Shown here one piece after another: positions 1 to 64,000 of a stretch of DNA of 64,000 bases (the first letter of the stretch is position 1; every line of letters starts with the position of its first letter). The notes beneath the pieces are model-generated. The model had not been told where the DNA came from. It made no database searches and saw only the letters and a list, made by a program, of their open reading frames with translations. The position numbers were made by a program, and so were the translations under genes. Where the stretch lies: the NCBI RefSeq assembly GCF_000337835.1, contig NZ_AOLM01000018.1, positions 1 to 64,000 of the forward strand, written 5' to 3'. Source of the DNA: Haloferax sulfurifontis ATCC BAA-897. GTDB lineage: Archaea > Halobacteriota > Halobacteria > Halobacteriales > Haloferacaceae.

Positions 1-131
1 AAGCGTACGGACGCGCGTCGCTGTTTACTCCGGGAGCGACGCGTGGGAGATACCCACTGCTCGGTCACGCCGTCGATGAGCTGCTTGGAGAGACCCGACG
101 TGACAGCCAGTGATATCGTCACATAGTTCCA

Positions 132-830
132 GTGCGAATAGTTCACATGGACCTCGAGATTGATGAGGAACGCTTGGGGGCCGTCCTCGAAGTGCTTCCG
201 ACCGACGACAACGGTGGCGTCGGCCGACACGTCCACTACACACGCCAGAAGTACGAGACCATCTACGAAATTACACCCGAGACGATTGAGGACGACCTCG
301 ACCGTGTGTTTGCGATTACGGTCCGGCAACGAGCAGGATCCATTGGCACGACTCGATTGACTGCCGCCCAGAAGTAGTTCGATACTGACGCGTTCCGTGC
401 AGCAGACACACACGACGAGGCATACGAGTTACTCACCTCGATCGACGACGTTGGTCGGAAGATTGCGAACGAGTATCTCCGAAAGGTCGTTCACGCGTTC
501 GAATTCCGAGACTCGTGGGTGGCAGACCTGCGTGTCCCGCTTGACATACACGTCACGAGCGCACTCGTCGAAACGAAGTGTATCCACGAGAGCGATGGCA
601 GTCGAACAGACCGAACGGCGGTCAGCAAAGTTTTCAACCCCACTTCGGGGAGCAATCCATCAACACGAATCGCCGTTGACGACATGCAAGCGGCGTTCAA
701 ACGGGTCGCCGAAACACAGGGAACTGACCGAATCGCCTTCGACGAACTCTGGTCGGAACACAAGTTCTACCTCTCGATTCCGGCGTTTCGAGAGGAGATC
801 TGTGTGAGTGAGTTCCTCGACTCACAGTGA
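132..830 (+). pseudogene. Hypothetical ORF interrupted by an in-frame TAG
   Basis: Two open segments lie in the same frame, 132-377 and 378-830, separated only by a TAG at 375-377. Read through, they give about 232 residues without repeats or membrane segments. The second half contains a helix-hairpin-helix-like stretch (LLTSIDDVGRKIANEYLRK) just after the stop, which hints at a nucleic-acid-binding protein of the HhH type, but I do not recognise the family. The GTG at 132 or the ATG at 147 could start the first half; the second half has only a late GTG at 519. Most likely a decayed gene in a region full of remnants. A sequencing error or two separate short proteins are alternatives. Confidence 0.5.
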
Positions 831-877
831 CGCTGGGCCACGACGACTTTACTTCTGCATCACCTCTGAGAGAGGCG

Positions 878-1141
878 ATGAGTCTGCTCACTGCAGTTGT
901 CGTGTTCTTCGTCGGATTCGTCTCGGGGGTGGTGGTTCGAACGGTTGCCGGACTCGCGGCTATCGTCGCGCTTCTGTTAGTCATCTTCGGCGTGGCTGCG
1001 CCAGAAATCGGCCTCATCAATTATATCGCGACACAATACTACCAGGGGAACGAACTCCTCTTCCTCGCTGGGGTCCTGTTTGGGATCGACGCTAACCAGA
1101 CTCGGCGAGTCGTCGTCGACCGCAAAACGAGTTCGAAGTGA
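878..1141 (+). CDS. Small membrane protein, 87 aa
   Basis: The frame encodes a short protein with two predicted membrane spans: residues about 3-40 (LLTAVVVFFVGFVSG followed by a second hydrophobic run VAGLAAIVALLLVIFGVA) and a weaker one near LLFLAGVLFGI. The C-terminus is basic. I chose the ATG at 878 because it directly precedes the hydrophobic segment; an earlier GTG would add 17 hydrophilic residues. The family is not recognised. It lies between decayed ORFs and has no obvious operon partner. Confidence 0.5.
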   Translation: MSLLTAVVVFFVGFVSGVVVRTVAGLAAIVALLLVIFGVAAPEIGLINYIATQYYQGNELLFLAGVLFGIDANQTRRVVVDRKTSSK

Positions 1142-1159
1142 CGCGAGAGGATTTCGGCC

Positions 1160-1432
1160 CTACTTGTTCACGTCACTGACTGCCAACCGGTCGCACACCT
1201 GTGCCGTCCGCGCCAGCAGTCGCTTGTACGCCGTCGTATCCCGGCCCGGTGGGGACCGCGGCACGCCATCGAGTTCGTCGACGACGACAGCCGTCTGCAA
1301 CAACAACTGGACGGCCTGCGTTGGGCCAACGCCCTCGTCTGCGTAGAGCCGAAGCCACGCGTATAGTTCGAATGTCATCCGTTGTTCGGTCGCGCTATCG
1401 ACAGTCGTCTCCGTCTCGCAGTATACACACAT
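1160..1432 (-). CDS. Small hypothetical protein with CxxC motif, 90 aa
   Basis: The protein starts MCVYCETE, giving one CxxC pair, with a single further Cys near the C-terminus. The rest is predicted helical and amphipathic (TFELYAWLRLYADEGVG, AYKRLLARTAQVCDRLAV). Codon use fits the host, which argues for a real gene, but the ORF is short and the family is not recognised. Its ATG at 1432 is the only sensible start. Confidence 0.45.
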   Translation of the reverse strand: MCVYCETETTVDSATEQRMTFELYAWLRLYADEGVGPTQAVQLLLQTAVVVDELDGVPRSPPGRDTTAYKRLLARTAQVCDRLAVSDVNK

Positions 1433-1539
1433 CGTAAATCAACACAGGCCAGAACACGCGCCTGCATCCCTGCAAGTGCGCGATAAAACACCGCGGTGCG
1501 CCCCACGAGTCGACCACAGACGCGACGGCCACCGGCTAG

Positions 1540-1713
1540 TCACCGGGTGGGACTAAACGGGGCCGTGGCGAGAACGAAGACGGCCGACTGTAGCACCACA
1601 GACGCGAGCAACGCGAGCGTCAAGGCGCGCACGGAGGCCCTCGAGTCGTCGCCGCGGGGGCGTTCGAAGTCACACACGAACACAGCGGACAGCCTCGCGA
1701 CCCGTTTCTCCAC
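1540..1713 (-). CDS. Possible 57-aa single-span membrane protein
   Basis: A GTG at 1713 opens a frame ending with TGA at 1540-1542. The product has a hydrophilic N-terminus (MEKRVARLSAVFVCDFERP) and one clear membrane span (VRALTLALLASVVLQSAVFV). It lies in the same frame as the ORF at 1717-1995 and is separated from it by a TGA at 1717-1719, so the pair may be one decayed gene. Very short, so only weakly supported. Confidence 0.3.
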   Translation of the reverse strand: MEKRVARLSAVFVCDFERPRGDDSRASVRALTLALLASVVLQSAVFVLATAPFSPTR

Positions 1714-1716
1714 CCA

Positions 1717-1995
1717 TCACAACCGCAACCACCCGAACAACGACCACCCTCCACGATTCTCGTCTGCTGCTAACGCACGCGTCCGTGCTTCGGCCGCCTC
1801 GCGAGCTGCACACTCACGAGGGGGGATACTCAGGTTCGATTCTACACCCGTGATAGCGAGGAGAAACCGGGATGCACGCGCTACACCCGCAGTTTCCAGG
1901 GATGTACATGGACGGCCTGCTCCCGTAAGGGTGTATTCGGTTGTAACCAGCGTAGGGGTGTAGCGAACCGACATCGAATCACTCAATTCACCCAC
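1717..1995 (-). CDS. Doubtful ORF, 92 aa
   Basis: The C-terminal part (ECAAREAAEARTRALAADE then GGWSLFGWLRL) looks protein-like and helical, but the N-terminal part has no recognisable features and its underlying DNA carries repeated TACACCC/GGGTGTA words. No family is recognised. It could be the front half of a broken gene continuing into the 1540-1713 frame, or chance. Confidence 0.25.
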   Translation of the reverse strand: MGELSDSMSVRYTPTLVTTEYTLTGAGRPCTSLETAGVARASRFLLAITGVESNLSIPPRECAAREAAEARTRALAADENRGGWSLFGWLRL

Positions 1996-2480
1996 ACCGA
2001 CAACCCGTTTTGCTCGGATACCTCATCTTCGACCACTCTTGGGACGTGTTTGGATTGGATACCAGTTCCGTTCGCTGGCGCTCACACTCGTCTGGGTGCC
2101 ACTGTTCACGATTGGAGAGTTCCTTGATCTCGGATACAATCCATCGTACGAGGGGTGTATCGCCTGTTTTCGAGAGTAGTGATTCGGACCTGTTGCGTCG
2201 CGTTCACCCCGACTGACTCGTCGCGACATCCCCTTGTGTATCACCTCGCGACAAGTCCGTTCTCCCCGTGTTCGCTCGCCAGCACACTTCTCTCACGCGT
2301 TGGTCGACTCGAACTAGTGGCCGGCGACTGCCGACTTTGTGTAGGGTATTGCGATGGCTGGGTTTGTTGGGTCGATACCTTGGCGGGAGGAGATATTGTT
2401 GCGGGCGTGTGCAAGGGGTGTACTCCAGCCGAAAGAGAGGTTGCCTCAACGTCCACGTCTTCGGCGGCTTCGCCCAACTC
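1996..2480. other. Intergenic stretch without a supported gene
   Basis: Several frames are open in this stretch but none gives a believable protein; composition is lower in GC than the surrounding genes. It ends where the 5'-truncated fragment at 2490 becomes recognisable, so it probably holds the scar of a deletion or insertion. Confidence 0.4.
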
Positions 2481-2489
2481 TTGACGCGT

Positions 2490-2888
2490 TTGACCCATAG
2501 GACGTTCGTCACCAACGCCAGCGTGACCGAGACGACCGAGGACGCGGTCGAACTTGCGACCGCGGGCGTCGCGGGTCGGTACGACTGGGCAGAGAGAGAC
2601 GCCGCAGTCGCCGACTTTCGCTCGCGGCTCGACCCCGCGCTGGCGAACGTCGAACGCGCGCGGCCCGGCGGCGTCGCGCTGACGACGAACGACTCGGCGG
2701 CCGGGACCTGGGCGTTCAGGAACTGCCCCAACGGTCCGTACCGGGAGTTCGGGACCTGCGTCGCCGACGGCGGCGTCGTCGTGCAAGAGCGCGCGGGCGA
2801 GACGGCCGTCGTCGCCGTCCTCGTGGACGTCCGAATCGCCACGCCGCGGTCGCGGACGGACCTGACGGTCGCCGTGCGTCCGAACTGA
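2490..2888 (+). pseudogene. C-terminal fragment of a pilin-operon-type secreted protein (DUF7261-like)
   Basis: From about 2500 the frame reads like the C-terminal two thirds of a haloarchaeal protein usually encoded beside type IV pilin-like genes (my recollection is DUF7261): TTEDAVELATAGVAGRYDW, then DFRSRLDPALANVERARPG, a Cys pair (NCPNGPYREFGTC), and an ending VQERAGETAVVAVLVDVRI. In the family this follows an N-terminal membrane anchor. Here the anchor is missing, and the frame upstream to 2268 is basic, cysteine-rich junk without a start that fits. The gene appears 5'-truncated and no pilin neighbours are present. Confidence 0.5.
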
Positions 2889-3307
2889 GGGCCGACGGGG
2901 CGGGCGTCGCGCGGCCGGAGAAACGGCCGGTCCGTCGGGGACTCTCGTTAACGACAACGATCAGACTAGACCCACGAATTACCTTCGAAAGATACGTTCC
3001 AGCGACTCGTACAGCGGAGAGAGACTGTAGGAGCGAACCACCCCATAGGATGCCTAAATCAGCGGTTCGTGTAGATATTAGCAGTGGTGAGTCATCACCA
3101 AACTACGAGAACACGTGCGACCGAGTAATACGCGAAGTTAGCCATTTCGACCGTGTGTAGTGGGAATATTCCGTTTTCGAACCGTTAATCGGGCCAATTC
3201 CACGATACAGAAATGTCCATGTCACAGTATATCTGCGATTATTATATATCGGGTTCTCGGGGCAACGTCTAAGGGGTGAACAGTGGGAGAGCTGTCTTCC
3301 CACGTTC
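2889..3307. other. AT-richer intergenic region
   Basis: No supported coding frame. The stretch holds an AT-rich run (gattattatatatcggg near 3237-3252). The flanking genes converge: the 2490-2888 fragment reads rightward and the TetR gene leftward, so this is the 3' side of both. Confidence 0.4.
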
Positions 3308-3928
3308 TCAGACGTTGTCCTCCGCGTCTGCCAAGAGCCTGTATTTGATATAGTTATCCAGCTCTGACTGGATGGGGCGAGAGATACCTGTCGTCACCCG
3401 TTCAAACGTCCGCCCGCTCACGAGCGTTACCAGAAAGTTCGTGACTAGCTCCGGATCCATCTCCCTGAAATCGCCAGATTCGATACCGTCCTGCAGTATC
3501 TCCCGTATCGTTTCGCGGAAAACGTCTTGAGACTGATTGAAGCACTCTTGGAACGCTTCGTCTTGTGCGGCCCGCATTCGCAACTCCGTCAGTACCGTTT
3601 CGTAATCTCGGATTTGTTGCTCGTCGGGCTCGGGGATAACTTGGTCAAAGAGGCTCCGAAGTCTGGTTTCCGGGTCTCCATCGTCAGAGACGGGCATTCC
3701 GACCTCTCTAAATCGAGACAGTAAGTAGTTGAGGAGGTCCAAAAGAACGTCGTCTTTTCCATCGTAATGGTAGAAGACCAACCCCTCAGACTTGGAAAAG
3801 TGCTGACTGATTCGGTCGATCGTCAGATTGGCGTATCCGTGCTCGGCAAGGGCGTCAAACGTCGCTTTCAATATCTCCGTCTTGGTATCATCAGGCTCGT
3901 CGACAAAAAGAGGGGCCCGTTTGTCCAT
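3308..3928 (-). CDS. TetR/AcrR-family transcriptional regulator
   Basis: About 206 residues. The N-terminal TetR helix-turn-helix is clear: TKTEILKATFDALAEHGYAN (residues ~15-34) then ISQHFSKSEGLVFYHY, the recognition-helix pattern of the family. The C-terminal ligand and dimerisation domain is all-helical and divergent. I chose the ATG at 3928 (MDKRAP) over the GTG 21 nt upstream. It is divergent from the COG1361 / RND-transporter pair at 4110-8242 and probably represses it: a palindrome lies over the predicted start of that transcript (4083-4102). The ligand is unknown. Confidence 0.85.
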   Translation of the reverse strand: MDKRAPLFVDEPDDTKTEILKATFDALAEHGYANLTIDRISQHFSKSEGLVFYHYDGKDDVLLDLLNYLLSRFREVGMPVSDDGDPETRLRSLFDQVIPEPDEQQIRDYETVLTELRMRAAQDEAFQECFNQSQDVFRETIREILQDGIESGDFREMDPELVTNFLVTLVSGRTFERVTTGISRPIQSELDNYIKYRLLADAEDNV

Positions 3929-4082
3929 GCTGTCGAGTTGCCCCTGCACCTAATTAGCGGTTACCCTCTTCGAATGATGGTCGCTGGAGACTATCTATCT
4001 GCCATCTACACGCGGTGGTCTCCGCGTCAGAGTCGCGCACGCTGTTGACCTGAACCGACACATTAATCTCCCCGCCACGGAT

Positions 4083-4102
4083 TTGACTGAGTACTCAATA
4101 AG
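4083..4102. promoter_or_regulatory. Candidate TetR operator, perfect core TGAGTACTCA
   Basis: A 10-bp perfect palindrome TGAGTACTCA at 4088-4097 has partly symmetrical flanks. A TATA-like ttaat lies near 4063-4067, so transcription would begin about 4090, inside the palindrome and about 20 nt before the ATG at 4110. That is a standard place for a repressor site. Assignment to the adjacent TetR protein is inference from position. Confidence 0.5.
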
Positions 4103-4109
4103 GATCAGA

Positions 4110-5762
4110 ATGATACAGGATACACTTCGTAGCTCGCGGCCGCTGGCCATCGCGCTCACCGCCGTTCTCGTCGTGGGGTTCATCGCTGGTGCGGTCCCCG
4201 CTGTTGCGACCGCTCAGACATCACAGTCCGGAGACATCGTTGGGAACCCGGATATCACGTTTGCAACGTCGTCCGGGACGCTTTCAGCTGGCACGACTGA
4301 CGAGCTCACAATCTCGGTTGTCAATCGCGGACTGATTATCGAACACGGCCCGTCGCAGTACGAAGAGGAGGTGATGACTGCGAGGGGATTGACGTTCGAA
4401 GTAGACGACGAAGACGCACCAATCGACGTCCAAACCGGACAGGTTTCTATCGGGAACTTCCCGACTGGAAGCACGGAGAAGACAGTCTCGGTCACGGTTC
4501 CGGAAGACGCCGAGCCGGGTACCTATCAGATTCCCGTCACCTACGAGTACTCGTACACCCGCCAACTTCGGTACGGTCCCAGCGGAACCACCGAAGGAAC
4601 CGATTCCACGCGAACGCAGACCGGCTCGATAACGATTCAGATCAAGGACGACGCTCGGTTCGAGGTCATCGAGACAAACGCGACGGCCCAAGTCGGCGAC
4701 GATAACGATATCTCGGTCACGCTTAGGAACACCGGCTCGGAAGTTGCGAAAGCCGCGAGTGTGAACGCAGAGTCAAAGAGTAGCTCCCTGACGTTCGAGT
4801 CCGGCGACGCGTCCTCGACGGCGTCCGTCGGCGACTGGGAGCCGGGCGAAAACCGGACGATCACGTACAGTGCCGCACTAGAGTCCAACTCGGCGGTGCG
4901 CGCATACGCGGTTGATCTGGTGGTCAATTACGACGACACCGACGGCATTAGTCGTACGTCCGGCCCGATCACGACCACTGTCGAGTCGCTCCCCGCACAG
5001 TCGTTCGCCTTCTCGGACGTGTCCTCGTCGCTCCGAGTGGGCGAAGATGGGGAAATCGTCGGCACAGTCGAGAACACCGGCCCCAACACGGTACGAAGCG
5101 TGACGATTCGCCCGGTGGACAATCCGGCATCCGTCGTCCCGAGCGAGGATTCCACCGCCGTCGGGTCGCTCGCTCCGGGCGAGTCCAAGTCCTTCCGGCT
5201 CCCGATGGAAGTTACGAGTGAGGCAGAGGTCGGCGACAAATTACTCAATGTCGAGGTTTGGTACCGTGACGGCGACGGAAATCGGCGGACCTACGACAAA
5301 CTCGACCTCCTGGCGACTATCGGTCCGGACCGAGACGAATTCGGACTCGCGGTTTCCGACCGGACGATCACCGTGGGTAAATCGCGGGTCGTCACCGTCG
5401 AAGTGACGAACAACCTCAACGAGACGGTCACCGACGTCGAAGCGCGGCTGTTCGCCGACGACCCCCTCAGCGCCGGGGCCTCGGACACGAGCTATATCGA
5501 GTCCTTAGAGCCCGGTGAGTCCACGACGCTGGCGTTCGAAGTGACGGCGGCGGCGTCCGCGACGGCGGGAAGCACGTATCCGATTTCGTTCGACTTCCGG
5601 TATACGGACAGCGACGGCAGAACCCATCTCACGGACACGTTCAGAAAGCCGCTGGACGCTGTCAAACCGCAGAACAGCGGCGTGTCGCCCATCACGCTCA
5701 TCTTAGGATTGGGGGTGGTTGTCGCAGGCGGTGTCGCAGTCGTCTACTGGAGGCGGAAGTAA
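4110..5762 (+). CDS. COG1361-type exported S-layer/CARDB-like protein
   Basis: About 550 residues. An N-terminal secretion signal (ALTAVLVVGFIAGAVPAVAT) is followed by several repeated Ig-like modules with the COG1361/CARDB signature of 'LSVRNTGSxxV...V' (for example ISVTLRNTGSEVAKAA, IVGTVENTGPNTV, VEVTNNLNETVTDVE). It ends in one membrane anchor and a basic tail (GVVVAGGVAVVYWRRK). The start at 4110 puts the signal close to the N-terminus. It joins the RND transporter gene with a 1-nt overlap of stop and start, so the two are co-transcribed. Such proteins often accompany MMPL/RND transporters in haloarchaea and may form the extracytoplasmic part. The function is inferred. Confidence 0.85.
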   Translation: MIQDTLRSSRPLAIALTAVLVVGFIAGAVPAVATAQTSQSGDIVGNPDITFATSSGTLSAGTTDELTISVVNRGLIIEHGPSQYEEEVMTARGLTFEVDDEDAPIDVQTGQVSIGNFPTGSTEKTVSVTVPEDAEPGTYQIPVTYEYSYTRQLRYGPSGTTEGTDSTRTQTGSITIQIKDDARFEVIETNATAQVGDDNDISVTLRNTGSEVAKAASVNAESKSSSLTFESGDASSTASVGDWEPGENRTITYSAALESNSAVRAYAVDLVVNYDDTDGISRTSGPITTTVESLPAQSFAFSDVSSSLRVGEDGEIVGTVENTGPNTVRSVTIRPVDNPASVVPSEDSTAVGSLAPGESKSFRLPMEVTSEAEVGDKLLNVEVWYRDGDGNRRTYDKLDLLATIGPDRDEFGLAVSDRTITVGKSRVVTVEVTNNLNETVTDVEARLFADDPLSAGASDTSYIESLEPGESTTLAFEVTAAASATAGSTYPISFDFRYTDSDGRTHLTDTFRKPLDAVKPQNSGVSPITLILGLGVVVAGGVAVVYWRRK

Positions 5763-8242
5763 TGCCACTGGCTGAGAGGATTGAAACGGCGACAGAACGC
5801 CTCAACACGACAATCGTGGACCGCCCACGCGCAGTTGTCGTCGTCTTTTTGTTGCTCACGGGCGTGTTCATCGGCGGGTTAGGGTCTGTACAGATGAGCG
5901 CGGGCGGGCTTGACGCGTTCACGGATGACTTACCCGAACAGGCGACCCTCGAAGAGGTCGAACAGAACTTCGAGGAGCCGTTCCAGACAGATGCCCAGAC
6001 GACGACGCAACTCATTCGGACGAACAGCAACGTCCTGACTAAGGAGGCACTCGTCCGTGACGCTCGCCTGCTCGAACGCGTTGCCGAACGCGACGAGTTC
6101 CGGATGGACTCGGCTCGTGGCCCGGCTCCGATCATTGCACAGCATCTCAACCCGTCAGCGACGACGCCGGCAGAGCATCGGCGAACGCTCGAACGTGCGA
6201 CTCCATCCGAAATCAGACAGGCCGTTCGAGAACTCCGAGATGGGTCCCGACTTACCGGAGTAGTGTCAAACGATTTCAATCCGACCAGCGTCTCCGCGTC
6301 TGCATCGATTACGACGATTTCGCACGACTTCCCCGGGAGCTTCGGTGATGACGACCTGACTGCCGTCCAGACGGGCCTTCAAGCGGTCGCTGACGATACG
6401 CCGGGCGACGTTCGTGCGTTCGGGTCAGGGACGACCGAAACAGAGATCTCGCAGTCCGTGCAGGACTCGCTCCTGATTGTGATGCCCGTCGTGATCCTCC
6501 TGTTACTATTCTTCTTGGTGGTCGCATACCGTGACCCCATCGACGTCCTGTTGGGACTGGTCGCGCTCGTGATGACGATCATCTGGACGTTCGGGTTCCT
6601 CGGGTATTCGGGGATTCCGTTCAGCCAGCAGATGATTTCGGTCCCGGTGTTACTGCTTGCGGTCGGCGTCGACTTCGGGATCCACATCATCAACCGCTAC
6701 CGAGAAGAGACGGAACGCGGGTTCGAAGCGGTCGAAGCGATGCGAGAAGCGAACGCCCAGCTCCTGATCGCGTTCGTCATCGTCACCGTGACTGCGGTGT
6801 TCGGATTCGGTGCAAACGTCATCTCCGACCTGACGCCGATTCGGAATTTGGGCATCGCGTCAGCGGTCGGTATCCTGTTCACGTTCTTCATCTTCGGGCT
6901 GTTTCTACCCGCAGCCAAGTTGGTGTGCGATAACGTGCGCACGCGTCTCGGCGTCCCGGAGTTCAACTCGTCTCCGATAGCGTCCGAGGACTCAGCCCTC
7001 GGACGGGTGTTAGCGTTCCCCGCACGAGTGAGCCAGCACGCACCGACGGTAATCGTCTTGGGACTAGTCCTGTCAAGTGTCGCCATGGGCGCGTACGGGG
7101 CCGGCGTCGGCACCTCGTTCGAAAACGAGGACTTCCTCCCGCCCGAGGAGCTCCCAGCCTACGTCACGGGCTTACCTGAACCGTTCGCGCCAGGCGAGTA
7201 TACGATCACGTCAACGATCAACTTGCTCGATGAGAAGTTCGGGAGCAGTCAGGGGAGTACCGTGAAAATATACGCCGAGGGAAACTTCAAGGAAGATCAC
7301 GCGCTCGAAACCCTCGTGGCTCCGAACGACAACCCCCCGGAGTCGTTCGCAGTTGGACCCGGTGGGCAAGCACAGGCACGGAGCATCGTGACCGTCATTC
7401 AATCCCACGCGGATCAAGACGAAGAGTTCGCCGCCTTAGTCGCTCGGAACGACCAGAACGATAACGGGATACCCGACCAGAACCTCGAACGAATTTACGA
7501 CGAACTGTTCGCATCCTCGGCGAGCGGGCGGGCCGAACAGTACCTCACTGAAGACTACCGGTCCGCGCTGGTCGAATATCAGACCGACTCCGATGCCTCA
7601 CAGACAGAGGTGACAACCGGTGGGGACGAGTTGGCAGACACGTTCCAGTTTAAAGCGACGTCCACGGGAGATATCGTCGTCCGCGCGGCGGTGATGGACC
7701 GTATCTTCCAGTCGGCGATTCAGGGACTCGTCCTCGCAGTCGTGCTGACCGCCGCATTCCTCGTGGCGATATACGGAATCCTGGAACGCAAACCGATGCT
7801 CGGCGTGGTTAACGTCTTCCCGATACTGATCGCCATCGCGTTCCTGCTCGGGATGATGCGGTATCTGGACATCACGCTGAACGCATTGACCGCGACGATT
7901 CTCTCCATCTCGGTCGGGGTCGGTATCGCCTATTCGGTACACACGACTCACCGCTTCATCGACGAGTACGACGCGACGACGGGTGCGCACGAAGCGATGA
8001 TGATCACGCTGACCGGAACGGGAGGCGCGTTGTTCGGCAGTATGCTGACGACCGCGCTGGGGACCGGCGCGCTCGCGCTCGCCATCACCCCGATTCTCGG
8101 CAACTTCGGCGTCCTGATCGGCCTGAGCGTCACTTATTCGTTCCTGGCGGCGGTGATCGCACTCCCGCCCGCGATGTTGCTCTGGGAACGGACACAGCAA
8201 TGGGATCTCGATCTATTGGCGCGTCTCCGTCCAGCGATGTAA
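5762..8242 (+). CDS. RND/MMPL-family transporter
   Basis: 826 residues with the duplicated RND plan: a first membrane span near residue 22-42 (AVVVVFLLLTGVFIGG), a large outer loop, then a block of five spans from ~230 (LLIVMPVVILLLLFFLVVAY onward, including VDFGIHIINRYREE, the family's conserved 'GxDxxxHxxxRxxEE'-like segment). The second half repeats this: a span at ~430, an outer loop, then a block from ~640 with GVGIAYSVHTTHRFIDEY. It is likely a proton- or ion-driven exporter of lipids or hydrophobic compounds. Co-transcribed with the COG1361 gene and probably under the divergent TetR repressor. Substrate unknown. Confidence 0.9.
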   Translation: MPLAERIETATERLNTTIVDRPRAVVVVFLLLTGVFIGGLGSVQMSAGGLDAFTDDLPEQATLEEVEQNFEEPFQTDAQTTTQLIRTNSNVLTKEALVRDARLLERVAERDEFRMDSARGPAPIIAQHLNPSATTPAEHRRTLERATPSEIRQAVRELRDGSRLTGVVSNDFNPTSVSASASITTISHDFPGSFGDDDLTAVQTGLQAVADDTPGDVRAFGSGTTETEISQSVQDSLLIVMPVVILLLLFFLVVAYRDPIDVLLGLVALVMTIIWTFGFLGYSGIPFSQQMISVPVLLLAVGVDFGIHIINRYREETERGFEAVEAMREANAQLLIAFVIVTVTAVFGFGANVISDLTPIRNLGIASAVGILFTFFIFGLFLPAAKLVCDNVRTRLGVPEFNSSPIASEDSALGRVLAFPARVSQHAPTVIVLGLVLSSVAMGAYGAGVGTSFENEDFLPPEELPAYVTGLPEPFAPGEYTITSTINLLDEKFGSSQGSTVKIYAEGNFKEDHALETLVAPNDNPPESFAVGPGGQAQARSIVTVIQSHADQDEEFAALVARNDQNDNGIPDQNLERIYDELFASSASGRAEQYLTEDYRSALVEYQTDSDASQTEVTTGGDELADTFQFKATSTGDIVVRAAVMDRIFQSAIQGLVLAVVLTAAFLVAIYGILERKPMLGVVNVFPILIAIAFLLGMMRYLDITLNALTATILSISVGVGIAYSVHTTHRFIDEYDATTGAHEAMMITLTGTGGALFGSMLTTALGTGALALAITPILGNFGVLIGLSVTYSFLAAVIALPPAMLLWERTQQWDLDLLARLRPAM

Positions 8243-8353
8243 GGCGGACGAACGACGATCACAATTTCGCGCCGCTGGTGGCGTGGTCGAGCGTCGGCGC
8301 GCTCGTCGGAATCCTACTGTGATTATTGAGAAACCTAACGCGTTTCCCCCGCT

Positions 8354-9150
8354 GGCACTGTCTAGTTAGTGACCTCCTCGACCGGTGTTCTTCCGTCGAG
8401 CGATTGATGCGTTCGTTGGGGCAAGTAGTATTGTATAAATAAGACAAGATAATCGCAGACGACCGCGTGACTGACCACCGAGGGATCACAGAAGTGTTCG
8501 ACTCGGATTTCACGGGTTTGAAACCACGTTCCGGCGAGGTTTCGCTCAACGTAGTCAAGCCGACCGCTCAATCCTAATCGAGAGATTGCAGTCGGATAAT
8601 CGGAGCCGTCAACGGGGATTACAGCGCCTGAGACCCCGTGTTTCTCAGAGAGCCGATGGAGAAACGCTGCAGCCGGATCAGCACTATTTCGTCCGAACGA
8701 TTCGACGTCAAGAATCGGTTTTGTCTCTATGTTTATTGTAGTAGATATACAAGACTAACCGCCATCGATTTTGGCAGCGGTCTCGTCGACCGCAATCCGT
8801 TTCGGTTTCGTCTCAGGCGGGTTGTGACGACTAACAGCCAGCCGACATGTGAACGTCCAGACGCCTTGGTGAGAGCGTTGAACGCCAAGCAGCCGGAGAA
8901 TCTCTGTTGTTATTTAAGTAAAGTTAGTCGTCCGGAGTTGGGCGTCGAACGCCCTAACGGCGTCCTCAGAACGCTCCGCGTTCTGACGGGCGCACGAGAG
9001 CTTTGCGAGTCTGGGACGTCGCCGTCCACTCACGCGCTCAAATTTCTTCATAACCCGCCGCAAAGCGCTCGCTGAGCCGGTCTGCGGACTTCATCCCGAA
9101 TTAGCTCAACGACCTGCTCGTTCCTCAAACTGACTTAACTAGACAGTGCC
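8354..9150 (-). mobile_element. Decayed IS6-like insertion sequence with intact 15-bp terminal inverted repeats
   Basis: The 797-bp element is bounded by perfect 15-bp inverted repeats GGCACTGTCTAGTTA at 8354-8368 and 9136-9150. The stop codon of the transposase remnant lies inside the left repeat. The remnant resembles the haloarchaeal IS6-type transposases (IVDET..., FLHRL, YLPQRTHQSLDGRTPVEEV). No 8-bp target duplication is visible: flanks are cccccgct and ggctctcg. The right third (about 8920-9135) does not code and holds small inverted repeats such as agaacgctccgcgttct. The element cannot move by itself but its ends could still be used in trans. Confidence 0.75.
8362..8913 (-). pseudogene. 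IS6-family transposase remnant with nonsense codons
   Basis: One continuous frame carries recognisable transposase: ILRLLGVQRSHQGVW, PKRIAVDETAAKIDGG (first catalytic Asp in VDE), then a TAG at 8755-8757 where relatives have Trp, then TKPILDVESFGR, FLHRLSEKHGVSGAVIPVDG (second Asp region), and the C-terminal YLPQRTHQSLDGRTPVEEV. A second stop (TAA, 8914-8916) closes the frame upstream and the N-terminal DNA-binding part is missing. Replacement of the usual Trp by TAG, not by a shift, shows decay by point mutation. Confidence 0.75.
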
Positions 9151-9224
9151 GGCTCTCGGATCGCCGCTAGCTGTGCGTCTCCGCGGCGGCCCGTCGGGTG
9201 CGTCGCCGACCGACTCGAAACGGC

Positions 9225-9872
9225 TCAGTACGACAGCGTCCACTGACGGTCGATGAGCCAGTCGTCCAACTTCCCGAGCGGGTCCTCCTCGACGTGCGTG
9301 CCGTGGCTCACGAGGACCGTCTCGATGTCGTACTCGAACAGTTTGACGAGGTTCCGCTCGGCTTCCTCGTGGCTCAGGTCGTTGAACTGCGCCGCCGGCG
9401 GGACGAGGAACCCCGGCGGGAGGCCGCGGCGGTCCGACCCCTCGACCACGTCGCCGGCGATGAACACGCCGTCGTCCTCCAAGAGCAGGCCGCTGTTTGC
9501 GACCGTGTGGCCCGGGACCTGCACGATTCGAATCCCGCCGTCGAGCACGTCGTCGTGGCGGAAGTGGCGGTCGGCCTCGACGGCGAGCGCGTCGTAGAAC
9601 CCCTTCGCGCCGCCGGGAACGAGCAGTTCGGGGTCGAACGCGTCCAACACGGCGGGGGTCCCGCCGAAGTGTCCCTCGTCGCCGTGGGTGATGACGAGTC
9701 GGTCGACGCCGCCGAACTCCGACTCCAGAATCTCGACTAACTCCTCGCCGTCGTCAGGGAACGCCGCGTCGACCAGCGTGGTCGCGCCGGTCGGTCGGTC
9801 CTCTATGACGAACACGCGGACGTGGTCGAACTGTATCGTGTACACTCCGTCTGCGACTGCGGTCACTGTCAT
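9225..9872 (-). CDS. MBL-fold hydrolase with altered metal motif (paralog of 13324-13971)
   Basis: 215 residues with the metallo-beta-lactamase fold: TTLVDAAF near residue 30, VITHGDEGHFGG at ~60 in place of the usual THxHxDHxGG, PGHTVANSGLLL at ~117 (GHT ligand), IAGDVVEG (bridging Asp) and LVSHGTH near 190 (last His). Two of the standard HxHxDH ligands are changed (His to Asp, Asp to Gly). The same change occurs in the paralog at 13324-13971, so it is a subfamily trait and not damage. Both copies flank the UspA-TctA-TctB genes. The substrate is unknown; glyoxalase II-like thioesters are possible. Confidence 0.8.
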   Translation of the reverse strand: MTVTAVADGVYTIQFDHVRVFVIEDRPTGATTLVDAAFPDDGEELVEILESEFGGVDRLVITHGDEGHFGGTPAVLDAFDPELLVPGGAKGFYDALAVEADRHFRHDDVLDGGIRIVQVPGHTVANSGLLLEDDGVFIAGDVVEGSDRRGLPPGFLVPPAAQFNDLSHEEAERNLVKLFEYDIETVLVSHGTHVEEDPLGKLDDWLIDRQWTLSY

Positions 9873-10023
9873 GTGCAGTCGACGCTACGACGAGCCGCGA
9901 TAAAAAGGGGGACGCGCGTTCTCACGCGCGTGTAACGGGTATCCGGCCGTCGGCAACCGACCGTCGGCAACCGACCGCCGGCACCGAGCGGCGGGTGGCC
10001 GAGAGTCGCCACCCCGAACGACG

Positions 10024-10455
10024 CTACTCCGCGTCGGCGAGGGTCGACACGACGGGACACGACGCGTTCAGGAGAATCGACTGGGCGACGCTCCCGAACA
10101 GCATCTTCCCGGTGCGCGAGCGGCGTCGCGGGCTCACCACGATGTAGCTCGCGTCCTGCGCTTCGGCGTACTCGATGACTTCGTCGGCCGGGTTACCGAC
10201 GAGCCCCACCGTCTCGTACGGGACGTCCAGCCCCGACACGGAGTCTGCGGCCATCTCGGCGGCCGCCGACCGAATCTGTTCCATGTCCTTCGGCGCTTCG
10301 GCCTGCGCGCTCGTCAGCCCGAGGTCGACGAACTCCGAGCGGGTCAGCGCGTGGACGACGTGGACCGATTCGTCGAACGCCGCCGCCAGCGATGCGGCTT
10401 CCGCGACAACGTGTGATGACCGACCTGAACGGTCGACCGCTGCAACAACGACCAT
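10024..10455 (-). CDS. Universal stress protein (UspA family)
   Basis: 143 residues from the ATG at 10455. N-terminal MVVVAAVDRSGRSSHVV matches the USP start, and the C-terminal ATP-binding loop appears as VVSPRRRSRTGKMLFGSVAQ followed by SCPVVST. The family signature is GxxGxxxxxxGS(V/T); here the first Gly residues are replaced by Arg-Ser-Arg, so ATP binding may be modified. A TATA-like box lies 25 nt upstream. Two copies of the island motif ACATCGTTGAAA lie 150-260 nt upstream, which suggests control with the IclR-linked genes. Small UspA proteins often accompany TctAB transporters in haloarchaea. Confidence 0.85.
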   Translation of the reverse strand: MVVVAAVDRSGRSSHVVAEAASLAAAFDESVHVVHALTRSEFVDLGLTSAQAEAPKDMEQIRSAAAEMAADSVSGLDVPYETVGLVGNPADEVIEYAEAQDASYIVVSPRRRSRTGKMLFGSVAQSILLNASCPVVSTLADAE

Positions 10456-10476
10456 ACCTGCGTGTACCACGGTGGG

Positions 10477-10486
10477 ATATAATATC
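10477..10486 (-). promoter_or_regulatory. TATA-like box of the uspA gene
   Basis: Read on the minus strand the segment is GATATTATATC, about 25 nt before the ATG at 10455, the normal distance for a leaderless archaeal transcript. Confidence 0.5.
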
Positions 10487-10605
10487 GTTTCGCCGAATCC
10501 CACTCGAAGCGACCACCGACCGGCGCGTCGACGCGACTCGCGGTCTCGATTCGCGGTTTCGACAGCCGACGCGACTCGTGAATTCGACCGTCGAACCGGG
10601 CGTGC

Positions 10606-10617
10606 TTTCAACGATGT
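10606..10617 (-). promoter_or_regulatory. Island motif copy: ACATCGTTGAAA
   Basis: The minus strand reads ACATCGTTGAAA, identical over 12 bases to copies before the IclR gene (17577) and before the SDR gene (19459). It lies about 150 nt upstream of uspA. Probably a binding site of the island's IclR protein; this is inferred from co-occurrence only. Confidence 0.5.
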
Positions 10618-10701
10618 CGTAATCAACTCGAAATCGGACGAAATCCGTGACACAGGTACGTCTGTAATTCCGAGGTGAATAGACAGAAAATTACCCCTGT
10701 C

Positions 10702-10718
10702 TTTCAACATCATCGAAA
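10702..10718. promoter_or_regulatory. Variant island motif, imperfect palindrome
   Basis: TTTCAACATCATCGAAA has outer arms TTTC/GAAA and, on both strands, resembles the ACATCGTTGAAA motif. It lies 85 bp from the exact copy at 10606, upstream of uspA. A second half-site of the same regulator is plausible. Confidence 0.4.
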
Positions 10719-11031
10719 TAATGGCGGTCAGTTCAATCGGTTCGCCCGCGACATCGACGCGGTCGCGTGGGGGTGTGGGAAACAGGAGAACACAGAAGCA
10801 ACTGGGGAGGGCGGGTGAGAAACGAAGAGGACAGCAGGTAAACGGAGAGAACAAGGTTCAGCCAGCCGTCGTGACCAGTCTCGGTGTCGGCTCCGGGCGC
10901 GTCTCGCCGGCTGTCGAAGCGCCGCACGCGTCGAGAACGCCGAGCGGTGCGCTGTTCGAGTGAAGGCTACGGGGCGAACCAGACGGAGAACCGAACGCGG
11001 TGTGAGAAAGGCGACGAGGTCTGCGGCGCCG

Positions 11032-12513
11032 TTACGCGCGAAGCGAGCGCACGGTGGGGAGCGCAATCGCGCCCAGACCGAGCAGGATGATGACGAGGGC
11101 GATGGGGCTCGTGAGGAAGATGGTCGGCGAGCCGCCCGAGAGGACGAGCGACCGACGGAGGTTCTCCTCCGCGATGGGCGCGAGGATGAGCCCGAGCACC
11201 ATCGGGGCCAGCGGATAGCCCCGGAGCCGCATCGCGTACCCCAGCACGCCCGCACCGAGCATGATCCACGCGTCGAACACGTTGCCGCGGAGGGCGATGG
11301 CCCCGATGACACACAGCACGAGGATGGCAGGCCAGATATGGGACTTCGGGATATTGATGAGGCGCGCCCAGTAGTTCGCGCCGAGCATGCCGAAGATGAG
11401 GATGAACACGTAGATGAGGAGGAACCCGACGAAGATAGTGTACAGCAAGACCGGCTCTTCCTGATACAGGCCCGGGCCGGGGTTCACGTCGTGGACCAAC
11501 AGCGCGCCGATGAGGATGGCGGAGACGGAGTCGCCGGGGATTCCGAGCGTCAGCGTCGGAATCAGCGCGCCGCCGGTGCTCGCGTTGTTCCCGGACTCGG
11601 CGGCCGCGACGCCGCGGATGTTCCCCTCGCCGAACGACGGGACGCTGTCTTTGAGCCAGCGGGTGGCCTCGTTGTACGTGATGAACGCCGCGATGTCGCC
11701 GCCGGCGCCGGGAATCGCGCCGATGAACGACCCGAGGATGCCCGACCCGACGCTGACCGGCGCGATGGACCGCAGGTCCGAAAGCGAGGGGAACACGCCG
11801 GTTATCTCCTGGTCGACGCGGTCGTTCCCGCTGTTGATGCCCTGCGAGTACTTGCGGAGCCCCTCGGCGATGCCGAACAGGCCGATCATGACCGCGATGA
11901 ACTCGACGCCGGTGAGCAGTTCGGGAATGTCGAACGTAAAGCGGTGGAAGCCGGTCACGGGGTCGATACCGACCGTCGCGACGAGCATCCCGAACAGACC
12001 CGAGACCATCCCCTTGGTGAGCGAGTCGCCGCTCACGCTGGCGATGATGGTCAGTCCGAAGAAGGCGAGCGCGAAGAACTCCGGGGACCGGAACCGGAGG
12101 GCGATGTCGGCGATGACCGGCGAGAAGAACATCAGCGCGATGACGCTGATGACGCCGCCGACGAACGACGCGATGGTGCTCACGCGAATCGCGCGGCCGG
12201 CCTCGCCCTTCTGGGAGAGCGGGTGGCCGTCGAAGATGGTCGCCGCCGCCGACGGGGTGCCCGGCGTGCGGATGAGAATCGCCGGAATCGACCCCGCGTA
12301 GACCGCACCGCCGTAGATACCCAACAGGAGAATCATCCCCTGACTCGGCTCCATCGTGAAGGTGAACGACAGCAGGACCGCGATGGTCATCGTCGCCGTC
12401 ATCCCCGGAATCGAACCCATGAGGATACCGAGTAATATCCCGCTGACCATGAGCAGGAGGACGAACGGGTCGGCGAGGTTGACGAGCGCCTGAGTGATAT
12501 ATTCGACGACCAT
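11032..12513 (-). CDS. tctA: Tripartite tricarboxylate transporter, large permease TctA
   Basis: 493 residues, the usual TctA length, with about 11-12 membrane spans. Conserved family segments are visible: MGSIPGMTATMTIAVLLSFT near residue 32, YGGAVYAGSIPAILIRTPGT at ~67, and the second-half GIPGDSVSAILIGALLVH with preceding ESGNNASTGGALIPTLTLG. It forms the transport channel with TctB, and TctC delivers the substrate; the system is driven by an ion gradient. Its start overlaps the tctB stop by one base (ATGA), so tctBA is one transcript. TctC is encoded 3 kb away on the other strand. The substrate is likely a carboxylate but not determined. Confidence 0.93.
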   Translation of the reverse strand: MVVEYITQALVNLADPFVLLLMVSGILLGILMGSIPGMTATMTIAVLLSFTFTMEPSQGMILLLGIYGGAVYAGSIPAILIRTPGTPSAAATIFDGHPLSQKGEAGRAIRVSTIASFVGGVISVIALMFFSPVIADIALRFRSPEFFALAFFGLTIIASVSGDSLTKGMVSGLFGMLVATVGIDPVTGFHRFTFDIPELLTGVEFIAVMIGLFGIAEGLRKYSQGINSGNDRVDQEITGVFPSLSDLRSIAPVSVGSGILGSFIGAIPGAGGDIAAFITYNEATRWLKDSVPSFGEGNIRGVAAAESGNNASTGGALIPTLTLGIPGDSVSAILIGALLVHDVNPGPGLYQEEPVLLYTIFVGFLLIYVFILIFGMLGANYWARLINIPKSHIWPAILVLCVIGAIALRGNVFDAWIMLGAGVLGYAMRLRGYPLAPMVLGLILAPIAEENLRRSLVLSGGSPTIFLTSPIALVIILLGLGAIALPTVRSLRA

Positions 12514-13028
12514 CAGAAGGTCACCACCAGCGGAAGTTGCGGCAGTAGCCGCGACACCGGGATGACGCCTTCAGGCAGGCGCACGAGGAAAATCCGGGCG
12601 AAGATGTAGAACAGCGCGATGGGGAACCCAATCGACAGCGCCACACCCAGCAGTTTCGACCGGATGTCCGAGTAGTAGAGGACGACCGGCATGAACAGCA
12701 TAGTCGACACGAGGAACCCCAAAACCGGCATCAACAGGACGTACCCGACGAGGAACGCCGCGACGGCGGCCGCCGGTCTGAAGTCGAACTCCGAGATTTC
12801 GAGTTCCGTCTCGGAACCGGTCAGCACGTCGATACCCGCGAAGAAGATGATGCCGACCGACACCGCTATCGGGAAGAACGACGGCCCGACGCCGTCACCC
12901 GACGGGAACTGGCTCGCGAAGAAGATGACGACGGCCGAAAACAGGATGAAGAAGACTGACAGCGGACTTGAACGAACACTCTCCAAGCCGATTCTATCAA
13001 GGACGGCCCCGACTTTCTGAATGACCAT
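12513..13028 (-). CDS. tctB: Tripartite tricarboxylate transporter, small permease TctB
   Basis: About 171 residues from the ATG at 13028 (MVIQKVGAVL); an upstream start is possible but less likely because the TATA-like box lies at about 13068-13075. Four membrane spans are predicted, in the order typical of TctB: one near SVFFILFSAVVIFFASQFPS, then PSFFPIAVSVGIIFFAGIDV, and two close spans AAAVAAFLVGYVLLMPVLGF and MLFMPVVLYYSDIRSKLLG onward. First gene of the tctBA transcript. Confidence 0.88.
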   Translation of the reverse strand: MVIQKVGAVLDRIGLESVRSSPLSVFFILFSAVVIFFASQFPSGDGVGPSFFPIAVSVGIIFFAGIDVLTGSETELEISEFDFRPAAAVAAFLVGYVLLMPVLGFLVSTMLFMPVVLYYSDIRSKLLGVALSIGFPIALFYIFARIFLVRLPEGVIPVSRLLPQLPLVVTF

Positions 13029-13044
13029 TATTTGTTCTGCCTCG

Positions 13045-13057
13045 TGGTATGATACCA
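13045..13057. promoter_or_regulatory. Palindrome TGGTATGATACCA at the tctBA start site
   Basis: Perfect 6-bp arms around one central base, 17-29 nt upstream of the tctB ATG and just downstream of an AT-rich TATA-like run (gtaataaacata, 13068-13079). The position suggests an operator over the transcription start. It does not match the ACATCGTTGAAA motif, so a different regulator may act here. Confidence 0.4.
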
Positions 13058-13323
13058 AGCAATCGTATGTAATAAACATATTGGTCTTTCCGCGGCCGCT
13101 CGGGGCTGAAAGTCACGATTTCGACACGAAGACTACGTGCGGTCGGGACTATCGGCCAGTCGCGGTCGGAACTCGCTATCGAGAGTGGACGTTCGCACAC
13201 ACCGAGGCGGGTCTCGGCGGGCGAGCGATACAGTAGTGAATCTGATAGCTCTGCCGTCGAGGGCGCCGCGTTTCGCGTCTATCGATAGAATTAACCAGCG
13301 TTACGAACTACCCTTCCACCGGA

Positions 13324-13971
13324 ATGAGTGTTAGCAACGTCACCGAGGGTATCGACCAGATTCAGTTCGAACACGTCCGGGTACTCGTGTTGAAGGACAC
13401 GCCGGCGGGGAAGACGACGCTCGTCGACACCGGCTTCGACGAGGACGGCGACGAGTTAGTCGAGATTCTGGAGCGGGAGTACGGCGGCGTCGACCGCGTC
13501 GTCATCACCCACGGCGACCACGGCCACCACGGCGGCCTCCCGTCGGTGATGGAGGCGTTCGACCCCGAACTCGTCGCGTCGGCCAACGAGTCGAAGCTCC
13601 ACGAGGCCATCGACTACGAGCCGGACGTGGCGTTCACCGACGGCGACGTGCTCGACGGGAATATCCGCGTCATCGAGGTGCCGGGCCACACGAAGGCGAC
13701 GTCGGCGCTCCTGCTCGAAGACCGCGGCATCCTCATCTCCGGGGACACCCTCGACGGGGCCGACCGCGCGGGCCTCCCCGCGGGGTATCTCCTCCCGCCG
13801 CCGGCGCTATTCAACGACGACCACGAGGCCGCCGAAATCAACCTCTACGACCTCCTGCAGTACGACTTCGAGACGCTTCTCGTCTTCCACGGCTCGCACG
13901 TCTTCGAGGACCCCAAGGGCAAACTCGACGACTTCCTCGTCGAGCGCGAGTGGGACCCCCGGCCGGAGTGA
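13324..13971 (+). CDS. MBL-fold hydrolase with altered metal motif (paralog of 9225-9872)
   Basis: 215 residues, closely similar in length and sequence to the protein at 9225-9872 (DQIQFEHVRVLVLKD versus TIQFDHVRVFVIED; shared TLVD, VEILE, GKLDD). The metal motif reads VITHGDHGHHGG, again lacking the second His and the Asp of HxHxDH. Later ligands are present: PGHTKATSALLL, SGDTLDG and VFHGSH. It is divergent from tctB and convergent with the zinc dehydrogenase. A role in metabolism of the imported compound is inferred from position. Confidence 0.8.
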   Translation: MSVSNVTEGIDQIQFEHVRVLVLKDTPAGKTTLVDTGFDEDGDELVEILEREYGGVDRVVITHGDHGHHGGLPSVMEAFDPELVASANESKLHEAIDYEPDVAFTDGDVLDGNIRVIEVPGHTKATSALLLEDRGILISGDTLDGADRAGLPAGYLLPPPALFNDDHEAAEINLYDLLQYDFETLLVFHGSHVFEDPKGKLDDFLVEREWDPRPE

Positions 13972-14220
13972 CCACGCCCCGTCGAACCGAGCGACGCCGG
14001 CGGCGTCACCCACCTCGATAGCCCACCAACGGCATGCTTTTCCGACGACCGACCGCGGAGCGGCCGCGCTGAATCCGGACCGGCGGAGAGTCAGGCGAGC
14101 GGTGGAGGAACTGCGGCCGCGATGCTCCGGCTGTGAAACGAGCCGTGGCTGAGAGTCGAACTGTCGCAGAAAGTCGAACCGTCGCTGAGGGCGACTGCGA
14201 GCGAGACGAAAGCGGTCGCG

Positions 14221-15264
14221 TCAGTCCCGAAGGACCGAAACGTCGAACACCGGCTTGCAGGTCTCGCCGGAGAGGAACGCCTCGAAGGCGTCTTCGGACT
14301 CGGTGAGCCGGAACCGGTCGTCGAGGAACGTGGCGTGGTCCACGTCGCCCGAGCCGATGAGTCGGAACGCCCGCTCGAAGTCCTCGAAGGTCGCGCCGTA
14401 GGTACACTGGAGATCGACCTCCGCGCGGACGAGCGGCGTGTACTCCATCGTGGTCTCGCCGGTCTGACCGACAAGGACGATCTGGCCGCCCTTGCGGACC
14501 TGCTCGACCGCCATCGGCAGTCCCGACGGGTGGCCGGTCGTGTCGAACACCACGTCGAAGCCGACGCCGCCGGTCAGGTCGCGCTGGGTGGCGGTCAGGT
14601 CGTCTTCTTCGATGTTGACCGCGGGGTAGCCGAGCTCCTCCGCGAGCGGCAGTCGGTAGTTCGTGTCCCGACCGACGCCCGCGACGACGACTTCAGCGCC
14701 CTGCGAGGCGGCCACCTGCGCGCAGAGCAACCCGATGGGTCCCGGCCCGGCGACGAGCACTCGGTCGCCGGCCTTGACACGGGAGTTCTGAATGACCGCG
14801 CGCGTACAGATTGCCGTCGGCTCGACGAGCGCCGCGTGTTTCGGTTCGACGTTCGACGGGACCGACTGGAGCGCCGACTCGGGGACGGCGATGTAGCCGG
14901 CGTACGCCCCGTCGAGGTCGATGCCGGTCAGGGTCGCGTCCTGACAGATGCTCTCCTCGCCGATCTGGCACTGGAAACACTCGCCACAGCCGCGAATCGG
15001 GCGCTCGACCACGCGCTCACCGACGGAAAACCGGGTGGCTTCGTCGCCGCGCTCGACCACGCGGCCGGTGTACTCGTGGCCGATGATAGTCGGCATATCC
15101 ATCCGCTCGAAGGCGGACTTGAACTTGTAGATTCCCGCGTCGCTCCCGCAGAGTCCGGCGTAGTCGACTTCGATGAGGACCTCGTTCGACGCCGGCTCGG
15201 GCGTCTCGACGTCGAGGAGTTCCATAGCTCCGGGCTCTCGGCTCGTTTTGGCTAACCCGCGCAT
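14221..15264 (-). CDS. Zinc-dependent medium-chain alcohol/polyol dehydrogenase
   Basis: 347 residues from the ATG at 15264 (MRGLAKTSREPG). The catalytic zinc motif is intact: AGLCGSDAGIYKF (Cys, ~38) and IIGHEYTGRVVERGD (GHE). The structural zinc cysteines occur as CGECFQCQIGEESIC. The NAD(P) Rossmann turn is VAGPGPIGLLCAQVAA near 170. Related to threonine/sorbitol/galactitol-type dehydrogenases. It is divergent from tctC, so it probably oxidises the imported hydroxy acid or a product of it; the substrate is not known. A minus-strand TATA-like box is at 15289-15295. Confidence 0.88.
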   Translation of the reverse strand: MRGLAKTSREPGAMELLDVETPEPASNEVLIEVDYAGLCGSDAGIYKFKSAFERMDMPTIIGHEYTGRVVERGDEATRFSVGERVVERPIRGCGECFQCQIGEESICQDATLTGIDLDGAYAGYIAVPESALQSVPSNVEPKHAALVEPTAICTRAVIQNSRVKAGDRVLVAGPGPIGLLCAQVAASQGAEVVVAGVGRDTNYRLPLAEELGYPAVNIEEDDLTATQRDLTGGVGFDVVFDTTGHPSGLPMAVEQVRKGGQIVLVGQTGETTMEYTPLVRAEVDLQCTYGATFEDFERAFRLIGSGDVDHATFLDDRFRLTESEDAFEAFLSGETCKPVFDVSVLRD

Positions 15265-15288
15265 ACATCTCCTTGAAAACCGCCGGGG

Positions 15289-15295
15289 TATAAAT
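15289..15295 (-). promoter_or_regulatory. TATA-like box of the zinc dehydrogenase gene
   Basis: GATTTATACC on the minus strand about 25 nt before the ATG at 15264. The correct spacing supports that start codon and a leaderless transcript. Confidence 0.5.
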
Positions 15296-15473
15296 CTACG
15301 CTCTTGGGGGAGAAGCTTGCGGGGTCGGTCGACACAACCCGAGATATCCAATAATGTCGCTCGCGCGCGAGTCCCTGCGAAGCTCCCAGCTCGGCCGCCG
15401 CTCGCGGAGACGCCGACCGTCCGAACTGCACCGCGGTATCGACCGCCGCGCCATATTCGGAGGGACCACAATG

Positions 15474-15496
15474 CTTATTGTATGGATTGTTCAAAC
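15474..15496 (+). promoter_or_regulatory. tctC promoter with a variant island motif
   Basis: A TATA-like cttattgtat (15474-15483) lies 25 nt before the tctC ATG. Directly downstream, ATTGTTCAAAC (15486-15496) matches 9 of 11 positions of ATCGTTGAAAC before the IclR gene and would overlap the transcription start. Regulation by the IclR protein is inferred. Confidence 0.4.
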
Positions 15497-15507
15497 ATTC
15501 GGGTACA

Positions 15508-16518
15508 ATGGGAGACGACACCATTAGCAATCGGAGTGGACCCAGCGCGCTGAACAGACGGAACTTCATCAAGGCCGCCGGCGTCGGCGGAGTGGCGCTT
15601 TCTGCCGGCTGTCTCGGCAGTCTCTCCGGCGAGCAGGAGTGGCCCTCTCGGCCGGTCGAAGTCATCTCCCCGTGGTCGGCCGGGGGCGGAGCCGACCGGA
15701 CCAGTCGCGCGGTCGCCGACGCGGCCGAGAACCACACCGATGTCTCGTGGAACGTCAGCAACCAGACCGGCGGCTCCGGCTCGGTCGGGATGAACGCGGC
15801 GGCCAACGCCGAGCCCGACGGCCACACCATCGGCTGTACGGCCCCCGAAATCGCGCTGTTCGAGCACCTCGGAATCGCCGACCTCAGCCCCGACGACATC
15901 ACGCCCATCATGCAGTACACCGAGTTCCCCGCGGCGCTCGTCGTCAGCGAGGACGCCGAGTTCTCCACGCTCGACGAGTGGATTACCTACGGGCAGGACA
16001 ACACCCTGCAGATGGCGAACTCCGGCTTCGGCTCGTCGTGGCACATGGCCGCGGCGGGTATCGCCAGCGAGGCCGGCGTCAACGTCGAACACATCTCCTA
16101 CGAGGGTGCCGCCCCGGCCATGACGGCCGTCGTGAACGGCGAGGTCGACTGTACCGCGGTCGGCGCGGCCGAGGTCGCCCCGCAGGTCCAAGACGGCGGG
16201 CTGTCCGCCCTCGGCGTGGCGTTCGACCAGCAGGTCGAGGCGCTCCCGAACACGCCGACGCTCGCGGACCAGGGCCTCGACATCTCCATCGGCTCGTGGC
16301 TCGCGCACTTCGCGCCCGCCGGCATCGACGACGAGCTGAAACAGCAACTCGCCGACGTGTACAGCGCCGTCTACGAGGACGACTCGTTCGTGGAGTTCAT
16401 GGAGAACAACAACTTCATCCGCGTCGAACGCGGCCCCGACGAGCTCCAGGACTTCCTCGACCAGCAGTACGAGTTCTACGGCAACCTCGTCGACGAACTC
16501 GGCATCGAAGAGCAGTAA
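15508..16518 (+). CDS. tctC: Tripartite tricarboxylate transporter substrate-binding lipoprotein TctC
   Basis: 336 residues from the ATG at 15508. The N-terminus has a twin-arginine signal with lipobox (RRNFIKAAGVGGVALSAGC), as usual for haloarchaeal lipoproteins, so it is exported folded and lipid-anchored. The TctC/Bug fold follows: VEVISPWSAGGGADRTSRAV near residue 50, VSNQTGGSGSVGMNAAANA, and PTLADQGLDISIGSWLAHFA with PAGIDDELKQQL. It delivers the substrate to TctAB (11032-13028). It is followed by the RraA-family and IclR genes in the same direction. Confidence 0.92.
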   Translation: MGDDTISNRSGPSALNRRNFIKAAGVGGVALSAGCLGSLSGEQEWPSRPVEVISPWSAGGGADRTSRAVADAAENHTDVSWNVSNQTGGSGSVGMNAAANAEPDGHTIGCTAPEIALFEHLGIADLSPDDITPIMQYTEFPAALVVSEDAEFSTLDEWITYGQDNTLQMANSGFGSSWHMAAAGIASEAGVNVEHISYEGAAPAMTAVVNGEVDCTAVGAAEVAPQVQDGGLSALGVAFDQQVEALPNTPTLADQGLDISIGSWLAHFAPAGIDDELKQQLADVYSAVYEDDSFVEFMENNNFIRVERGPDELQDFLDQQYEFYGNLVDELGIEEQ

Positions 16519-16715
16519 CGCCGCAGTCGAATTCCGAGCCCCGCGACCGACCGACTCACCACGCGACACGTACCTGCGCCCTTCTCCCTTTCGTCGGCTC
16601 TCACGTCGCCGCGAGCGACGGCACTCCCGACCGGGGCGTGCCCGCGACGCTGGCGCGGAGTGCAAGCGTTCGACCGACCGATAGTTTAACGTGAATCGTC
16701 CGCGTCGGGTCGGGT

Positions 16716-17405
16716 ATGCACACGATAGAGCCCGACGTAGAGCGACCGGACCGCGAACTCGTCGAGGCGTTCGAGGAGATCCCGAGCACCATCGTCTCCG
16801 ACGTGACCGGCAACATCGGACTGACCATGGACGCCGGCCTTCGCCCCGCCTACGACGGCGTCGAGATGGCCGGGACCGCGGTCACGGTGAAGGCCGCCCC
16901 CGGCGACAACCTCATCATCCACAAGGCGATTACGCTGACCGAGCCCGGCGACGTGCTCATCATCGACTGCGACGGCTACACCGACACCGGCCACGTCGGC
17001 GAACTGATGTGCACCTCGTGTCAGGCCAACGGCCTCGCCGGACTGGTCATCGACGGCGCGTACCGCGACAGCCGGGAAATCGCCGAGATGGAGTTCCCGG
17101 TGTACGGCCGCGGCGTCAACCCGCAGGGACCGCTCAAGCAGGACCCCGGCTCCATCAACGTCACCGTCTCCGTCGGCGGCGTCAGCGTCGACCCCGGCGA
17201 CATCGTCATCGGCGACGACGACGGGCTGGCGGTCATCCCCCGCGAGGGAGCCGAGGAAGTCCTCGAACGCGCCCACGAGAAGCTCAGCGCCGAGGACTCC
17301 GTCCGCGAGGAAGTCCTCGAGGGCGAGTACCTCTACGAACTCAACGGCTACGACGAGCTGTTCGAGAACCTGACCATCGTCGGTCCCGAAGACTCGATTC
17401 AGTAG
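16716..17405 (+). CDS. RraA-family protein (HMG/CHA aldolase or oxaloacetate decarboxylase type)
   Basis: 229 residues. The family core is present: STIVSDVTGNIGLTMDAGLR at ~22, PGDNLIIHKAIT, ELMCTSCQANGLAGLVIDGA then YRDSREI (Arg and Asp that hold the substrate and metal), and VSVDPGDIVIGDDDGLAVIP. Members split 4-hydroxy-4-methyl-2-oxoglutarate or 4-carboxy-4-hydroxy-2-oxoadipate, or decarboxylate oxaloacetate; others lack known activity. Placement between tctC and the iclR gene suggests a late catabolic step releasing pyruvate, but that is inference. It may be transcribed with tctC (197-nt gap). Confidence 0.85.
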   Translation: MHTIEPDVERPDRELVEAFEEIPSTIVSDVTGNIGLTMDAGLRPAYDGVEMAGTAVTVKAAPGDNLIIHKAITLTEPGDVLIIDCDGYTDTGHVGELMCTSCQANGLAGLVIDGAYRDSREIAEMEFPVYGRGVNPQGPLKQDPGSINVTVSVGGVSVDPGDIVIGDDDGLAVIPREGAEEVLERAHEKLSAEDSVREEVLEGEYLYELNGYDELFENLTIVGPEDSIQ

Positions 17406-17576
17406 CGGCACCGAAACGCGACGCGGCAGGCGGCGACCGCGACTGCCCCGAGAAGGCCGCGCCTCGACTGTCATGCCATCCGCGCGACCCGCGGTTTTTC
17501 CCGAGCACTCGACCGATAGCGAGCGGCGCGTCGGTCCCGCGACGCCGGCGGTCGTGACGATTCTCCCCGAACTCCA

Positions 17577-17588
17577 ACATCGTTGAAA
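17577..17588 (+). promoter_or_regulatory. Island motif copy before the iclR gene
   Basis: ACATCGTTGAAA within CCAACATCGTTGAAACG; it lies 43-54 nt before the IclR ATG and just upstream of a weak TATA-like element (ctattaggg). A site that close to the promoter fits autoregulation. Confidence 0.5.
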
Positions 17589-17630
17589 CGAACCGGTGCT
17601 ATTAGGGACGCGGTGGCCCATCGTCGAGTC

Positions 17631-18404
17631 ATGACGAACTCCACCGGGTCGGGCTCGCGGCGGATACAGAGCGTCGGACAGGCGTTCGACATCATCAGAT
17701 ATCTTCGCGAGGCCGACGGCGCGACGCTGTCGGAGACCGCCGAGGACATCGAGATGCCGGTCAGCACGGCGCACATCCATCTGGCGACGCTCGTGGACAC
17801 CGACTACGTCGTCAAGGTCGGAAACGAGTACCGCTGTAGCCTCCGGTTTCTGGAGATGGGCGGGTCGATGCGCGACGGGATGGCGCTGTACCGGGTCGCC
17901 AAGCCGGAGCTCGACGAACTGAAAGAACAGACCGGCGAGCACACCAACGTGACGGTCGAGCAAAACGGGTTCGCCGTCCAGCTCTACAAGGCCCAGAGCC
18001 CGGAGTCAATCGACGACGACGCGCCGCTCGGCGACCACCTCTACCTGCACTCGACGGCGACGGGGAAGGCGATGCTCGCGGAGCGCTCGCGGGACGAGGT
18101 CGACCGCATCGTCGACCGCCGCGGCCTCCCCGCCCTGACCGACGACACCATCACCGACCGCGAGGCGCTCCACGAGGAACTCGAAGCGATTCGCGACCGA
18201 GGCTACTCCATCAATCGCGGGGAACACTACCCCGGTGTCTGCGCCGTCGGGACCGCCATCGTCTCCGAACCGGACGACGCCGTCGGTGCGATAAGCATCA
18301 GCGGCCCGATGAGCCGCATCGAGGACGGCCGCATCGAAGAGGAACTCGGGCCGGCGCTCCTGAACAAGAAGAACATCATCGAGCTGAAAATCAAGCAGTA
18401 CTGA
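17631..18404 (+). CDS. IclR-family transcriptional regulator
   Basis: 257 residues from the ATG at 17631. The N-terminal winged helix is typical: RRIQSVGQAFDIIRYLREAD, then ATLSETAEDIEMPVSTAHIH (recognition helix) and LVDTDYVVKVGNEYR (wing). The C-terminal effector domain keeps LHSTATGKAMLAE, RGYSINRGEHYPGVCAVGTA and VGAISISGP. It probably senses the imported carboxylate or a breakdown product and controls the surrounding genes. The motif shared by several intergenic regions here is the best candidate for its operator. Confidence 0.9.
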   Translation: MTNSTGSGSRRIQSVGQAFDIIRYLREADGATLSETAEDIEMPVSTAHIHLATLVDTDYVVKVGNEYRCSLRFLEMGGSMRDGMALYRVAKPELDELKEQTGEHTNVTVEQNGFAVQLYKAQSPESIDDDAPLGDHLYLHSTATGKAMLAERSRDEVDRIVDRRGLPALTDDTITDREALHEELEAIRDRGYSINRGEHYPGVCAVGTAIVSEPDDAVGAISISGPMSRIEDGRIEEELGPALLNKKNIIELKIKQY

Positions 18405-18464
18405 GTGGGCGGTCTCAGCGCTGTCGGGTGCGGTCGCCGCGCTCGGCGGCGGTCGCTCGTCGTC

Positions 18465-19361
18465 TCACTCCGGCGGGCTGTCCCACTCGGAGCCGTCGTC
18501 GGCCGGTTCGTAATCGAGGACCGCCTTCGCGTGGTCGGTGTCGAACCAGCGGGCCTTGTTGCCGCTCACGGCGTAGAACGTGTCGTAGGTGACCGACTCG
18601 TCTTCGAGACAGCATTCGAGCAGGTGCGCGAAGTCCCGCTGGGAGGTCCACGTCGCCTTGAGCCGCTTGACCATCTCCTCGTACTCGGGACTCCCGCGCT
18701 CCCACGACCCCGTCTGCGACTGGTCCCACACCTCTCCCTCCTCGACTTTGTGCTCGTCGCCGCGGTCGACGCCGCGCTCCGCGTCGCCGTAGGGGTGGTC
18801 GTACCGCTCGGTCCGGACGCTGGAGATGCGAATCGAGTAGACCTGGTTCGGCGCGCCGTCGCGGCGGGCGTGCGTCCGACAGATGTGCTCGCCGAACACC
18901 TTCGAGGCACCGTAGTAGCCGTCGGGCTTCGGGAGCGTCTCGTGGGTGAGTCGAAGCGGGTCGTACTCGCTGGGATAGTCCTCCTCGTAGAGGTCGGGCG
19001 CGAGGTCCTCCTCGTACAGCCCCATCACGCGCTGGGAGGAGGCGTAGATGAGCTTCTCGACGCCGGCGTCCTCCATCGCCTTGAGGACGTTGTACGTCCC
19101 CATGATGTTCGGCTCGATGATGTCCTCGAAGGCCGCGCCCGCGTCGGACTGCGCGGCGAGGTGGATGACGGCGTCCTGCCCGTCGAACGCCGGGCGGATG
19201 GCCTCGTAATCCGCGATGTCGGCGACGAACGTCTCGTACTCCGGATGCTCGGTCCGGTCGAGATACGTGAACTCGTACTCGTCGCGCTCCGCGAGGTGGT
19301 TGAGAATCGCTTCGCCCGCCTCACCGAACGGACCCGTGACTAGCACTTGCTGCGTAACCAT
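18465..19361 (-). CDS. NAD-dependent epimerase/dehydratase (extended SDR)
   Basis: 298 residues. The Rossmann motif is modified (VLVTGPFGEAGEAIL for TGxxGxxG); AVIHLAAQSDAGAAF follows, then a catalytic Ser-Tyr-xxx-Lys set (YASSQRVMG; YYGASKVFGEH). The layout resembles uronate dehydrogenase and the haloarchaeal NAD-dependent sugar dehydrogenase (Azf) group more than UDP-sugar epimerases. The ATG at 19361 puts the Rossmann strand at the N-terminus. Copies of the island motif lie about 100 and 210 nt upstream. A dehydrogenase of the catabolic island is likely; substrate unknown. Confidence 0.85.
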   Translation of the reverse strand: MVTQQVLVTGPFGEAGEAILNHLAERDEYEFTYLDRTEHPEYETFVADIADYEAIRPAFDGQDAVIHLAAQSDAGAAFEDIIEPNIMGTYNVLKAMEDAGVEKLIYASSQRVMGLYEEDLAPDLYEEDYPSEYDPLRLTHETLPKPDGYYGASKVFGEHICRTHARRDGAPNQVYSIRISSVRTERYDHPYGDAERGVDRGDEHKVEEGEVWDQSQTGSWERGSPEYEEMVKRLKATWTSQRDFAHLLECCLEDESVTYDTFYAVSGNKARWFDTDHAKAVLDYEPADDGSEWDSPPE

Positions 19362-19458
19362 CGTTACTGAGGGATACGGAACTCCCCAATTTAAATCTTG
19401 GTGGCGGCGGTAAGTTCGTCTCAGTCGAAACAGCGCCGTCACTGACCCTCGATTTTCG

Positions 19459-19470
19459 ACATCGTTGAAA
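19459..19470 (+). promoter_or_regulatory. Island motif copy before the SDR gene
   Basis: ACATCGTTGAAA, preceded by CG as in the copy upstream of uspA. It lies in the divergent region between the SDR gene and the first DHQase-like gene, so it could serve either. Confidence 0.5.
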
Positions 19471-19570
19471 TAGATTCGGCCTGTAAGACCATGTTAATTA
19501 CAGAAGTAGCATTGTAATGTCTATCGGTAAAACCGCGTCGTTGACCGAGATTCCGTGTTCTCGCACGGTT

Positions 19571-19587
19571 CCAATATTGTCGAAACG
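19571..19587 (+). promoter_or_regulatory. Variant island motif
   Basis: CCAATATTGTCGAAACG matches CCAACATCGTTGAAACG before the iclR gene at 14 of 17 positions. It lies 104 nt upstream of the DHQase-like gene at 19691. Confidence 0.45.
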
Positions 19588-19660
19588 GCGGCGTGCGTGA
19601 CTGTGTGTCGGGTTTCGAGGGGCTGACAGGTAACGCCGAAGCGCGCTCGGCGGGGAACTA

Positions 19661-19668
19661 TTTTTATA
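19661..19668 (+). promoter_or_regulatory. TATA-like box of the DHQase-like gene
   Basis: tttttata lies about 25 nt before the ATG at 19691, which supports that start and a leaderless transcript. Confidence 0.5.
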
Positions 19669-19690
19669 CGAGTGCTCGGTATCCAGTTCC

Positions 19691-20359
19691 ATGGCTGGGG
19701 ACGCATACGCGTTGGCCGGAGTGACCGAGACGCTGACCGAAGCGGCGGCCGCGGAGGGCATCGCCGACTACGTCGAGTTCCGGATGGACGGGGCGACCCA
19801 CCCGCTCGACGCGCTCGACGAGTACGACGGGACGCTCCCGCTCATCGTCTCGAACCGGCCGGAGTGGGCCGGCGGCACCGCCGGCGAGTCCGACCGACTG
19901 GAGACCCTCGCGGCCGCCGCCGCGTTCGACGCCGTCGAGACGGTCGACGTGGAACTGCGGACGATTCGCGAGTGCGAGTGGCTTCGGGACGAACTGCGCG
20001 AGCACGACGTCGAACTCATCGTCTCCCACTACGACCGACAGAGTACCCCTCAGAAATCAGAACTGTTACAGATAATATCAGAATGCAGTGAGTACGGCGA
20101 CGTGGCGAAGCTCGTCGTCTCCGCCGAGGAGAAGTCGGACTCGCTCGCGCTGTTACAGTCGTTCAACGCCGCCTCCGAGCGGGGCGTGCGAGTCACCGGC
20201 TACGCGTTGGGGGAAATCGGCCGCCACACCCGCGTTATCGGCGTGTTCTACGGTGCGTCGATTGCCTATGCGCCCATCGTTAGCGACGAGCACTCTCCGA
20301 ACGACATCGACCTCGGAAAGCTGTCGAACCTCCTCGAATGGGTCTCTTCGGCGCGGTGA
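19691..20359 (+). CDS. Divergent type I 3-dehydroquinate dehydratase homolog
   Basis: 222 residues of the AroD TIM-barrel family. Kept: VEFRMD near residue 36, the Schiff-base lysine in DVAKLVV, and the Arg of GRHTRVIG. Changed: the catalytic His motif SYHDF reads SHYDR, so Tyr stands where the catalytic His should be; the Glu of RxxxEGG is Ala (RPEWAGG); the Gln of APGQ is replaced (SPNDIDL). It is therefore probably not a normal dehydroquinate dehydratase. It is followed 511 bp later by a more canonical copy. It may be a catabolic or regulatory relative belonging to the island, whose motif lies upstream. Confidence 0.8.
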   Translation: MAGDAYALAGVTETLTEAAAAEGIADYVEFRMDGATHPLDALDEYDGTLPLIVSNRPEWAGGTAGESDRLETLAAAAAFDAVETVDVELRTIRECEWLRDELREHDVELIVSHYDRQSTPQKSELLQIISECSEYGDVAKLVVSAEEKSDSLALLQSFNAASERGVRVTGYALGEIGRHTRVIGVFYGASIAYAPIVSDEHSPNDIDLGKLSNLLEWVSSAR

Positions 20360-20870
20360 ATTCCGGGGAACACGCGTCGTGCTTCGACGTGGTCGCTCGC
20401 GCCGAAGCGGCCGATGCGTCCGCGGAACCGTCCCGGTTGTCGGCGCGGCGGCGCGTCTCGATTCAGCGGTGTCGCGGCTGGGTCTACGACTGTACTATCA
20501 GATATGTTTGAGTAATTCTGAGTTGTTAGGTTCTGTTCAGGTCGGGTGCTGGTCGGCCGAGCATCGGTCGGACGGGGGACCGAACAACTGCTCCGCGCGT
20601 CCACTCGCGAGCCCCACCCGTTCCAACGGATACCGACTGCGGGTTCGTTCGCACCGCCGGGGGAACAGATAGCCGACCCTGTAGGTCGAACGTCGACGAT
20701 TTCTCGGAGGCATTCAAGTCACCGCCTCGTAAACTTCGGCTCAGGCTCGACATCGTCGATGAACGTTCCGGAGAATCCGCCGAAAACGGCGTCTCTCACC
20801 GCCTACGAGGAGGTGAGAACTCTTGCGCCGACAGCTAACATTTATAGGCGACGGGGTGATAGGCGTTCAC
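20360..20870. other. Intergenic region between the two DHQase homologs
   Basis: No believable gene. The middle is lower in GC (tactatcagatatgtttgagtaattctgag near 20492-20520). The 3' end carries the TATA-like tttata at 20841-20846, 25 nt before the aroD start. The length argues that the two homologs are transcribed separately. Confidence 0.45.
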
Positions 20871-21614
20871 ATGAAACTCGACGAGTCTGCACTGGCGGCG
20901 ACAACAAACGACCTCACACGAGAGGTAGACGCACGAGGGGTGGCAGACCTCATCGAATTCCGGATGGACAAAGCGGACGACCCGCTCGAACAACTCGCCG
21001 CGTACGACGGCGAACTCCCGATAATCGCGACCAATCGCGCTCGCTGGTTCGGAGGGAAGGCGAGCGACACCGGACGACTGGACGACCTGTTTTCCGCATC
21101 TCGGTACGACGCCGTGGAGTTCGTCGACATCGAGCTCGAGACCGTTCGCGCCAAGGAGTGGCTGGCCCACGAGTTCCGCGAGAACGACGTCCAGCTCATC
21201 ATCTCGCATCACGACTTCGAGGAGACGCCCGACCGAGACGTGCTCGACGCGATTATCGAGCAGTGCGCGGAGTTCGGCGACATCGCGAAGGTGGCGGTGT
21301 TCCCCCAGAACCAGCGTGACACGCTCACGCTCTTGGAGGCCGTCAACGACGCGACCAACCGCGGCATCGACGTCGCCGGCATCTCCATGGGCGAAATCGG
21401 GAGCCACACGCGCGTCATCGGCCACCTCTACGGGTCGAAACTCGGATACGCGCCGCTCCTCGCGGACGACAACGACTACGCGCCGGGGCAGATTCCGCTC
21501 GAAAAGCTCGCCTCGCTCATCGAACTCACCAAAAACGAGCACGTCGACGGGCAGGTCATCGACACCATTCGGAGCGAGGTGTCGGTGCCGAAGGAACTGA
21601 CGCTCTCGGACTGA
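20871..21614 (+). CDS. aroD: Type I 3-dehydroquinate dehydratase
   Basis: 247 residues from the ATG at 20871. Converts 3-dehydroquinate to 3-dehydroshikimate by a lysine imine, third step of the shikimate pathway. Seen: IEFRMD near residue 27, the catalytic His in IISHHDFEETP, the Schiff-base Lys in DIAKVAVFP, the Arg in MGEIGSHTRVIG, and the Gln in YAPGQIPLEKL. The Glu of RxxxEGG is Phe (RARWFGG), the only unusual position. This copy is the likely biosynthetic enzyme; the tandem neighbour at 19691 is not. The C-terminus extends about 20 residues beyond the barrel. Confidence 0.9.
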   Translation: MKLDESALAATTNDLTREVDARGVADLIEFRMDKADDPLEQLAAYDGELPIIATNRARWFGGKASDTGRLDDLFSASRYDAVEFVDIELETVRAKEWLAHEFRENDVQLIISHHDFEETPDRDVLDAIIEQCAEFGDIAKVAVFPQNQRDTLTLLEAVNDATNRGIDVAGISMGEIGSHTRVIGHLYGSKLGYAPLLADDNDYAPGQIPLEKLASLIELTKNEHVDGQVIDTIRSEVSVPKELTLSD

Positions 21615-21688
21615 CGACGCGACCCGCCGGTCGCCCGCCGTCAGCAGACTCGTTTCATCTCTTTTCGCCGCGGACTCGGCCGCCGACG

Positions 21689-22639
21689 TCAGTCGGCAAG
21701 TCGCTTGACGTCCGTCAGCACCGCGCTCGCCGTCTCGGGACCGCCGGCCCCTTGGCCGGTGATGCCGAGTCGACCGCAGTAGTCGGCTTCGATTTGGACG
21801 GCGTTTTCCGTTCCCGACGGGGCGACCGCCCCGTTTTCGGGCACCAATCGCGGGCCGACGCGAACCGCGCCGTCCGCGACTTCGACGATGAGTCGAATCG
21901 TCTGGCCGTCCTCGGCGGCGAGGTCGAGCATACTGCCCGAAAGCTCCTGAATCCCCTCGACGTCGGCGTCGTCGAGCGTGTACTCCGTCTCGCCGTCCGA
22001 GAGGACGTTGGCGACGATGACGCCCTTGAGCGCCGTGTCCGTGCCGTCCACGTCGAAGGTCGGGTCGGCCTCGGCGACGCCGAGGTCTTGGGCTTCCGCG
22101 AGCACGTGCTCGTAGTCGAGACCCTCGGCGGCCATCCGCGAGAGGACGAAGTTCGCCGTCCCGTTCAGCACGCCGTAGACAGCCGACACCCGCGACGAGC
22201 CCACGTCCTCGATGGTCGAGAGGATGGGAAGCGCGCCGCCGACGGTCGCGCCGAAGCGGACGGTCCCCTCGCTTTCGGCTTCGAGCGCGCGCAGGTCGGC
22301 GTACCGTTCCGCGACCGGGCCCTTGTTCGCGAGCACGACGTGGCGGTCGTCGGCCAGCGCGCGCTCGACGTGCGAGAAGCCGGGTTCGGCGTCGCCGAGC
22401 GTCGTCGGCGTCGCTTCCACCAACACGTCGTAGTCGGCGTCGAACACCGACTCGGGGTCCGCGTCGCCGACCACGCCTTCTTCTCGCTTCTTCGACAGCA
22501 CCGCGTCGGCGTCGATGCCGTCGGCGTCGACGACGGCGCTTTCCGAGTCCGCGAACGCGGTCACGACGTGGCCGTGTTCGGCGGCCAGTTCGACGACGGC
22601 GCTTCCGACCGCGCCGGCACCGAGGACGCAGAGTCTCAC
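21689..22639 (-). CDS. hom: Homoserine dehydrogenase
   Basis: 316 residues. N-terminal Rossmann motif LCVLGAGAVGSAVVELAAE, then LVEATPTTLGDAEPG and VVLANKGPVAERY (catalytic Lys region), FGATVGGALPILSTIEDV, and the family signature LNGTANFVLSRMAAEG with AEADPTFDVDGTDTALK. It reduces aspartate semialdehyde to homoserine for Thr and Met. The short form has no C-terminal ACT domain, but the upstream gene encodes an ACT-type protein and overlaps it by 4 nt, so feedback control in trans is plausible. Confidence 0.93.
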   Translation of the reverse strand: MRLCVLGAGAVGSAVVELAAEHGHVVTAFADSESAVVDADGIDADAVLSKKREEGVVGDADPESVFDADYDVLVEATPTTLGDAEPGFSHVERALADDRHVVLANKGPVAERYADLRALEAESEGTVRFGATVGGALPILSTIEDVGSSRVSAVYGVLNGTANFVLSRMAAEGLDYEHVLAEAQDLGVAEADPTFDVDGTDTALKGVIVANVLSDGETEYTLDDADVEGIQELSGSMLDLAAEDGQTIRLIVEVADGAVRVGPRLVPENGAVAPSGTENAVQIEADYCGRLGITGQGAGGPETASAVLTDVKRLAD

Positions 22640-23169
22640 GCGCGACCCCCCACCGTCAGCGGCTCGACGAGCTGGAGGTCCTTCTCGTCGGCGATGTCGC
22701 GCATCGCCGAGAGGACGTCTTCGGTGGACCCCGATTCGGCGGCCAGTTGCAGGCGGGCGCTGGAGACGTCGATAGAGCCCGCGGGCGCGGACAGCGAGAT
22801 GTCGGTGACCGTCGCGTTCCGCGTCGCCTCGATCTGCGTCAGCGTGTCGGAGAGGTCCGTCTCGATGAGGTGACCCGAGAGGATGATGGTCAGACGCTCG
22901 CTGTAGCGCTCGGTCCCGGCCTGAATGACGTTGATGCCGGCCTCGCTCAGCCCCTCGACGATGTTGTCGAAGCGGTCGGGCGTCGCCTCGATGTCGACTT
23001 CCACCGGGATGTAGCCGCGCGGGGTGACGTTGCCGCGCTCGTGGAAAATCGAGAGGAGGTTCCCCCCGTGTTCGGCGATGGGTTGCAACGAGCGCAGGAG
23101 TTCGCCGGGCTCGTCGACGAGTTCGAGTCGGAGCGTGTACGCCTGAACGTCGTTGCGGACCTCACTCAT
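22636..23169 (-). CDS. ACT-domain amino-acid-binding protein
   Basis: 177 residues from the ATG at 23169. The first half is an ACT domain (LRLELVDEPGELLRSLQPIA then EHGGNLLSIFHERG), followed by a second, weaker regulatory half (LIETDLSDTLTQIEATRNA). The gene overlaps hom by 4 nt and is transcribed first. A regulatory subunit that binds threonine or another aspartate-family amino acid and modulates Hom is the natural reading, unproven here. Confidence 0.85.
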   Translation of the reverse strand: MSEVRNDVQAYTLRLELVDEPGELLRSLQPIAEHGGNLLSIFHERGNVTPRGYIPVEVDIEATPDRFDNIVEGLSEAGINVIQAGTERYSERLTIILSGHLIETDLSDTLTQIEATRNATVTDISLSAPAGSIDVSSARLQLAAESGSTEDVLSAMRDIADEKDLQLVEPLTVGGRA

Positions 23170-23731
23170 CCGCACAACACCGTACTACCGTGTCGTTCAT
23201 TGTCGGAAATCGAGCGAGCACACCCATATACGTATTGCGTTCGAACGGGTCGGCCGCCGACCGCGACCGTCGGCCCGTCTGCTGTGAGAGAGTCATCACT
23301 GAGGGTTCGCCGTACGTGCGTCGGCCGGAAATGTACTCAGGTTCGCTACAAAGATTACCGCACCCGGATACCGTGCGCGAATCGAGTTGTGCTCGCTTTA
23401 CACACAAGCACTATCGAGGGCAACACTCCCGACTCGGGTGTGTGTGCGAACATCGTGCAAATACCGCCGTATTAATCCAGAATTGGTTTATTTACGTCTG
23501 TTTGGGGGATTTTCTATCGTATTATTCATTTTCCACTCGCTGAGCGTTCGTCGGTCGTGTTCGTGAGCGCCGTGAGTCATGCATTAATAAAACACAGACG
23601 CTTCCGCGACACTCTATTTACAACGAATAATAGTTAACATCTCGCACGGCGTATACGCTGGTGTATCCGCCGCCGACGGGAAGTGAGAGGGTTGCCGTCT
23701 GTGGACGGGTGCGACAGAAGGAAACACAGAG
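23170..23731. other. AT-rich intergenic region
   Basis: 560 bp with no supported gene. The segment 23470-23640 is clearly AT-richer than its surroundings (for example gaataatagttaac near 23625-23640) and probably holds promoters for both flanking, divergent genes. Confidence 0.5.
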
Positions 23732-24178
23732 ATGGCATCAGCAAGCACACCGACACCGACGCCGACCGGGAACGAGCGACTCGCTCGACGCTTCCCGGAG
23801 GAAGTCGCGAGTGAGGGGAACATCGGCCTCGTCGACGAGATTTGCGCCGCGGACGTCCGCGACCACAGTCCGCTCGGCGAGGTCCGCGGACGCGACGAAC
23901 TCAAAGCCCAGATTTCGGGGCTCAAAGCGTCGTTCAGCGACTTCTCGGCGACGGTCGAAGACACGGTTTCGGCGGGCGACACGGTCGCGATGCGCGTCAC
24001 GCTCCGCGGGACCCACGACGGCGCGTTCATGGGCATCGAACCGACCGGGAAGTCCATCGAGGTGGGAAACATGGTGTTCACCCGCATCGAAGACGGCGTG
24101 ATCGCCGAGCGGTGGGTCCAGCCGGACATGCTCGGCATGCTCACGCAACTCGGCGCTGTCGAACTCCCCGAGGCGTGA
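23732..24178 (+). CDS. SnoaL-like polyketide cyclase/ester cyclase family protein
   Basis: 148 residues of the NTF2-like fold. Visible family features: NERLARRFPEEVASEGNIGL, CAADVRDHSPLGEVRGRDEL, then VAMRVTLRGTHDGAFMGIEP followed by TGKSIEVGNMVF and the C-terminal ERWVQPDMLGMLTQLG. SnoaL-like proteins include cyclases and many of unknown role. No biosynthetic neighbours help define the substrate. Confidence 0.85.
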   Translation: MASASTPTPTPTGNERLARRFPEEVASEGNIGLVDEICAADVRDHSPLGEVRGRDELKAQISGLKASFSDFSATVEDTVSAGDTVAMRVTLRGTHDGAFMGIEPTGKSIEVGNMVFTRIEDGVIAERWVQPDMLGMLTQLGAVELPEA

Positions 24179-24313
24179 CCGACGCCGAAGCCGATACCGT
24201 TTGCGCGACGAACGCACGGCTCGACGGATGAGAAGGAAGAGCGCGGACGACCGGGCACCCGCCCGCACTCCACGGACACTGGGGAAAAACCTCCCCGGTA
24301 TACGCAACCCAAG

Positions 24314-24331
24314 TGCAGGTATCTACCTGCA
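24314..24331. repeat. Perfect inverted repeat TGCAGGTA-TC-TACCTGCA
   Basis: 8-bp arms with a 2-nt centre, between two convergent genes (SnoaL-like at 23732-24178 and the hypothetical at 24420-25151). An operator or a weak terminator hairpin; no further copy noted. Confidence 0.5.
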
Positions 24332-24419
24332 GTAGACGCGTACTACCTCCACCGTTAAAACATTTTTCAAATGTCATATGATGCGTGTGCACTGAACGCA
24401 CACCTCGGCGACCGGTCGG

Positions 24420-25151
24420 TCAGCCGTCGAACGTCGACAGTCGGCGGCGCTCCCGCGCGAGGATTCGCGCCCAGTAGTCGAACAGGGCGCTGTCGACGTC
24501 GTACACGTCGGCGATGCGGCGGACCCACTCGTCGTCCGAAAACAGCAGTCGCTGGAAGGTCCGCACGTCGGGGTCGAGTTCCGTCCGCCGGCCGGCGTAG
24601 TAGGCGACGGTCTGCTCGCGGGTTCGCTCGACCAAAAGCGGGGGGACGAAGATGCCCGACTCGCGGGCGACGTAGGCGAACCACTCCAGGTGGAGGACGG
24701 CGTCGGCGAGGACGAACCGCTCGGCGAAGCCGTCGACGTACGCCGTCGCGGGCCGGCCGTCGACGTACACGTCTTCCGGGCGGGAAAACCGCGGCACCGA
24801 CAGGTGCGGGAGGTCGTCGGCGTACCGTTCGGCGACCCGCCGGAGCCGGAACTCGGCGTAGGCACACGGGGCCGCGAGGCCGAGTTCGTACCACAGCGGC
24901 ATCCACTGGCAAAACGGGTCGCAGAACACCGCGTCGGCCAGCAGGTCGGCGGCGACGGAGCGGGCGAGGTCCGGGGGCAGGTCGGTCCGTCCCGCCCGCA
25001 TGGCGTCCGTCGCGCGGACCACCCGCGACTCGAAGTCGCCGACGCGAAACCCCATGCCCGCCGCCACGTCGTGGACGTACTCGGCACCGATTCGGTACCA
25101 GTCGGCGAAGTCGGCGGGGCGGCGGAGTCGAAGGAGGCGCAGGACGGTCAC
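24420..25151 (-). CDS. Conserved-looking hypothetical protein, 243 aa
   Basis: Codon use and length mark it as a real gene but I do not recognise the family. It is all-helical by appearance, with aromatic-rich stretches (FCDPFCQWMPLWYELGL at ~80, ADAVLHLEWFAYVARES at ~150). It has no membrane span and no metal motif apart from one CDPFC pair. It lies downstream of the OsmC-family gene on the same strand with a gap of 117 bp. Confidence 0.6.
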   Translation of the reverse strand: MTVLRLLRLRRPADFADWYRIGAEYVHDVAAGMGFRVGDFESRVVRATDAMRAGRTDLPPDLARSVAADLLADAVFCDPFCQWMPLWYELGLAAPCAYAEFRLRRVAERYADDLPHLSVPRFSRPEDVYVDGRPATAYVDGFAERFVLADAVLHLEWFAYVARESGIFVPPLLVERTREQTVAYYAGRRTELDPDVRTFQRLLFSDDEWVRRIADVYDVDSALFDYWARILARERRRLSTFDG

Positions 25152-25268
25152 AGGAAGAGTACAGGGGACGGCGGTTTGGCTCTATCCCCGTGGCGAGACG
25201 GCGAAAAAGGCGGCGGGGTCGACGGTCGATTCCCGCGGCGGCGACGGGCGGCGACGGGCGGCGGTCGC

Positions 25269-25733
25269 TCACTCCCGCCGGTCGAACGAGAGCGCGAGCG
25301 GCGTCGCGGTGCTCAGGTTGTCGCTGACCGGACAGCGCGCTTCGACCGCGGAGAGCCACGCGCCGATTGTCTCGGCGTCGGCGTCGACGTCGGCGGTGAC
25401 CGCGACGCGAATCTCCTCGTAGCCGGCGCGGGCATCGTCGCGCTTGCCCATGAACTTCGCGGGGTCCAGGTCGCCCTCGATGGCGATTTCGAGGTCCCGA
25501 ACGTCGAGGTCCATCTCGCGGGCGACGACGTGGGCCGTGACGTTCAGACAGCCGGCGAGCGCGCCGAGGACGTACTCGACGGGGTTCGGCCCGGCGTTCG
25601 CCCCGCCCAGCGATTCGGGCTCGTCGACGACGAACTCGAAGTCCCGGACGGAGACGCGGGTTTCGGTCGGCGATGCGGCCTCCGCGGCGACGGCGAAGGT
25701 CAGGGTCTGGCTCTGGGATTTCTCGGTGGACAT
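25269..25733 (-). CDS. OsmC/Ohr-family peroxidase-like protein
   Basis: 154 residues from the ATG at 25733. OsmC fold with the pattern PNPVEYVLGALAGCLNVTAH, which carries the first reactive Cys, and VEARCPVSDNLS with the second Cys. These two are the redox pair of OsmC/Ohr proteins, which reduce organic hydroperoxides. It follows minD2 by 64 bp on the same strand, without obvious functional link. Confidence 0.88.
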   Translation of the reverse strand: MSTEKSQSQTLTFAVAAEAASPTETRVSVRDFEFVVDEPESLGGANAGPNPVEYVLGALAGCLNVTAHVVAREMDLDVRDLEIAIEGDLDPAKFMGKRDDARAGYEEIRVAVTADVDADAETIGAWLSAVEARCPVSDNLSTATPLALSFDRRE

Positions 25734-25797
25734 ACCTAGAGGGACGCACGGCGGAACGATAGCCACAGAAGGCGGTTCTCAACCGCTGAGAAGCGTG

Positions 25798-27177
25798 TCA
25801 ACGACTGTCCGGGCCGGCGTCAATCGCGGCGGCGTCAGCGTCGTCGGCGGAGTCGGTATCGTCGGCGTCGTCTGCCAACACGTCGTCGAGTCCCCACTCC
25901 GACGCCCTCGCGCGGGCCTCCTCGCGGGCCTCGGACCGAATCTCCTCGATCGCGTCGGCGTCGGCGAGGAACGATTCGACCGCGCTCTGGTCGCGGCCCT
26001 CCTCGCGGCGGGCGTCGGGGGCGGCGTCGACGGTCTTCGCCGCCAATCGCTCGTCGCCGGCGAGGACGCGGGCCGGCTCGCCCGGCGGGACGCGGAACGC
26101 CTCGACCTCGTGGGCGTCCGCGAGGGCGTCGGCGTCGACGGCGTGGACCGCGGCGCGGGTCGGGCCGGTGACCGCGAACCCCTCCAGCCCGTCGCGGCCG
26201 CCGACCTCGCGCTCCGTGTCGTAGGCGAGGACGGGAACCCCGTCTTCGAAGGTGACGACGCCGCGGGTGGTCTCGCCGAGGAGGAGCGCGTCCTGCGGCT
26301 CGAAGACGACGTAGCCGGTGAGTTCCTCGTCGAGCACCGTCCGAAGCACCGCCGCCGCGTCGTCGACGACGCGCGACCGGCGGAGCTCGCCCCGTGGGAT
26401 TCTCATATCCGCTCGGGGGACGACGGCGCTTTTGAACCGCTCTGCGACCTCGCGGCCGTCGCCGTCGCGCACGTCGAGGCGGGCGGCCGCCTCGCGGAAG
26501 GCGTCCGCGGCCGGGCCGTCGGGCGCGTGTTCGAGGAGGGGCTTGCCCTCGCGGCGGGCCGCGCGGACCGCGTCGCTCTCGGGGACCGACGCGAGCGTCT
26601 GCCCGCCGAAGTAGCGGCCGGCCTGCTCCGCGATTTTGTCGACGTTCTCGTCGGGGCGCACGCGGTTGAACACCACGCCCGCCGTGTCGGTGCCGTAGGA
26701 GTGGGCGTACTCCTGGACTTTCAGCCCGTCGGACAGCGACGGAACGGTGGGTTGGAGGACGACGACGATGCGGTCCGCGAGGACGACGGGGAGCACCGCG
26801 CTCTTCGAGCCGAGCGCGGCGGGCGAATCGAGGAGGAGCACGTCCGTGTCGGCGGCGAGCTCGGCGACCACGTCGCGGAGGCGACCGGGGTCCGCGGCCT
26901 CGAACGCCGCGAGGCTCGTCCCGCAGGGAACGACCGACATGCCGAACCGCTCGTACACCGCGTCGGACACCGCGGCGTCGCGCTCGTCGACGAGTAAGTC
27001 GTGGAGCGTCACGTCGGCGTCGTCCAATCCGGCGTGGAAAAGCAGGTTCGCCATGCCCGTGTCCGCGTCGATGACGGTCACGTCGTAGTCCTCGGCGAGC
27101 GCCATCCCCAGCGCGAGCGTACTCGTCGTCTTCCCGGTGCCGCCCTTCCCGCTGGCGACGGCGAACGCCTCGACCAT
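25798..27177 (-). CDS. minD2: MinD2-like ParA/MinD-family ATPase with long C-terminal extension
   Basis: 459 residues from the ATG at 27177. Deviant Walker A (ASGKGGTGKTTSTLALG), DADTGMANLLFHAGLDD (switch I) and LLLDSPAALGSKSAV (Walker B). The ATPase domain ends near residue 240, after FGGQTLASVPESDAV. About 220 further residues follow, including a predicted mixed domain and a strongly acidic tail. No C-terminal amphipathic membrane helix of bacterial MinD type is seen. In H. volcanii, a homolog in the same context is known to affect motility, chemotaxis-array position and cell shape (from memory). The symbol is assigned by that resemblance. Confidence 0.85.
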   Translation of the reverse strand: MVEAFAVASGKGGTGKTTSTLALGMALAEDYDVTVIDADTGMANLLFHAGLDDADVTLHDLLVDERDAAVSDAVYERFGMSVVPCGTSLAAFEAADPGRLRDVVAELAADTDVLLLDSPAALGSKSAVLPVVLADRIVVVLQPTVPSLSDGLKVQEYAHSYGTDTAGVVFNRVRPDENVDKIAEQAGRYFGGQTLASVPESDAVRAARREGKPLLEHAPDGPAADAFREAAARLDVRDGDGREVAERFKSAVVPRADMRIPRGELRRSRVVDDAAAVLRTVLDEELTGYVVFEPQDALLLGETTRGVVTFEDGVPVLAYDTEREVGGRDGLEGFAVTGPTRAAVHAVDADALADAHEVEAFRVPPGEPARVLAGDERLAAKTVDAAPDARREEGRDQSAVESFLADADAIEEIRSEAREEARARASEWGLDDVLADDADDTDSADDADAAAIDAGPDSR

Positions 27178-27286
27178 GCCACCACGTCCCCGGTGATTTC
27201 GCATAAGTGTTCGGAACGGGTGTGGACGCGCGCCGACGAATATCGATCCAATCGGTAACAAAAATTAATATCTAGGACATCATGGT

Positions 27287-27409
27287 ATGAGACGGGCACC
27301 GATGCTCCGAATCGTTATCCAATCGTTCGCTTTCGTAGTCGAGGACTCGACGTTCGCGGTGTACGCGACCCTCCTCACCATCGCGTTCGTCGTGTACCTG
27401 AATCGGTGA
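27287..27409 (+). CDS. 40-aa single-span membrane protein beside minD2
   Basis: ATG at 27287 (alternative ATG 27302) to TGA 27407-27409. The product is MRRAPMLRIVIQSFAFVVED then a membrane span (FAVYATLLTIAFVVYLNR). It is too short for common ORF cut-offs, but its start lies ~25 nt after an AT-rich run (aacaaaaattaatatc, 27257-27272) that can be a promoter. It is divergent from minD2. A similar small gene next to minD2 exists in H. volcanii, as I recall; function unknown. Confidence 0.55.
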   Translation: MRRAPMLRIVIQSFAFVVEDSTFAVYATLLTIAFVVYLNR

Positions 27410-27457
27410 CGTCGGCACGAAACGAGGCGTGCGAACGAGGTCCGCGGCCCCGGCGGG

Positions 27458-28471
27458 TCAGACCGCCTCGGCGAGCGCGTCGAGCAGGCGGTCGTTTTCG
27501 TCCGGGCGGCGGACGTTGATTCTGACGTGCGAGTCGAGCCGCCGGTAGTCGCGGGCGTCGCGGACGGCGAAGCCGCGCCGCCGAGTCTCGCGGAGCACGC
27601 GGTCGACGTCGGCGGCGCGGAACAACACGAGCGCGCCGTCGGCGGGGTGCGGGTCGTAGCCGAGCCGGTCCAGTTCCGCGAGTATCCGCGGGCGCTCCCG
27701 TTCGACCCGGTCGCGCGTCGCTTCGAGGAAGTCGTCCTGTTCGAGACAGAAGGTCGCCACCTCCACCGCCGGGGACGAAAGCACCCACGAACAGCGCGCC
27801 CTCGAGAGCCGGTCGCCGAGGTCGCCCGTCGCGGCCGCGAAGCCCGCGCGGAGCGAGGGGACGCCGAAGACATTCGTCACCGAGTGGAGCGCGATGACGC
27901 CGTCGAGGCCGGCCGTGCTCGGGAGGCGCGTGAAGCCGAGGTACGTCTCGTCGACGATGACGGGCGTGTCGGCCCGGCGGCAGTCGTCGATGAACGCCCG
28001 AAGTTCGGCTCTCGGATACGCCGTTCCGAGGGGGTTCGCGGGGTAGCTGAGAATCACCGTCGCGTGCTCGGCGGGGTCGACGCGCTCCAGGAGTCTGTCG
28101 TGCGGCACGTGCACCGGTTCACCGCCTTGGAGCCGGACTTCCCGTGCGTACTCGCCACAGCAGGGGGCCGGAAGCGCCACGCTGTCGCCCGGCGAGACGG
28201 TCACGCCCACCGCGAGTCGGAGCGCTTGGATGACGCCCGCGGCGGGAACGACCTCGTCGGGGTTACAGCCGACGAACGCCGCGGCGGCGACGCGGAACCG
28301 CGAGCAGTCGTCCAGCGAGTCCCGCCGCGCCGTGGAGAGCGCCGACTCGTAGACGCCGGCGAGACCGGACGGTCGCTCCGGGTTCGAGCCGGTGCTGAAA
28401 TCGACGAGCGAGTGGTCGGCGGTCCCGCCGTGGGTCACGTGGTCGACGTCTGAAACGGAACCGGGGTCCAT
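27458..28471 (-). CDS. CobD-like aminotransferase-fold protein lacking the PLP lysine
   Basis: 337 residues, a full-length paralog of the L-threonine-phosphate decarboxylase at 29309-30331 (THGGT, LVDFSTGSNPERP, VVPAAGVIQALRLA, VDETYLGFTRLP, RINVRRPDENDRLL). At the place of the pyridoxal-phosphate lysine (SLTKMFGLPGIRAG in the neighbour) it reads SVTNVFGVPSLRAG: the codon is AAT, Asn. It therefore cannot form the usual internal aldimine. The ORF is otherwise intact. It is the last gene of the cobalamin cluster, 98 bp beyond cbiZ. A regulatory or scaffolding pseudoenzyme, or a recent loss of function, are the options. Confidence 0.8.
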   Translation of the reverse strand: MDPGSVSDVDHVTHGGTADHSLVDFSTGSNPERPSGLAGVYESALSTARRDSLDDCSRFRVAAAAFVGCNPDEVVPAAGVIQALRLAVGVTVSPGDSVALPAPCCGEYAREVRLQGGEPVHVPHDRLLERVDPAEHATVILSYPANPLGTAYPRAELRAFIDDCRRADTPVIVDETYLGFTRLPSTAGLDGVIALHSVTNVFGVPSLRAGFAAATGDLGDRLSRARCSWVLSSPAVEVATFCLEQDDFLEATRDRVERERPRILAELDRLGYDPHPADGALVLFRAADVDRVLRETRRRGFAVRDARDYRRLDSHVRINVRRPDENDRLLDALAEAV

Positions 28472-28569
28472 ACCACCGTGCTAGCAACCGACCGTAATCA
28501 AAGCTTCTGCGGGAACCGTTTAGCTACCACCGAGGATTTCTCGGCCGAGCAGTCGTTTCACCGGAGTTC

Positions 28570-29316
28570 TCAAATCGGAGAGACGGTCGCCCGGTCGTCG
28601 GCGACGACGCCGTAGCGCGCCTCGCCGACGCCCCGCGGAATCGGCTCGGCGTCGTACCGCGAATCGAGGCTCGCGCGCACCGCGTCGCGGACGCAGACCC
28701 GCGCCGCGTTGCCGACCTCGGTGGCGCTCCCCGAGAACGTCACCGGGTCGCCGGCGGGGTCGCACGCGGCCACCACCGCGTCGGTCGTCGTCCCCGGCGC
28801 GCCGCAGTGCGCGAGGAGCGTCGCCGCCTTCGCCTCGGCGGCCACGGCGACGAGGTTCGGGAGCGCGCCCGGTTCGAGCGCCCGCGTCGTCCCGACGAAG
28901 ACGTTGACCGTGCCGACCGGGTCGTCTCGGTCCTTTCGCTCCACTCGGCCGTCGCCGGCCGCCGCGTCCGAGGCTGGCGACGCGTCGCCCCCGCCGCTCG
29001 GGTCGTCGTCTATCGGGAGTTCCGCGGGGTTCGACACGCCCGCGGTGGCGACGACTTCGACCGGGCCGAACCGGGCGCGCCGGGCGTGTTCCTGCCCCAC
29101 GCCCGTCAGGAGCGTCGGTCCGCGCTCGTCGAAGCCGGCCGCCGAGAGCCGTCGCTCGATATACGCGTCAAGGTCGGTCTCGGGCCAGCCCTCGGGGACG
29201 GTGACGTTGAACGCGGCGTCGGCCGGCGACTCGCCGCCGGCGTAGCCCGTCGAGAGCCACCGCGTGTTCGGTCGAACGAGCCGACAGACGCCGTCGCGGC
29301 GCGTCGCCTCAAACAT
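28570..29316 (-). CDS. cbiZ: Adenosylcobinamide amidohydrolase CbiZ
   Basis: 248 residues. CbiZ signatures: RWLSTGYAGGESPADAAFNV, LLTGVGQEHARRARFGPVEV, VATAGVSNPAELP, TVNVFVGTTRALEPGALPN, and AEAKAATLLAHCGAPGTTT with ending TDAVVAACDPAGD. It cleaves adenosylcobinamide to adenosylcobyric acid, the archaeal salvage route. A ~35-residue disordered Gly/Ser/Asp insert lies near residue 105-140. The start overlaps the cobD stop by 8 nt, the seventh gene of the operon. Confidence 0.9.
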   Translation of the reverse strand: MFEATRRDGVCRLVRPNTRWLSTGYAGGESPADAAFNVTVPEGWPETDLDAYIERRLSAAGFDERGPTLLTGVGQEHARRARFGPVEVVATAGVSNPAELPIDDDPSGGGDASPASDAAAGDGRVERKDRDDPVGTVNVFVGTTRALEPGALPNLVAVAAEAKAATLLAHCGAPGTTTDAVVAACDPAGDPVTFSGSATEVGNAARVCVRDAVRASLDSRYDAEPIPRGVGEARYGVVADDRATVSPI

Positions 29317-30331
29317 CGGTGGCGACGGCGGCGAGCGCCCGGAGCAGTTCGTCGTTCTCGTCCGGGCGTTTCACCGCGACGCGGACGTGCGAGTCGAGCG
29401 TCGGAAACGTCGTCGCGTCCCGGACGGCGACGCCGTGGTCGCGGGCGGTCTCGACCACCGCGTCGACGTCGCGGTCGCCGACGTCCACGAGGAGAAACGG
29501 CGCGTCCGACGGGGAGACGTCGAAGGCCTCGGACAGCGTCTCCCGGAGTCGCTCGCGCTCGTCTGTGACGCGCGCTCGGGTGCGCGAGACGAACCCCTCG
29601 TCTCGCATGCAGTGCGCGCCGACGGCGGCCGCGGGCGTCGAGAGCGACCACGCCCGCCGGGCCACGGCGAGTCGGTCGCCGAGGTCGCCCGTCGCGGCCG
29701 CGAAGCCCGCGCGGATGCCCGGCAGACCGAACATCTTCGTCAGCGACCGGGCGACGACGACGCCGGGGTCCCCCGCGAGGCTCGGCTCGTCGGTGAAATC
29801 GAGGAACGCCTCGTCGACGACGAGGACCGTGTCGGCCTCGCGACAGCGCGCCGCGAACGCCCGGAGGTCGGACGCAGGTACGAGTTCGCCCGTCGGGTTG
29901 TTCGGGGTGCAGACGACCGCGACCGCGTGGCCCGCTGGGTCGGCGTCGAGGAGGTCGTCGTGGGCGACCGCCACCGGCTCCGCGCCCTGCAGGCGAATCT
30001 CGCGGTCGTACTCGCCGAAGCTCGGCTCGGGGACGAGCGCGGTGTCACCGGGCGCGAGCGTCACCTCGAACGCGAGTCGCAGGGCTTCGAGGCCGCCGGC
30101 GGTCGGCACGACCGACGCGGGGGCACAGCTGACGTAGTCGCCGGCGGCCGCCCGGAAGTCGGCGTAGTCGTCGTCGGGGTAGCGGGTCGCGGCGTCGAAC
30201 GCCTCCCGATACACGGTTTCGACGCCGTCGGGGCGCTCGGGGTTGGTGTTCGCGCTGAAGTCGAGGACGGTCGGGTCGGTGGTCCCGCCGTGCGGGACGC
30301 GGCTCCCCGCCCGGACGGACTCAGGGTCCAT
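29309..30331 (-). CDS. cobD: L-threonine-O-3-phosphate decarboxylase CobD
   Basis: 340 residues of the class I/II aminotransferase fold. Seen: THGGTTDPTVLDFSANTNPE, VVPTAGGLEALRLAFEV, CTPNNPTGELVPA, LVVDEAFLDFTDEPS, and the PLP lysine in RSLTKMFGLPGIRAGFA. It makes (R)-1-amino-2-propanol phosphate for CbiB. The gene overlaps cobT by 11 nt and cbiZ by 8 nt. The paralog at 27458-28471 lacks the lysine. Confidence 0.9.
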   Translation of the reverse strand: MDPESVRAGSRVPHGGTTDPTVLDFSANTNPERPDGVETVYREAFDAATRYPDDDYADFRAAAGDYVSCAPASVVPTAGGLEALRLAFEVTLAPGDTALVPEPSFGEYDREIRLQGAEPVAVAHDDLLDADPAGHAVAVVCTPNNPTGELVPASDLRAFAARCREADTVLVVDEAFLDFTDEPSLAGDPGVVVARSLTKMFGLPGIRAGFAAATGDLGDRLAVARRAWSLSTPAAAVGAHCMRDEGFVSRTRARVTDERERLRETLSEAFDVSPSDAPFLLVDVGDRDVDAVVETARDHGVAVRDATTFPTLDSHVRVAVKRPDENDELLRALAAVATDV

Positions 30332-31361
30332 CGTCGATATCGGCGTCAGCGCCGCCGGCGTCGGCCGCCGCGGTCCCGGTCTCGACCGCTTCGGGGTCCA
30401 GCGTCGAGAGCACGTCGAGCGTGGCCGCCTCCACGTCGTCGAGGACGCCCATCCGGTCGGCGAGCATGAGCGCGCCGCCCATGCCCGCGCCCTCCTTGGC
30501 CTCGCCCGCGTCGTAGCGGTCCAGCGGGTGCGTCTCGAAGCCGGGGTCGGTGACGGTCAGTTCGAGGTCGAACGCCTCGGCGGCGTCGGCCAACTCGGGC
30601 ACGTCCTCGGCGAGGTACGAGGTGGTGGCGAGCGTCAGGCCGCCGTTCGCGCCGGCGTGTCGGGCGAGCGCGGCGGCCGCGAGCAGTTGCGTCCCGCCGC
30701 CGAGTATCACGTCGATGCCGTTTTCGAGCGCGCCGACGGTGAGGCCGGCGACGACCGGAAGCACCGGGTCGCCGAGGTAGCGGGCGGCGCGCCGGGGCTT
30801 GTGAGCCGCGAAGCCGGGTTCGACGTCGCTGGCCTCGAACGCCTCCGCGACGACCTCCTCTTTCAGGCTCGTCGGGTTGTCTGGGAGCGACGACGAGACG
30901 GGGAACTCCTCGCCGAGCGCGCGGAACACGGCGAGCGCGGTGGTCGTCCCGCCGGGGACGGTCTCGCCGATGACGAGTTCGTCCTCGGGGAGCGCGAGGC
31001 CCATCCGCCGGGCCGCCTCGAACGCGCCGGGGGCGGTCGGGACCGGCTCGCTCTCGCGGATGTCGCGGCCGGGGCGCGCGCCCACGTCGATGGTCGGCGC
31101 GGCGCTCGGCTTGGCGAGGCCGGCGTCCACGGTGAGCACGTCGAAGCCGGTGAGTTGCTTGACGGCGCGGGTGACGGCCGCGGGCGTCGGACAGCCCGTC
31201 GGACTGACCGGCGTCACCGGCGAGCGGACGGGCTCGCCGTACTCGATGATTTCGGCGTCGGCGCTCGGGGTATGGCCGACGAGCGACGGGTCCGCGCCGG
31301 CGGCGCTGATGCCGGGAATCTTCGCCGTCTCGGTCGTGCCGGCGACGAGGACTACTCGCAT
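30321..31361 (-). CDS. cobT: CobT-family nicotinate-nucleotide--dimethylbenzimidazole phosphoribosyltransferase (archaeal type)
   Basis: 346 residues. Archaeal-type features: AGTTETAKIPGISAAGADPS, SPVTPVSPTGCPTPAAVTRA, ELVIGETVPGGTTTALAVFR, LGDPVLPVVAGLTVGALENG, VILGGGTQLLAAAALA and AGEAKEGAGMGGALMLA. It should make alpha-ribazole phosphate or an equivalent nucleotide for the lower ligand of cobalamin. It overlaps cobY by 10 nt and cobD by 11 nt. Confidence 0.88.
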   Translation of the reverse strand: MRVVLVAGTTETAKIPGISAAGADPSLVGHTPSADAEIIEYGEPVRSPVTPVSPTGCPTPAAVTRAVKQLTGFDVLTVDAGLAKPSAAPTIDVGARPGRDIRESEPVPTAPGAFEAARRMGLALPEDELVIGETVPGGTTTALAVFRALGEEFPVSSSLPDNPTSLKEEVVAEAFEASDVEPGFAAHKPRRAARYLGDPVLPVVAGLTVGALENGIDVILGGGTQLLAAAALARHAGANGGLTLATTSYLAEDVPELADAAEAFDLELTVTDPGFETHPLDRYDAGEAKEGAGMGGALMLADRMGVLDDVEAATLDVLSTLDPEAVETGTAAADAGGADADIDDGP

Positions 31362-32038
31362 CGGTCCTCCGCGAGCGCGATGTCTGTCGGACGGTTCACG
31401 TTGAGTGCGAGTCGGGTATCTGTGGAGAGGTACATGGTCGGGTGAGTGTCAGTGTCGCTGTCGGTGTCAGTGTCGCTGTCGGTGTCAGTGTCTGTGCCGG
31501 AGTCCGTGTCGCTGTCGGTTCCGGCCGTCGTCTCGGCGTCGGTGTCGGCTGTCGAGTCCGCGGTCGCGGGGCCGACGACGCCCAGTCCGGTCGGGCAGAC
31601 GGCGGTCCCCTCGTGGTCGAAGACGAGCGCGTCGTCTATGCTGGCTCCGAGGTCGCGCTTCAGTTCGACGGGGACGCACGCGGTGGCGGCCCCGCCGTCG
31701 GCGGCCGAAACGACCGCGTCGACGTGTTCGGGAGCGACGAGCGGCAGGTCGGAAACGACGGTGACGACCGGCCGGGAGACGCGGTCCAGCGCGAAGTCGA
31801 GGTCGGAGACGTAGCCGTCGCCGGGGGCCTCGATGGGGTCGAGACCGAGGTCGGCGGCTCGCTCGCGGGTGTTCGGCGTGTGCGGCGAGGTGACCGCACG
31901 GACGGTCTCGACCGACGAGTCGCGGAGCGCCGCGGCGACCCGGTCGAGCATGGGCCGCCCGCAGATTTCCACGAGCGGCTTTTCGACCGGCGCGTCGAGG
32001 CGGGTGCCGCGGCCGCCGCACATCACGAGAGCGTCCAC
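31352..32038 (-). CDS. cobY: Adenosylcobinamide-phosphate guanylyltransferase CobY with a Thr/Asp repeat insert
   Basis: 228 residues from the GTG at 32038 (VDALVMCGGRGTRLDAPVEK, the NTP-transferase G-loop). It continues PLVEICGRPMLDRVAAALRD, VVTVVSDLPLVAPEHVDAVV and, at the C-terminus, YLSTDTRLALNVNRPTDIAL. CobY adds GMP to adenosylcobinamide phosphate. Between residues ~160 and ~200 lies a hydrophilic insert of alternating Asp with Thr/Ser, encoded by 18-bp tandem repeats at 31446-31517, which relatives lack as far as I recall. It overlaps cobS by 16 nt and cobT by 10 nt. Confidence 0.88.
   Translation of the reverse strand: MDALVMCGGRGTRLDAPVEKPLVEICGRPMLDRVAAALRDSSVETVRAVTSPHTPNTRERAADLGLDPIEAPGDGYVSDLDFALDRVSRPVVTVVSDLPLVAPEHVDAVVSAADGGAATACVPVELKRDLGASIDDALVFDHEGTAVCPTGLGVVGPATADSTADTDAETTAGTDSDTDSGTDTDTDSDTDTDSDTDTHPTMYLSTDTRLALNVNRPTDIALAEDRCE
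31446..31517. repeat. Four tandem 18-bp units inside cobY
   Basis: Unit gtgtcagtgtcgctgtcg occurs twice exactly (31446-31463, 31464-31481), then two altered copies to 31517. On the coding strand each gives the hexapeptide DSDTDT. The unit length is a multiple of three, so copy changes keep the frame: a likely length-variable site. Confidence 0.8.
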
Positions 32039-32787
32039 GTCACCACCCCCACGTGGACGGCCGCGGCGCGGGCCAGTTCGTTCGTCGCGCCGAGCAGGTC
32101 GCCCGAGACGCCGCCGAGTCGGGCGCGCCCCCACGAGCGGACGAGGAGCGCGACGACCGGCCCACAGCAGAGCGCCGCGACGACGGCGGGGCCGCCGGTG
32201 ACCGGCGCGAGCGCGACGACCGGGAGACAGGCCACGGCGACCGCGAGGAGCCCCGACGGGCTGTTCTCGCCGACGAGCGCCGAGCCGAGTCCCTCGTGGG
32301 CGGGCGCGCCGAGACAGACCAGCGTCGCCATGCCGGCTTTCGCGCCGACCTCGGCGGCGAGGGCGATTGCGACGGCGGCCGTGAGGCCGACGCGACCCCC
32401 CGCGCCCGCGAGGCCGAACGCGCCGAGCGCGAGGACGACGAGCGTCAGCCCGAACGCGAGCAGGCCGCCGACCCCCGTCTGCGAGTCTTTCAGGACCGAC
32501 AGCCGGCGGTCGGCGTCGCCGTGGACAACCGCGGCGTCGCCGAGGTCCGCGAGGCCGTCGGCGTGGGTGACGCCCGTCACGAGATACAGCGTCACGAGGT
32601 ACAGCGCGGCCGCGGTCGGTATGGGCAGGGGAAGCAACAACGGGAGCGCGGCCAGCGCGCCGACGACGTAGCCGGCGAGCGGAAACGCCACGGGCGCGCG
32701 CCTGAAGGCGTCCCAGTTGGACTCGTCGCCGCCGACCGGGAGGCGGGTGAGAAAGCCGAGCGCGCCGCGGAGCGCGGTCAGAACCAC
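32023..32787 (-). CDS. cobS: Cobalamin synthase CobS (adenosylcobinamide-GDP ribazoletransferase)
   Basis: 254 residues with about 6-7 membrane spans. CobS signatures: ALGFLTRLPVGGDESNWDAF, FPLAGYVVGALAALPLLLP, TGVTHADGLADLGDA (Asp motif HxDGLxD), and VLKDSQTGVGGLLAFGL. It joins adenosylcobinamide-GDP with alpha-ribazole in the membrane. It overlaps cbiB by 10 nt and cobY by 16 nt. Confidence 0.92.
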   Translation of the reverse strand: MVLTALRGALGFLTRLPVGGDESNWDAFRRAPVAFPLAGYVVGALAALPLLLPLPIPTAAALYLVTLYLVTGVTHADGLADLGDAAVVHGDADRRLSVLKDSQTGVGGLLAFGLTLVVLALGAFGLAGAGGRVGLTAAVAIALAAEVGAKAGMATLVCLGAPAHEGLGSALVGENSPSGLLAVAVACLPVVALAPVTGGPAVVAALCCGPVVALLVRSWGRARLGGVSGDLLGATNELARAAAVHVGVVTWTLS

Positions 32788-33686
32788 GCCGCCACCCCCG
32801 CGACGGCGAACGCGAGGAGGCCGGCCCGCGAGACGAGTCGGACGCCCCGCGCGGCGGTCGCCGCGTCGGGTGCCTCCGGCCCCCCGTCAAGCAGGTAGTG
32901 ACCGGGCTTTTCGAGTCGCGTCTCAAGGAGGACCGCGAGCGTCGCCATCGGCCACCCCGAGTTGGGCGACGACGGGCGGCGCGCCAACTCGCCGACTCGC
33001 GTCACCGTGGCCGGCGCACCCGCGACGACGGCCAGTAAGACCGCCGAGACGCGCGCCGGGACCCACATCACCGCGTCGTCGAGGCGGGCCGGAACGCGGC
33101 CGACCGGCTTGTGTCGGTAACCGAGCATCGAATCGAGCGTGTTGACGCCCTTCACCCACGCGGCCGCGCCGACCGCGAGCGCGAGCGAGACGGGCGCGAG
33201 GAGCGCAAACGCGAGCAACGGCGCGACGAGGCCGTCGGCGAGGTTCTCCGCGGCGCTCTCGACGGCGGCGCTCCGGATGTCGGCCGCCGAGAGCGACGAC
33301 GGGTCGCGCCCGGCCAGCGCCCGGAGTTCGTACCGGGCCGCGTCGAGGTCTGACTCATCGGCGGTCGCCGAGACGACCGCCTCGGCGGCGTCGAGGAGCA
33401 TCCGAAGGCTGGTGGTCGAAAACAGCGCGAGGGCGGCGACGGCCGCGCCGAGCCACGGCGAGGCGAGCGTCGCGGCCCACGTCGCACCCGCGGCGACGCC
33501 CGCGGCGAGCGCCGGAAGCGCGACCGCGGCGACCCCGCCGACCAGCGTCGGACGGGACCACTCGCGGTCGACGGGCGAGACGAGTCGGCCGAACAGCGCG
33601 ACCGGGTGGATACGTGCTGGGGGTTCGGCGAAGCCCTTGTCCAGCGCCGCGGCGGCGACGACGGCGGCCGCGGCGGTCACGGGCAC
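32778..33686 (-). CDS. cbiB: Adenosylcobinamide-phosphate synthase CbiB
   Basis: 302 residues, membrane-bound. Signatures: FAEPPARIHPVALFGRLVSP near the N-terminus, ALAGRDPSSLSAADIRSAAV then ESAAENLADGLVAPLLAFAL (the VESxAENxxD motif), GVNTLDSMLGYRHKP and RLDDAVMWVPARVSAVLLAV. It attaches aminopropanol phosphate to adenosylcobyric acid. Start and stop overlap the neighbouring genes by 10 nt each. Confidence 0.92.
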   Translation of the reverse strand: MPVTAAAAVVAAAALDKGFAEPPARIHPVALFGRLVSPVDREWSRPTLVGGVAAVALPALAAGVAAGATWAATLASPWLGAAVAALALFSTTSLRMLLDAAEAVVSATADESDLDAARYELRALAGRDPSSLSAADIRSAAVESAAENLADGLVAPLLAFALLAPVSLALAVGAAAWVKGVNTLDSMLGYRHKPVGRVPARLDDAVMWVPARVSAVLLAVVAGAPATVTRVGELARRPSSPNSGWPMATLAVLLETRLEKPGHYLLDGGPEAPDAATAARGVRLVSRAGLLAFAVAGVAAWF

Positions 33687-34312
33687 GGGTCCTCCCCGGC
33701 GCGCAACCTCGCCGCGACCGATTCGAGCGTCGTCTCCCGGAGGTTCACGAAGCGGCCGCCGACCGCCTCGACGCCGCCGTCAGCGTCCGGGTCGTCGCCG
33801 ACGTGGACCAATTCGGCCGCGTCGACGTCGAGACCGCGGGCGGCCGCCGCGAACGCCTGCCGGTGGGGTTTCCGCCAGCCGCAGGCGACGCTCGTCGTGA
33901 CGTCGTCGAAGCCGCGCCGGTCGAGGTCCGACCGGATGAGCGTCCGAGCGACGAGTTCGGGAACGGAACAGTTCGAGAGGAGGCCGACCGCGCCGGCCTC
34001 GCGGGCCGCGGCGACTGCCTCGACCGCGCCGGGACGAGTGGTCACCTCGGGGTCGAACGCCGTGACGACTGCGCGTCGGGCGGCGTTGTCAGGCGAGTCG
34101 ACGCCCCGGGAGCGGAGCGCCGCGGCGACGTGGGCCGGAAGCGGGACTTCCGCGCCCTCGGGCGCGTCGATGTGGACCTCGCGGTAGGCGTCGTCCCAGT
34201 CGTCGGGGACGGCGACGCCGTACTCGCGGAGCGCGTCTGCGACCGCCGCGCCGGGGTCTGACGGGTACTCGGCGTCGACGAGCGTGCCGAAGAGGTCGAA
34301 CGTGACTGCCAC
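33677..34312 (-). CDS. HAD-superfamily hydrolase, first gene of the cobalamin operon
   Basis: 211 residues. HAD motifs: MAVTFDLFGTLVDAE (DxxGT, where the usual first Asp is followed by Leu-Phe), LLSNCSVPELV (motif II Ser), GWRKPHRQAF (motif III Lys) and HVGDDPDADGGVEAV (motif IV). It belongs to the phosphatase/dehalogenase-like group. It overlaps cbiB by 10 nt and so is co-translated with the cobalamin genes. Since no classical alpha-ribazole-phosphate phosphatase (CobC/CobZ) is seen in the cluster, this enzyme is a reasonable candidate for that step; unproven. Confidence 0.85.
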   Translation of the reverse strand: MAVTFDLFGTLVDAEYPSDPGAAVADALREYGVAVPDDWDDAYREVHIDAPEGAEVPLPAHVAAALRSRGVDSPDNAARRAVVTAFDPEVTTRPGAVEAVAAAREAGAVGLLSNCSVPELVARTLIRSDLDRRGFDDVTTSVACGWRKPHRQAFAAAARGLDVDAAELVHVGDDPDADGGVEAVGGRFVNLRETTLESVAARLRAGEDPCP

Positions 34313-34392
34313 TAGAATTTCATTGGCGAAACTGTACTTGAATATAGCGAAGCGGGGGATCCCCGCGGCCTCGCGTCACCAGCGGTGGAACA

Positions 34393-35376
34393 TCACCACC
34401 GGTGGTGGACGTGTTCGCGCGCGTACGAGTCGTAGACCTCCTCGACGCGCTGGAACTGGTCGGCCGACAGCGGCGGGAGCGACGCGGCGGCGACGTTGTC
34501 GCGGATGTGTGCCGGCGTCTTCGACCCGGGGATGACGGTGCTCACGGCGTCGAACGAGAGAATCCAGCGGAGCGTGAACTGCGCGAGAGACACCCCCTCG
34601 GGGACGACCTCCTGTATCGCGTCCGCGGCGGCGAGGCCGTCTTCGAACGGGATTCCGGCGAACGTCTCGCCCACGTCGAACGCCTCGCCGTGTCGGTTGA
34701 AGTTCCGGTGGTCGTCCTCGCCGAACTCGGCGTCTTCGGAGAGGGCACCGGTGAGCAGTCCCGACGCGAGCGGGACGCGGACGATGACGCCGACGTTCCG
34801 GCGCTCCGCCTCCCGGAAGAACAGTTCCGCGGGTCGCTGTCGAAGCGGATTGAAGATAATCTGGACCGTCTCCACGCCGTCGTACTCGATGGCCTTGAGC
34901 CCGTCTTCGACCTTCTCGACGCTCACGCCGTAGTGGTCTATCTTCCCGGCGTCGCGGAGCTCGGAGAGCGCGTCGAACACCTCGGGTCGGTAGTACACGT
35001 CCCGCGGCGGGCAGTGAAGCTGGACGAGGTCGAGCGAGTCGACGCCAAGGTTGTCCCGGCTTCGGTCCACGAACCGCTCGAGGTTCTCGCGGTTGTAGCC
35101 GTCGGCCTCGTGCGGGTCGAGCCGACGCCCCGCCTTGGTGGCGACGACCACGTCGTCGTCGCGGTCGGCGAGCGCGTCGCCGATGCGGCGCTCGCTGTCG
35201 CCGTCGCCGTACACGTCCGCGGTGTCGAGGAAGTTAATGCCCGCGTCGAGCGCGGCCTCGATGGCGTCATACGCCTCGTCGTCGGTCACCGAGCCCCAAC
35301 TGCCGCCGAGTTGCCACGTCCCCAGCGCGATTTCAGAAACGTCGAATCCGGTCGTGCCGAGCGGTCGAGAATCCAT
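34393..35376 (-). CDS. Aldo-keto reductase
   Basis: 327 residues. The AKR signature appears as GINFLDTADVYGDGDSERRI (Asp and Tyr of the catalytic tetrad), VVATKAGRRLD (Lys) and LDLVQLHCPPRDV (His). The C-terminal nucleotide-binding part is FDAVSTVIPGSKTPAHIRDN. It is a YgdH/Tas-like NADP-dependent oxidoreductase with unknown substrate. The last residues form a His-containing tail (REHVHHRW). Confidence 0.9.
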   Translation of the reverse strand: MDSRPLGTTGFDVSEIALGTWQLGGSWGSVTDDEAYDAIEAALDAGINFLDTADVYGDGDSERRIGDALADRDDDVVVATKAGRRLDPHEADGYNRENLERFVDRSRDNLGVDSLDLVQLHCPPRDVYYRPEVFDALSELRDAGKIDHYGVSVEKVEDGLKAIEYDGVETVQIIFNPLRQRPAELFFREAERRNVGVIVRVPLASGLLTGALSEDAEFGEDDHRNFNRHGEAFDVGETFAGIPFEDGLAAADAIQEVVPEGVSLAQFTLRWILSFDAVSTVIPGSKTPAHIRDNVAAASLPPLSADQFQRVEEVYDSYAREHVHHRW

Positions 35377-35500
35377 ACTGTTCGCTTCCGAACAGACGGG
35401 GGTAAATCACGGGGTCGCGGCGAGATATACTCCGATTGTTCGTGAGGGTCTACGTAAACGGGACAGAGGACGCTACAGGTCAGAGTCGACGACGGTCCAC

Positions 35501-35555
35501 CTCCCCGATTTGAACTCACTCGCAACGCTCCGCGTTGCTCGCTGTTCAAATCGGG
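35501..35555. repeat. Partial copy of the tRNA-Tyr 3' end within an inverted repeat
   Basis: ctccccgatttgaac at 35501-35515 is identical to the T-arm region of the tRNA gene (35619-35633). The same 12 bases recur inverted (gttcaaatcggg, 35544-35555), and between them lies a second perfect hairpin gcaacgc-tcc-gcgttgc. This looks like the scar of an integration at the tRNA, or a small repeat element; nothing codes here. Confidence 0.65.
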
Positions 35556-35612
35556 TCGAGACGTCCTTCACATTCGACACCGCTCGCTACGCTCGCGGGT
35601 GTTGAAGTTCAG

Positions 35613-35686
35613 TCCGCTCTCCCCGATTTGAACGGGGGACAAGCCGATCTACAGTCGGCTGCTCTGCCAGGCTGAGCTAAGAGCGG
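35613..35686 (-). tRNA. tRNA-Tyr (GTA anticodon)
   Basis: Minus strand CCGCTCTTAGCTCAGC at the 5' end pairs with AGAGCGG at the 3' end (7-bp acceptor). The anticodon arm is GCCGA-CTGTAGA-TCGGC with anticodon GTA, and the T-arm GGGG TTCAAAT CCCC type is present (CCCCCGTTCAAATCGGGG). No intron. Discriminator A is taken at 35613; CCA is not encoded. Confidence 0.92.
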
Positions 35687-35798
35687 TCACCGATTCGTAT
35701 CCGGTCGACGCGTTTAACCATTATCATTCTCGCCGCCGCGTGTGCTGTGTGTCAGACAGGTGCGAACATTGATATGGTGCCGAGATAATCCCGGAGTA

Positions 35799-36404
35799 AT
35801 GAGTAAAATCACGTTCCGCGCCGACGACGCCCTCGTCGAGCGCCTGGACCGCCTCGACACCTCGAAAAGCGAGGTGATGCGCGAGGCGCTCCGTCAGTAC
35901 CTCGACGAACTGGAACGTGACGACGCCCCGGACGACGCGTCCGACACCGCCGCCGGAGACGACAGGCTGGACGGTGCGCTTTCGGCGCGGGTCGAGGAGC
36001 TCGTCGACGACCGACTGGACGAACGCCTCCCGACGCTCGTGGAGGAAGCCGCGGCGGCCCGCGAGGCCGAGCGTCCGACGCCGTCGGGGTTGAACGTCAA
36101 CATCAACGTCGATGGTTCGGGCGACGAATCCCGCGTAAACGCGGCTGTCGAGGGCGAATCGGGGGCGAATACGGTTCGTAAGACACGGGAAGAACTGGAG
36201 TCCCCAGACGCGGGCGACTCCGAGATGAGCTGTGGCCAATGTGGCGAATCCGTGGGTCCGGACCACGTGTACTGCCCGAACTGCGGCGAGAAGACGTCCC
36301 ACCGCGTGTTCTGCGAGTGCGGCGACGAACTCCGGTCCGACTGGGCGTTCTGCCCCGATTGCGGGCGTCGGACACCCGCGGCCGACGTTCTGGAACAAGC
36401 ATAA
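35799..36404 (+). CDS. cdrL: CdrL-type ribbon-helix-helix protein with double zinc ribbon
   Basis: 201 residues from the ATG at 35799. N-terminal RHH domain: KITFRADDALVERLDRLDTS then SEVMREALRQYLDEL. A long acidic helical linker follows, then two C-terminal Cys4 zinc ribbons: CGQCGESVGPDHVYCPNCG and CECGDELRSDWAFCPDCG. It precedes cdrS-ftsZ2 on the same strand, an arrangement described for Haloferax and Halobacterium where the long RHH protein regulates cdrS-ftsZ2 (from memory). It may bind the GTCTTAC repeats downstream. Confidence 0.85.
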   Translation: MSKITFRADDALVERLDRLDTSKSEVMREALRQYLDELERDDAPDDASDTAAGDDRLDGALSARVEELVDDRLDERLPTLVEEAAAAREAERPTPSGLNVNINVDGSGDESRVNAAVEGESGANTVRKTREELESPDAGDSEMSCGQCGESVGPDHVYCPNCGEKTSHRVFCECGDELRSDWAFCPDCGRRTPAADVLEQA

Positions 36405-36443
36405 CCGGCGATTAAAGCCCCCTATACAGGATATTCAGCCCCT

Positions 36444-36601
36444 GTCTTACAACCGCCGTTACATTTATATTCTATCCCTCTGTGGTGATTATCGCGTAAG
36501 ACGGTTGTCTTACAGCCGCCCGACGGCGGCCCGAAACCCGGCGTCGTCCGTCGGTTTCCGGGTGTAAGACACACGCACACGAGTGCGGCGCGCCGTCTTA
36601 C
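36444..36601 (+). promoter_or_regulatory. cdrS-ftsZ2 promoter region with five GTCTTAC/GTAAGAC sites
   Basis: GTCTTAC occurs at 36444-36450, 36507-36513 and 36595-36601; its complement GTAAGAC at 36496-36502 and 36564-36570. The pair at 36496-36513 is a perfect inverted repeat with a 4-nt centre. A TATA-like acatttatat (36461-36470) lies ahead, so most sites would fall in a leader of over 100 nt upstream of cdrS. RHH proteins bind such short inverted repeats. Confidence 0.6.
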
Positions 36602-36616
36602 CGGGGGAATGTAAAC

Positions 36617-36802
36617 ATGGAGCGTGTGACACTACGAATTCCGAAGCAGCAGATCGAGGAGGTCGAGCGGATGGTCGAGACGGGAGAGTTCCCGAACCGA
36701 TCCGAAGCCATCCGTTCCGCCGTTCGCGAGATGCTCAATGAACAGACGACTGACAAGCGACAGCGCGAATCTACCAGCAAGCGCGGCTGGGCAAAGGTGT
36801 AA
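36617..36802 (+). CDS. cdrS: CdrS, small ribbon-helix-helix cell-division regulator
   Basis: 61 residues: [20 protein letters not shown] (beta strand and first helix), then [20 protein letters not shown] and a basic tail. The typical CopG/Arc-type RHH without other domains. Its stop is 2 nt before the ftsZ2 start, so the two genes are one transcript. In haloarchaea CdrS is known to control ftsZ2 and other division genes (published, from memory). Confidence 0.9.
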
Positions 36803-36804
36803 CT

Positions 36805-38013
36805 ATGCAGGATATCGTTCGCGAGGCGATGGAACGGGACGAGGCCGAGCGCAAGACGCAGTCGTCGCTCGACGACAGCGACGACCAGTTCGGTGACCCG
36901 CGAATCGTCATCGTCGGCGCTGGTGGCGCCGGCAACAACACCATCAACCGCCTGTACAACATCGGTGTCGAAGGGGCCGACACGGTCGCCATCAACACCG
37001 ACAAGCAACACCTGAAGATGATCGAAGCGGACACGAAAATCCTCGTCGGGAAGTCCCTGACGCAGGGTCTCGGTGCCGGTGGTGACCCGTCGATGGGTGA
37101 GCGCGCGACCGAGATGGCACAGGGCACGATCAAGGACGTGCTCGGCGACGCCGACCTCGTGTTCGTCACCGCGGGGATGGGCGGCGGCACCGGGACCGGT
37201 GCGGCCCCCGTCGTCGCGAAGATCGCAAAGGAGCAGGGCGCAATCGTCGTGGGCATGGTCTCGACCCCGTTCAACGTCGAGCGCGCCCGCACGGTCAAGG
37301 CCGAGGAGGGGCTCGAAAACCTCCGCAACGAGGCCGACTCCATCATCGTGCTGGACAACAACCGCCTCCTCGATTACGTCCCGAACCTGCCTATCGGCAA
37401 GGCGTTCTCGGTCATGGACCAGATCATCGCCGAGACCGTCAAGGGCATCTCGGAGACCATCACCCAGCCGTCCCTCATCAACCTCGACTACGCCGACATG
37501 TCGACTATCATGAATCAGGGCGGCGTCGCGGTGATGCTCGTCGGCGAGACCCAAGACAAGAACAAGACCCAAGAGGTGGTCAACGACGCGATGAACCACC
37601 CGCTTCTCGACGTGGACTACCGCGGTGCGTCCGGCGGTCTCGTCCACATCACGGGCGGCCCCGACCTCACCCTGAAGGAGGCCGAGGGAATCGCGAGCAA
37701 CATCACCGAACGGCTGGAAGCCGCCGCGAACGTCATCTGGGGCGCTCGCATTCAGGACGAGTACAAGGGGAAAGTCCGCGTCATGGCCATCATGACGGGC
37801 GTCCAGTCCGCGCAGGTCCTCGGCCCGACGACGCAGAAGCAGGCCGACAAGTCGCGCCAGAGCATCCAGTCGCGCGAGTCACAGCAACAGCACTCGGGTT
37901 CGGGTTCGGAGTTCGATAGCTCGGAGCGAGCCCAGACGGCCCAGAGCGGCACGTGGTCCGACGGCGGCCGCGACGAAGTCGAGAAGAACAACGGTCTCGA
38001 CGTCATCCGCTAA
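36805..38013 (+). CDS. ftsZ2: Cell-division GTPase FtsZ2
   Basis: 402 residues. Tubulin/FtsZ features: [20 protein letters not shown] at ~33, the signature [18 protein letters not shown] at ~122, [19 protein letters not shown], the T7 loop [20 protein letters not shown] and a C-terminal GTP-binding core ending [15 protein letters not shown] Gln/Ser-rich linker and a short C-terminal peptide (NNGLDVIR) follow. The N-terminal ~30 residues extend beyond the core, as usual for FtsZ2. It acts with FtsZ1 at midcell. Confidence 0.95.
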
Positions 38014-38063
38014 CGCCCTGTCGGACCCGCTCGGACGCCGCCGCGCCCGTCGGGTTTCGTGGG

Positions 38064-38072
38064 TTCTTTTTC
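38064..38072 (+). terminator. T-rich terminator after ftsZ2
   Basis: ttctttttc about 50 nt after the ftsZ2 stop in a GC-rich context; T-runs of this type end haloarchaeal transcripts. No strong hairpin precedes it. Confidence 0.4.
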
Positions 38073-38191
38073 GCAAACGACGTTTTCCGCCCCGCGAGCG
38101 TCGCCGCCGATTCGGTCGACGCGACCGCACTCGGTTCTGTCTGACCCGTAAGACGCGTCCCAAAACGAGTTCCGTGCGGTTCCGTAGCCGC

Positions 38192-39157
38192 TCAGACCGC
38201 CTCTATCGACTCGATGAGCCGGCACTTCCGACAGACGTCACCGGCGGTTTTCGACCCACAGCGCTCGCAGTCGTTGAGGTCGACGCGGCCCTCGCCGCGG
38301 TACTCGCGGGCGGTCAACTCGGCCAACTCCTCGTAGCCGGCCATAATCGAGTGGCGGGTGCCGGGGTGGTTCTCTTCGAGTTTCAACAGCAACTGCTGAA
38401 TCTCGGCGCGGTAGGCCTCCGAGGAATGGGGGCACTCGGTGATGTGCGCGGGGAGGTCCTTCAGGTGGGCGTAGAGCGCGACCTCCTTTTCGGGCACGTC
38501 GCGCAACGGCTTGGCCCGCGGGATGAACTCGCCGGCGTCGCGGCGCTTCTCGAAGTCGCCGATGCTGGCGTCGAAATGCTTTGCGACCTGCTTGAGGTCG
38601 CCCTCGAAGAAGTTCATGAGCGCCGTCTGCGCCTCGTCGTCGAGGTTGTGTCCCGTGAGCAGTTTGTCCGCGCCGAGGTCGTCGGCGAAGCGTTCGAGCA
38701 GGTCGCGGCGGAACACCCCGCAGTAGGCGCAGGCGGCCATGTTCTCGGGGTCCTTCTCGACCACGTCGTCCATCTGGACGCCGAACTCGTCCTCGTAGGA
38801 GACCAGTTCGTGGTGGATGTCGAGGTCCTCGGCGAGTTCGACGCAGGCGTCGACGGACTTGTCGCGGTAGCCCTCGATGCCCTCGTGGATGGTGAGGGCG
38901 ACGAGTTCGATGCGCGGGTCGCGCCCGAACGTGTCGTCGAGGATGTGTGTGAGAACGACGCTGTCTTTGCCGCCGGACAGCCCGATGACCCACGTCTGGG
39001 GGTTCTCGGGGCTGGCATCGCGGGGGAGCATGTTGTCCTCGCGGATGCGGCGGCGAACGCGTTTCTCGACCGAGGCGCAGAGGTGGTCGTCGCAGAGGTG
39101 GGCCCCGGAGTAGGCCGCGTGCATCACCGCGTCGCGGCCGCACTTGTCGCACTCCAT
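38192..39157 (-). CDS. ncsA: NcsA/TtuA-type tRNA 2-thiolation enzyme
   Basis: 321 residues from the ATG at 39157. N-terminal zinc finger MECDKCGRDAVMHAAYSG with ..HLCDDHLC, PP-loop VIGLSGGKDSVVLTHILDD, the catalytic CAYCGVFRR (Cys pair), TGHNLDDEAQTALMNFFEGD, and C-terminal zinc finger CERCGSKTAGDVCRKC. It adenylates wobble uridine of tRNA for sulfur transfer, with SAMP proteins activated by UbaA (encoded at 51029) as sulfur carriers in haloarchaea. Confidence 0.92.
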   Translation of the reverse strand: MECDKCGRDAVMHAAYSGAHLCDDHLCASVEKRVRRRIREDNMLPRDASPENPQTWVIGLSGGKDSVVLTHILDDTFGRDPRIELVALTIHEGIEGYRDKSVDACVELAEDLDIHHELVSYEDEFGVQMDDVVEKDPENMAACAYCGVFRRDLLERFADDLGADKLLTGHNLDDEAQTALMNFFEGDLKQVAKHFDASIGDFEKRRDAGEFIPRAKPLRDVPEKEVALYAHLKDLPAHITECPHSSEAYRAEIQQLLLKLEENHPGTRHSIMAGYEELAELTAREYRGEGRVDLNDCERCGSKTAGDVCRKCRLIESIEAV

Positions 39158-39299
39158 TGCCGGTCGCTTGCCCGGCAGGAGGGATACGGGTTTCGCCTCG
39201 GGGCGACTGCCGTCGGACGCCCGACCGGCGACCGGCAACCGGCGACCCGACCGCGCTCGGTCGCAACCGGTTTGGCCCTCCGACCCCCACGGACAGTCG

Positions 39300-39947
39300 A
39301 TGGACAGAGACGCCGCCCTCGACCGCGTTGCCGCCGTCGTCGACGCCGTCGAGTCCGAGACGCTCCCCGTCCCGGTCCGCGAGGTGTGGGTCTACGGCGA
39401 CGTGGCGCTCGGCCTCGACCCCCTCGACCGACTCGACGTGTACGTGACGAAAGACATCCTCCTCCGCGGCGACCCCGACGCGGCCGAGTCGTTCGAGCGG
39501 TCCCACGGCGTGAAGGGCGTCGGCAAGAGCGTCCGCGCCGAGTGGGCGCGCGAGCATCCCGACCTGTTGCGAGCCAACGCGAACGGCTACGCCGCCCCCG
39601 AGAAGTGCCTCGCCGCACACCTGCTCCCGGACGACGACGAACCGGTCCACCTCGAAGTGTGCAACGCCTCCTTCGAGGACAACGTCACCCAGCGGCTGAA
39701 GGGCGCGGTCGAACGCGAGGCCTACGAGCAGATTCTCGACCCCCGCGGCGTCTGCCTCTACGCCGACGGCCAGCGCTCGTCGGACGCGATGTCGAAACTC
39801 CGAAACGGCGAGTTCGCCTTCCCGACGCTCTCGGGCGCGCTGGAGATGCTCGGACTGGAGGGAGACGAGGCCGAGACGGCCGTCGAGGCGATGCGAGCCT
39901 ACCGGGCCGACCAGACCGGCACGTCGGTCCGCGGCGACGTGGTCTGA
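39300..39947 (+). CDS. Conserved hypothetical protein, 215 aa
   Basis: Start ATG 39300. The N-terminal part REVWVYGDVALGLDPLDRLD then VYVTKDILLRG resembles the beginning of a nucleotidyltransferase fold (Gly-Asp then Asp-x-Asp-like), but the usual Gly-Ser motif is missing, so no activity can be claimed. I believe haloarchaea carry this as a family of unknown function (DUF7095-like). It is divergent from ncsA with a gap of 142 bp. Confidence 0.7.
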   Translation: MDRDAALDRVAAVVDAVESETLPVPVREVWVYGDVALGLDPLDRLDVYVTKDILLRGDPDAAESFERSHGVKGVGKSVRAEWAREHPDLLRANANGYAAPEKCLAAHLLPDDDEPVHLEVCNASFEDNVTQRLKGAVEREAYEQILDPRGVCLYADGQRSSDAMSKLRNGEFAFPTLSGALEMLGLEGDEAETAVEAMRAYRADQTGTSVRGDVV

Positions 39948-39990
39948 GGGCGGAGCCGAATCGAGGCCGGACCGAGTCGGGGGCGACCGG

Positions 39991-40197
39991 CTACCAGTCG
40001 CGGTCGTCGGCGCGGTCGGTCTCGCGGCCGCGCGCCTCGTTGTAGCGCATCCCCTCGTCGCGTGCGCGACGCTCCGCCTCGTCGCGGCTCATCGTCGGCG
40101 GGTCCCGCGTCTCGTCTCGAATCGCGGCGTAGAGGGCGACTGCGGCACCGATGCTGAGGAGGACGAAGAGGAGGAACACGAGACCACCGGCGGGCAT
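39991..40197 (-). CDS. Small single-span membrane protein, 68 aa
   Basis: MPAGGLVFLLFVLLSIGAAV forms an N-terminal span, then a charged tail (RDETRDPPTMSRDEAERRAR) typical of small haloarchaeal 'preprotein translocase-like' proteins of unknown role. The ATG at 40197 puts the span at the N-terminus. Confidence 0.65.
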   Translation of the reverse strand: MPAGGLVFLLFVLLSIGAAVALYAAIRDETRDPPTMSRDEAERRARDEGMRYNEARGRETDRADDRDW

Positions 40198-40272
40198 ACG
40201 CTCACCAGCGGGCGCGAGAAAGGAAGTGGTTTCGGAGGTACATTTTTTACGGGGGTAGTTCAACGGTTCAAC

Positions 40273-40488
40273 ATGAGCCCTCCACCAAGCGCCGACCGAG
40301 ACGGCTGTCCGAAATGCGGTCACTCCGAGACCGAAATCGACTCCATCGCAACCACGGGAAGCGGCCTCTCGAAGATGTTCGACATCCAGAACCGCCAGTT
40401 CACCGTCGTCTCGTGTGCGAACTGCGGCTACTCGGAACTCTACCGCGGCAAGTCGAACGGGAACTTCGTCGACCTGTTCCTCGGCTGA
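40273..40488 (+). CDS. Zinc-ribbon nucleic-acid-binding protein, 71 aa
   Basis: Two CxxC pairs: CPKCGHSETEIDSI and CANCGYSELYRGKSN, with the spacing of the COG3478-like zinc ribbon (about 35 residues between pairs). The C-terminal FVDLFLG is also characteristic. Cellular role unknown. Confidence 0.85.
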   Translation: MSPPPSADRDGCPKCGHSETEIDSIATTGSGLSKMFDIQNRQFTVVSCANCGYSELYRGKSNGNFVDLFLG

Positions 40489-40506
40489 GCGCCCGCGAAC
40501 CGCCGC

Positions 40507-40854
40507 TTACGACTCAGCGCCACCGTCCGCGGACATCCATTTTTCGCCCCACTCGTAGATGTCGTCGAACGCCGGGAGCAGTTCCTCGCCCTTCTGTGTG
40601 AGCGAGTAGTACACCGCGATGGGACTGCCGTCTTCGACCTCGCGGTCGACGTAGCCCAACTCTTGGAGGTCGTCCAGCACGCGCGAGAGCGTCTGGGAGT
40701 TCGCACCCGTCGCGCGCTTGAGTTCGTTGAACCGGAGGTCGCCCTCGCGCAGGACGTGGATGACCGTCATCCGCCACCGCGACCCGATCTCTTCGAGCGT
40801 CTTGATGACCGGACACTGTTCGTACTTCGTCTCGAGGTTCTGGTGCGGTGACAT
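40507..40854 (-). CDS. HxlR-family transcriptional regulator
   Basis: 115 residues: CPVIKTLEEIGSRWRMTVIH (the first Cys is typical of redox-sensing HxlR proteins), LREGDLRFNELKRATGANSQ, TLSRVLDDLQELGYVDREVE and SIAVYYSLTQKGEELLPAFD form the winged helix. It is divergent from the NAD(P)-binding oxidoreductase gene at 41005, which it probably controls; a TATA-like tttaatata is at 40889-40897. Confidence 0.88.
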   Translation of the reverse strand: MSPHQNLETKYEQCPVIKTLEEIGSRWRMTVIHVLREGDLRFNELKRATGANSQTLSRVLDDLQELGYVDREVEDGSPIAVYYSLTQKGEELLPAFDDIYEWGEKWMSADGGAES

Positions 40855-41004
40855 CGGCGTGACCTACTCACACCGAGGTTCGCTTAGGTATATTAAACTC
40901 ACTCTCATTGACCAAGTATGACGATGTGACTGCATCGTCGCGGCGAACCGAACGGCGAGCACACTCACGACACGACCTACAACACGCCCCACAACACACC
41001 CATC

Positions 41005-41640
41005 ATGAACGTACTCCTCCTCGGTGCGAGCGGCCGAATCGGCACGCGAATCGCCAACGAACTCCTGAACCGCGGGCACGCGGTGACCGGCGTCTCCCGA
41101 AGCGGCGCGGTCGACGGCGTCGACGACCCCGACTTCTCGGCGGTCGCCGGCGACGCGACCGACGCCGACCAAATCGCGCGACTCGCCGCGGGCCACGACG
41201 CGGTCGCCTCCGCGCTCGGCCCGAGCGACGAGTCGCCCGAGGTCCTCGTCGAGATGCTCGACGCGGTCATCGACGGGATGGACCGCGCCTCGGTCGACCG
41301 CCTCGTCTGGACCGGCGGCGCGGGCATCCTGAACGTCGGCCCCGACACGCGACTCATCGACTCCCCGGAGTTCCCAGAGGAGTGGAAGCCCGTCGCCAGC
41401 GCCGCCATCGAGGCGTACGGCCTGCTCGAAGACGCCGACGACCTGCGGTGGACCTACGTCGCGCCCGCGGCGCTCATCGAACCCGGCGAGCGGACCGGCG
41501 AGTTCCGGACCGCGCTCGGCGAACTCGTCTCCGACGAAGACGGCGAGAGCCGCATCTCCATGGAGGACTTCGCAATCGCGTTCGCGAACGAACTGGAGAG
41601 CGGCGACGCCGTCCACGAACAGCTCGCGGTCGGCTACTGA
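41005..41640 (+). CDS. NAD(P)H-binding oxidoreductase (SDR, NmrA-like)
   Basis: 211 residues. MNVLLLGASGRIGTRIANEL is the Rossmann motif, followed by VTGVSRSGAVDGVDDPDFSA, and a middle part RLVWTGGAGILNVGPDTRLI. No catalytic Tyr-x3-Lys is obvious, as in the NmrA/flavin-reductase-like subgroup. Divergent from an HxlR regulator, a pair often seen in stress response. Confidence 0.85.
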   Translation: MNVLLLGASGRIGTRIANELLNRGHAVTGVSRSGAVDGVDDPDFSAVAGDATDADQIARLAAGHDAVASALGPSDESPEVLVEMLDAVIDGMDRASVDRLVWTGGAGILNVGPDTRLIDSPEFPEEWKPVASAAIEAYGLLEDADDLRWTYVAPAALIEPGERTGEFRTALGELVSDEDGESRISMEDFAIAFANELESGDAVHEQLAVGY

Positions 41641-41703
41641 ACAGATAGACTCGTTTTTCGGCCGGTGACTCGGCCATCGGTTCGGTCCGTCGAGTGCCCT
41701 CGA

Positions 41704-42501
41704 CTACACCCGGCCCGTCGTCACGTCGAACGGGACGACCTCGGCCCGGCGGTACTCCCCGTCTCGAATCTGCTGGACGACCTCGCGGCCCATCTCGCGC
41801 CACTCCCGGCGGACGGACTCGTAGGAGTCGCCGTCGAGTCCCCGGCGGAGGTCGGCCTCGTGACGGTCCAACCCCTCGCCGGTCGCCTTCTTCGCCGCGC
41901 TCCGCACGTCGTGGTCGTCGTACGGCGGCTCGGTCAGCTTGCGGTGGTGGTACCGGCGGGTCCCGACGACCGACAGGCCGGCGTCGGCGAACAGTCCACG
42001 GACGCGGTCGCCGAGCGCCACGTCGGTCGCCACGCCCTCGCGGAAGGCGTCTCTGACCCGGCGGTCGAGCGCGGCCTCGGCCTCGACGGTCGAGTCGACG
42101 CCGACGGCCGCGTTGTCGGGTTCGACCGTCGCCACGAGGTCAGACGAGACGCGGGCGAACTCGCTGAGCGCGGCCGTCGGGTCCGGGAGGTTCACGAGGA
42201 GCGCCTGACAGACGACCAAATCGAAGCTGTCGGCGGCGAAGGGGAGCTGAGTCGCATCTCCAGCGACCGCCTCGATGCCGGCGCGGTCGGCCGCGACCGA
42301 AAGCAGGTCGGTGTCGGCGTCGACGCCGACGACGCGGGCGTCAGAGGCCTCCGCGAGGACGCGCGTGAACTCGCCGGTCCCACAGCCCACGTCGAGGATG
42401 CGGGTCCGACCGCCGAGGTCGAGGTCGGCGAGGGCGGCGCGGGAGTCGTCCCACATGCCTTCTCGCGTCCGCCGGAGGTACGATTCGGAGAAACGTCGCA
42501 C
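41704..42501 (-). CDS. Class I SAM-dependent methyltransferase
   Basis: 265 residues from the GTG at 42501. SAM-binding motif I is ILDVGCGTGEFTRVLAEASD, then VVGVDADTDLLSVA, AGDATQLPFAADSFDLVVCQ (motif II/IV) and LLVNLPDPTAALSEFARV. The C-terminal ~110 residues are variable and give no substrate. UbiE/Methyltransf_11-like. Confidence 0.88.
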   Translation of the reverse strand: MRRFSESYLRRTREGMWDDSRAALADLDLGGRTRILDVGCGTGEFTRVLAEASDARVVGVDADTDLLSVAADRAGIEAVAGDATQLPFAADSFDLVVCQALLVNLPDPTAALSEFARVSSDLVATVEPDNAAVGVDSTVEAEAALDRRVRDAFREGVATDVALGDRVRGLFADAGLSVVGTRRYHHRKLTEPPYDDHDVRSAAKKATGEGLDRHEADLRRGLDGDSYESVRREWREMGREVVQQIRDGEYRRAEVVPFDVTTGRV

Positions 42502-42596
42502 ACGCGGAGTCGGGCGCGGCGACCCAAAAAACAGTCGAAACGGTCGATGCGAGACTCAGCGGCGGCCGCTGGAGTCCCGGCCCGCGGTCCGGCGTC

Positions 42597-43478
42597 TTAC
42601 TCCGCGTCGGCGCGGAGTTCGCGGACGCGCTCGATGTTCCACGCGAAGCCCTTGCCGTCCTCGGTGGGCGTCTCCAAGACGAGCGGCACGTCGTCGTCGA
42701 CGATGGCCTCGTGGTTGATGAACGCGCGCATGCCCTCCTCGCCGATGAGGCCCTCGCCGATGAGCGCGTGTTCGTCCTTGTTCGTCCCGCACTCGTGTTT
42801 CGAGTCGTTGAGGTGGACGCACTTGAGGTGCTCCAGTCCGACCTCGGCGTCGAGTTCCTCGAACGTCTCGTCGACGCCCGCGGCCGTCGAGAGGTCGTAG
42901 CCCGCGGCGAACGCGTGGGCGGTGTCGAGACAGACGTCGAGGTCCTGTTCGGACTCTTCGAGGACGTAGCCGAGGTGGGCGAAGTCGTCGCCCATCTTGG
43001 TGCCCGAGCCCGCGTCGGACTCGATGAGGACGGTGACGCCGTCGGGGATGTCGAGGTCGTCGAGGACGGAGACGGCGTTGTCGAGGCCCTGCTGTTCGCC
43101 CGCGCCGGTGTGAGCGCCGAGGTGGACGTTCACGTACTCGATGCCGAGTTTGTCGGCCATGTCGACCTCCGTCTGCATCGAGTCCAGCGACTTCTGCCGG
43201 AGGCCGTCTTTGGGCGTACAGAGGTTGACGAGATACGACGAGTGGATGACCCACGGGCCGGCCAGGTTGTCGGCGGTCTCCTCGCGGAACAGTTCGGCCT
43301 CCGCGTCGGAGATGTCGGGGTCGCGCCACACCTGCGGCGAGGTGGTGAAAATCTGCCCGCAGTTGCCGCCGAAGGCGACCTGCCGGAAGACGGCGTTGGC
43401 GACGTTACCGTGCGGTGGCGTCTCGTCGTCGGACGAGACCTTCGAACTGGACATCGAGACGTGTGCGCCGACTTGCAT
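42597..43478 (-). CDS. nfo: Endonuclease IV (AP endonuclease)
   Basis: 293 residues from the ATG at 43478 ([12 protein letters not shown]). Zinc ligands of the TIM-barrel family are seen in [81 protein letters not shown] and the late [12 protein letters not shown]. It cuts DNA at abasic sites for base excision repair. Confidence 0.93.
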
Positions 43479-43598
43479 GGGGAGTCCGACGGCGTACCCG
43501 AACAAAGGGACTTCGGAGTCGGCGGCGACGTCGGACGACGAGAGAGCGGTGGCGGGGTCGCGGCGAGCGGCGACGACGACAACGACGACGGCGGCCGC

Positions 43599-44426
43599 TC
43601 AGTCGGACCGCGACCCCGGGCGGCGGCGCACCCAGTCGTCCGCGCGGTACTTCTCGTCGACTTTCTCGCGCGCGCGGTCGAGTTCCGCGTCGGTCCACGA
43701 CCCCTCGTCGGCGTCGACGAACCCCGAGAGCGACTCGGTCAGCGCCGCGACGAACTCCCCGCGGGAGGCGTCGGCGAGTTCGTCGATGCCGACGACGCGC
43801 TCGCGGAACGCCTCGGGCGTCACGTCGTGGCCGTCGAACACGTCGAGGTGCGTCTCGGCGTCCACCGAGTAGGTGAGAGAGCCGTGCTGGACGACGGCGT
43901 CGCGGCGGCGGTACTGGGCGTTGCCCGCGACCTTCCGCCCCGCGGCGACCATGTCGTGGGCGGGGTGGAGCGCCCGCAGGTAGCAGGCGGGATGCCAGAT
44001 GACGGGCACGTCGTCGTCGACGAAGTCCACGTCCACGCCGACCGCGCGAATCGCGTCCAAAATCGGCTCGCACAGCAGGTGATAGCAGTCCATGAGGTCG
44101 CCCGGTAGCTCCGATTTCGGCGCGGCGATGGAGTACGCCACGTCGCCGTGGCGGTCGTGGTAGATGCCGCCACCGCCGGTCTGTCGGCGGGTCACGTCGA
44201 TTCCCTCGCGGTCGCAGTAGCCCCAGTCGACCGTCTCCGGGTCCTGTCCGTAGCCCAGCGAGAGGCAACTCGGCTCCCACGAGTAGACGCGGACGGTCCG
44301 GGGGCCGCCCGCGGCGGCCGTCTCGCCGGCGACCTCGTCGAGCGCCATCTGCATCGGTCCCGGTCGGACCTCCTCGGGAATCACCCGCCACTCGCGGTCG
44401 GCAATCGACCCCTGCGAGTCGTTCAT
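43599..44426 (-). CDS. lplA: Lipoate-protein ligase A-like protein
   Basis: 275 residues of the BPL/LplA fold: ALDEVAGETAAAGGPRTVRV, SLGYGQDPETVDWGYCDREG, VTRRQTGGGGIYHDRHGDVA (lipoyl-AMP site) and MVAAGRKVAGNAQYRRRDAV, which holds the conserved Lys of KVAGNAQ. The C-terminal domain of the long bacterial LplA is missing, as in archaea where a separate LplB can supply it. Role: attaching lipoate or octanoate to 2-oxoacid dehydrogenases or the glycine-cleavage H protein. Confidence 0.88.
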   Translation of the reverse strand: MNDSQGSIADREWRVIPEEVRPGPMQMALDEVAGETAAAGGPRTVRVYSWEPSCLSLGYGQDPETVDWGYCDREGIDVTRRQTGGGGIYHDRHGDVAYSIAAPKSELPGDLMDCYHLLCEPILDAIRAVGVDVDFVDDDVPVIWHPACYLRALHPAHDMVAAGRKVAGNAQYRRRDAVVQHGSLTYSVDAETHLDVFDGHDVTPEAFRERVVGIDELADASRGEFVAALTESLSGFVDADEGSWTDAELDRAREKVDEKYRADDWVRRRPGSRSD

Positions 44427-44516
44427 ACGTGGGCTTCGTCCATCCGGGAGAAAGCGATTTCGACGCTCGGCCGACGCGAGCGATTCCGTTAAACCGCACC
44501 GCGGTGACGTGGAACC

Positions 44517-45167
44517 ATGAAGTTCACCCGCGTCGCCCTCGCCGCGACAGACCCCATCTCGCTGTGTGAGTTCTACGTCGAGACGCTCGGCTTCGCGGCC
44601 GTCCCCGGGTCACAGCGCTCGGCGACCGCCGGGGAGACGACCCTGTGGTTCGAACTCGGCGACACCGACCCCGGCCACCTCGCGTTCACCGTCGCCGCCG
44701 CGGTCGACTCCGTGGTCGCGTGGTTGGACGACCGCGCGGGCGTGGACGTGCTCGACACCGACGAGGGACCGAGCGTCCGGTTCGACTTCCTCGGCTGTGA
44801 CTCCGTCTACTTCGAGGACCCCGAGGGCAACGTCATCGAGTACGTCTGCTACGACGGCGACGCGACCGGCGAGTTCGACCCGGCGACCGACCTCCGCGGC
44901 GCGACCGAGGTCGGGATGGCCGTCCCCGACGTGGAGTCGTTCGTTGCGTCTCTGACCGAGGCGCTCGGCATCGAGCCGCTGGAGTCGTTCGAGGGCGGCG
45001 ACCTCGTGTTCGTCGGCGACCGGGACGCCCGATTCGTCGTCTCGCCGGTCGGCCGCGCGTGGTATCCGACCGACAGCGAGGCGACCGTCGGCCCGGTGTC
45101 GGCGCGGTGCGACGCGGACGGCGTTTTCGACCCCGAGGGGCTTCCCTACCGCGTCAACGCCGAGTGA
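44517..45167 (+). CDS. VOC-family (glyoxalase/dioxygenase fold) protein
   Basis: 216 residues. First VOC module: FTRVALAATDPISLCEFYVE, TLGFAAVPGSQRSA, HLAFTVAAAVDSVVAW, then VYFEDPEGNVIEYVCYDGD (Glu metal ligand). A second, incomplete module begins at VGMAVPDVESFVASLTEALG. Substrate unknown; no neighbour defines a pathway. Confidence 0.85.
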   Translation: MKFTRVALAATDPISLCEFYVETLGFAAVPGSQRSATAGETTLWFELGDTDPGHLAFTVAAAVDSVVAWLDDRAGVDVLDTDEGPSVRFDFLGCDSVYFEDPEGNVIEYVCYDGDATGEFDPATDLRGATEVGMAVPDVESFVASLTEALGIEPLESFEGGDLVFVGDRDARFVVSPVGRAWYPTDSEATVGPVSARCDADGVFDPEGLPYRVNAE

Positions 45168-45215
45168 CAACTCGTTTCAAAGAAGCGTTATTAGCACTAG
45201 GAGAGTCAACGAACC

Positions 45216-46271
45216 GTGAACGTCTCTCGTCTCGTTAGCGCGGGGTCGCTCAGTCTCACCGGGGTGGCCCTGTTCGTCATCGTCTCGAACAGCGTCGCCT
45301 CGGTCGCATCCGACCTCGCGGGACTCGTCGCCGCGGCCTTCGGCCTCGTCATCTCGGTGCTCTTCGTCGCCGTCGGCCCCGTCGTCTACCGAAGCGACCT
45401 CAAGACCGCTCACGTCGCCCGCGTCGCCGGCTGGAACCTCCTCGGCGTCGTCGTCACCGTGTTCGTGCTCGCGCTCATCGGGAGCTACCAGCGGGCCGCG
45501 GGCGGAGGGGTCAGCGAGCCGCTTTTCAGCGCCGCCGTCGTCGTCGGCGTGAGCGCCGTCGCGCACGTCCTCATCGGTATCAACGACGTGCGCCGGATTC
45601 GGACCCGCGAGCTGTCCGAGCAGTACAAACGCTCCGCGGTCATCAACCGACTCGTCCGCCACAACCTCCGACACACCGCGCAGTTGCTCCTCGGCTGGGG
45701 CGACCGACTCGCCACCGACGGCGGCGACGAAGAGACCGTCCGCATCGGCGAGCGACTGAAAGCGACCGGAGACGACCTCGGCACGATGAGCGACCAGGTC
45801 AAGACCGTCACCCAACTCGTCGACAGCGACCACGGGGGCGAGACGGTCGACCTACGCGCGCTCCTCGACTCGCTCGTCGACGACCGCTCGGCGGCCAACC
45901 CCGAGGCGACCATCACCGTCAGCGGTGACGGTCCAGCAACGGTCGTCGGCGGGAAGAAGCTGAAAATCGCGTTCCGTGAAGTCGTCGACAACGCGCTCGA
46001 ACACGCCGGTTCCGCCCCCACAATCGAACTCGCGTTCGAGCGCGTCGGGGGCGAGGTCGTCGTGCGCGTGACCGACGACGGGCCGGGCATCCCCGACCAC
46101 CAGCGCGAACTCATCGAGCAGAACGTCGAAGAGAGCGACCTCGCCCACGGCAACGGGCTGGGCCTCTGGCTCTCGAAGTGGATCGTGGAGGCCTACGGCG
46201 GCGAACTCCGACTCCCGCCGACCGAAGAGGGCGAGGGTGCGGTCGTCGAGTTCCACCTCGACGCGGCCTGA
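45216..46271 (+). CDS. Membrane sensor histidine kinase
   Basis: 351 residues from the GTG at 45216. Four membrane spans cover residues ~8-125 (for example LTGVALFVIVSNSVA, LLGVVVTVFVLALIGSY). A helix with the phospho-acceptor His follows in VINRLVRHNLRHTAQLLLGW, the usual haloarchaeal form. The ATPase domain shows AFREVVDNALEHA (N box), VTDDGPGIPDHQRELI (G1) and HGNGLGLWLSKWIVEAYGG (G2). No input domain beyond the membrane part and no linked response regulator. The next gene encodes a Bat-type HTH protein. Confidence 0.88.
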   Translation: MNVSRLVSAGSLSLTGVALFVIVSNSVASVASDLAGLVAAAFGLVISVLFVAVGPVVYRSDLKTAHVARVAGWNLLGVVVTVFVLALIGSYQRAAGGGVSEPLFSAAVVVGVSAVAHVLIGINDVRRIRTRELSEQYKRSAVINRLVRHNLRHTAQLLLGWGDRLATDGGDEETVRIGERLKATGDDLGTMSDQVKTVTQLVDSDHGGETVDLRALLDSLVDDRSAANPEATITVSGDGPATVVGGKKLKIAFREVVDNALEHAGSAPTIELAFERVGGEVVVRVTDDGPGIPDHQRELIEQNVEESDLAHGNGLGLWLSKWIVEAYGGELRLPPTEEGEGAVVEFHLDAA

Positions 46272-46416
46272 GTCCACAGCCTCGGAGGCGGGGAGATAGT
46301 GATTTTCGCGCGGTTTCGCCGATTGAACCGGGCGCTCGGAGACGTACACCCAATCAGGAGCGCGTTTCTGAGATAGGAGCCGAGCGGTTATACCCACCGA
46401 ACGGAATTATCCCATA

Positions 46417-47184
46417 ATGCGCGAGGTCGTGTTTACCATCGAGTACGAGCGAGGGGCCGACCCACTGATGGACGTCTTCATCGAGTCTCCCGATTTGTAC
46501 GCGCGGTCGATGCAGGTGCAAGCGACCAGCGAGGCGGTATGGGGCATCGAGAAGCTCGTCGGCACACCGTCCGTCCTCGACGAGTACGACGAGCGCCTCG
46601 AACGGGTCGCCCAAGAGTCGAGTTTGGCCGGGATGTGCGGCGCACCGGTCACCGAGTACAGGTACGAGATGCTCTCGTCGAACCCGGAATCGCGGAAAAT
46701 CTACTCGCTCCAGCGGGAAGGTGACGGGCCGCGGTCACTCCCGATCGCCGCCGCGAACCACCTCGGTGAGGGTGTGATAATGCGGTCGGAACGCCACGGC
46801 GACCAGTTCCGCTGGCACCTCCTCGTCGACGGCTCGCTCGGAACCTTACACGACGACGTTCGAGCGAATCTCCGCGACGGACTTTCGCTGACGGTCGAAC
46901 GACTCGGCGAACCCCCCTGTCTGCTCGAAGATGGACGGACACAGCACGACCTTACGACAGCGCAAAAGACAGCACTGGAAGCCGCGCTCACTCGCGGCTA
47001 CTACGAAGAACCTCGGAAGGCCTCGGTTAGCGAGATCGCCGAGGAGATCGACGTGCCGAGTTCCACGCTCCAGTACCGACTCAACCGAGCCGAGGCGTGG
47101 CTTGCCGAACAGTTCGCCGCCGACTCGATGACCGTCGATATCGACACGTCCCTCGACCTCGGGGACGTTGAGTTCATCGAGTAG
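46417..47184 (+). CDS. Bacterio-opsin activator-type HTH regulator (HTH-10)
   Basis: 255 residues. The C-terminal domain DLTTAQKTALEAALTRGYYE then VSEIAEEIDVPSSTLQYRLN is the HTH-10 motif of haloarchaeal Bat-like regulators. The N-terminal ~190 residues hold a sensor part of the usual group (FTIEYERGADPLMDVF). Target genes unknown; it may act with the kinase upstream. Confidence 0.88.
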   Translation: MREVVFTIEYERGADPLMDVFIESPDLYARSMQVQATSEAVWGIEKLVGTPSVLDEYDERLERVAQESSLAGMCGAPVTEYRYEMLSSNPESRKIYSLQREGDGPRSLPIAAANHLGEGVIMRSERHGDQFRWHLLVDGSLGTLHDDVRANLRDGLSLTVERLGEPPCLLEDGRTQHDLTTAQKTALEAALTRGYYEEPRKASVSEIAEEIDVPSSTLQYRLNRAEAWLAEQFAADSMTVDIDTSLDLGDVEFIE

Positions 47185-47263
47185 TTGCCACCACGCCCGA
47201 ATCGGGGGGGTTGGAATATTTCAGAACAAATCGTAACCGGTCAACTCCCCAAGCGAGGTACGT

Positions 47264-48025
47264 ATGACAAACGACTCCGAGATTCGCGTACGACTCGTGC
47301 GAAACGCGACGGTGCTTGCGACGGTCGATGACACCACGTTCCTCGTTGACCCCATGTTCACGCCGCAGGGCGAGATGCCGACGGTGACGGACAACCCGGC
47401 GGTGCCCGAGTTCCTCACGACGGCGAACCAGAAGCGAAATCCGTTAGTGCCGCTCCCGGACGTCGAACTCGACTACGACGCCGTGGTCGTCACGCATCGC
47501 CACCCCGACCACTGGGACGAGGCGGCCAGAGAGAAACTCGATGCGGACGTGCCGCTGTTCTGCCAACCCGAGGACGCAGACGCGTTCAGCGACGAGGGCT
47601 TCACCGACGTGCGACCCGTCGAAGACGAGACGTCGTTCGACGGGGTGACGATCCACCGGACGCCGGGACAGCACGGCCACGGCGAACTCGCCGAGGGGAT
47701 GGGCCCTGTCTCCGGGTTCGTCTTCGAGGGCGAGAAATCGCTGTACATCGCCGGGGACACCATCTGGTACGACCCGGTAGCGGAAACGCTCGACCGGTTC
47801 GAACCTGAGATGGTCGTCCTCAACGGTGGGGAAGCACAGTTCGACCAGGGCGAACCAATCACGATGGGCGTCGAAGACATCGCGGCCGTCCGGGAGGCCA
47901 CGGATGCGACCGTGGCAGTTGTCCACATGGAAGCCATCAATCACTGTCTGCTCTCTCGTGAGGAACTGCGAGCGGAGACCGAGAACGTCCTCGTCCCCGA
48001 AGACGGTGAGCAGGTGTCTCTGTAA
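47264..48025 (+). CDS. UlaG-like MBL-fold hydrolase
   Basis: 253 residues. Here the metal motif is canonical except for order: VVTHRHPDHWDEAAR (HxHxDH), then TPGQHGHGELAEGMGPVSGF (His), YIAGDTIWYDP (Asp) and VHMEAINH (last His). The start TFLVDPMF near residue 25 matches the L-ascorbate-6-phosphate lactonase/UlaG-like group. Metabolic role unknown. Confidence 0.87.
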   Translation: MTNDSEIRVRLVRNATVLATVDDTTFLVDPMFTPQGEMPTVTDNPAVPEFLTTANQKRNPLVPLPDVELDYDAVVVTHRHPDHWDEAAREKLDADVPLFCQPEDADAFSDEGFTDVRPVEDETSFDGVTIHRTPGQHGHGELAEGMGPVSGFVFEGEKSLYIAGDTIWYDPVAETLDRFEPEMVVLNGGEAQFDQGEPITMGVEDIAAVREATDATVAVVHMEAINHCLLSREELRAETENVLVPEDGEQVSL

Positions 48026-48168
48026 CGGCAGTTCCACGGGGCGACTACGGTAGAACGGTAGTAGCCACTGTGCGTAGCAACTCTTTCGGTCAGTTCTGAC
48101 GGGGACGCCGACCCCCACACCACCCTCCGAAACTGCGTGAGTCGTCACGCCCGATTCCGTATCGTCAC

Positions 48169-49149
48169 ATGCAATTTATCACGGGCGACATTCGCCGACT
48201 CGCGGGCCTTTTACGCCTCGCCGACGGACGGACGTGCATGGTACGGAACGTCGCCGGCGTCATGGCCGAACTCGAGCCCGAGGACTTCTACCTCCTCTCG
48301 GGCGTCGAGCAGGGCATGCGCTTCAGCGAGTGGGTCAACCGGGAGAAGCTCCCGAAGAACTCGGGGCTGACCGCCGAGGAGGTCGACTACCGCATCGACC
48401 GCTGTATGACCCGCGAGCTCATCGAGCGCAAGACCATCCAGTACGAGGGGTACAAGCTCACGGTCGAGGGGTACGACGCGCTCGCCCTCCGGACGTTCGC
48501 CCAACGAGACACCATTCAGGGATTCGGCGCGCCCCTCGGCGTCGGTAAGGAAAGCGACGTGTTCGAGGTGCAGTCGTTCAAGCCGCTCGCGCTCAAGTTC
48601 CACCGCGAGGGGTACACCAACTTCCGCGAGGTGCGCCGCGAGCGCGACTACACCTCCGAGAACCACCACGTCTCGTGGCTCTACACCGCCCGCAAGGCGG
48701 CCGAACGCGAGTACGAGGCGCTCGAAACCCTGTTCCCGCAGGTGTCGGTCCCGCGCCCCGTCGACCACAACCGCCACGCGATCATCATGGCGAAACTCGA
48801 CGGCGTCGAACTCGCCAAGGCGAAGCTCGAATCCGAGCAGGTGACGGGCGTCCTCGACCTGATTCTCTCCGAGATGGCCGAGGCCTACGAGGCCGGCTAC
48901 GTCCACGCCGACATGTCCGAGTACAACGTCGCGGTCGGCGAGCGCGGCGTCACGGTCTTCGACTGGCCGCAGGCCGTCCCGACCGACCACGACAACGCCC
49001 GCGAACTCCTCGCGCGCGACGCGAAGAACATCGTCGGCTACTTCCGCCGCAAGTACCCCGGCGAGATGCCCGACGACGTCGACATCGACGCGGTGTCCGA
49101 CGCTATCGCCGAAAACGAGTTCGAACGCATCGGCGCGTTCGCCGTCTGA
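48169..49149 (+). CDS. rio2: RIO2-type serine/threonine protein kinase
   Basis: 326 residues. The N-terminal winged helix (residues ~10-90) ends in a nucleotide-binding loop GAPLGVGKESDVFEV; the ATP Lys is in LALKFHREG, and the catalytic loop is YVHADMSEYNVAV with the metal-binding Asp in TVFDWPQAV. The flexible loop GYTNFREVRRERDYTSENHH is typical of Rio2. It functions in late 40S/30S ribosome maturation and lies near rpl15e. Confidence 0.93.
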   Translation: MQFITGDIRRLAGLLRLADGRTCMVRNVAGVMAELEPEDFYLLSGVEQGMRFSEWVNREKLPKNSGLTAEEVDYRIDRCMTRELIERKTIQYEGYKLTVEGYDALALRTFAQRDTIQGFGAPLGVGKESDVFEVQSFKPLALKFHREGYTNFREVRRERDYTSENHHVSWLYTARKAAEREYEALETLFPQVSVPRPVDHNRHAIIMAKLDGVELAKAKLESEQVTGVLDLILSEMAEAYEAGYVHADMSEYNVAVGERGVTVFDWPQAVPTDHDNARELLARDAKNIVGYFRRKYPGEMPDDVDIDAVSDAIAENEFERIGAFAV

Positions 49150-49548
49150 ACCCCCCCCAACGACCCGGAACGCCGCTTTCTGCCGTCACTAGTGAGGTTT
49201 CCAGAGCCGTGGCGGTAGCCGGTTTCCGCGGTGATAAATCAGATAGCGCGATATGAAATGTGGATTTCGGGAGAACTGCCGTTGATGGTGAAGGCGTCGC
49301 TCGGCGGGATGGAAGGCTGAGCCGCGGCGGGCGCACCCTCGATACCGTCTTTTTCGGCCGGTTCACCGCGCCAGTCGGTGGCACACGCGTCGCGAGAATC
49401 CGAAGTCCTTAACCCTCCCCTGTTGGTAGTTCCGCCAACTCGCTGGCAATGCGGGCACGCCAGAGGGCACCCGTCACGCACGGGACGAAATGTGGTCTCA
49501 GGGGAGTTCCCCGACGGACTGAATCGCAAGCGCCCGCGGTGATACACA
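49150..49548. other. 400-bp leader/intergenic region before rpl15e
   Basis: No supported gene; open frames on the minus strand are low quality. It includes an AT-rich cttaaccctcccc near 49408-49420 that may carry the rpl15e promoter, followed by about 130 nt of paired-looking, GC-rich DNA (ttggtagttccgccaactcg). A structured leader or an unannotated small RNA is possible. I see no tRNA, SRP or RNase P RNA signature. Confidence 0.4.
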
Positions 49549-50139
49549 ATGGCACGAAGCTTCTATTCCCACATCAAGGAAGCGTGGAAGACCCCGAAGG
49601 AAGGCAAGCTGGCCGAACTCCAGTGGCAGCGAAAACAGGAGTGGCGCGAGCAGGGCGCTATCGAGCGCATCGAGCGCCCCACCCGCCTCGACAAGGCCCG
49701 TGAGCTCGGCTACAAGGCCAAGCAGGGCATCATCGTGGTCCGCGTCTCCGTCCGCAAGGGCGGCGCGCGCAAACAGCGCCACAAGGCCGGCCGCCGCACG
49801 AAGCGCCAGGGCGTCAACCGCATCGGCCGCCGCAAGTCCATCCCGCGCATCGCGGAGGAGCGCGCCTCGCGCAAGCACCCCAACCTGCGCGTGCTGAACT
49901 CCTACGGCGTCGGACAGGACGGCTCCCAGAAGTGGCAGGAAGTCATCCTCGTCGACCCCGAGCACCCGGCCATCCAGAACGACGACGACCTCAACTGGAT
50001 CTGCGACGACACCCACGAGGGCCGCGCCTTCCGCGGTCTCACCAACGCGGGCAAGAAGAACCGCGGTCTCCAGAACCGCGGCAAGGGCACGGAGCACAAC
50101 CGTCCCTCCATCCGCGCCGGCAACGGCCGCGGCAAGTAA
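49549..50139 (+). CDS. rpl15e: 50S ribosomal protein L15e
   Basis: 196 residues: MARSFYSHIKEAWKTPKEGK, WREQGAIERIERPTRLDKAR, LGYKAKQGIIVVRVSVRKGG, GVNRIGRRKSIPRIAEERAS and the C-terminal FRGLTNAGKKNRGLQNRGKG. All match the archaeal/eukaryotic L15e family at the usual length. Ends in a basic tail. Confidence 0.97.
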   Translation: MARSFYSHIKEAWKTPKEGKLAELQWQRKQEWREQGAIERIERPTRLDKARELGYKAKQGIIVVRVSVRKGGARKQRHKAGRRTKRQGVNRIGRRKSIPRIAEERASRKHPNLRVLNSYGVGQDGSQKWQEVILVDPEHPAIQNDDDLNWICDDTHEGRAFRGLTNAGKKNRGLQNRGKGTEHNRPSIRAGNGRGK

Positions 50140-50246
50140 CGCCCCGCGCACCGCGCCGATTTCTCTCTTTATCGACCGTCGAGCCGCGGCTCCGTCTCGA
50201 AGCACCCACGCTTATCGCGGCGGGGCCGGACCATCGAATCGACCCC

Positions 50247-50480
50247 ATGGTCAGTATCGAACTCAGCGGGCCGATACTCGTTGCCGCCGCGGTCCTCGGC
50301 GCGGCGTGGCTATACCGCGACGCGAAGCGCCGAGCGATGGACACGGCAGACATGTGGGCCGTCGGGTTTTTCGTCGCGTTCGTCCTCCTGCCGGTTCTCG
50401 GCGGCCTCGCCGTCCTCGCCTTCTACCTCCAGAATCGAAACCGGCGGCGGGGGTCGCCCGTCGCGGTTCCCGGGAAGTAG
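50247..50480 (+). CDS. Small two-span membrane protein, 77 aa
   Basis: MVSIELSGPILVAAAVLGAA and WAVGFFVAFVLLPVLGGLAV are two membrane spans, separated by a short loop (RDAKRRAMDTADM), ending in a basic tail. A common type in haloarchaea, of unknown function. ATG at 50247. Confidence 0.65.
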   Translation: MVSIELSGPILVAAAVLGAAWLYRDAKRRAMDTADMWAVGFFVAFVLLPVLGGLAVLAFYLQNRNRRRGSPVAVPGK

Positions 50481-50537
50481 GTTCGGGCGTCGCTCTGCGG
50501 GTCGAAAAGGGCCGTCGGTGAGAAATTCGTCGGCGAC

Positions 50538-50894
50538 TCAGAACGGCGACGTGGGACCGAGGTCCGCCTCGCCCTCGCTTTCGGAGCCGTCTTCGACCGC
50601 GCCGTCCCACGCGTCGAAGCCGCCGCGGAGGCTGGACACGTCGGCGTCGACGTTGCTGTCCAGCACCGAGGCGACCTGCTTCGAACTCTTGCCGACGTAA
50701 CACGAGACGACGACCTCGGCGGGCCACTCGCGGTCGAACACCTCGGGGCCGAGCGTCGCCGCCGGGAGGTTCTCCGAGTCGGGGATGTGACCGGACGCGT
50801 ACGACGAGGGGTCTCGGATGTCGACGACGGCGAGGTCATCGTCGTCGTCGGCCAGTTTCTCGCGGAGTTCGTCGGGCGTCGTCTCGGCGACCAT
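50538..50894 (-). CDS. Rhodanese-like domain protein
   Basis: 118 residues from the ATG at 50894. Rhodanese fold: DDLAVVDIRDPSSYASGHIP, then VVVSCYVGKSS, where Cys is the active-site residue, and VSSLRGGFDAWDGAVE. It is divergent from ubaA (135 bp between starts), so it may deliver sulfur to the SAMP system. Confidence 0.88.
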   Translation of the reverse strand: MVAETTPDELREKLADDDDDLAVVDIRDPSSYASGHIPDSENLPAATLGPEVFDREWPAEVVVSCYVGKSSKQVASVLDSNVDADVSSLRGGFDAWDGAVEDGSESEGEADLGPTSPF

Positions 50895-51028
50895 ACCCGA
50901 CGTGAGCGGGCGGAGCGTCAAAGGCGCGTCGCTTCCGGCGATGTCGTCGCCAGCGGCGACGGTTCGGGTCCGAGAAGCGGGCGCGCCCGTGCCGCGGCTT
51001 TATTCTGGGGCGACGCCAACCTCGGGAT

Positions 51029-51841
51029 ATGACGCTCTCACTCGACGCCACCCAGTTGGACCGCTACTCGCGGCACATCATCATGGACGAGGTCGGCCCC
51101 GGGGGCCAAGGGCGACTGCTCTCCGCGCGGGTCGTCGTCGTCGGCGCGGGCGGGTTGGGCGCGCCGGCCATCCAGTACCTCGCGGCGGTCGGCGTCGGCG
51201 AACTCGTCGTCGTCGACGACGACGTTGTCGAGCGGAGCAACCTCCAGCGGCAGGTCATCCACCGCGACGACGACGTGGGGACGCCGAAGGCAGAGAGCGC
51301 CGCCGCGTTCGTCCGCGGGCTCAACCCCGACGTGTCGGTCGAACCGGTCGAGGCCCGCGTGGACAAGTCGAACGTCCACGAGGTCGTCGCCGACGCGGAC
51401 GTGGTGGTCGACGCCTCGGACAACTTCCCGACGCGCTACCTGCTCAACGACGTCTGCCGATTCGAGGGAATCCCGCTGGTCCACGGCGCGATATACAAGT
51501 TCGAGGGACAGGCGACGACGCTCGTCCCCGAGGGGCCGTGTTACCGGTGTCTGTTCCCCGAAGCGCCCGAACCGGGGACCGTCCCCGACTGCGCGACGAC
51601 CGGCGTCCTCGGCGTCCTCCCCGGCACGGTCGGCTGTATTCAGGCGACTGAAGCGATGAAGCTCCTCCTCGACGAGGGCGAGGTGCTCGACGGCCGGCTC
51701 CTGTTTTACGACGCGATGGACATGACGTTCGAGACGGTGCCGTACCGGAAGAACCCGGAGTGCCCCGTCTGCGGCGAGGGCGGCGTCGACTCCATCGAGG
51801 ACATCGACTACGTCGAGAGCTGTGCAATCAGCCTCGACTGA
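51029..51841 (+). CDS. ubaA: E1-like SAMP-activating enzyme UbaA
   Basis: 270 residues of the MoeB/ThiF/E1 family. RYSRHIIMDEVGPGGQGRLL, the nucleotide loop VVVGAGGLGAPAIQYLAA, RSNLQRQVIHRDDDVGTPKA (Arg fingers), VVDASDNFPTRYLLNDVC, and the catalytic Cys in PDCATTGVLGVLPGTVG. Zinc pairs are CYRC and CPVCGEGG. It adenylates SAMP proteins for protein conjugation and for sulfur transfer to tRNA and molybdopterin. Confidence 0.93.
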   Translation: MTLSLDATQLDRYSRHIIMDEVGPGGQGRLLSARVVVVGAGGLGAPAIQYLAAVGVGELVVVDDDVVERSNLQRQVIHRDDDVGTPKAESAAAFVRGLNPDVSVEPVEARVDKSNVHEVVADADVVVDASDNFPTRYLLNDVCRFEGIPLVHGAIYKFEGQATTLVPEGPCYRCLFPEAPEPGTVPDCATTGVLGVLPGTVGCIQATEAMKLLLDEGEVLDGRLLFYDAMDMTFETVPYRKNPECPVCGEGGVDSIEDIDYVESCAISLD

Positions 51842-52252
51842 GGAGGGCGCGTAGTCAGCAGAGCGTCTCCGCGATTCGACACCCGACTGGGGGCCATCAA
51901 CGGATACGGCAGGTGGTCCAGAGCCGACGAATCTGATGGCGATAATCCACTCCCCAGTAGGCGGGTTCACCACTCGCCTAATCGTGTGCGGCGGGACGTA
52001 CACGAAGTCGCCTGCGTCGAGTTCGACCGATTCCCGACCGGCCGGTCCGTACTCCAGAACGGAGTGACCAACCACGACGTACCCGTAGACGTGGCGGTCA
52101 CCGTTGTGATGCCATCCGGTTGTGACTCCACCGGCGACCCGCGACTGAACCACGATGGCATCCTCGGTTTCGAATATCTCTCGTCGTGAAACGTCGGTGG
52201 ATTCGTCTGGGTCTCCCAACCTGGCCCGTGTACCGACGGTAACGTCTTCCAT
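51038..52252 (-). CDS. Cupin-domain ORF with run-on tail antisense to ubaA
   Basis: From the ATG at 52252 the first ~120 residues are a cupin: VTTGWHHNGDRHVYGYVVVG (two metal His), VELDAGDFVYVPPHTIRRVV and GEWIIAIRFVGSGP. A normal small cupin would end just after this (about 51890). Instead the frame stays open for a further ~850 nt, antisense through nearly all of ubaA, giving about 404 residues. The extra part is the shadow of ubaA. The true stop appears lost. DNA upstream of ubaA's end (51842-52390) is lower in GC, consistent with a transferred, broken gene. Only the cupin part is convincing. Confidence 0.55.
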   Translation of the reverse strand: MEDVTVGTRARLGDPDESTDVSRREIFETEDAIVVQSRVAGGVTTGWHHNGDRHVYGYVVVGHSVLEYGPAGRESVELDAGDFVYVPPHTIRRVVNPPTGEWIIAIRFVGSGPPAVSVDGPQSGVESRRRSADYAPSSVEADCTALDVVDVLDGVDAALAADGALRVLPVRHRLERHVHRVVKQEPAVEHLALVEEELHRFSRLNTADRAGEDAEDAGRRAVGDGPRFGRFGEQTPVTRPLGDERRRLSLELVYRAVDQRDSLESADVVEQVARREVVRGVDHHVRVGDDLVDVRLVHAGLDRFDRHVGVEPADERGGALCLRRPHVVVAVDDLPLEVAPLDNVVVDDDEFADADRREVLDGRRAQPARADDDDPRGEQSPLAPGADLVHDDVPRVAVQLGGVE

Positions 52253-52399
52253 GCCAGTAACCCGTCTACCTACGACTGGCAACGAGATACCCGCTCTCTC
52301 GAAAGCATCACCGGTAGATTCGCGCGCTGTATTCAGCACGGCCTCAGCAAACGATCAGTCGCTGAGGACACCAACAGAATCACCGCCACGGGAGACGCG

Positions 52400-54058
52400 C
52401 TACCGGTCGAACTGGAACCCGCCGAGCTCGTCGTCCGAGCCGCCGTCGGTCGCCGCGCGAACCGAGTCGGCGTCCCCGCCGTCGGCCACGTCGTCGAAGT
52501 CCATCGCGTCCAGTTCCTCGACCGCCGCGGCGTCGCCGCCGACGAGGGCGTCGACCCGGTCGGCGAGCGCGTCGAGCGCGACCGTCTGGTCGGCCGTCGC
52601 GTCGGTGATGTCGGTCGTCGACGACTCGGCGGCGGTCGCGTGCTCTCGGGCCGTCTGAATCGTGCTCGTGACCTCCTCGATGTTCGTCGCCTGCGAGTCG
52701 GTCGCGCGGGCGACCTCGGTGACGCCGTTGGCCGCGGAGTCCGCGGCGTCGGCGATTTCGGAGAGCGAGGCGAGCACGTCCTCGATTTCGCCGGAGGCGA
52801 CCTGAATCTGCTCGTGGGACTGCTCGGAGGCCAGCACCGTCTCGTCGGCCTGTTCCTGAATCTCGGCGATGCTGTCGGCGATTTCCTCGGTGTGCTCGTG
52901 GGTCTGGTTCGCGAGCTGTTTGACCTCGTCGGCGACGACCGAGAAGCCCTCGCCGGCCTCGCCCGCGCGGGCGGCCTCGATGTTCGCGTTGAGCGCGAGC
53001 AGGTTCGTCCGGTCTGCGACCTCGGCGATGACCTCGACGACCTCCTCGATGACGCCCATGCGCTGTTGCAGTTCGGTCACGCTGTCGAGCAGTTCGTCGG
53101 ATATGTCGATGACTTGGTCGGTCGCGGTCCGGATGCTCTGTCCGGCCTCGTGGCCGTTTTCGGCGGCCACGCGGGCCTGGTTCGCCGCCGACGCCACCTC
53201 GTCGGAGGTGGCCGCGATTTCCTCCATGCTGGCCGACAGCTCCTGCATCTCCTCCGCGCCCGTCGACAGGAGGTCCGCCTGCTCCGTGACCTGCGACTCG
53301 ATGTCGGTCGCGGCGGTCGCGGCCCGCTGAATCGCCCCGCCGAGGTCGGCGGTCGTGGTATCGACCTCGCTGGCGAGGCGGTCGAACCGGGTCGCCATCT
53401 CGTTGAGGTCCGAGACGACCGCCAGCGTCTCGTCGTCGAGGACGCCGCGGTCGTCCGTGAACGACGCCCGGGCAGAGAGGTCGCCGGCGGTGAGGCTCCC
53501 GATGGTGGTCGAGACCTCCTCGACGAGCGCCTCCGAGGCCCGCTGTTTCTCCACCGCGTCGGTCCGGTCGTGGACGGCCTCGACCACGCCGACCAGTTCG
53601 TCGCCCTCGAACAGCGGCTGGGCGGTGAAGGCGATGTGGCGCTCCGCGCCGTGTCTGTCCGTCATCGTGCTGGTGTCGCGGTAGAGCCGCCGGGCCTCGT
53701 CGACCACGTCGAGGCCGTGGACCACGTCGGCACCCTGCGGGTCCTCAAGCACCTTGTCGGCGAGGGTCTTCGCCCGCCGGCCGTCCGGGTAGAACAGTTC
53801 GCTCACGTGGTCCGACCCGAGCGCCTCCGCCGCGGGAACGCCCGTGAGCGTCGTAATCGGGTCGTTCCACGCGATGACCCGCCCGTCGGCGTCGAGGACG
53901 AACACCGGCATCCCCACGCCGTCGAGCAGGGCACCGGTGTGCAACTGCTCGGCCGCCGCCGCGACCGTCCCTCGTTCGTCAGCCTGTGCGCCACCGTCGG
54001 TCCGCGTCCGAGCCCCGGCCCCCGGGACCAGCGCCGCGAGTCGCGAAAGCAGGTCCAT
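52400..54058 (-). CDS. Cytosolic Htr-type chemotaxis transducer with PAS domain
   Basis: 552 residues from the ATG at 54058. No membrane span. A PAS domain covers residues ~45-150 ([40 protein letters not shown]), then a HAMP-like linker and the long coiled-coil signalling domain with the conserved hairpin [20 protein letters not shown]. It reports to CheA/CheW. The C-terminal ~50 residues are acidic. Lies 289 bp from the second transducer, same direction. Confidence 0.92.
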
Positions 54059-54347
54059 ACGTCTACCCCACGGCGATTGCCGGTATAACGCTACGTCCCT
54101 GAGTATCAACACTGATTCTGTGGTGGTACAGAACCGGTACACTCCGGCGGCGGGCGTGGAAAACGGACGGTCCCGAAATGCGGTCGTCGCGCGGGAGAGT
54201 CGAACGGGAAACCAGGGAGAGTCGAACCGGAACCGGAAAGGGCCGAACGGGAAACCAGAGAGAGTCGAAACGAGGGTGGAAGGGCCGAGTCGGGGGACAG
54301 TGGTTCAGACGGCCGCGCGGCCGCGCTTTGGCGGAGCGGTCGCGGCG

Positions 54348-56819
54348 TCAGTCGGTTCGGTCGGTGTCGTCGTCGGTGCGGCCGGTGCGGTCGGGGGCGT
54401 CACCGTCGAGGCCGCCGTCAGTCGCCGGCGCGTCGAGGTCGGCGACCGAAGCGCCGTCGGAGTCGGCGAGCGCGTCGTCGCGGTCCGCGGCGTCGTGGTC
54501 GACGGTGAACTCGGAGACGAGCGACATCAGCCGCTCGGACTGGGTGGCGAGGCGGTCCGCGCCGTCGGAGACCTCGCTGAGCGAGGCGGTCTGTTGTTCG
54601 GCCGCGGCCGCGACCGACTCGGCGCGCTCGGCGGTCTCGTCGCTGATATCCGAGACGCGGTCCATCATCGACGCGACCTCCTCGGTCGAGGCGGCCTGCT
54701 CGTCGGTGGTCCGGCTGATTTCGTCGACGCCGTCGGTCGTCTCGCGGACGTTCTCGACGATGGTGTCCAGCGAGTCGCGGGCGGTCTGGACCGCGTCGAC
54801 GCCGGAGTCGACGGCGTCGCGGGTCTCGCGCATCTCGGAGACGGACGCCGCGGACTTCGCTTGGACCTCCTCGATGGTCGCCTCGATCTCCTCGGCGGAG
54901 GCCTTGGTCTCGCCGGCGAGTTCCTTGACCTCGTTGGCGACGACCGAGAAGCCCTCGCCGGCCTCGCCCGCGCGGGCGGCCTCGATGTTCGCGTTGAGCG
55001 CGAGGATGTTCGTCTGCTCCGCGATGTCGGTGATGAGTTCGACGATGTCGCCGATTTCGGCCATGTCGCCTTCGAGGTCCTCGATGCGGTCGACCGTCCG
55101 GCGGGTCTGCGCCTCGACGGTCTCGATGGTGTCGATGGCGTCGGCGGCCGCCTCGTGGCCGCCCTCGCTCGCTTCGAGGGTGTGTTGCGCCGTCTGTTCG
55201 AGTTCGCTCGCCGAGGAGGCGACCTCCTCGATAGTCGCAGAGAGGTTGCTCGTCTCGCCGGTCGTCTGCCGGAGGTTCTCGCGCTGTTCGTGCGCGCCCT
55301 CGGCCATGACCTGCGTGGATTCGCTGACCTGTCGGCTCGCGCGCTCTATCTCCTGGGAACTCGCGGTGACCTCCTGACTGGCCGCGGCGACGGTCTCGGA
55401 GAACTCGACGACCTCCGCGACGGTCGCTTCGAGCTCGTCGGCCATGTCGTTGAACGACCGCGCCATCTCGTTCATCGCGTCGTTGTCGGCGTCCTCCGAC
55501 ATCCGGCGCGTGAGGTCGCCGTCGGCGGCGTCGGCCATCGTCTCGCTGAACTCGGCGGCCTTCGCTTCGAGTTCGGTGATGAGGGCTTCCAGTTCCGTGT
55601 GCGTCTGGCCCATCGACTCGCCGAACGACCCCGGGATGTCCTCGTCGAGGACGGGATCATCGAAGCGCTTGTCCGCGAGCGCTTCGGCCTGCCCGGCGAC
55701 CGTCGTCAGGTACGACTGCATCGACTCGAAGGAGTCGTACAGCCGGCCCATCTCGTCGACGCGGGCGGTGTTCGGGAGGTCGCCGTCGACCTCGCCGTTG
55801 GCGATGTCGTCGGCGTTGCGGGCGACGACCGAGAGGGACCGCGCGGTGCCGCGACCGATGGTCGCGCCGACGAGGAACAGCGCGCCGACGGCGAAGGCGA
55901 CGAGGAACATCACGTTCGTCGTCACCTGCGACTGGAGCGCGAACGCCCGGTCGGCCGGGACGTGGTAGGTGAGCACCCAGTCGGTGCCGGTGATGGGCGC
56001 GTACGCCATCGCGTACTCGCCGGGCTCCATGCCCGTGCGGGCGGAGACGACCTCGTAGCCGGTCTGCCCGGAGAGCGCGGCGTCGATGGCCTCGACGGAC
56101 GAGCCGTCGGCGGCCGCGTACTCGTCGAGGATAGACGCCTTGCGGTTGTCGAACAGGATGGTCCCGGACTCGGTGACGACCTTGGTGTCGCCGGTCGCGT
56201 AGGGCGATTCGAACTGGTGGGAGCCGGCTTCGAGCGACGCCGTCAGGACGACTGCGCCGTTGGCTCCGGAGACGGGCGCGGCGAACGCGACGACCGGCTC
56301 GCCGCCGGACTCGTAGGGCGCGGAGACGGTCACGGACTGGCCCGACGCCAGCGCCGCGGCGTCGTCGGCCCACGGCGCGGACAGCGAGTCGAGCGACTGG
56401 CCGGTCGCGCTGTCGGTCGTGCTGGCGACGACCGCGCCGGTGTCGGCGTCGACGTAGTGGAGCGAGCGAACGTCGCCGGAGAGCTGGATGAGCTTCCCTT
56501 CGAGCCACCGCTGGTGGTCGGCCGCCGAGGTTCCCGCCGGCTGGTCGGCGAGCGACTCGGCGAGGAACGAGACGGTCGACTCCTTCGAAGTCACCCAGTC
56601 GGAGACCGACTTCGCCTCCGTCGCCGCCGCGCCGCGAATCTGCGATTCGGTCTGCGACTCGACCACCGACTTCGTGTCGAAGTGGATGTACGCGCCCGCG
56701 CCGCCCATGACGACCGCGATGAGGAGGAGCACGACCCCGAACTTCGCCGCGTAGCGCCGGCGAATCACGTTCGGAAGCGCCCGTTCGAGCAGGCTCGTCA
56801 GCCGCGAAAACGGGTTCAT
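54348..56819 (-). CDS. Membrane Htr-type chemotaxis transducer (Cache-like sensor)
   Basis: 823 residues. First span [20 protein letters not shown] at ~24-43, then an outer sensor domain of about 260 residues (dCache-like: [53 protein letters not shown]), a second span [23 protein letters not shown] domains, and a signalling domain with [20 protein letters not shown]. Its start overlaps the end of the upstream binding-protein gene by 4 nt, so the two are translated together. The pair probably acts as binding protein plus transducer, as BasB/BasT or CosB/CosT in Halobacterium. Confidence 0.92.
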
Positions 56820-58060
56820 TGTCCACCTCCGGACTCGAAGAACTGGCGCTGGAGGAGTTCGACCTGCTCGACCGAGCCGTTGCGGACCCGCTCGACGAGG
56901 TACGAACTCAGCGGTTCGAGCGCGTCGGTGAGGTCGACCCCGCTCGACGCGCCCTGATAGTTCAGTTCGCGGCCGGCGTCGACGAGCGTCCGAACCCGGT
57001 CGAACTCGCCGACGGAGACCGTGTGGCCGGTCCCGCCCGAGACGGCCTGTAGGGCGTCGGCGATGGCCGGACCCGACGCCTCGCCGGCGTACTCCGCCGC
57101 CGTCGCCATGAGGAACAGGGCGTCGTAGGCGTTCGCCGCGTAGGGCTGGAGCGGCGCGATGTCGGAGAGCCGCTGGGTGAGGTGGAAGTAGCCGTCCGTC
57201 CGAACCGACGAGAGCGAGGCGCTGTAGAAGCCCTCGTAGTAGGGCGGAATCTCGCCGTCGAACATGCCCGCCGAGAAGACCCACGGGGCCTCGTGGTCGG
57301 ACGCGCCGTAGGCGTCGAGGACGCCCCGTTCCTGTCCGGGGACGCTGACGAAGCCGACCGCGTCGGGCGAGTCGGCGAACGCCTCGTCGACGGCGCCGCC
57401 GAACTCCGCCGCGCTCGGGTCGTAGCTGACCTCGGTGACGACCTCCGCGTCGAGTTGGTCGCCGAGCGCGGTGCCGAGGTCGGAGCCGAACGCCCCGTCG
57501 ACGGTGAGGAGGGCGACCCGGTCGGCGTCGGCGTACTGCGTCGCGTCGAGAATCTTCGCCATCGCGGTCGCCTGCAGGCTGTCGCTCGGGACGGTCCGGC
57601 CGAAGAACTTCCGGCCGTCGGCGCGCCCGGCGTCCGAGAGCCGCGGGTTCGTGCTCGCCGGACTCATCTCCATGACGGCGTCGTCGGCCGCCTTCGGAGC
57701 GAGCGCGAGCGACACGTCGCTGACGAGGCCCCCGACGAAGCCGACGACGCCCGCGTCGGCCAGCGAGGTGTAGCCGTCGGTCGCGACCGACGCGGACCCC
57801 TCCGTGTCCACGGTGGTCAGTTCGACCGGCCGCCCGAGCACGCCGCCGGCCCGGTTGATGTCCTCGACCGCCTGCTCGGCGGCGCGCTTGCCGTGCGTTC
57901 CCACCTGCTCCAGCGACCCGCTGACGGGCAACATCGCCCCGAATCGAACGGGCTCCCCGGACTCCGTTCCGAACGTCCCCACGCACCCGGCGAGCGAGCC
58001 GAGCCCCACCGCGCCGGCGGCCGCGCGGAGAAACGTTCGTCTATGGTGCCTGACTGTCAC
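56816..58060 (-). CDS. Branched-chain-amino-acid-type binding lipoprotein coupled to a transducer
   Basis: 414 residues from the GTG at 58060. Tat-type lipoprotein signal: [20 protein letters not shown]. The mature part is a Leu/Ile/Val-type periplasmic-binding fold: [80 protein letters not shown] and [20 protein letters not shown]. No ABC permease or ATPase follows; instead it overlaps the transducer gene by 4 nt. So its likely role is chemotaxis toward a ligand such as amino acids or compatible solutes, not uptake. Confidence 0.9.
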
Positions 58061-58082
58061 AGATTGCCCGAGACAACTCCCG

Positions 58083-58090
58083 TATATAAT
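58083..58090 (-). promoter_or_regulatory. TATA-like box for the binding-protein/transducer pair
   Basis: ATTATATA on the minus strand, about 25 nt before the GTG at 58060. This supports that start and a leaderless transcript. Confidence 0.5.
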
Positions 58091-58247
58091 TTTGGGCCGC
58101 CGATTATCATACGCTGTATTTTTGGGACGATTGTCCAACATCGAACACGAAACGTGGATGTGCTACCATACGACACGACGTCGGGTCGGCGCGTCGGGCG
58201 GTCGGATTTCGGGACGCGCGCACTCCCGACGGACGGGGCATCGTAGC

Positions 58248-58256
58248 GTTTTATCC
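58248..58256 (+). promoter_or_regulatory. TATA-like box of mutS
   Basis: gttttatcc lies about 25 nt before the mutS ATG at 58279. Confidence 0.4.
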
Positions 58257-58278
58257 GCCGGCCCGCCCACGTGCGGAC

Positions 58279-61038
58279 ATGACTACTCAGGGAATCGTCG
58301 GACAGTTCCTCTCGTTGAAAGAGGAGACCGACGCCGACCTGCTCGCCATGCAGTGCGGCGACTTCTACGAGTTCTTCGCCGACGACGCCGAGACGGTCGG
58401 CCGCGAGCTCGACCTCACGGTCTCCCAGAAGTCCTCGCACGGGTCGTCGTACCCGATGGCGGGCGTGCCGCTGAACGACCTGACGCCCTACCTCAAGGCG
58501 CTCGTCGAGCGCGGCTACCGGGTCGCCGTCGCCGACCAGTACGAGACCGAGTCCGGCGACCTCCGCCGGGAAATCAAGCGCGTCGTCACGCCGGGGACGC
58601 TCCTCGAAACGTCGCGCGCCGACGCGCAGTTCCTCGCGGCCGTCGTGACCGCCGGCGACGGCGTCGGCCTCGCGTTCGCCGACATCACCACCGGCCAGTT
58701 CCTCGTCACCGAGGCCGCGACCGTCGACGACGCCGCGGCCGAACTCTACCGCTTTGCCCCCGTCGAGGTCCTCCCCGGTCCGGACCTGCGGAGCGACGAC
58801 GAGACGCTCTCGCGCCTGCGCGAGGCCACCGACGCCTCCTTCTCGCTTTTCTCCACCGAGGCGTTCGCGCCGGGTCGCGCCCGCCACGCCGTCCGCGAGC
58901 AGTTCGGCGCGTCCACGGTCGATAGCGTCGGCCTCGACTCCGACCTCGCGACTCGCGCCGCCGGCGGCGTCCTCGCCTACGTCGAGGAGACGGGCGCGGG
59001 CGTCCTCCGGTCGATGACGCGCCTGCAGGTCTACCACCCCTCGGACCTGCTCGAACTCGACGCGACCACCCAGCGCAACCTCGAACTCATCGAGACGATG
59101 CACGGCGACCGCTCGGGGTCGCTTTTCGACACGATAGACCACACCGTCACCTCGCCCGGCGGCCGCCTCCTCCGCGAGTGGCTGACCCGCCCGCGACGCG
59201 ACCGCGACGAACTCGCCCGACGACTCGACGCCGTGGAGTCGCTCGCGTCGGCCGCCCTCGCCCGCGAGCGCGTCCGCGAGGTACTTGACGGGGCGTACGA
59301 CCTCGAACGACTCGCCTCCCGGTCGGCGTCCGGGAGCGCCCGCGCGTCCGACCTGCTTTCGGTCCGCGACACCCTCTCTGTGCTCCCCGCCCTCGCCGAC
59401 GCCATCGAGGGGACCGAACTCGCGGACTCCCCGCTCGCGGAGGTCGTCGCGCGGCCCGACCGAGACGCCGCGGCCGACCTCAGGGCGGAACTCGCCGACG
59501 CGCTCGCCGAGGACCCACCGAAGACGGTCACCCAAGGCGGCCTGTTCCAGAAGGGCTACGACGACGACCTCGACGACCTCATCGAGCGCCACGAGTCGGC
59601 GAAGTCGTGGCTCGACACGCTCGCCGACCGCGAGAAGCGGGCCCACGGCCTCTCGCACGTCACCGTCGACCGCAACAAGACCGACGGCTACTACATCCAG
59701 GTCGGCAAGTCGGTCGCGGACCAAGTGCCCGATCACTACCGGCAGATAAAGACGCTCAAGAACTCCAAGCGGTTCGTCACCGAGGAGTTAGAGGAGAAGG
59801 AACGCGAGATTCTCCGGCTCGAAGAGGCCCGCGGCGACCTCGAATACGAACTGTTCGAAGACCTCCGCGAGCGCGTCGCCCGGCGCGCCGAACTCTTACA
59901 GGACGTGGGCCGGACCATCGCCGAAATCGACGCGCTGGCGTCGCTCGCCACCCACGCCGCCGGCAACGGGTGGACGCGTCCCGAACTCACGGACGCCGGG
60001 GCGCTCGACATCGAGGCCGGTCGCCACCCGGTCGTGGAGACGACGACCGACTTCGTCCCGAACGACCTCCGCATGGACGACGACCGCGGCTTCCTCATCG
60101 TCACCGGGCCGAACATGTCCGGCAAATCGACGTACATGCGGCAGGCGGCGCTCATCACGCTCCTCGCGCAGGTGGGGAGCTTCGTCCCCGCCCGAAGCGC
60201 CACCGTCGGCGTCGTCGACGGCATCTACACCCGCGTCGGCGCGCTGGACGAACTCGCGCAGGGCCGCTCGACGTTCATGGTCGAGATGCAGGAGCTGAGC
60301 AACATCCTCCACTCGGCGACCGAGGACTCGCTCGTCATCTTAGACGAGGTGGGCCGCGGGACCGCCACCTACGACGGCATCTCCATCGCGTGGGCGGCCA
60401 CCGAGTACCTCCACAACGAGGTGCGCGCGAAGACGCTGTTCGCCACGCACTACCACGAACTGACGAGCCTCGCGGACCACCTCGACCGCGTCGCCAACGT
60501 CCACGTCGCGGCCGACGAGCGCGACGGCGACGTGACGTTCCTCAGGACCGTCGTCGACGGCCCGACCGACCGGAGCTACGGGATTCACGTCGCCGACCTC
60601 GCGGGCGTCCCGCGCCCGGTGGTCGACCGCGCCGGCGACGTGCTCGACCGACTCCGCGAGGAGAAGGCCATCGAGGCGAAAGGCTCCGGGTCGTCGGAAC
60701 CCGTACAGGCCGTCTTCGACGTGGGAAGCGGGCAGATGAACGTCGCCGAAGTCGGTGGGACTGGCGGCGATTCGGCCGGCTCCGGCGCGCCCGCGAACGG
60801 CGCGACTGGCAACGACGCGGCGGGCAACGGCTCGGTGGACGCGGCCGCGGCCGTCGAGTCGAAGTCCGAGGCGGGCGACGCCGGGACCGAGGCCGAGTCC
60901 GAGGCCGCGCTGGACCCGGAGACCGAAGCCGTCCTCGACGAACTGCAATCGACCGACGTGAACGCCACGTCGCCGCTGGACCTGATGGCGAAGGTGCAGG
61001 CGTGGCAGTCGAAACTCGACGGCGGTGACGGCGAATGA
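58279..61038 (+). CDS. mutS: DNA mismatch repair protein MutS
   Basis: 919 residues. The N-terminal mismatch domain has the Phe-x-Glu motif in MQCGDFYEFFADDAETVGRE. The ATPase has Walker A VTGPNMSGKSTYMRQAALIT, VDGIYTRVGALDELAQGRST, LVILDEVGRGTATYDGISIA (Walker B), and LFATHYHELTSLADHLD. An acidic, low-complexity stretch (~residues 820-880, Gly/Ala/Glu-rich) precedes the C-terminal helix MAKVQAWQSKLD. The stop overlaps the mutL start (ATGA), so the two are co-translated. Confidence 0.96.
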   Translation: MTTQGIVGQFLSLKEETDADLLAMQCGDFYEFFADDAETVGRELDLTVSQKSSHGSSYPMAGVPLNDLTPYLKALVERGYRVAVADQYETESGDLRREIKRVVTPGTLLETSRADAQFLAAVVTAGDGVGLAFADITTGQFLVTEAATVDDAAAELYRFAPVEVLPGPDLRSDDETLSRLREATDASFSLFSTEAFAPGRARHAVREQFGASTVDSVGLDSDLATRAAGGVLAYVEETGAGVLRSMTRLQVYHPSDLLELDATTQRNLELIETMHGDRSGSLFDTIDHTVTSPGGRLLREWLTRPRRDRDELARRLDAVESLASAALARERVREVLDGAYDLERLASRSASGSARASDLLSVRDTLSVLPALADAIEGTELADSPLAEVVARPDRDAAADLRAELADALAEDPPKTVTQGGLFQKGYDDDLDDLIERHESAKSWLDTLADREKRAHGLSHVTVDRNKTDGYYIQVGKSVADQVPDHYRQIKTLKNSKRFVTEELEEKEREILRLEEARGDLEYELFEDLRERVARRAELLQDVGRTIAEIDALASLATHAAGNGWTRPELTDAGALDIEAGRHPVVETTTDFVPNDLRMDDDRGFLIVTGPNMSGKSTYMRQAALITLLAQVGSFVPARSATVGVVDGIYTRVGALDELAQGRSTFMVEMQELSNILHSATEDSLVILDEVGRGTATYDGISIAWAATEYLHNEVRAKTLFATHYHELTSLADHLDRVANVHVAADERDGDVTFLRTVVDGPTDRSYGIHVADLAGVPRPVVDRAGDVLDRLREEKAIEAKGSGSSEPVQAVFDVGSGQMNVAEVGGTGGDSAGSGAPANGATGNDAAGNGSVDAAAAVESKSEAGDAGTEAESEAALDPETEAVLDELQSTDVNATSPLDLMAKVQAWQSKLDGGDGE

Positions 61039-63269
61039 GCGACATCAAACAGCTCGACGAGAAGACCATCCAGCGCATCGCCGCCGGCGAGGTGGTCGAG
61101 CGGCCCGCCTCGGTCGTCAAAGAGCTGTTCGAAAACAGCCTCGACGCGGACGCGACGCGCATCTCCGTGGCCGTCGACGCCGGCGGCGTGGAGGGCGTCC
61201 GCATCCGCGACGACGGCGTCGGCATGAGCGAAGAAGACCTCGAACTGGCCGTCCGCGAGCACACGACGAGCAAAATCGGCGACATCGAGGACCTCGAAGC
61301 CGGCGTCGGCACCCTCGGCTTCCGCGGCGAAGCGCTCCACACCATCGGCGCGGTGTCGCGGTTGACCATCCGGTCGAAGCCCCGCGGCGGCGACGTGGGC
61401 ACGGAGCTGAAATACGAGGGCGGCGAGGTCGAGTCGGTTCGACCCGCCGGCTGTCCAGAGGGGACCGTCGTCGAGGTCGACGACCTGTTTTACAACACGC
61501 CCGCCCGCCGGAAGTTCCTCAAGACGACGGCGACCGAGTTCGACCACGTCAACGCGGTCGTCACCCACTACGCGCTCGCCAACCCCGACGTGGCCGTCTC
61601 GCTCGAACACGACGACCGCGAGGTGTTCGCCACCGAGGGCCGCGGCGACCTGCAATCGACCGTGCTCTCGGTGTACGGCCGCGAAGTCGCCGAGTCGATG
61701 GTGCCCGTGGACCACGACGCCCCCGGCGTCGCCGTCTCGGGGCTCGTGAGCCACCCCGAGACGACACGGAGCACCCGCGACTACCTCTCGACGTTCGTCA
61801 ACGACCGCTACGTCACGGACCGCGTGCTCCGCGAGGCCGTCCTCGACGCCTACGGCGGCCAACTCGACGCCGACCGCTACCCCTTCGCGGTGCTGTTCGT
61901 CGAGGTCGCGCCCGACGCCGTGGACGTGAACGTCCACCCGCGGAAGATGGAGGTCCGCTGGGACGACGAGTCCGGCGTCAGGCGCGACGTGACCGAGGCG
62001 GTCGAAGACGCCCTCCTGAGTCACGGTCTCGTCCGGTCGTCGGCCCCGCGGGGGCGGTCGAAAGCCGACGAAGCGGCCATCGAACCCGGTTCGTCGGGCG
62101 ACGACGCGGCCTCGTTGGACCCACACGAGGTCCGAGAGTCGGATTCGGACGGCGAATCAGGCGATGCGGAACCCACGTCAGCGCGAGACGTGCAGTCGGC
62201 GCGGGAGGCTCGGGAGGACCGAGCGGTCCACGAGTCGGGCCCTCGGGCGAACTCGGACGCGACCGCGACCCGCGACGCCGACCCGGACACCACGACTGCA
62301 ACTGAACGGGAGGCGGGCGTCGACGCCGACAGTCCCGCTGGCGACCACGGCTCGCACGGTCCGACCGCCGAGACGCCTGCTGACTCGTCCGGAGCGACCG
62401 ACCCGCCATCGTCCACGCCGCCGACGCCGCCCCGCGAGTACGACCTCGCGCCGGGGCCGGAGACGACCGAGCAGTCGTCGCTTTCGACCGACGACGAGAC
62501 TGAACCGGAGGCGGCGCAGGACGCAAATTCGTCGGTCGAACCGGGTACTGACGAGAAAGAACCCCGAAGCCGCCGCTCCCGAATCGCCGCGCCGACGACC
62601 CAGCGCGACCTCTCGGGCGAGGAGGCGGACCTCTCGCCGGCGTTCGACTCGCTCCCGTCGATGCGAATCATCGGCCAACTCGCGGACACCTACATCGTCG
62701 CCGAGACCGACGAGGGGCTGGTGCTCGTCGACCAGCACGCCGCCGACGAGCGCGTGAACTACGAGCGCCTGAAAGGCGAGGTCGAAGGCGACACGCCGAC
62801 GCAGGCGCTGGCCGAATCGGTCGAACTCGAACTCACCGCGCGCGAGGCGGCGCTGTTCGAGGAGTACCGCGAGGCGCTGGCGCAGGTGGGCTTCCACGCC
62901 GGGCGAACCGGCGAGCGGACCGTCTCGGTGCGGACCGTCCCGGCGGTGTTCGACGCCGCGCTCGACCCCGGCCTGCTCCGCGACGCGCTGACGGCGTTCG
63001 TCCGCGAGGAGGTCGACGGCGGCCGGAAGACCGTCGACGCCGTCGCCGACGAACTGCTGTCTGACCTCGCGTGTTACCCCTCCATCACTGGCAACACGTC
63101 GCTTCGGGAGGGCTCCGTGCTCGACCTGCTCGCGGCGCTCGACGACTGCGAGAACCCCTACGCCTGCCCGCACGGGCGTCCGGTCATCGTCGAGTTCGAC
63201 CGCGACGAAATCGCCTCGCGCTTCGAGCGCGACTACCCCGGCCACGGCGGGCGGCGGCGCGAGGAGTAG
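61035..63269 (+). CDS. mutL: DNA mismatch repair protein MutL
   Basis: 744 residues. GHKL ATPase: VVKELFENSLDADATRISVA, RIRDDGVGMSEEDLELAV, TLGFRGEALHTIGAVSRL. After ~residue 345 comes a long disordered acidic linker (to ~530). The C-terminal dimerisation domain keeps the nicking motif DQHAADERVNYERL (the DQHA-x2-E-x4-E endonuclease signature) and the Zn-associated CPHGRP near the end. It thus can cut the strand itself, unlike E. coli MutL. No MutH gene is seen. Confidence 0.95.
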   Translation: MSDIKQLDEKTIQRIAAGEVVERPASVVKELFENSLDADATRISVAVDAGGVEGVRIRDDGVGMSEEDLELAVREHTTSKIGDIEDLEAGVGTLGFRGEALHTIGAVSRLTIRSKPRGGDVGTELKYEGGEVESVRPAGCPEGTVVEVDDLFYNTPARRKFLKTTATEFDHVNAVVTHYALANPDVAVSLEHDDREVFATEGRGDLQSTVLSVYGREVAESMVPVDHDAPGVAVSGLVSHPETTRSTRDYLSTFVNDRYVTDRVLREAVLDAYGGQLDADRYPFAVLFVEVAPDAVDVNVHPRKMEVRWDDESGVRRDVTEAVEDALLSHGLVRSSAPRGRSKADEAAIEPGSSGDDAASLDPHEVRESDSDGESGDAEPTSARDVQSAREAREDRAVHESGPRANSDATATRDADPDTTTATEREAGVDADSPAGDHGSHGPTAETPADSSGATDPPSSTPPTPPREYDLAPGPETTEQSSLSTDDETEPEAAQDANSSVEPGTDEKEPRSRRSRIAAPTTQRDLSGEEADLSPAFDSLPSMRIIGQLADTYIVAETDEGLVLVDQHAADERVNYERLKGEVEGDTPTQALAESVELELTAREAALFEEYREALAQVGFHAGRTGERTVSVRTVPAVFDAALDPGLLRDALTAFVREEVDGGRKTVDAVADELLSDLACYPSITGNTSLREGSVLDLLAALDDCENPYACPHGRPVIVEFDRDEIASRFERDYPGHGGRRREE

Positions 63270-63275
63270 CCCGAG

Positions 63276-63315
63276 CGGGTCGGGTCGGGTCGGGTCGGGT
63301 CGGGTCGGGTCGGGT
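63276..63315. repeat. Eight tandem cgggt pentamers
   Basis: Exact unit cgggt repeated eight times, then a degenerate copy, about 10 nt after the mutL stop. A pentamer can expand or shrink by slippage; it is non-coding here. It could alternatively affect mRNA 3' structure. Confidence 0.9.
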
Positions 63316-63429
63316 CGAGTTGGGGCAGGTCGGGCGGGCGCGGCCGTCTCGTCGCGCTGGTCTCGCCGCCCTGCCCCGAGTCTCGGAACCGATAGCCGCG
63401 GCGAGGATTCAAGTCGGGGCACCGAGACA

Positions 63430-63741
63430 ATGGAGGCGATGAACCCGCTGGTCGTTCTGGGCGTCTGCTTCGGGCCGCTGGTGCTCGTCGTCTCGTATCT
63501 CTTCACCGCGGCGACGGGGCCGAGCGTGCCGCCGTGGGCCGACGCGGTCGGGCAGGCGATTCGGCTCTACGGGACGGCGGCCGCCGTAATCGTCGGCCCG
63601 CTGGCGCTCTACGCCGACCGACTCGACCTCGCCCGCGAGAGCGACTGGGTTCCCTCGCCCGTGTACTACCTCGTGGCGGTCCCGTTCCTGAGCATCCCCA
63701 TCGCGTTCATCTACCTCGTCCGGCGGCTGACCGCCACGTGA
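63430..63741 (+). CDS. Small three-span membrane protein, 103 aa
   Basis: Spans near [39 protein letters not shown] and [20 protein letters not shown], with a charged loop between the last two. The family is not recognised; common size and plan in haloarchaea. Start ATG 63430; an ATG at 63439 is also possible. Confidence 0.65.
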
Positions 63742-63827
63742 GCGGGCGCGGGGCGACCGAATCGGCCGCGGGCGCGAACCTCGTCGGCAACGCCGGAGGT
63801 TTATATCGCGCCCGCGAACGGCCGTCC

Positions 63828-64000
63828 ATGACAGCACTCGTGACCTTCGGCGAGACGATGCTTCGGCTGTCGCCGCCGCGTGGCGAGCGACTCGAAACCG
63901 CCCGCGAACTCGAAGTGCAGGCGGGCGGCGCGGAGTCGAACGTCGCCGTCGCCGCCGCCCGACTCGGACGGGACGCCGCGTGGTTCTCGAAGCTCCCCGA
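63828..64000 (+). CDS. kdgK: 2-keto-3-deoxygluconate kinase-like PfkB sugar kinase (truncated by window end)
   Basis: 57 residues are visible from the ATG at 63828: [20 protein letters not shown], then [20 protein letters not shown] and [12 protein letters not shown]. The [15 protein letters not shown] segment is the PfkB/ribokinase N-terminal signature. KdgK is the haloarchaeal assignment for this neighbourhood by memory of synteny. The catalytic C-terminus is outside the window. Confidence 0.75.

Follow-up and report, generated by a model that had tools for sequence, protein, structure and literature searches.

C, the gene at positions 19691–20359 of the window (the whole 64,000-nucleotide stretch of DNA analysed), encodes a paralog of type I 3-dehydroquinate dehydratase (DHQase) in which the catalytic dyad is broken. 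We give roughly an even chance to the reading that C is a pseudoenzyme, dead as a DHQase and retained as a non-catalytic, likely ligand-sensing part of the gene cluster in which it lies. The parts of this reading differ in strength: it is highly probable that C is not a DHQase and rather likely that it is kept for a non-catalytic role, while its service as a ligand sensor for the cluster, suggested by analogy, is possible at somewhat less than even odds.

A DHQase fold with a broken active site

The uninterrupted ORF of C encodes 222 amino acids with a single PF01487 domain. The protein matched PF01487 (DHquinase_I) with 117 bits (cut-off 22.2) and the NCBIfam aroD equivalog with 85 bits, under the cut-off of 139. 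Its AlphaFold model was a confident barrel (pLDDT 84.7, pTM 0.85), and all 50 PDB matches listed for the model were DHQases or DHQase–shikimate dehydrogenases (TMq 0.75–0.85). Both marks of the structural family, a PF01487 score above the cut-off and the (beta/alpha)8 fold, were thus found in C. The positions of the active-site residues, which were assigned by alignment to solved enzymes and haloarchaeal relatives, are as follows.

19661–19668, + strand: TATA-like box TTTTTATA, 22 nt 5′ of the ATG of C
19691–20359, + strand: C (222 aa), paralog of DHQase fold whose catalytic dyad is broken
19868–19870, + strand: GCC, Ala60 at the position of Glu86
20030–20032, + strand: TAC, Tyr114 at the position of the catalytic His143 (alignment ungapped)
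20108–20110, + strand: AAG, Lys140 at the position of the imine-forming Lys170
20231–20233, + strand: CGC, Arg181 at the position of the carboxylate-binding Arg213
20303–20305, + strand: GAC, Asp205 at the position of Gln236 (acidic in 11/11 C proteins)

In active type I DHQases, as described in PMC9902378, Lys170 makes the imine, His143 aids its formation and hydrolysis, and the carboxylate of the substrate is gripped by Arg213 and Gln236. The His143–Lys170 dyad is broken in C by the Tyr at the His143 position, and of the carboxylate grip the Arg is present, while Gln is replaced by Asp or Glu in all 11 C proteins. The H143Q mutation abolished the activity of Escherichia coli AroD, and the DHQase domain of Candida albicans Aro1, in which Gln replaces His and a suitable Lys is lacking, shows no activity (both according to PMC9074039). 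Because of these roles of the dyad and the two precedents, it is very unlikely that C is a DHQase. The candidate explanation that it is an ordinary second DHQase was ruled out by the broken dyad.

The residue changes had been read correctly in the first-pass annotation, namely Tyr at the His position, Ala instead of Glu in RxxxEGG, the loss of Gln from APGQ and the retention of the imine Lys and the Arg. The possibility raised there that the His is simply shifted by a one-residue gap did not hold, since this stretch aligns without a gap. The further remark that a His stands one residue earlier applies to Haloferax; elsewhere this residue is Ala (G252) or Tyr (G255 and G133). The SHYD motif, whose conservation among orthologs was to be checked, was present in 7/7 Haloferax C proteins and in none from outside the genus, and the Tyr itself in 10/11. 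The change at the Glu86 position tells little, because the intact copy at 20871 (B, see below) also lacks this Glu and the solved Staphylococcus aureus DHQase has Gln there; Glu86 appears from these sequences to be no strict mark of activity.

Conservation of the C proteins and related companions

The comparison set comprised 88 DHQase-like sequences, 86 of which were used; the weak remnant L127:2178-2681 and the L130 fragment were excluded from counts and trees, and L003, L005, and L007 were additionally left out of the second tree. The ordinary haloarchaeal enzymes (A, with WEGG), the B proteins (with RWFGG), and the companions formed separate groups among the 86 sequences. His, Lys, Arg213, and Gln236 were intact in 34/34 A-type and 38/38 B rows, the former count including the A-type L007, which is gapped at Glu86 and was listed separately. 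The lists of C and D proteins (D, a second group of companions) consist of the members reached by searches of sampled genomes, the order-wide searches being drawn samples of 392 genomes.

The dyad was broken in all 11 C proteins, which come from Haloferax and other haloarchaea: ten have Tyr and Lys, while one, from plasmid CP050017.1 of Haloarcula sp. JP-L23, has His and Arg and also Gln for Arg48. The C clade, with the JP-L23 member inside, received a support of 100/99 in trees whose bootstrap is not fully settled. Beyond Haloferax, the C proteins showed 41–60% identity and their branches were long. Arg213 and Glu46 occur in 11/11, Arg48 and Arg82 in 10/11, and an Asp or Glu at position 236 in 11/11 of them. 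In the alignment of ten C sequences, 53 of 222 positions were invariant, including E46, R48, the Tyr at 143, K170, and R213. The joint invariance of these five gave a hypergeometric P of about 7e-4, a value that refers to positions chosen by the analyst and excludes JP-L23; the JP-L23 member, found later, departs at three of these positions (R48, Tyr at 143, and K170).

The D companions (n = 3) were found in G138, G217, and as the second companion of G133; the copies of G138 and G217 adjoin B, and that of G133 lies about 12 kb off. They have Tyr for Lys and Ile, Val, or Arg for His, have lost Glu46, Arg48, and Arg82, and retain Arg213 in 3/3. Their long branches in the second tree are a caution for their placement. 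Companions with Tyr for the catalytic Lys lie at L097:10557-11285, L129:9897-10631, and L131:2204-2935, all on the − strand. In the G192 companion His, Lys, and Gln are present and Arg48, Arg82, and Glu86 are lost; the second tree placed it beside C, weakly (SH-aLRT 10 at a nearby fork). A short ORF directly after B in G236 (L091:10243-10746) showed weak DHQase similarity and is perhaps a remnant companion.

Selection on C

Pairwise comparison of six Haloferax genomes gave an omega of 0.25 for C (95% 0.17–0.37, codon bootstrap), 0.07 for B and 0.03–0.16 for six other genes of the neighbourhood; thus, C had the highest dN/dS of the eight genes tested. No internal stops were found in C in the 6/6 Haloferax species compared. 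The TTTTAT core of its TATA-like box was unchanged in 7/7 Haloferax. C is therefore under purifying selection, though weaker than that on its neighbours: the omega, the lack of stops, the conserved TATA-like box, and the confident barrel model all indicate constraint. Since C evolves faster than B, some room is left for slow decay. The assumption that C is a pseudogene was unsupported, given an omega well below 1 and the absence of stops.

The intact neighbour B and the loss of the ordinary aroD

PF01487 genes in the genome of the window (G000) are just C and the following gene.

20871–21614, + strand: B, dyad-intact DHQase that has His, Lys, Arg, and Gln but Phe at the Glu86 position; sole such gene in the genome

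The retention of His, Lys, Arg, and Gln in this tandem copy, noted previously, was borne out. The residue at the Glu86 position was Phe in 36/38 and Ala in 2/38 B proteins, and B appears to be the sole DHQase in many genomes. Among 15 Haloferax genomes, eight carry B and lack the ordinary aroD and seven show the opposite. In G004 the ordinary aroD is flanked by a methylase/TFB pair on one side and DUF7575/DHQ synthase II on the other; the flanks of this site are about 850 bases apart there and about 130 bases apart in 8/8 B-type Haloferax. No aroD remnant was found in the G000 junction (G000:C19:139177-139310, equal to L176:478-611). That an assembly gap conceals the ordinary aroD was rejected on the basis of the short flank distance in all eight genomes and the missing remnant in G000. 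In 8/8 B-carrying Haloferax there is thus a clean deletion of the ordinary aroD next to DHQ synthase II: a relative carried by the cluster, at a different locus, has displaced the housekeeping gene.

B was present in 37/392 genomes of the order, and A and B occur together in at least eight (G121, G133, G138, G169, G192, G214, G217, and G339). Chorismate synthase and shikimate dehydrogenase were found in all 28 genomes taken as B-only; this set includes G002 as an addition and omits G059, five of its members rest on a protein-query search instead of Pfam, and G145 gave one further partial match, a weak one. Type II DHQase was absent from the 11/11 genomes searched. Because the B-only genomes have these two enzymes of the pathway and no type II enzyme, we infer that B probably supplies their DHQase step. 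The ordinary aroD of Halobacterium salinarum (OE1477R) is required for growth without aromatic amino acids, according to PMC4162585.

The gene cluster around C and B

The neighbourhood of C and B in the window contains the following genes.

10024–10854, − strand: universal stress protein, long ORF (family in 12/22 neighbourhoods compared)
11032–13079, − strand: TctA and TctB transporter genes
13324–13971, + strand: MBL-fold hydrolase of the cluster
14221–15471, − strand: Zn-dependent alcohol dehydrogenase
15478–16518, + strand: TctC solute-binding protein
16716–17405, + strand: RraA-like/4-carboxy-4-hydroxy-2-oxoadipate aldolase
17583–18404, + strand: IclR-family regulator
18465–19442, − strand: NAD-dependent SDR, Azf-like
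21689–22639, − strand: second homoserine dehydrogenase-like gene (housekeeping copy at G000:C18:204657)
22636–23175, − strand: ACT-like (amino acid-binding) protein (weak Pfam match, under the cut-off)

A second MBL-fold-like gene at 9225–9872 of the window, outside the main cluster, resembles by eye the one at 13324–13971. The set that recurs with B and C comprises TctABC, the MBL hydrolase, the Zn-dehydrogenase, the RraA-like aldolase, IclR, the SDR, the second homoserine dehydrogenase, and the ACT-like protein, with TRAP genes at some of the loci. The homoserine dehydrogenase and ACT-like pair (21689–23175) travels with B, the housekeeping hom being located elsewhere.

In Haloferax, the RraA gene was found at 99–100% identity in 7/15 genomes, which are exactly those with C; none of the eight others has C. 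G003, which kept B, lacks both the RraA gene and C, and a single deletion of adjacent genes could account for this. Outside the genus, many genomes carry B and cluster genes without C (e.g., G339, G236, G331, and G214). Most genomes that have B together with cluster genes lack C, which is therefore dispensable in them. The IclR gene is directly upstream of C in G133, where IclR, C, and B follow one another on a single strand; one gene separates it from C in the window, and it is farther away in JP-L23. In G350, the set carries an A-type DHQase in place of B, an indication that a DHQase is required by the set as such. Genes for malic enzyme, phosphoglycerate dehydrogenase, and PEP carboxykinase surround C in the JP-L23 cluster (L174, CP050017.1).

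Quinate- or shikimate-like ring acids would fit as the substrate of the cluster, considering the DHQase, the RraA-like aldolase, and the PcaR/PcaU-like score of the IclR protein. However, the homoserine dehydrogenase, the ACT protein, and the three JP-L23 genes do not obviously fit such a substrate. A search among open-licence PMC papers found no literature on this cluster.

Alternative explanations

The best-surviving alternative, which we regard as unlikely, is that C is an enzyme with another Schiff-base reaction, where Lys140 would form the imine and Tyr114 would serve as acid/base, the substrate being one that the cluster uses in an aldol or dehydration reaction, and the acidic residue at position 236 would set specificity. 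The joint retention of Tyr and Lys in 10/11 C proteins at 41–60% identity beyond the genus fits such new imine chemistry and is a point against the sensor reading; Glu46, Arg213, and the acidic 236 residue, all in 11/11, are likewise in favour, and a Tyr next to the imine Lys is known in other class I aldolases. On the other hand, in the JP-L23 member, which belongs to the clade, Lys is replaced by Arg and Arg48 by Gln, and clusters lacking C exist, so no essential step need hang on it. The earlier suggestion of either another lysine-imine reaction or lost activity therefore stands in part: loss of DHQase activity is well supported by the inactive H143Q AroD, the dyad broken in 11/11 C proteins, and an intact neighbour able to carry the reaction, while an imine reaction is possible for the ten members with Tyr and Lys and is weakened by the Arg of JP-L23.

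Less likely still, C may be a non-catalytic, prozyme-like partner forming a hetero-dimer with B and tuning its activity or stability. The type I DHQase structure of PMC4114755 is homodimeric, the dead Aro1 domain still takes part in dimerisation (PMC9074039), and C immediately precedes B, in the same orientation, at the Haloferax loci and in G252 and G133. The two genes are, however, apart in G255 and JP-L23, most genomes with B have no C, and B of G003, the only DHQase there, would by inference work without it.

It is improbable that C is a functionless decaying duplicate. Its dN/dS, the highest in the neighbourhood, its long branches outside Haloferax, and the further loss of the dyad in other companions would agree with decay, but the omega clearly below 1 in a stop-free gene, the occurrence of C in several lineages with conserved signature residues, and the conserved TATA-like box argue against it. 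Finally, continued dehydration of 3-dehydroquinate by C, in which Tyr or the adjacent His would stand in for His143, is most improbable in spite of the retained Lys, Arg213, and Glu46, considering the effect of H143Q in E. coli AroD (PMC9074039), the lack of Gln236, the intact B next to it, and the lack of conservation of the adjacent His beyond Haloferax.

Proposed role of C

Returning to the pseudoenzyme reading, C would have arisen on the B branch of the haloarchaeal type I DHQases and lost the His/Lys dyad through replacement of His by Tyr in most members and of Lys by Arg in a single one. In the lid, the residue holding the carboxylate of the substrate would have changed from Gln to Asp or Glu, with the (beta/alpha)8 fold, Glu46, and Arg213 retained. 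B would dehydrate dehydroquinate for aromatic synthesis, the ordinary aroD being deleted, and presumably for the catabolic cluster too. C would most likely bind a ring-acid intermediate of the cluster and might report it to cluster control, that is, to the IclR regulator or to B via hetero-oligomerisation. Further points against the sensor reading are that C is the fastest-evolving gene tested, that many clusters lack it, and that IclR proteins usually bind their own effector.

A wider proposal, which we put forward as rather doubtful, is that haloarchaea, along no fewer than two branches (C and D), turned cluster-borne DHQase duplicates into stand-alone pseudoenzymes sensing the ring-acid metabolite of the cluster, an archaeal single-domain counterpart of the QutR type, while the cluster DHQase displaced the housekeeping aroD.

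Public records name the C proteins plainly "type I 3-dehydroquinate dehydratase"; as a consequence, gene counts would credit these archaea with a spare aroD that is probably non-working. C offers a compact case, testable since Haloferax is genetically tractable, of a duplicated metabolic enzyme that has been retained although its catalytic pair is lost, and the B/aroD case shows a cluster-borne relative replacing a housekeeping gene.

Comparison with known systems

Type I DHQases (PF01487; AroD of Salmonella and S. aureus, OE1477R of Hbt. salinarum) share with C the fold and the equivalents of Lys170, Arg213, Glu46, and Arg48, whereas C differs from them at His143 (Tyr), Gln236 (Asp), and Glu86 (Ala) and scores under the aroD equivalog cut-off. 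The C. albicans Aro1 domain resembles C in being of type I with the catalytic His replaced and the reaction done by another DHQase. Unlike C, it is a fungal domain of a multi-enzyme protein (PMC9074039), its Lys is also gone, and a type II enzyme compensates, while C has a type I neighbour.

The fungal repressors QutR, GaaX, and TanX consist of degenerate AROM domains including PF01487, and the working hypothesis of the authors is that these are inactive inducer binders (PMC10512348). They are three-domain proteins paired with Zn2Cys6 activators, whereas C comprises one PF01487 domain of 222 aa, lies near an IclR gene, and has a putative regulatory role; thus, the order shikimate kinase–DHQase–shikimate dehydrogenase of these repressors was not found in C. 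They are nevertheless alike in being degenerate copies of shikimate enzymes. The repressor genes adjoin that of the transcription factor of a catabolic set; for C, the distance to the IclR gene varies from none in G133 to one gene in the window and more in JP-L23. With its broken dyad, partial ligand site, catabolic cluster, and nearby regulator the anatomy of C would fit, by analogy, the QutR-type pattern.

Follow-up and report, generated by a model that had tools for sequence, protein, structure and literature searches.

What purpose does a second CobD serve in a cobalamin gene cluster if it lacks the lysine that should hold its cofactor? The question is raised by the window (the whole stretch of 64,000 nucleotides of Haloferax sulfurifontis DNA that was analysed), in which two cobD genes lie close together on the minus strand. 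CobD is the L-threonine-O-3-phosphate decarboxylase (EC 4.1.1.81), represented by the Salmonella structures PDB 1LC5, 1LC7, 1LC8 and 1LKC and by the profile TIGR01140. The lysine that forms the internal aldimine with pyridoxal phosphate (PLP) in CobD sits in the motif S-x-T-K. The first gene, cobD1 (29309..30331), is of catalytic type: its product reaches 300 bits with TIGR01140, above the cutoff of 290.55, and possesses all PLP-site residues. The second, cobD2 (27458..28471), is an ORF of 337 codons that starts with ATG and contains no internal stop, in agreement with the full-length product described in the initial annotation. The two proteins are 51% identical across 336 amino acids. In their alignment, SVTNVFGVPSLRAG of CobD2 stands against SLTKMFGLPGIRAG of CobD1, so that Asn200 of CobD2 (SVTNVFG; codon AAT at 27872..27874, minus strand) occupies the place of the Schiff-base Lys199 of CobD1 (SLTKMFG; codon at 29735..29737, minus strand). 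The replacement of the PLP lysine by asparagine, which the initial annotation had reported from this single genome, is thus real at the level of the sequence.

The replacement is also a stable property of the genus. A homologue search across the family, comprising 170 genomes, found close relatives of CobD2 (75-98% identity) in all 15 Haloferax genomes (denitrificans, marisrubri, massiliensis, prahovense, gibbonsii, marinum, larsenii, elongans, mucosum, profundi and others) and none outside Haloferax. All 15 have asparagine at position 200, encoded by AAC in 13 of them and by AAT in two, while lysine is present there in all 69 Lys-type CobDs sampled (the Lys-less set being kept apart). Another lysine can not take over its role, because CobD2 of the window contains none at all; the same is true for CobD2 of H. 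denitrificans and H. massiliensis, and the alignment of the 15 Haloferax sequences has no invariant lysine at any position. It follows that CobD2 is unable to form the PLP internal aldimine and is neither a threonine phosphate decarboxylase nor any other Lys-dependent PLP enzyme.

In other respects CobD2 still resembles a CobD. It matches the Pfam family Aminotran_1_2 (E 2.9e-28), as CobD1 does, and homology extends over the full length of the protein. Its score with the curated CobD model is 198.9 bits, below the equivalog cutoff, and that with TIGR01141 is lower still (127 bits), which sets it apart from HisC, the histidinol-phosphate aminotransferase of the same superfamily and close fold, as does the absence of the lysine. 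The AlphaFold model is of high confidence (pLDDT 91.8, pTM 0.90), and its top match in the PDB is Salmonella CobD 1LKC with a TM score of 0.86, so the CobD/aminotransferase fold is predicted to be retained.

What remains of the active site can be read from the genus alignment (residue numbers are those of CobD2; roles are presumed from homology and from what is generally known of fold-type-I PLP enzymes rather than from measured coordinates). Besides K200N, the pocket has suffered the changes N28G, G80V/A, F105C/S and N145A/S. Position 105, where CobD has the phenylalanine that we take to stack on the PLP ring, holds Cys or Ser in every one of the 15 sequences. The NNPTG loop is partly lost, with Ala or Ser at 145 and Asp or His at 146 in three species, and F177 has become Gln in two Haloferax CobD2s. 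Tyr51, presumably the residue lent across the dimer to the PLP site of the partner subunit in the CobD family, is Asp in the CobD2s of three genomes, that of the window among them, and thus in the window's own species clade. Invariant across the 15 CobD2s are Asp174, Ser197, Arg208, Arg304, His315 and Arg317, and these include the presumed aspartate to the pyridine nitrogen, the Ser/Arg contacts to the PLP phosphate and the C-terminal substrate arginine (D174, S197, R208, R304, R317). Judged by these residues, the pocket has lost its aldimine side and retains the side that binds anions. Every one of the PLP-site residues listed here is present in Haloferax CobD1.

Selection acts on cobD2 as it does on its catalytic neighbor. 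Median dN/dS (NG86, species pairs) is 0.18 for cobD2, 0.19 for cobD1, 0.27 for cbiZ and 0.16 for cobT, which indicates that cobD2 is held by the same purifying selection as cobD1. Upstream of the gene, about 25-35 nt before the ATG, an element AGAAG..TTGA(T/A)TA is conserved in 15 of 15 intergenic regions (AGAAG..TTGATTA/TTGAATA; in the window at 28493..28508, minus strand). It is probably a core promoter of cobD2 itself. The part of the initial annotation that called CobD2 a pseudoenzyme can be upheld in this sense: the protein is full length, selected, and incapable of the aldimine, hence a pseudoenzyme as far as the parent reaction is concerned. As a separate observation, 23 nt are missing after the Lys motif in cobD1 of H. 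massiliensis (G031), which shifts the frame (L040, around 4678-4674, seen also in L077). As the sequence stands, the only intact CobD of this genome is the Lys-less CobD2; the frameshift is either a real mutation or an assembly error.

Loss of the lysine is not confined to Haloferax. Three further CobDs without lysine at the PLP site were present among those sampled across the order, and two more were recovered by codon-level pattern searches of 392 haloarchaeal genomes. These patterns demand Gly, or Ser written AGY, after Pro, a requirement that excludes Haloferax itself and perhaps further genomes. Four non-Haloferax matches to the first Asn pattern (G179, G082, G434, G193) were discarded as chance, out-of-frame or belonging to another protein. 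The five sequences have Thr (G172, G022), Ala (G447) or Asn (G348, G176) in place of lysine; all are full-length matches without internal stops, and all score below the TIGR01140 cutoff. Two of the genomes, G172 and G447, harbor an additional Lys-type CobD elsewhere, together with its cob cluster. In the other three, G348 and G022 (both 99% complete) and G176 (81%), neither another CobD nor CbiB (PF03186) was found, and G348 has no CobS either. In G022, the Lys-less cobD comes immediately after the gene that normally stands before cbiB, an arrangement that would result from removal of cbiB, cobS and cobY.

Do all these proteins descend from one Lys-less ancestor? In maximum-likelihood trees, Haloferax CobD2 forms a single clade (support 100/100) on a long stem (0.75-0.83), nested among the CobDs of its own family. 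G022 belongs to the same family and branches elsewhere, G176 falls with another family, and the three Lys-less sequences of family f4 lie near one another and may share one origin. When all Lys-less CobDs are forced into a single clade, lnL drops by 41 (p-AU 0.026), which disfavours one ancient Lys-less clade. The topology thus suggests that lysine was probably lost several times independently, with support that is only moderate because of long branches. Further, we compared the six Lys-less lineages at 90 positions that are at least 95% conserved in the 69 Lys-type CobDs. All six retain 46 of these positions, and only K200 and N28 are lost in every one; A27 and A176 are lost in five lineages, and C142, F177 and T199 in four. 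Divergence from the nearest Lys-type CobD amounts to 14-29% at conserved positions versus 45-58% at the rest (Fisher p from 1e-4 to 4e-11). For the five lineages known from one genome each, such constraint alone does not prove present function, since part of it predates the loss of lysine. Some of them may be no more than recent remnants of a pathway that has disappeared.

Duplicated cobD genes that keep their lysine occur as well. In G153, from a Halorubrum-like genus (g21), a tandem cobD pair is located at 7405-8403 and 8520-9518 of locus L052. The duplicate retains the lysine and shows CobD2-like changes (PTAGEY, AGVV, DETFLGF); it may represent an early step in a divergence like that of CobD2. 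On account of TAGEY and DETFLGF we considered it (L037/L052) as a Lys-retaining ortholog of CobD2, which is excluded by its grouping with the tandem copy from its own genome. In G224, two cob clusters (L152 and L153) each contain a Lys-type cobD.

We suggest, as the somewhat more probable explanation, that CobD2 is a duplicate dating from the Haloferax stem, dead with respect to the aldimine and selected for a non-catalytic role of its fold and anion pocket that derives from an older PLP-independent role of CobD. In this scenario, cobD would have been duplicated on or near the Haloferax stem; cobD2 would then have lost the internal aldimine, and purifying selection would have preserved a non-catalytic job that uses the CobD fold and the intact anionic pocket (all six invariant residues named above). 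The likeliest candidates for such a job would be binding of a phosphorylated metabolite (threonine phosphate, aminopropanol phosphate, or free PLP/PMP), of a protein partner, or of both. The most economical and best unifying assumption would give haloarchaeal CobD a PLP-independent second role from the outset; both CobD2, beside a working CobD1, and the sole Lys-less CobDs of some B12-negative haloarchaea would then have kept only this one. The recurrence of Lys-less CobDs, their presence as sole CobDs in genomes without CbiB and the shared loss of K200 and N28 suggest a PLP-independent function of this kind. We extend this only tentatively to a function independent of both PLP and B12, for which specialists (Haloferax CobD2, G172, G447, G348, G022 and G176) would have evolved repeatedly, with parallel loss of K200 and N28, and would have persisted even where CbiB, and in G348 CobS as well, has disappeared. 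Haloferax cobD2 still resides within the B12 cluster, and by its location a B12-linked role would fit equally well. Should the B12-independent role prove true, CobD would be a moonlighting protein whose second role could be studied in isolation in the Lys-less genomes. Such proteins present a tractable case of recurrent change from enzyme to pseudoenzyme.

The initial annotation had pointed out that pseudoenzyme paralogs often regulate or scaffold the active enzyme. In the present case, CobD2 would enter a hetero-oligomer with CobD1 as its non-catalytic subunit and would activate, stabilise or tune CobD1, as in the pair LCB1/LCB2. We regard this as possible, albeit rather doubtful. The two genes share a cluster in 15 of 15 genomes and the model of CobD2 predicts a retained CobD fold. 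LCB1/SPTLC1 of serine palmitoyltransferase offers a precedent (PMC3794620): like CobD2, it is a Lys-less paralog of fold type I retained beside a catalytic one. LCB1 is an obligate heterodimer partner, whereas Lys-less CobDs are also found in genomes that lack a catalytic one. In another family, a dead paralog is reported to act as activator, in trypanosomatid DHS (PMC3663545). On the other hand, CobD1 has a complete PLP site and looks self-sufficient, most other haloarchaea manage with a single CobD and no such partner, and Asp in place of Tyr51 in the clade of the window argues against CobD2 completing an active site of CobD1. Because Lys-less CobDs persist in genomes with neither another CobD nor CbiB, there are alternatives to a pure partner role, which perhaps did not come first; taken alone, such a role agrees with the shared operon, but not with the sole Lys-less CobDs, the complete site of CobD1 or the change at Tyr51.

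A changed chemistry, in which CobD2 would be a different, aldimine-free catalyst, for example the missing L-threonine kinase (EC 2.7.1.177) or an enzyme using PLP non-covalently, seems improbable to us. The kinase step is an open gap in the Haloferax pathway (PMC8305020) and the pocket for a phosphorylated substrate is largely retained. Yet Pfam and TIGR profile searches revealed neither a kinase motif nor an extra domain in CobD2, catalytic-pocket residues are lost and vary between species (N146D/H, F177Q), and haloarchaea generally have one Lys-type CobD and no CobD2, which makes CobD2 an unlikely candidate for the missing kinase. Still less can be said for a decaying duplicate or pseudogene: several active-site residues are indeed lost, but a frame intact in 15 genomes, together with the identities, the dN/dS and the upstream element given above, contradicts relaxed selection. 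A sequencing or assembly error, a strain-specific mutation or the takeover by another lysine deserves practically no credence, as the asparagine is constant in 15 independent genomes though its codon varies, and CobD2 of the window is free of lysine.

The same gene is known from the model archaeon H. volcanii as HVO_0593, which we equate with cobD2 by its neighborhood and by its 51% identity to HVO_0591, the CobD1 of that species. It is listed there with the isofunctional flag 'yes' and with no experimentally characterised homologue (PMC8305020). Based on the active sites of the 15 Haloferax relatives, the listing as an isofunctional decarboxylase is very probably wrong, and the assignment should be corrected for a protein that presumably has no catalytic lysine. 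Supplements aside, we found no mention of the missing lysine in the literature; the gene was already known, while its pseudoenzyme status and the recurrence of the change appear to be new.

Finally, the surroundings of cobD2 deserve a comment. Reading along the minus strand, the cluster comprises cbiB (32778..33686; Pfam CobD_Cbib, E 2.3e-67), cobS (32023..32787; Pfam CobS, E 4.7e-40), a cobY-like nucleotidyltransferase gene (31352..32020; recognised by its ORF and synteny and named after HVO_0589, PMC8305020), a cobT-like gene (30321..31361; above the cutoff of NF003371, below that of TIGR00303 (CobT) with E 2e-62), cobD1, cbiZ for adenosylcobinamide amidohydrolase (28570..29316; Pfam CbiZ, E 3.4e-41) and cobD2. 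The order cobT-cobD1-cbiZ-cobD2 is identical in all 15 Haloferax genomes. The next gene on the same strand is minD2 (25798..27174; TIGR01969, E 9.1e-56, and synteny), a homologue of HVO_0595; it follows cobD2 in 14 of the 15 genomes (the stretch examined in G028 does not include it) and the Lys-less cobD in G447. In the latter genome, that gene (Ala type, locus L150, 7591-8634) lies directly upstream of minD2 (8762 onward) and near ftsZ2; no other cob genes were found in this stretch, and the cob cluster is on a separate contig. A locus from another haloarchaeal family (L086) has the order ftsZ2, a HAD-like gene, cbiB, cobS, cobY, cobD, cbiZ and minD2, so that its B12 genes are flanked on both sides by genes of cell division and shape. 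We did not adopt a functional link to MinD2, because in Haloferax and G447 the Lys-less cobD and minD2 seem to have stayed neighbors since an ancestral ftsZ2-cob-minD2 locus of this kind, and at 1e-40 no match to minD2 exists in G348 or G172. The gap between cobD2 and minD2 contains, on the plus strand of the window, an ORF of 40 codons (27287-27409) with a hydrophobic stretch, which may encode a small membrane protein or be due to chance.
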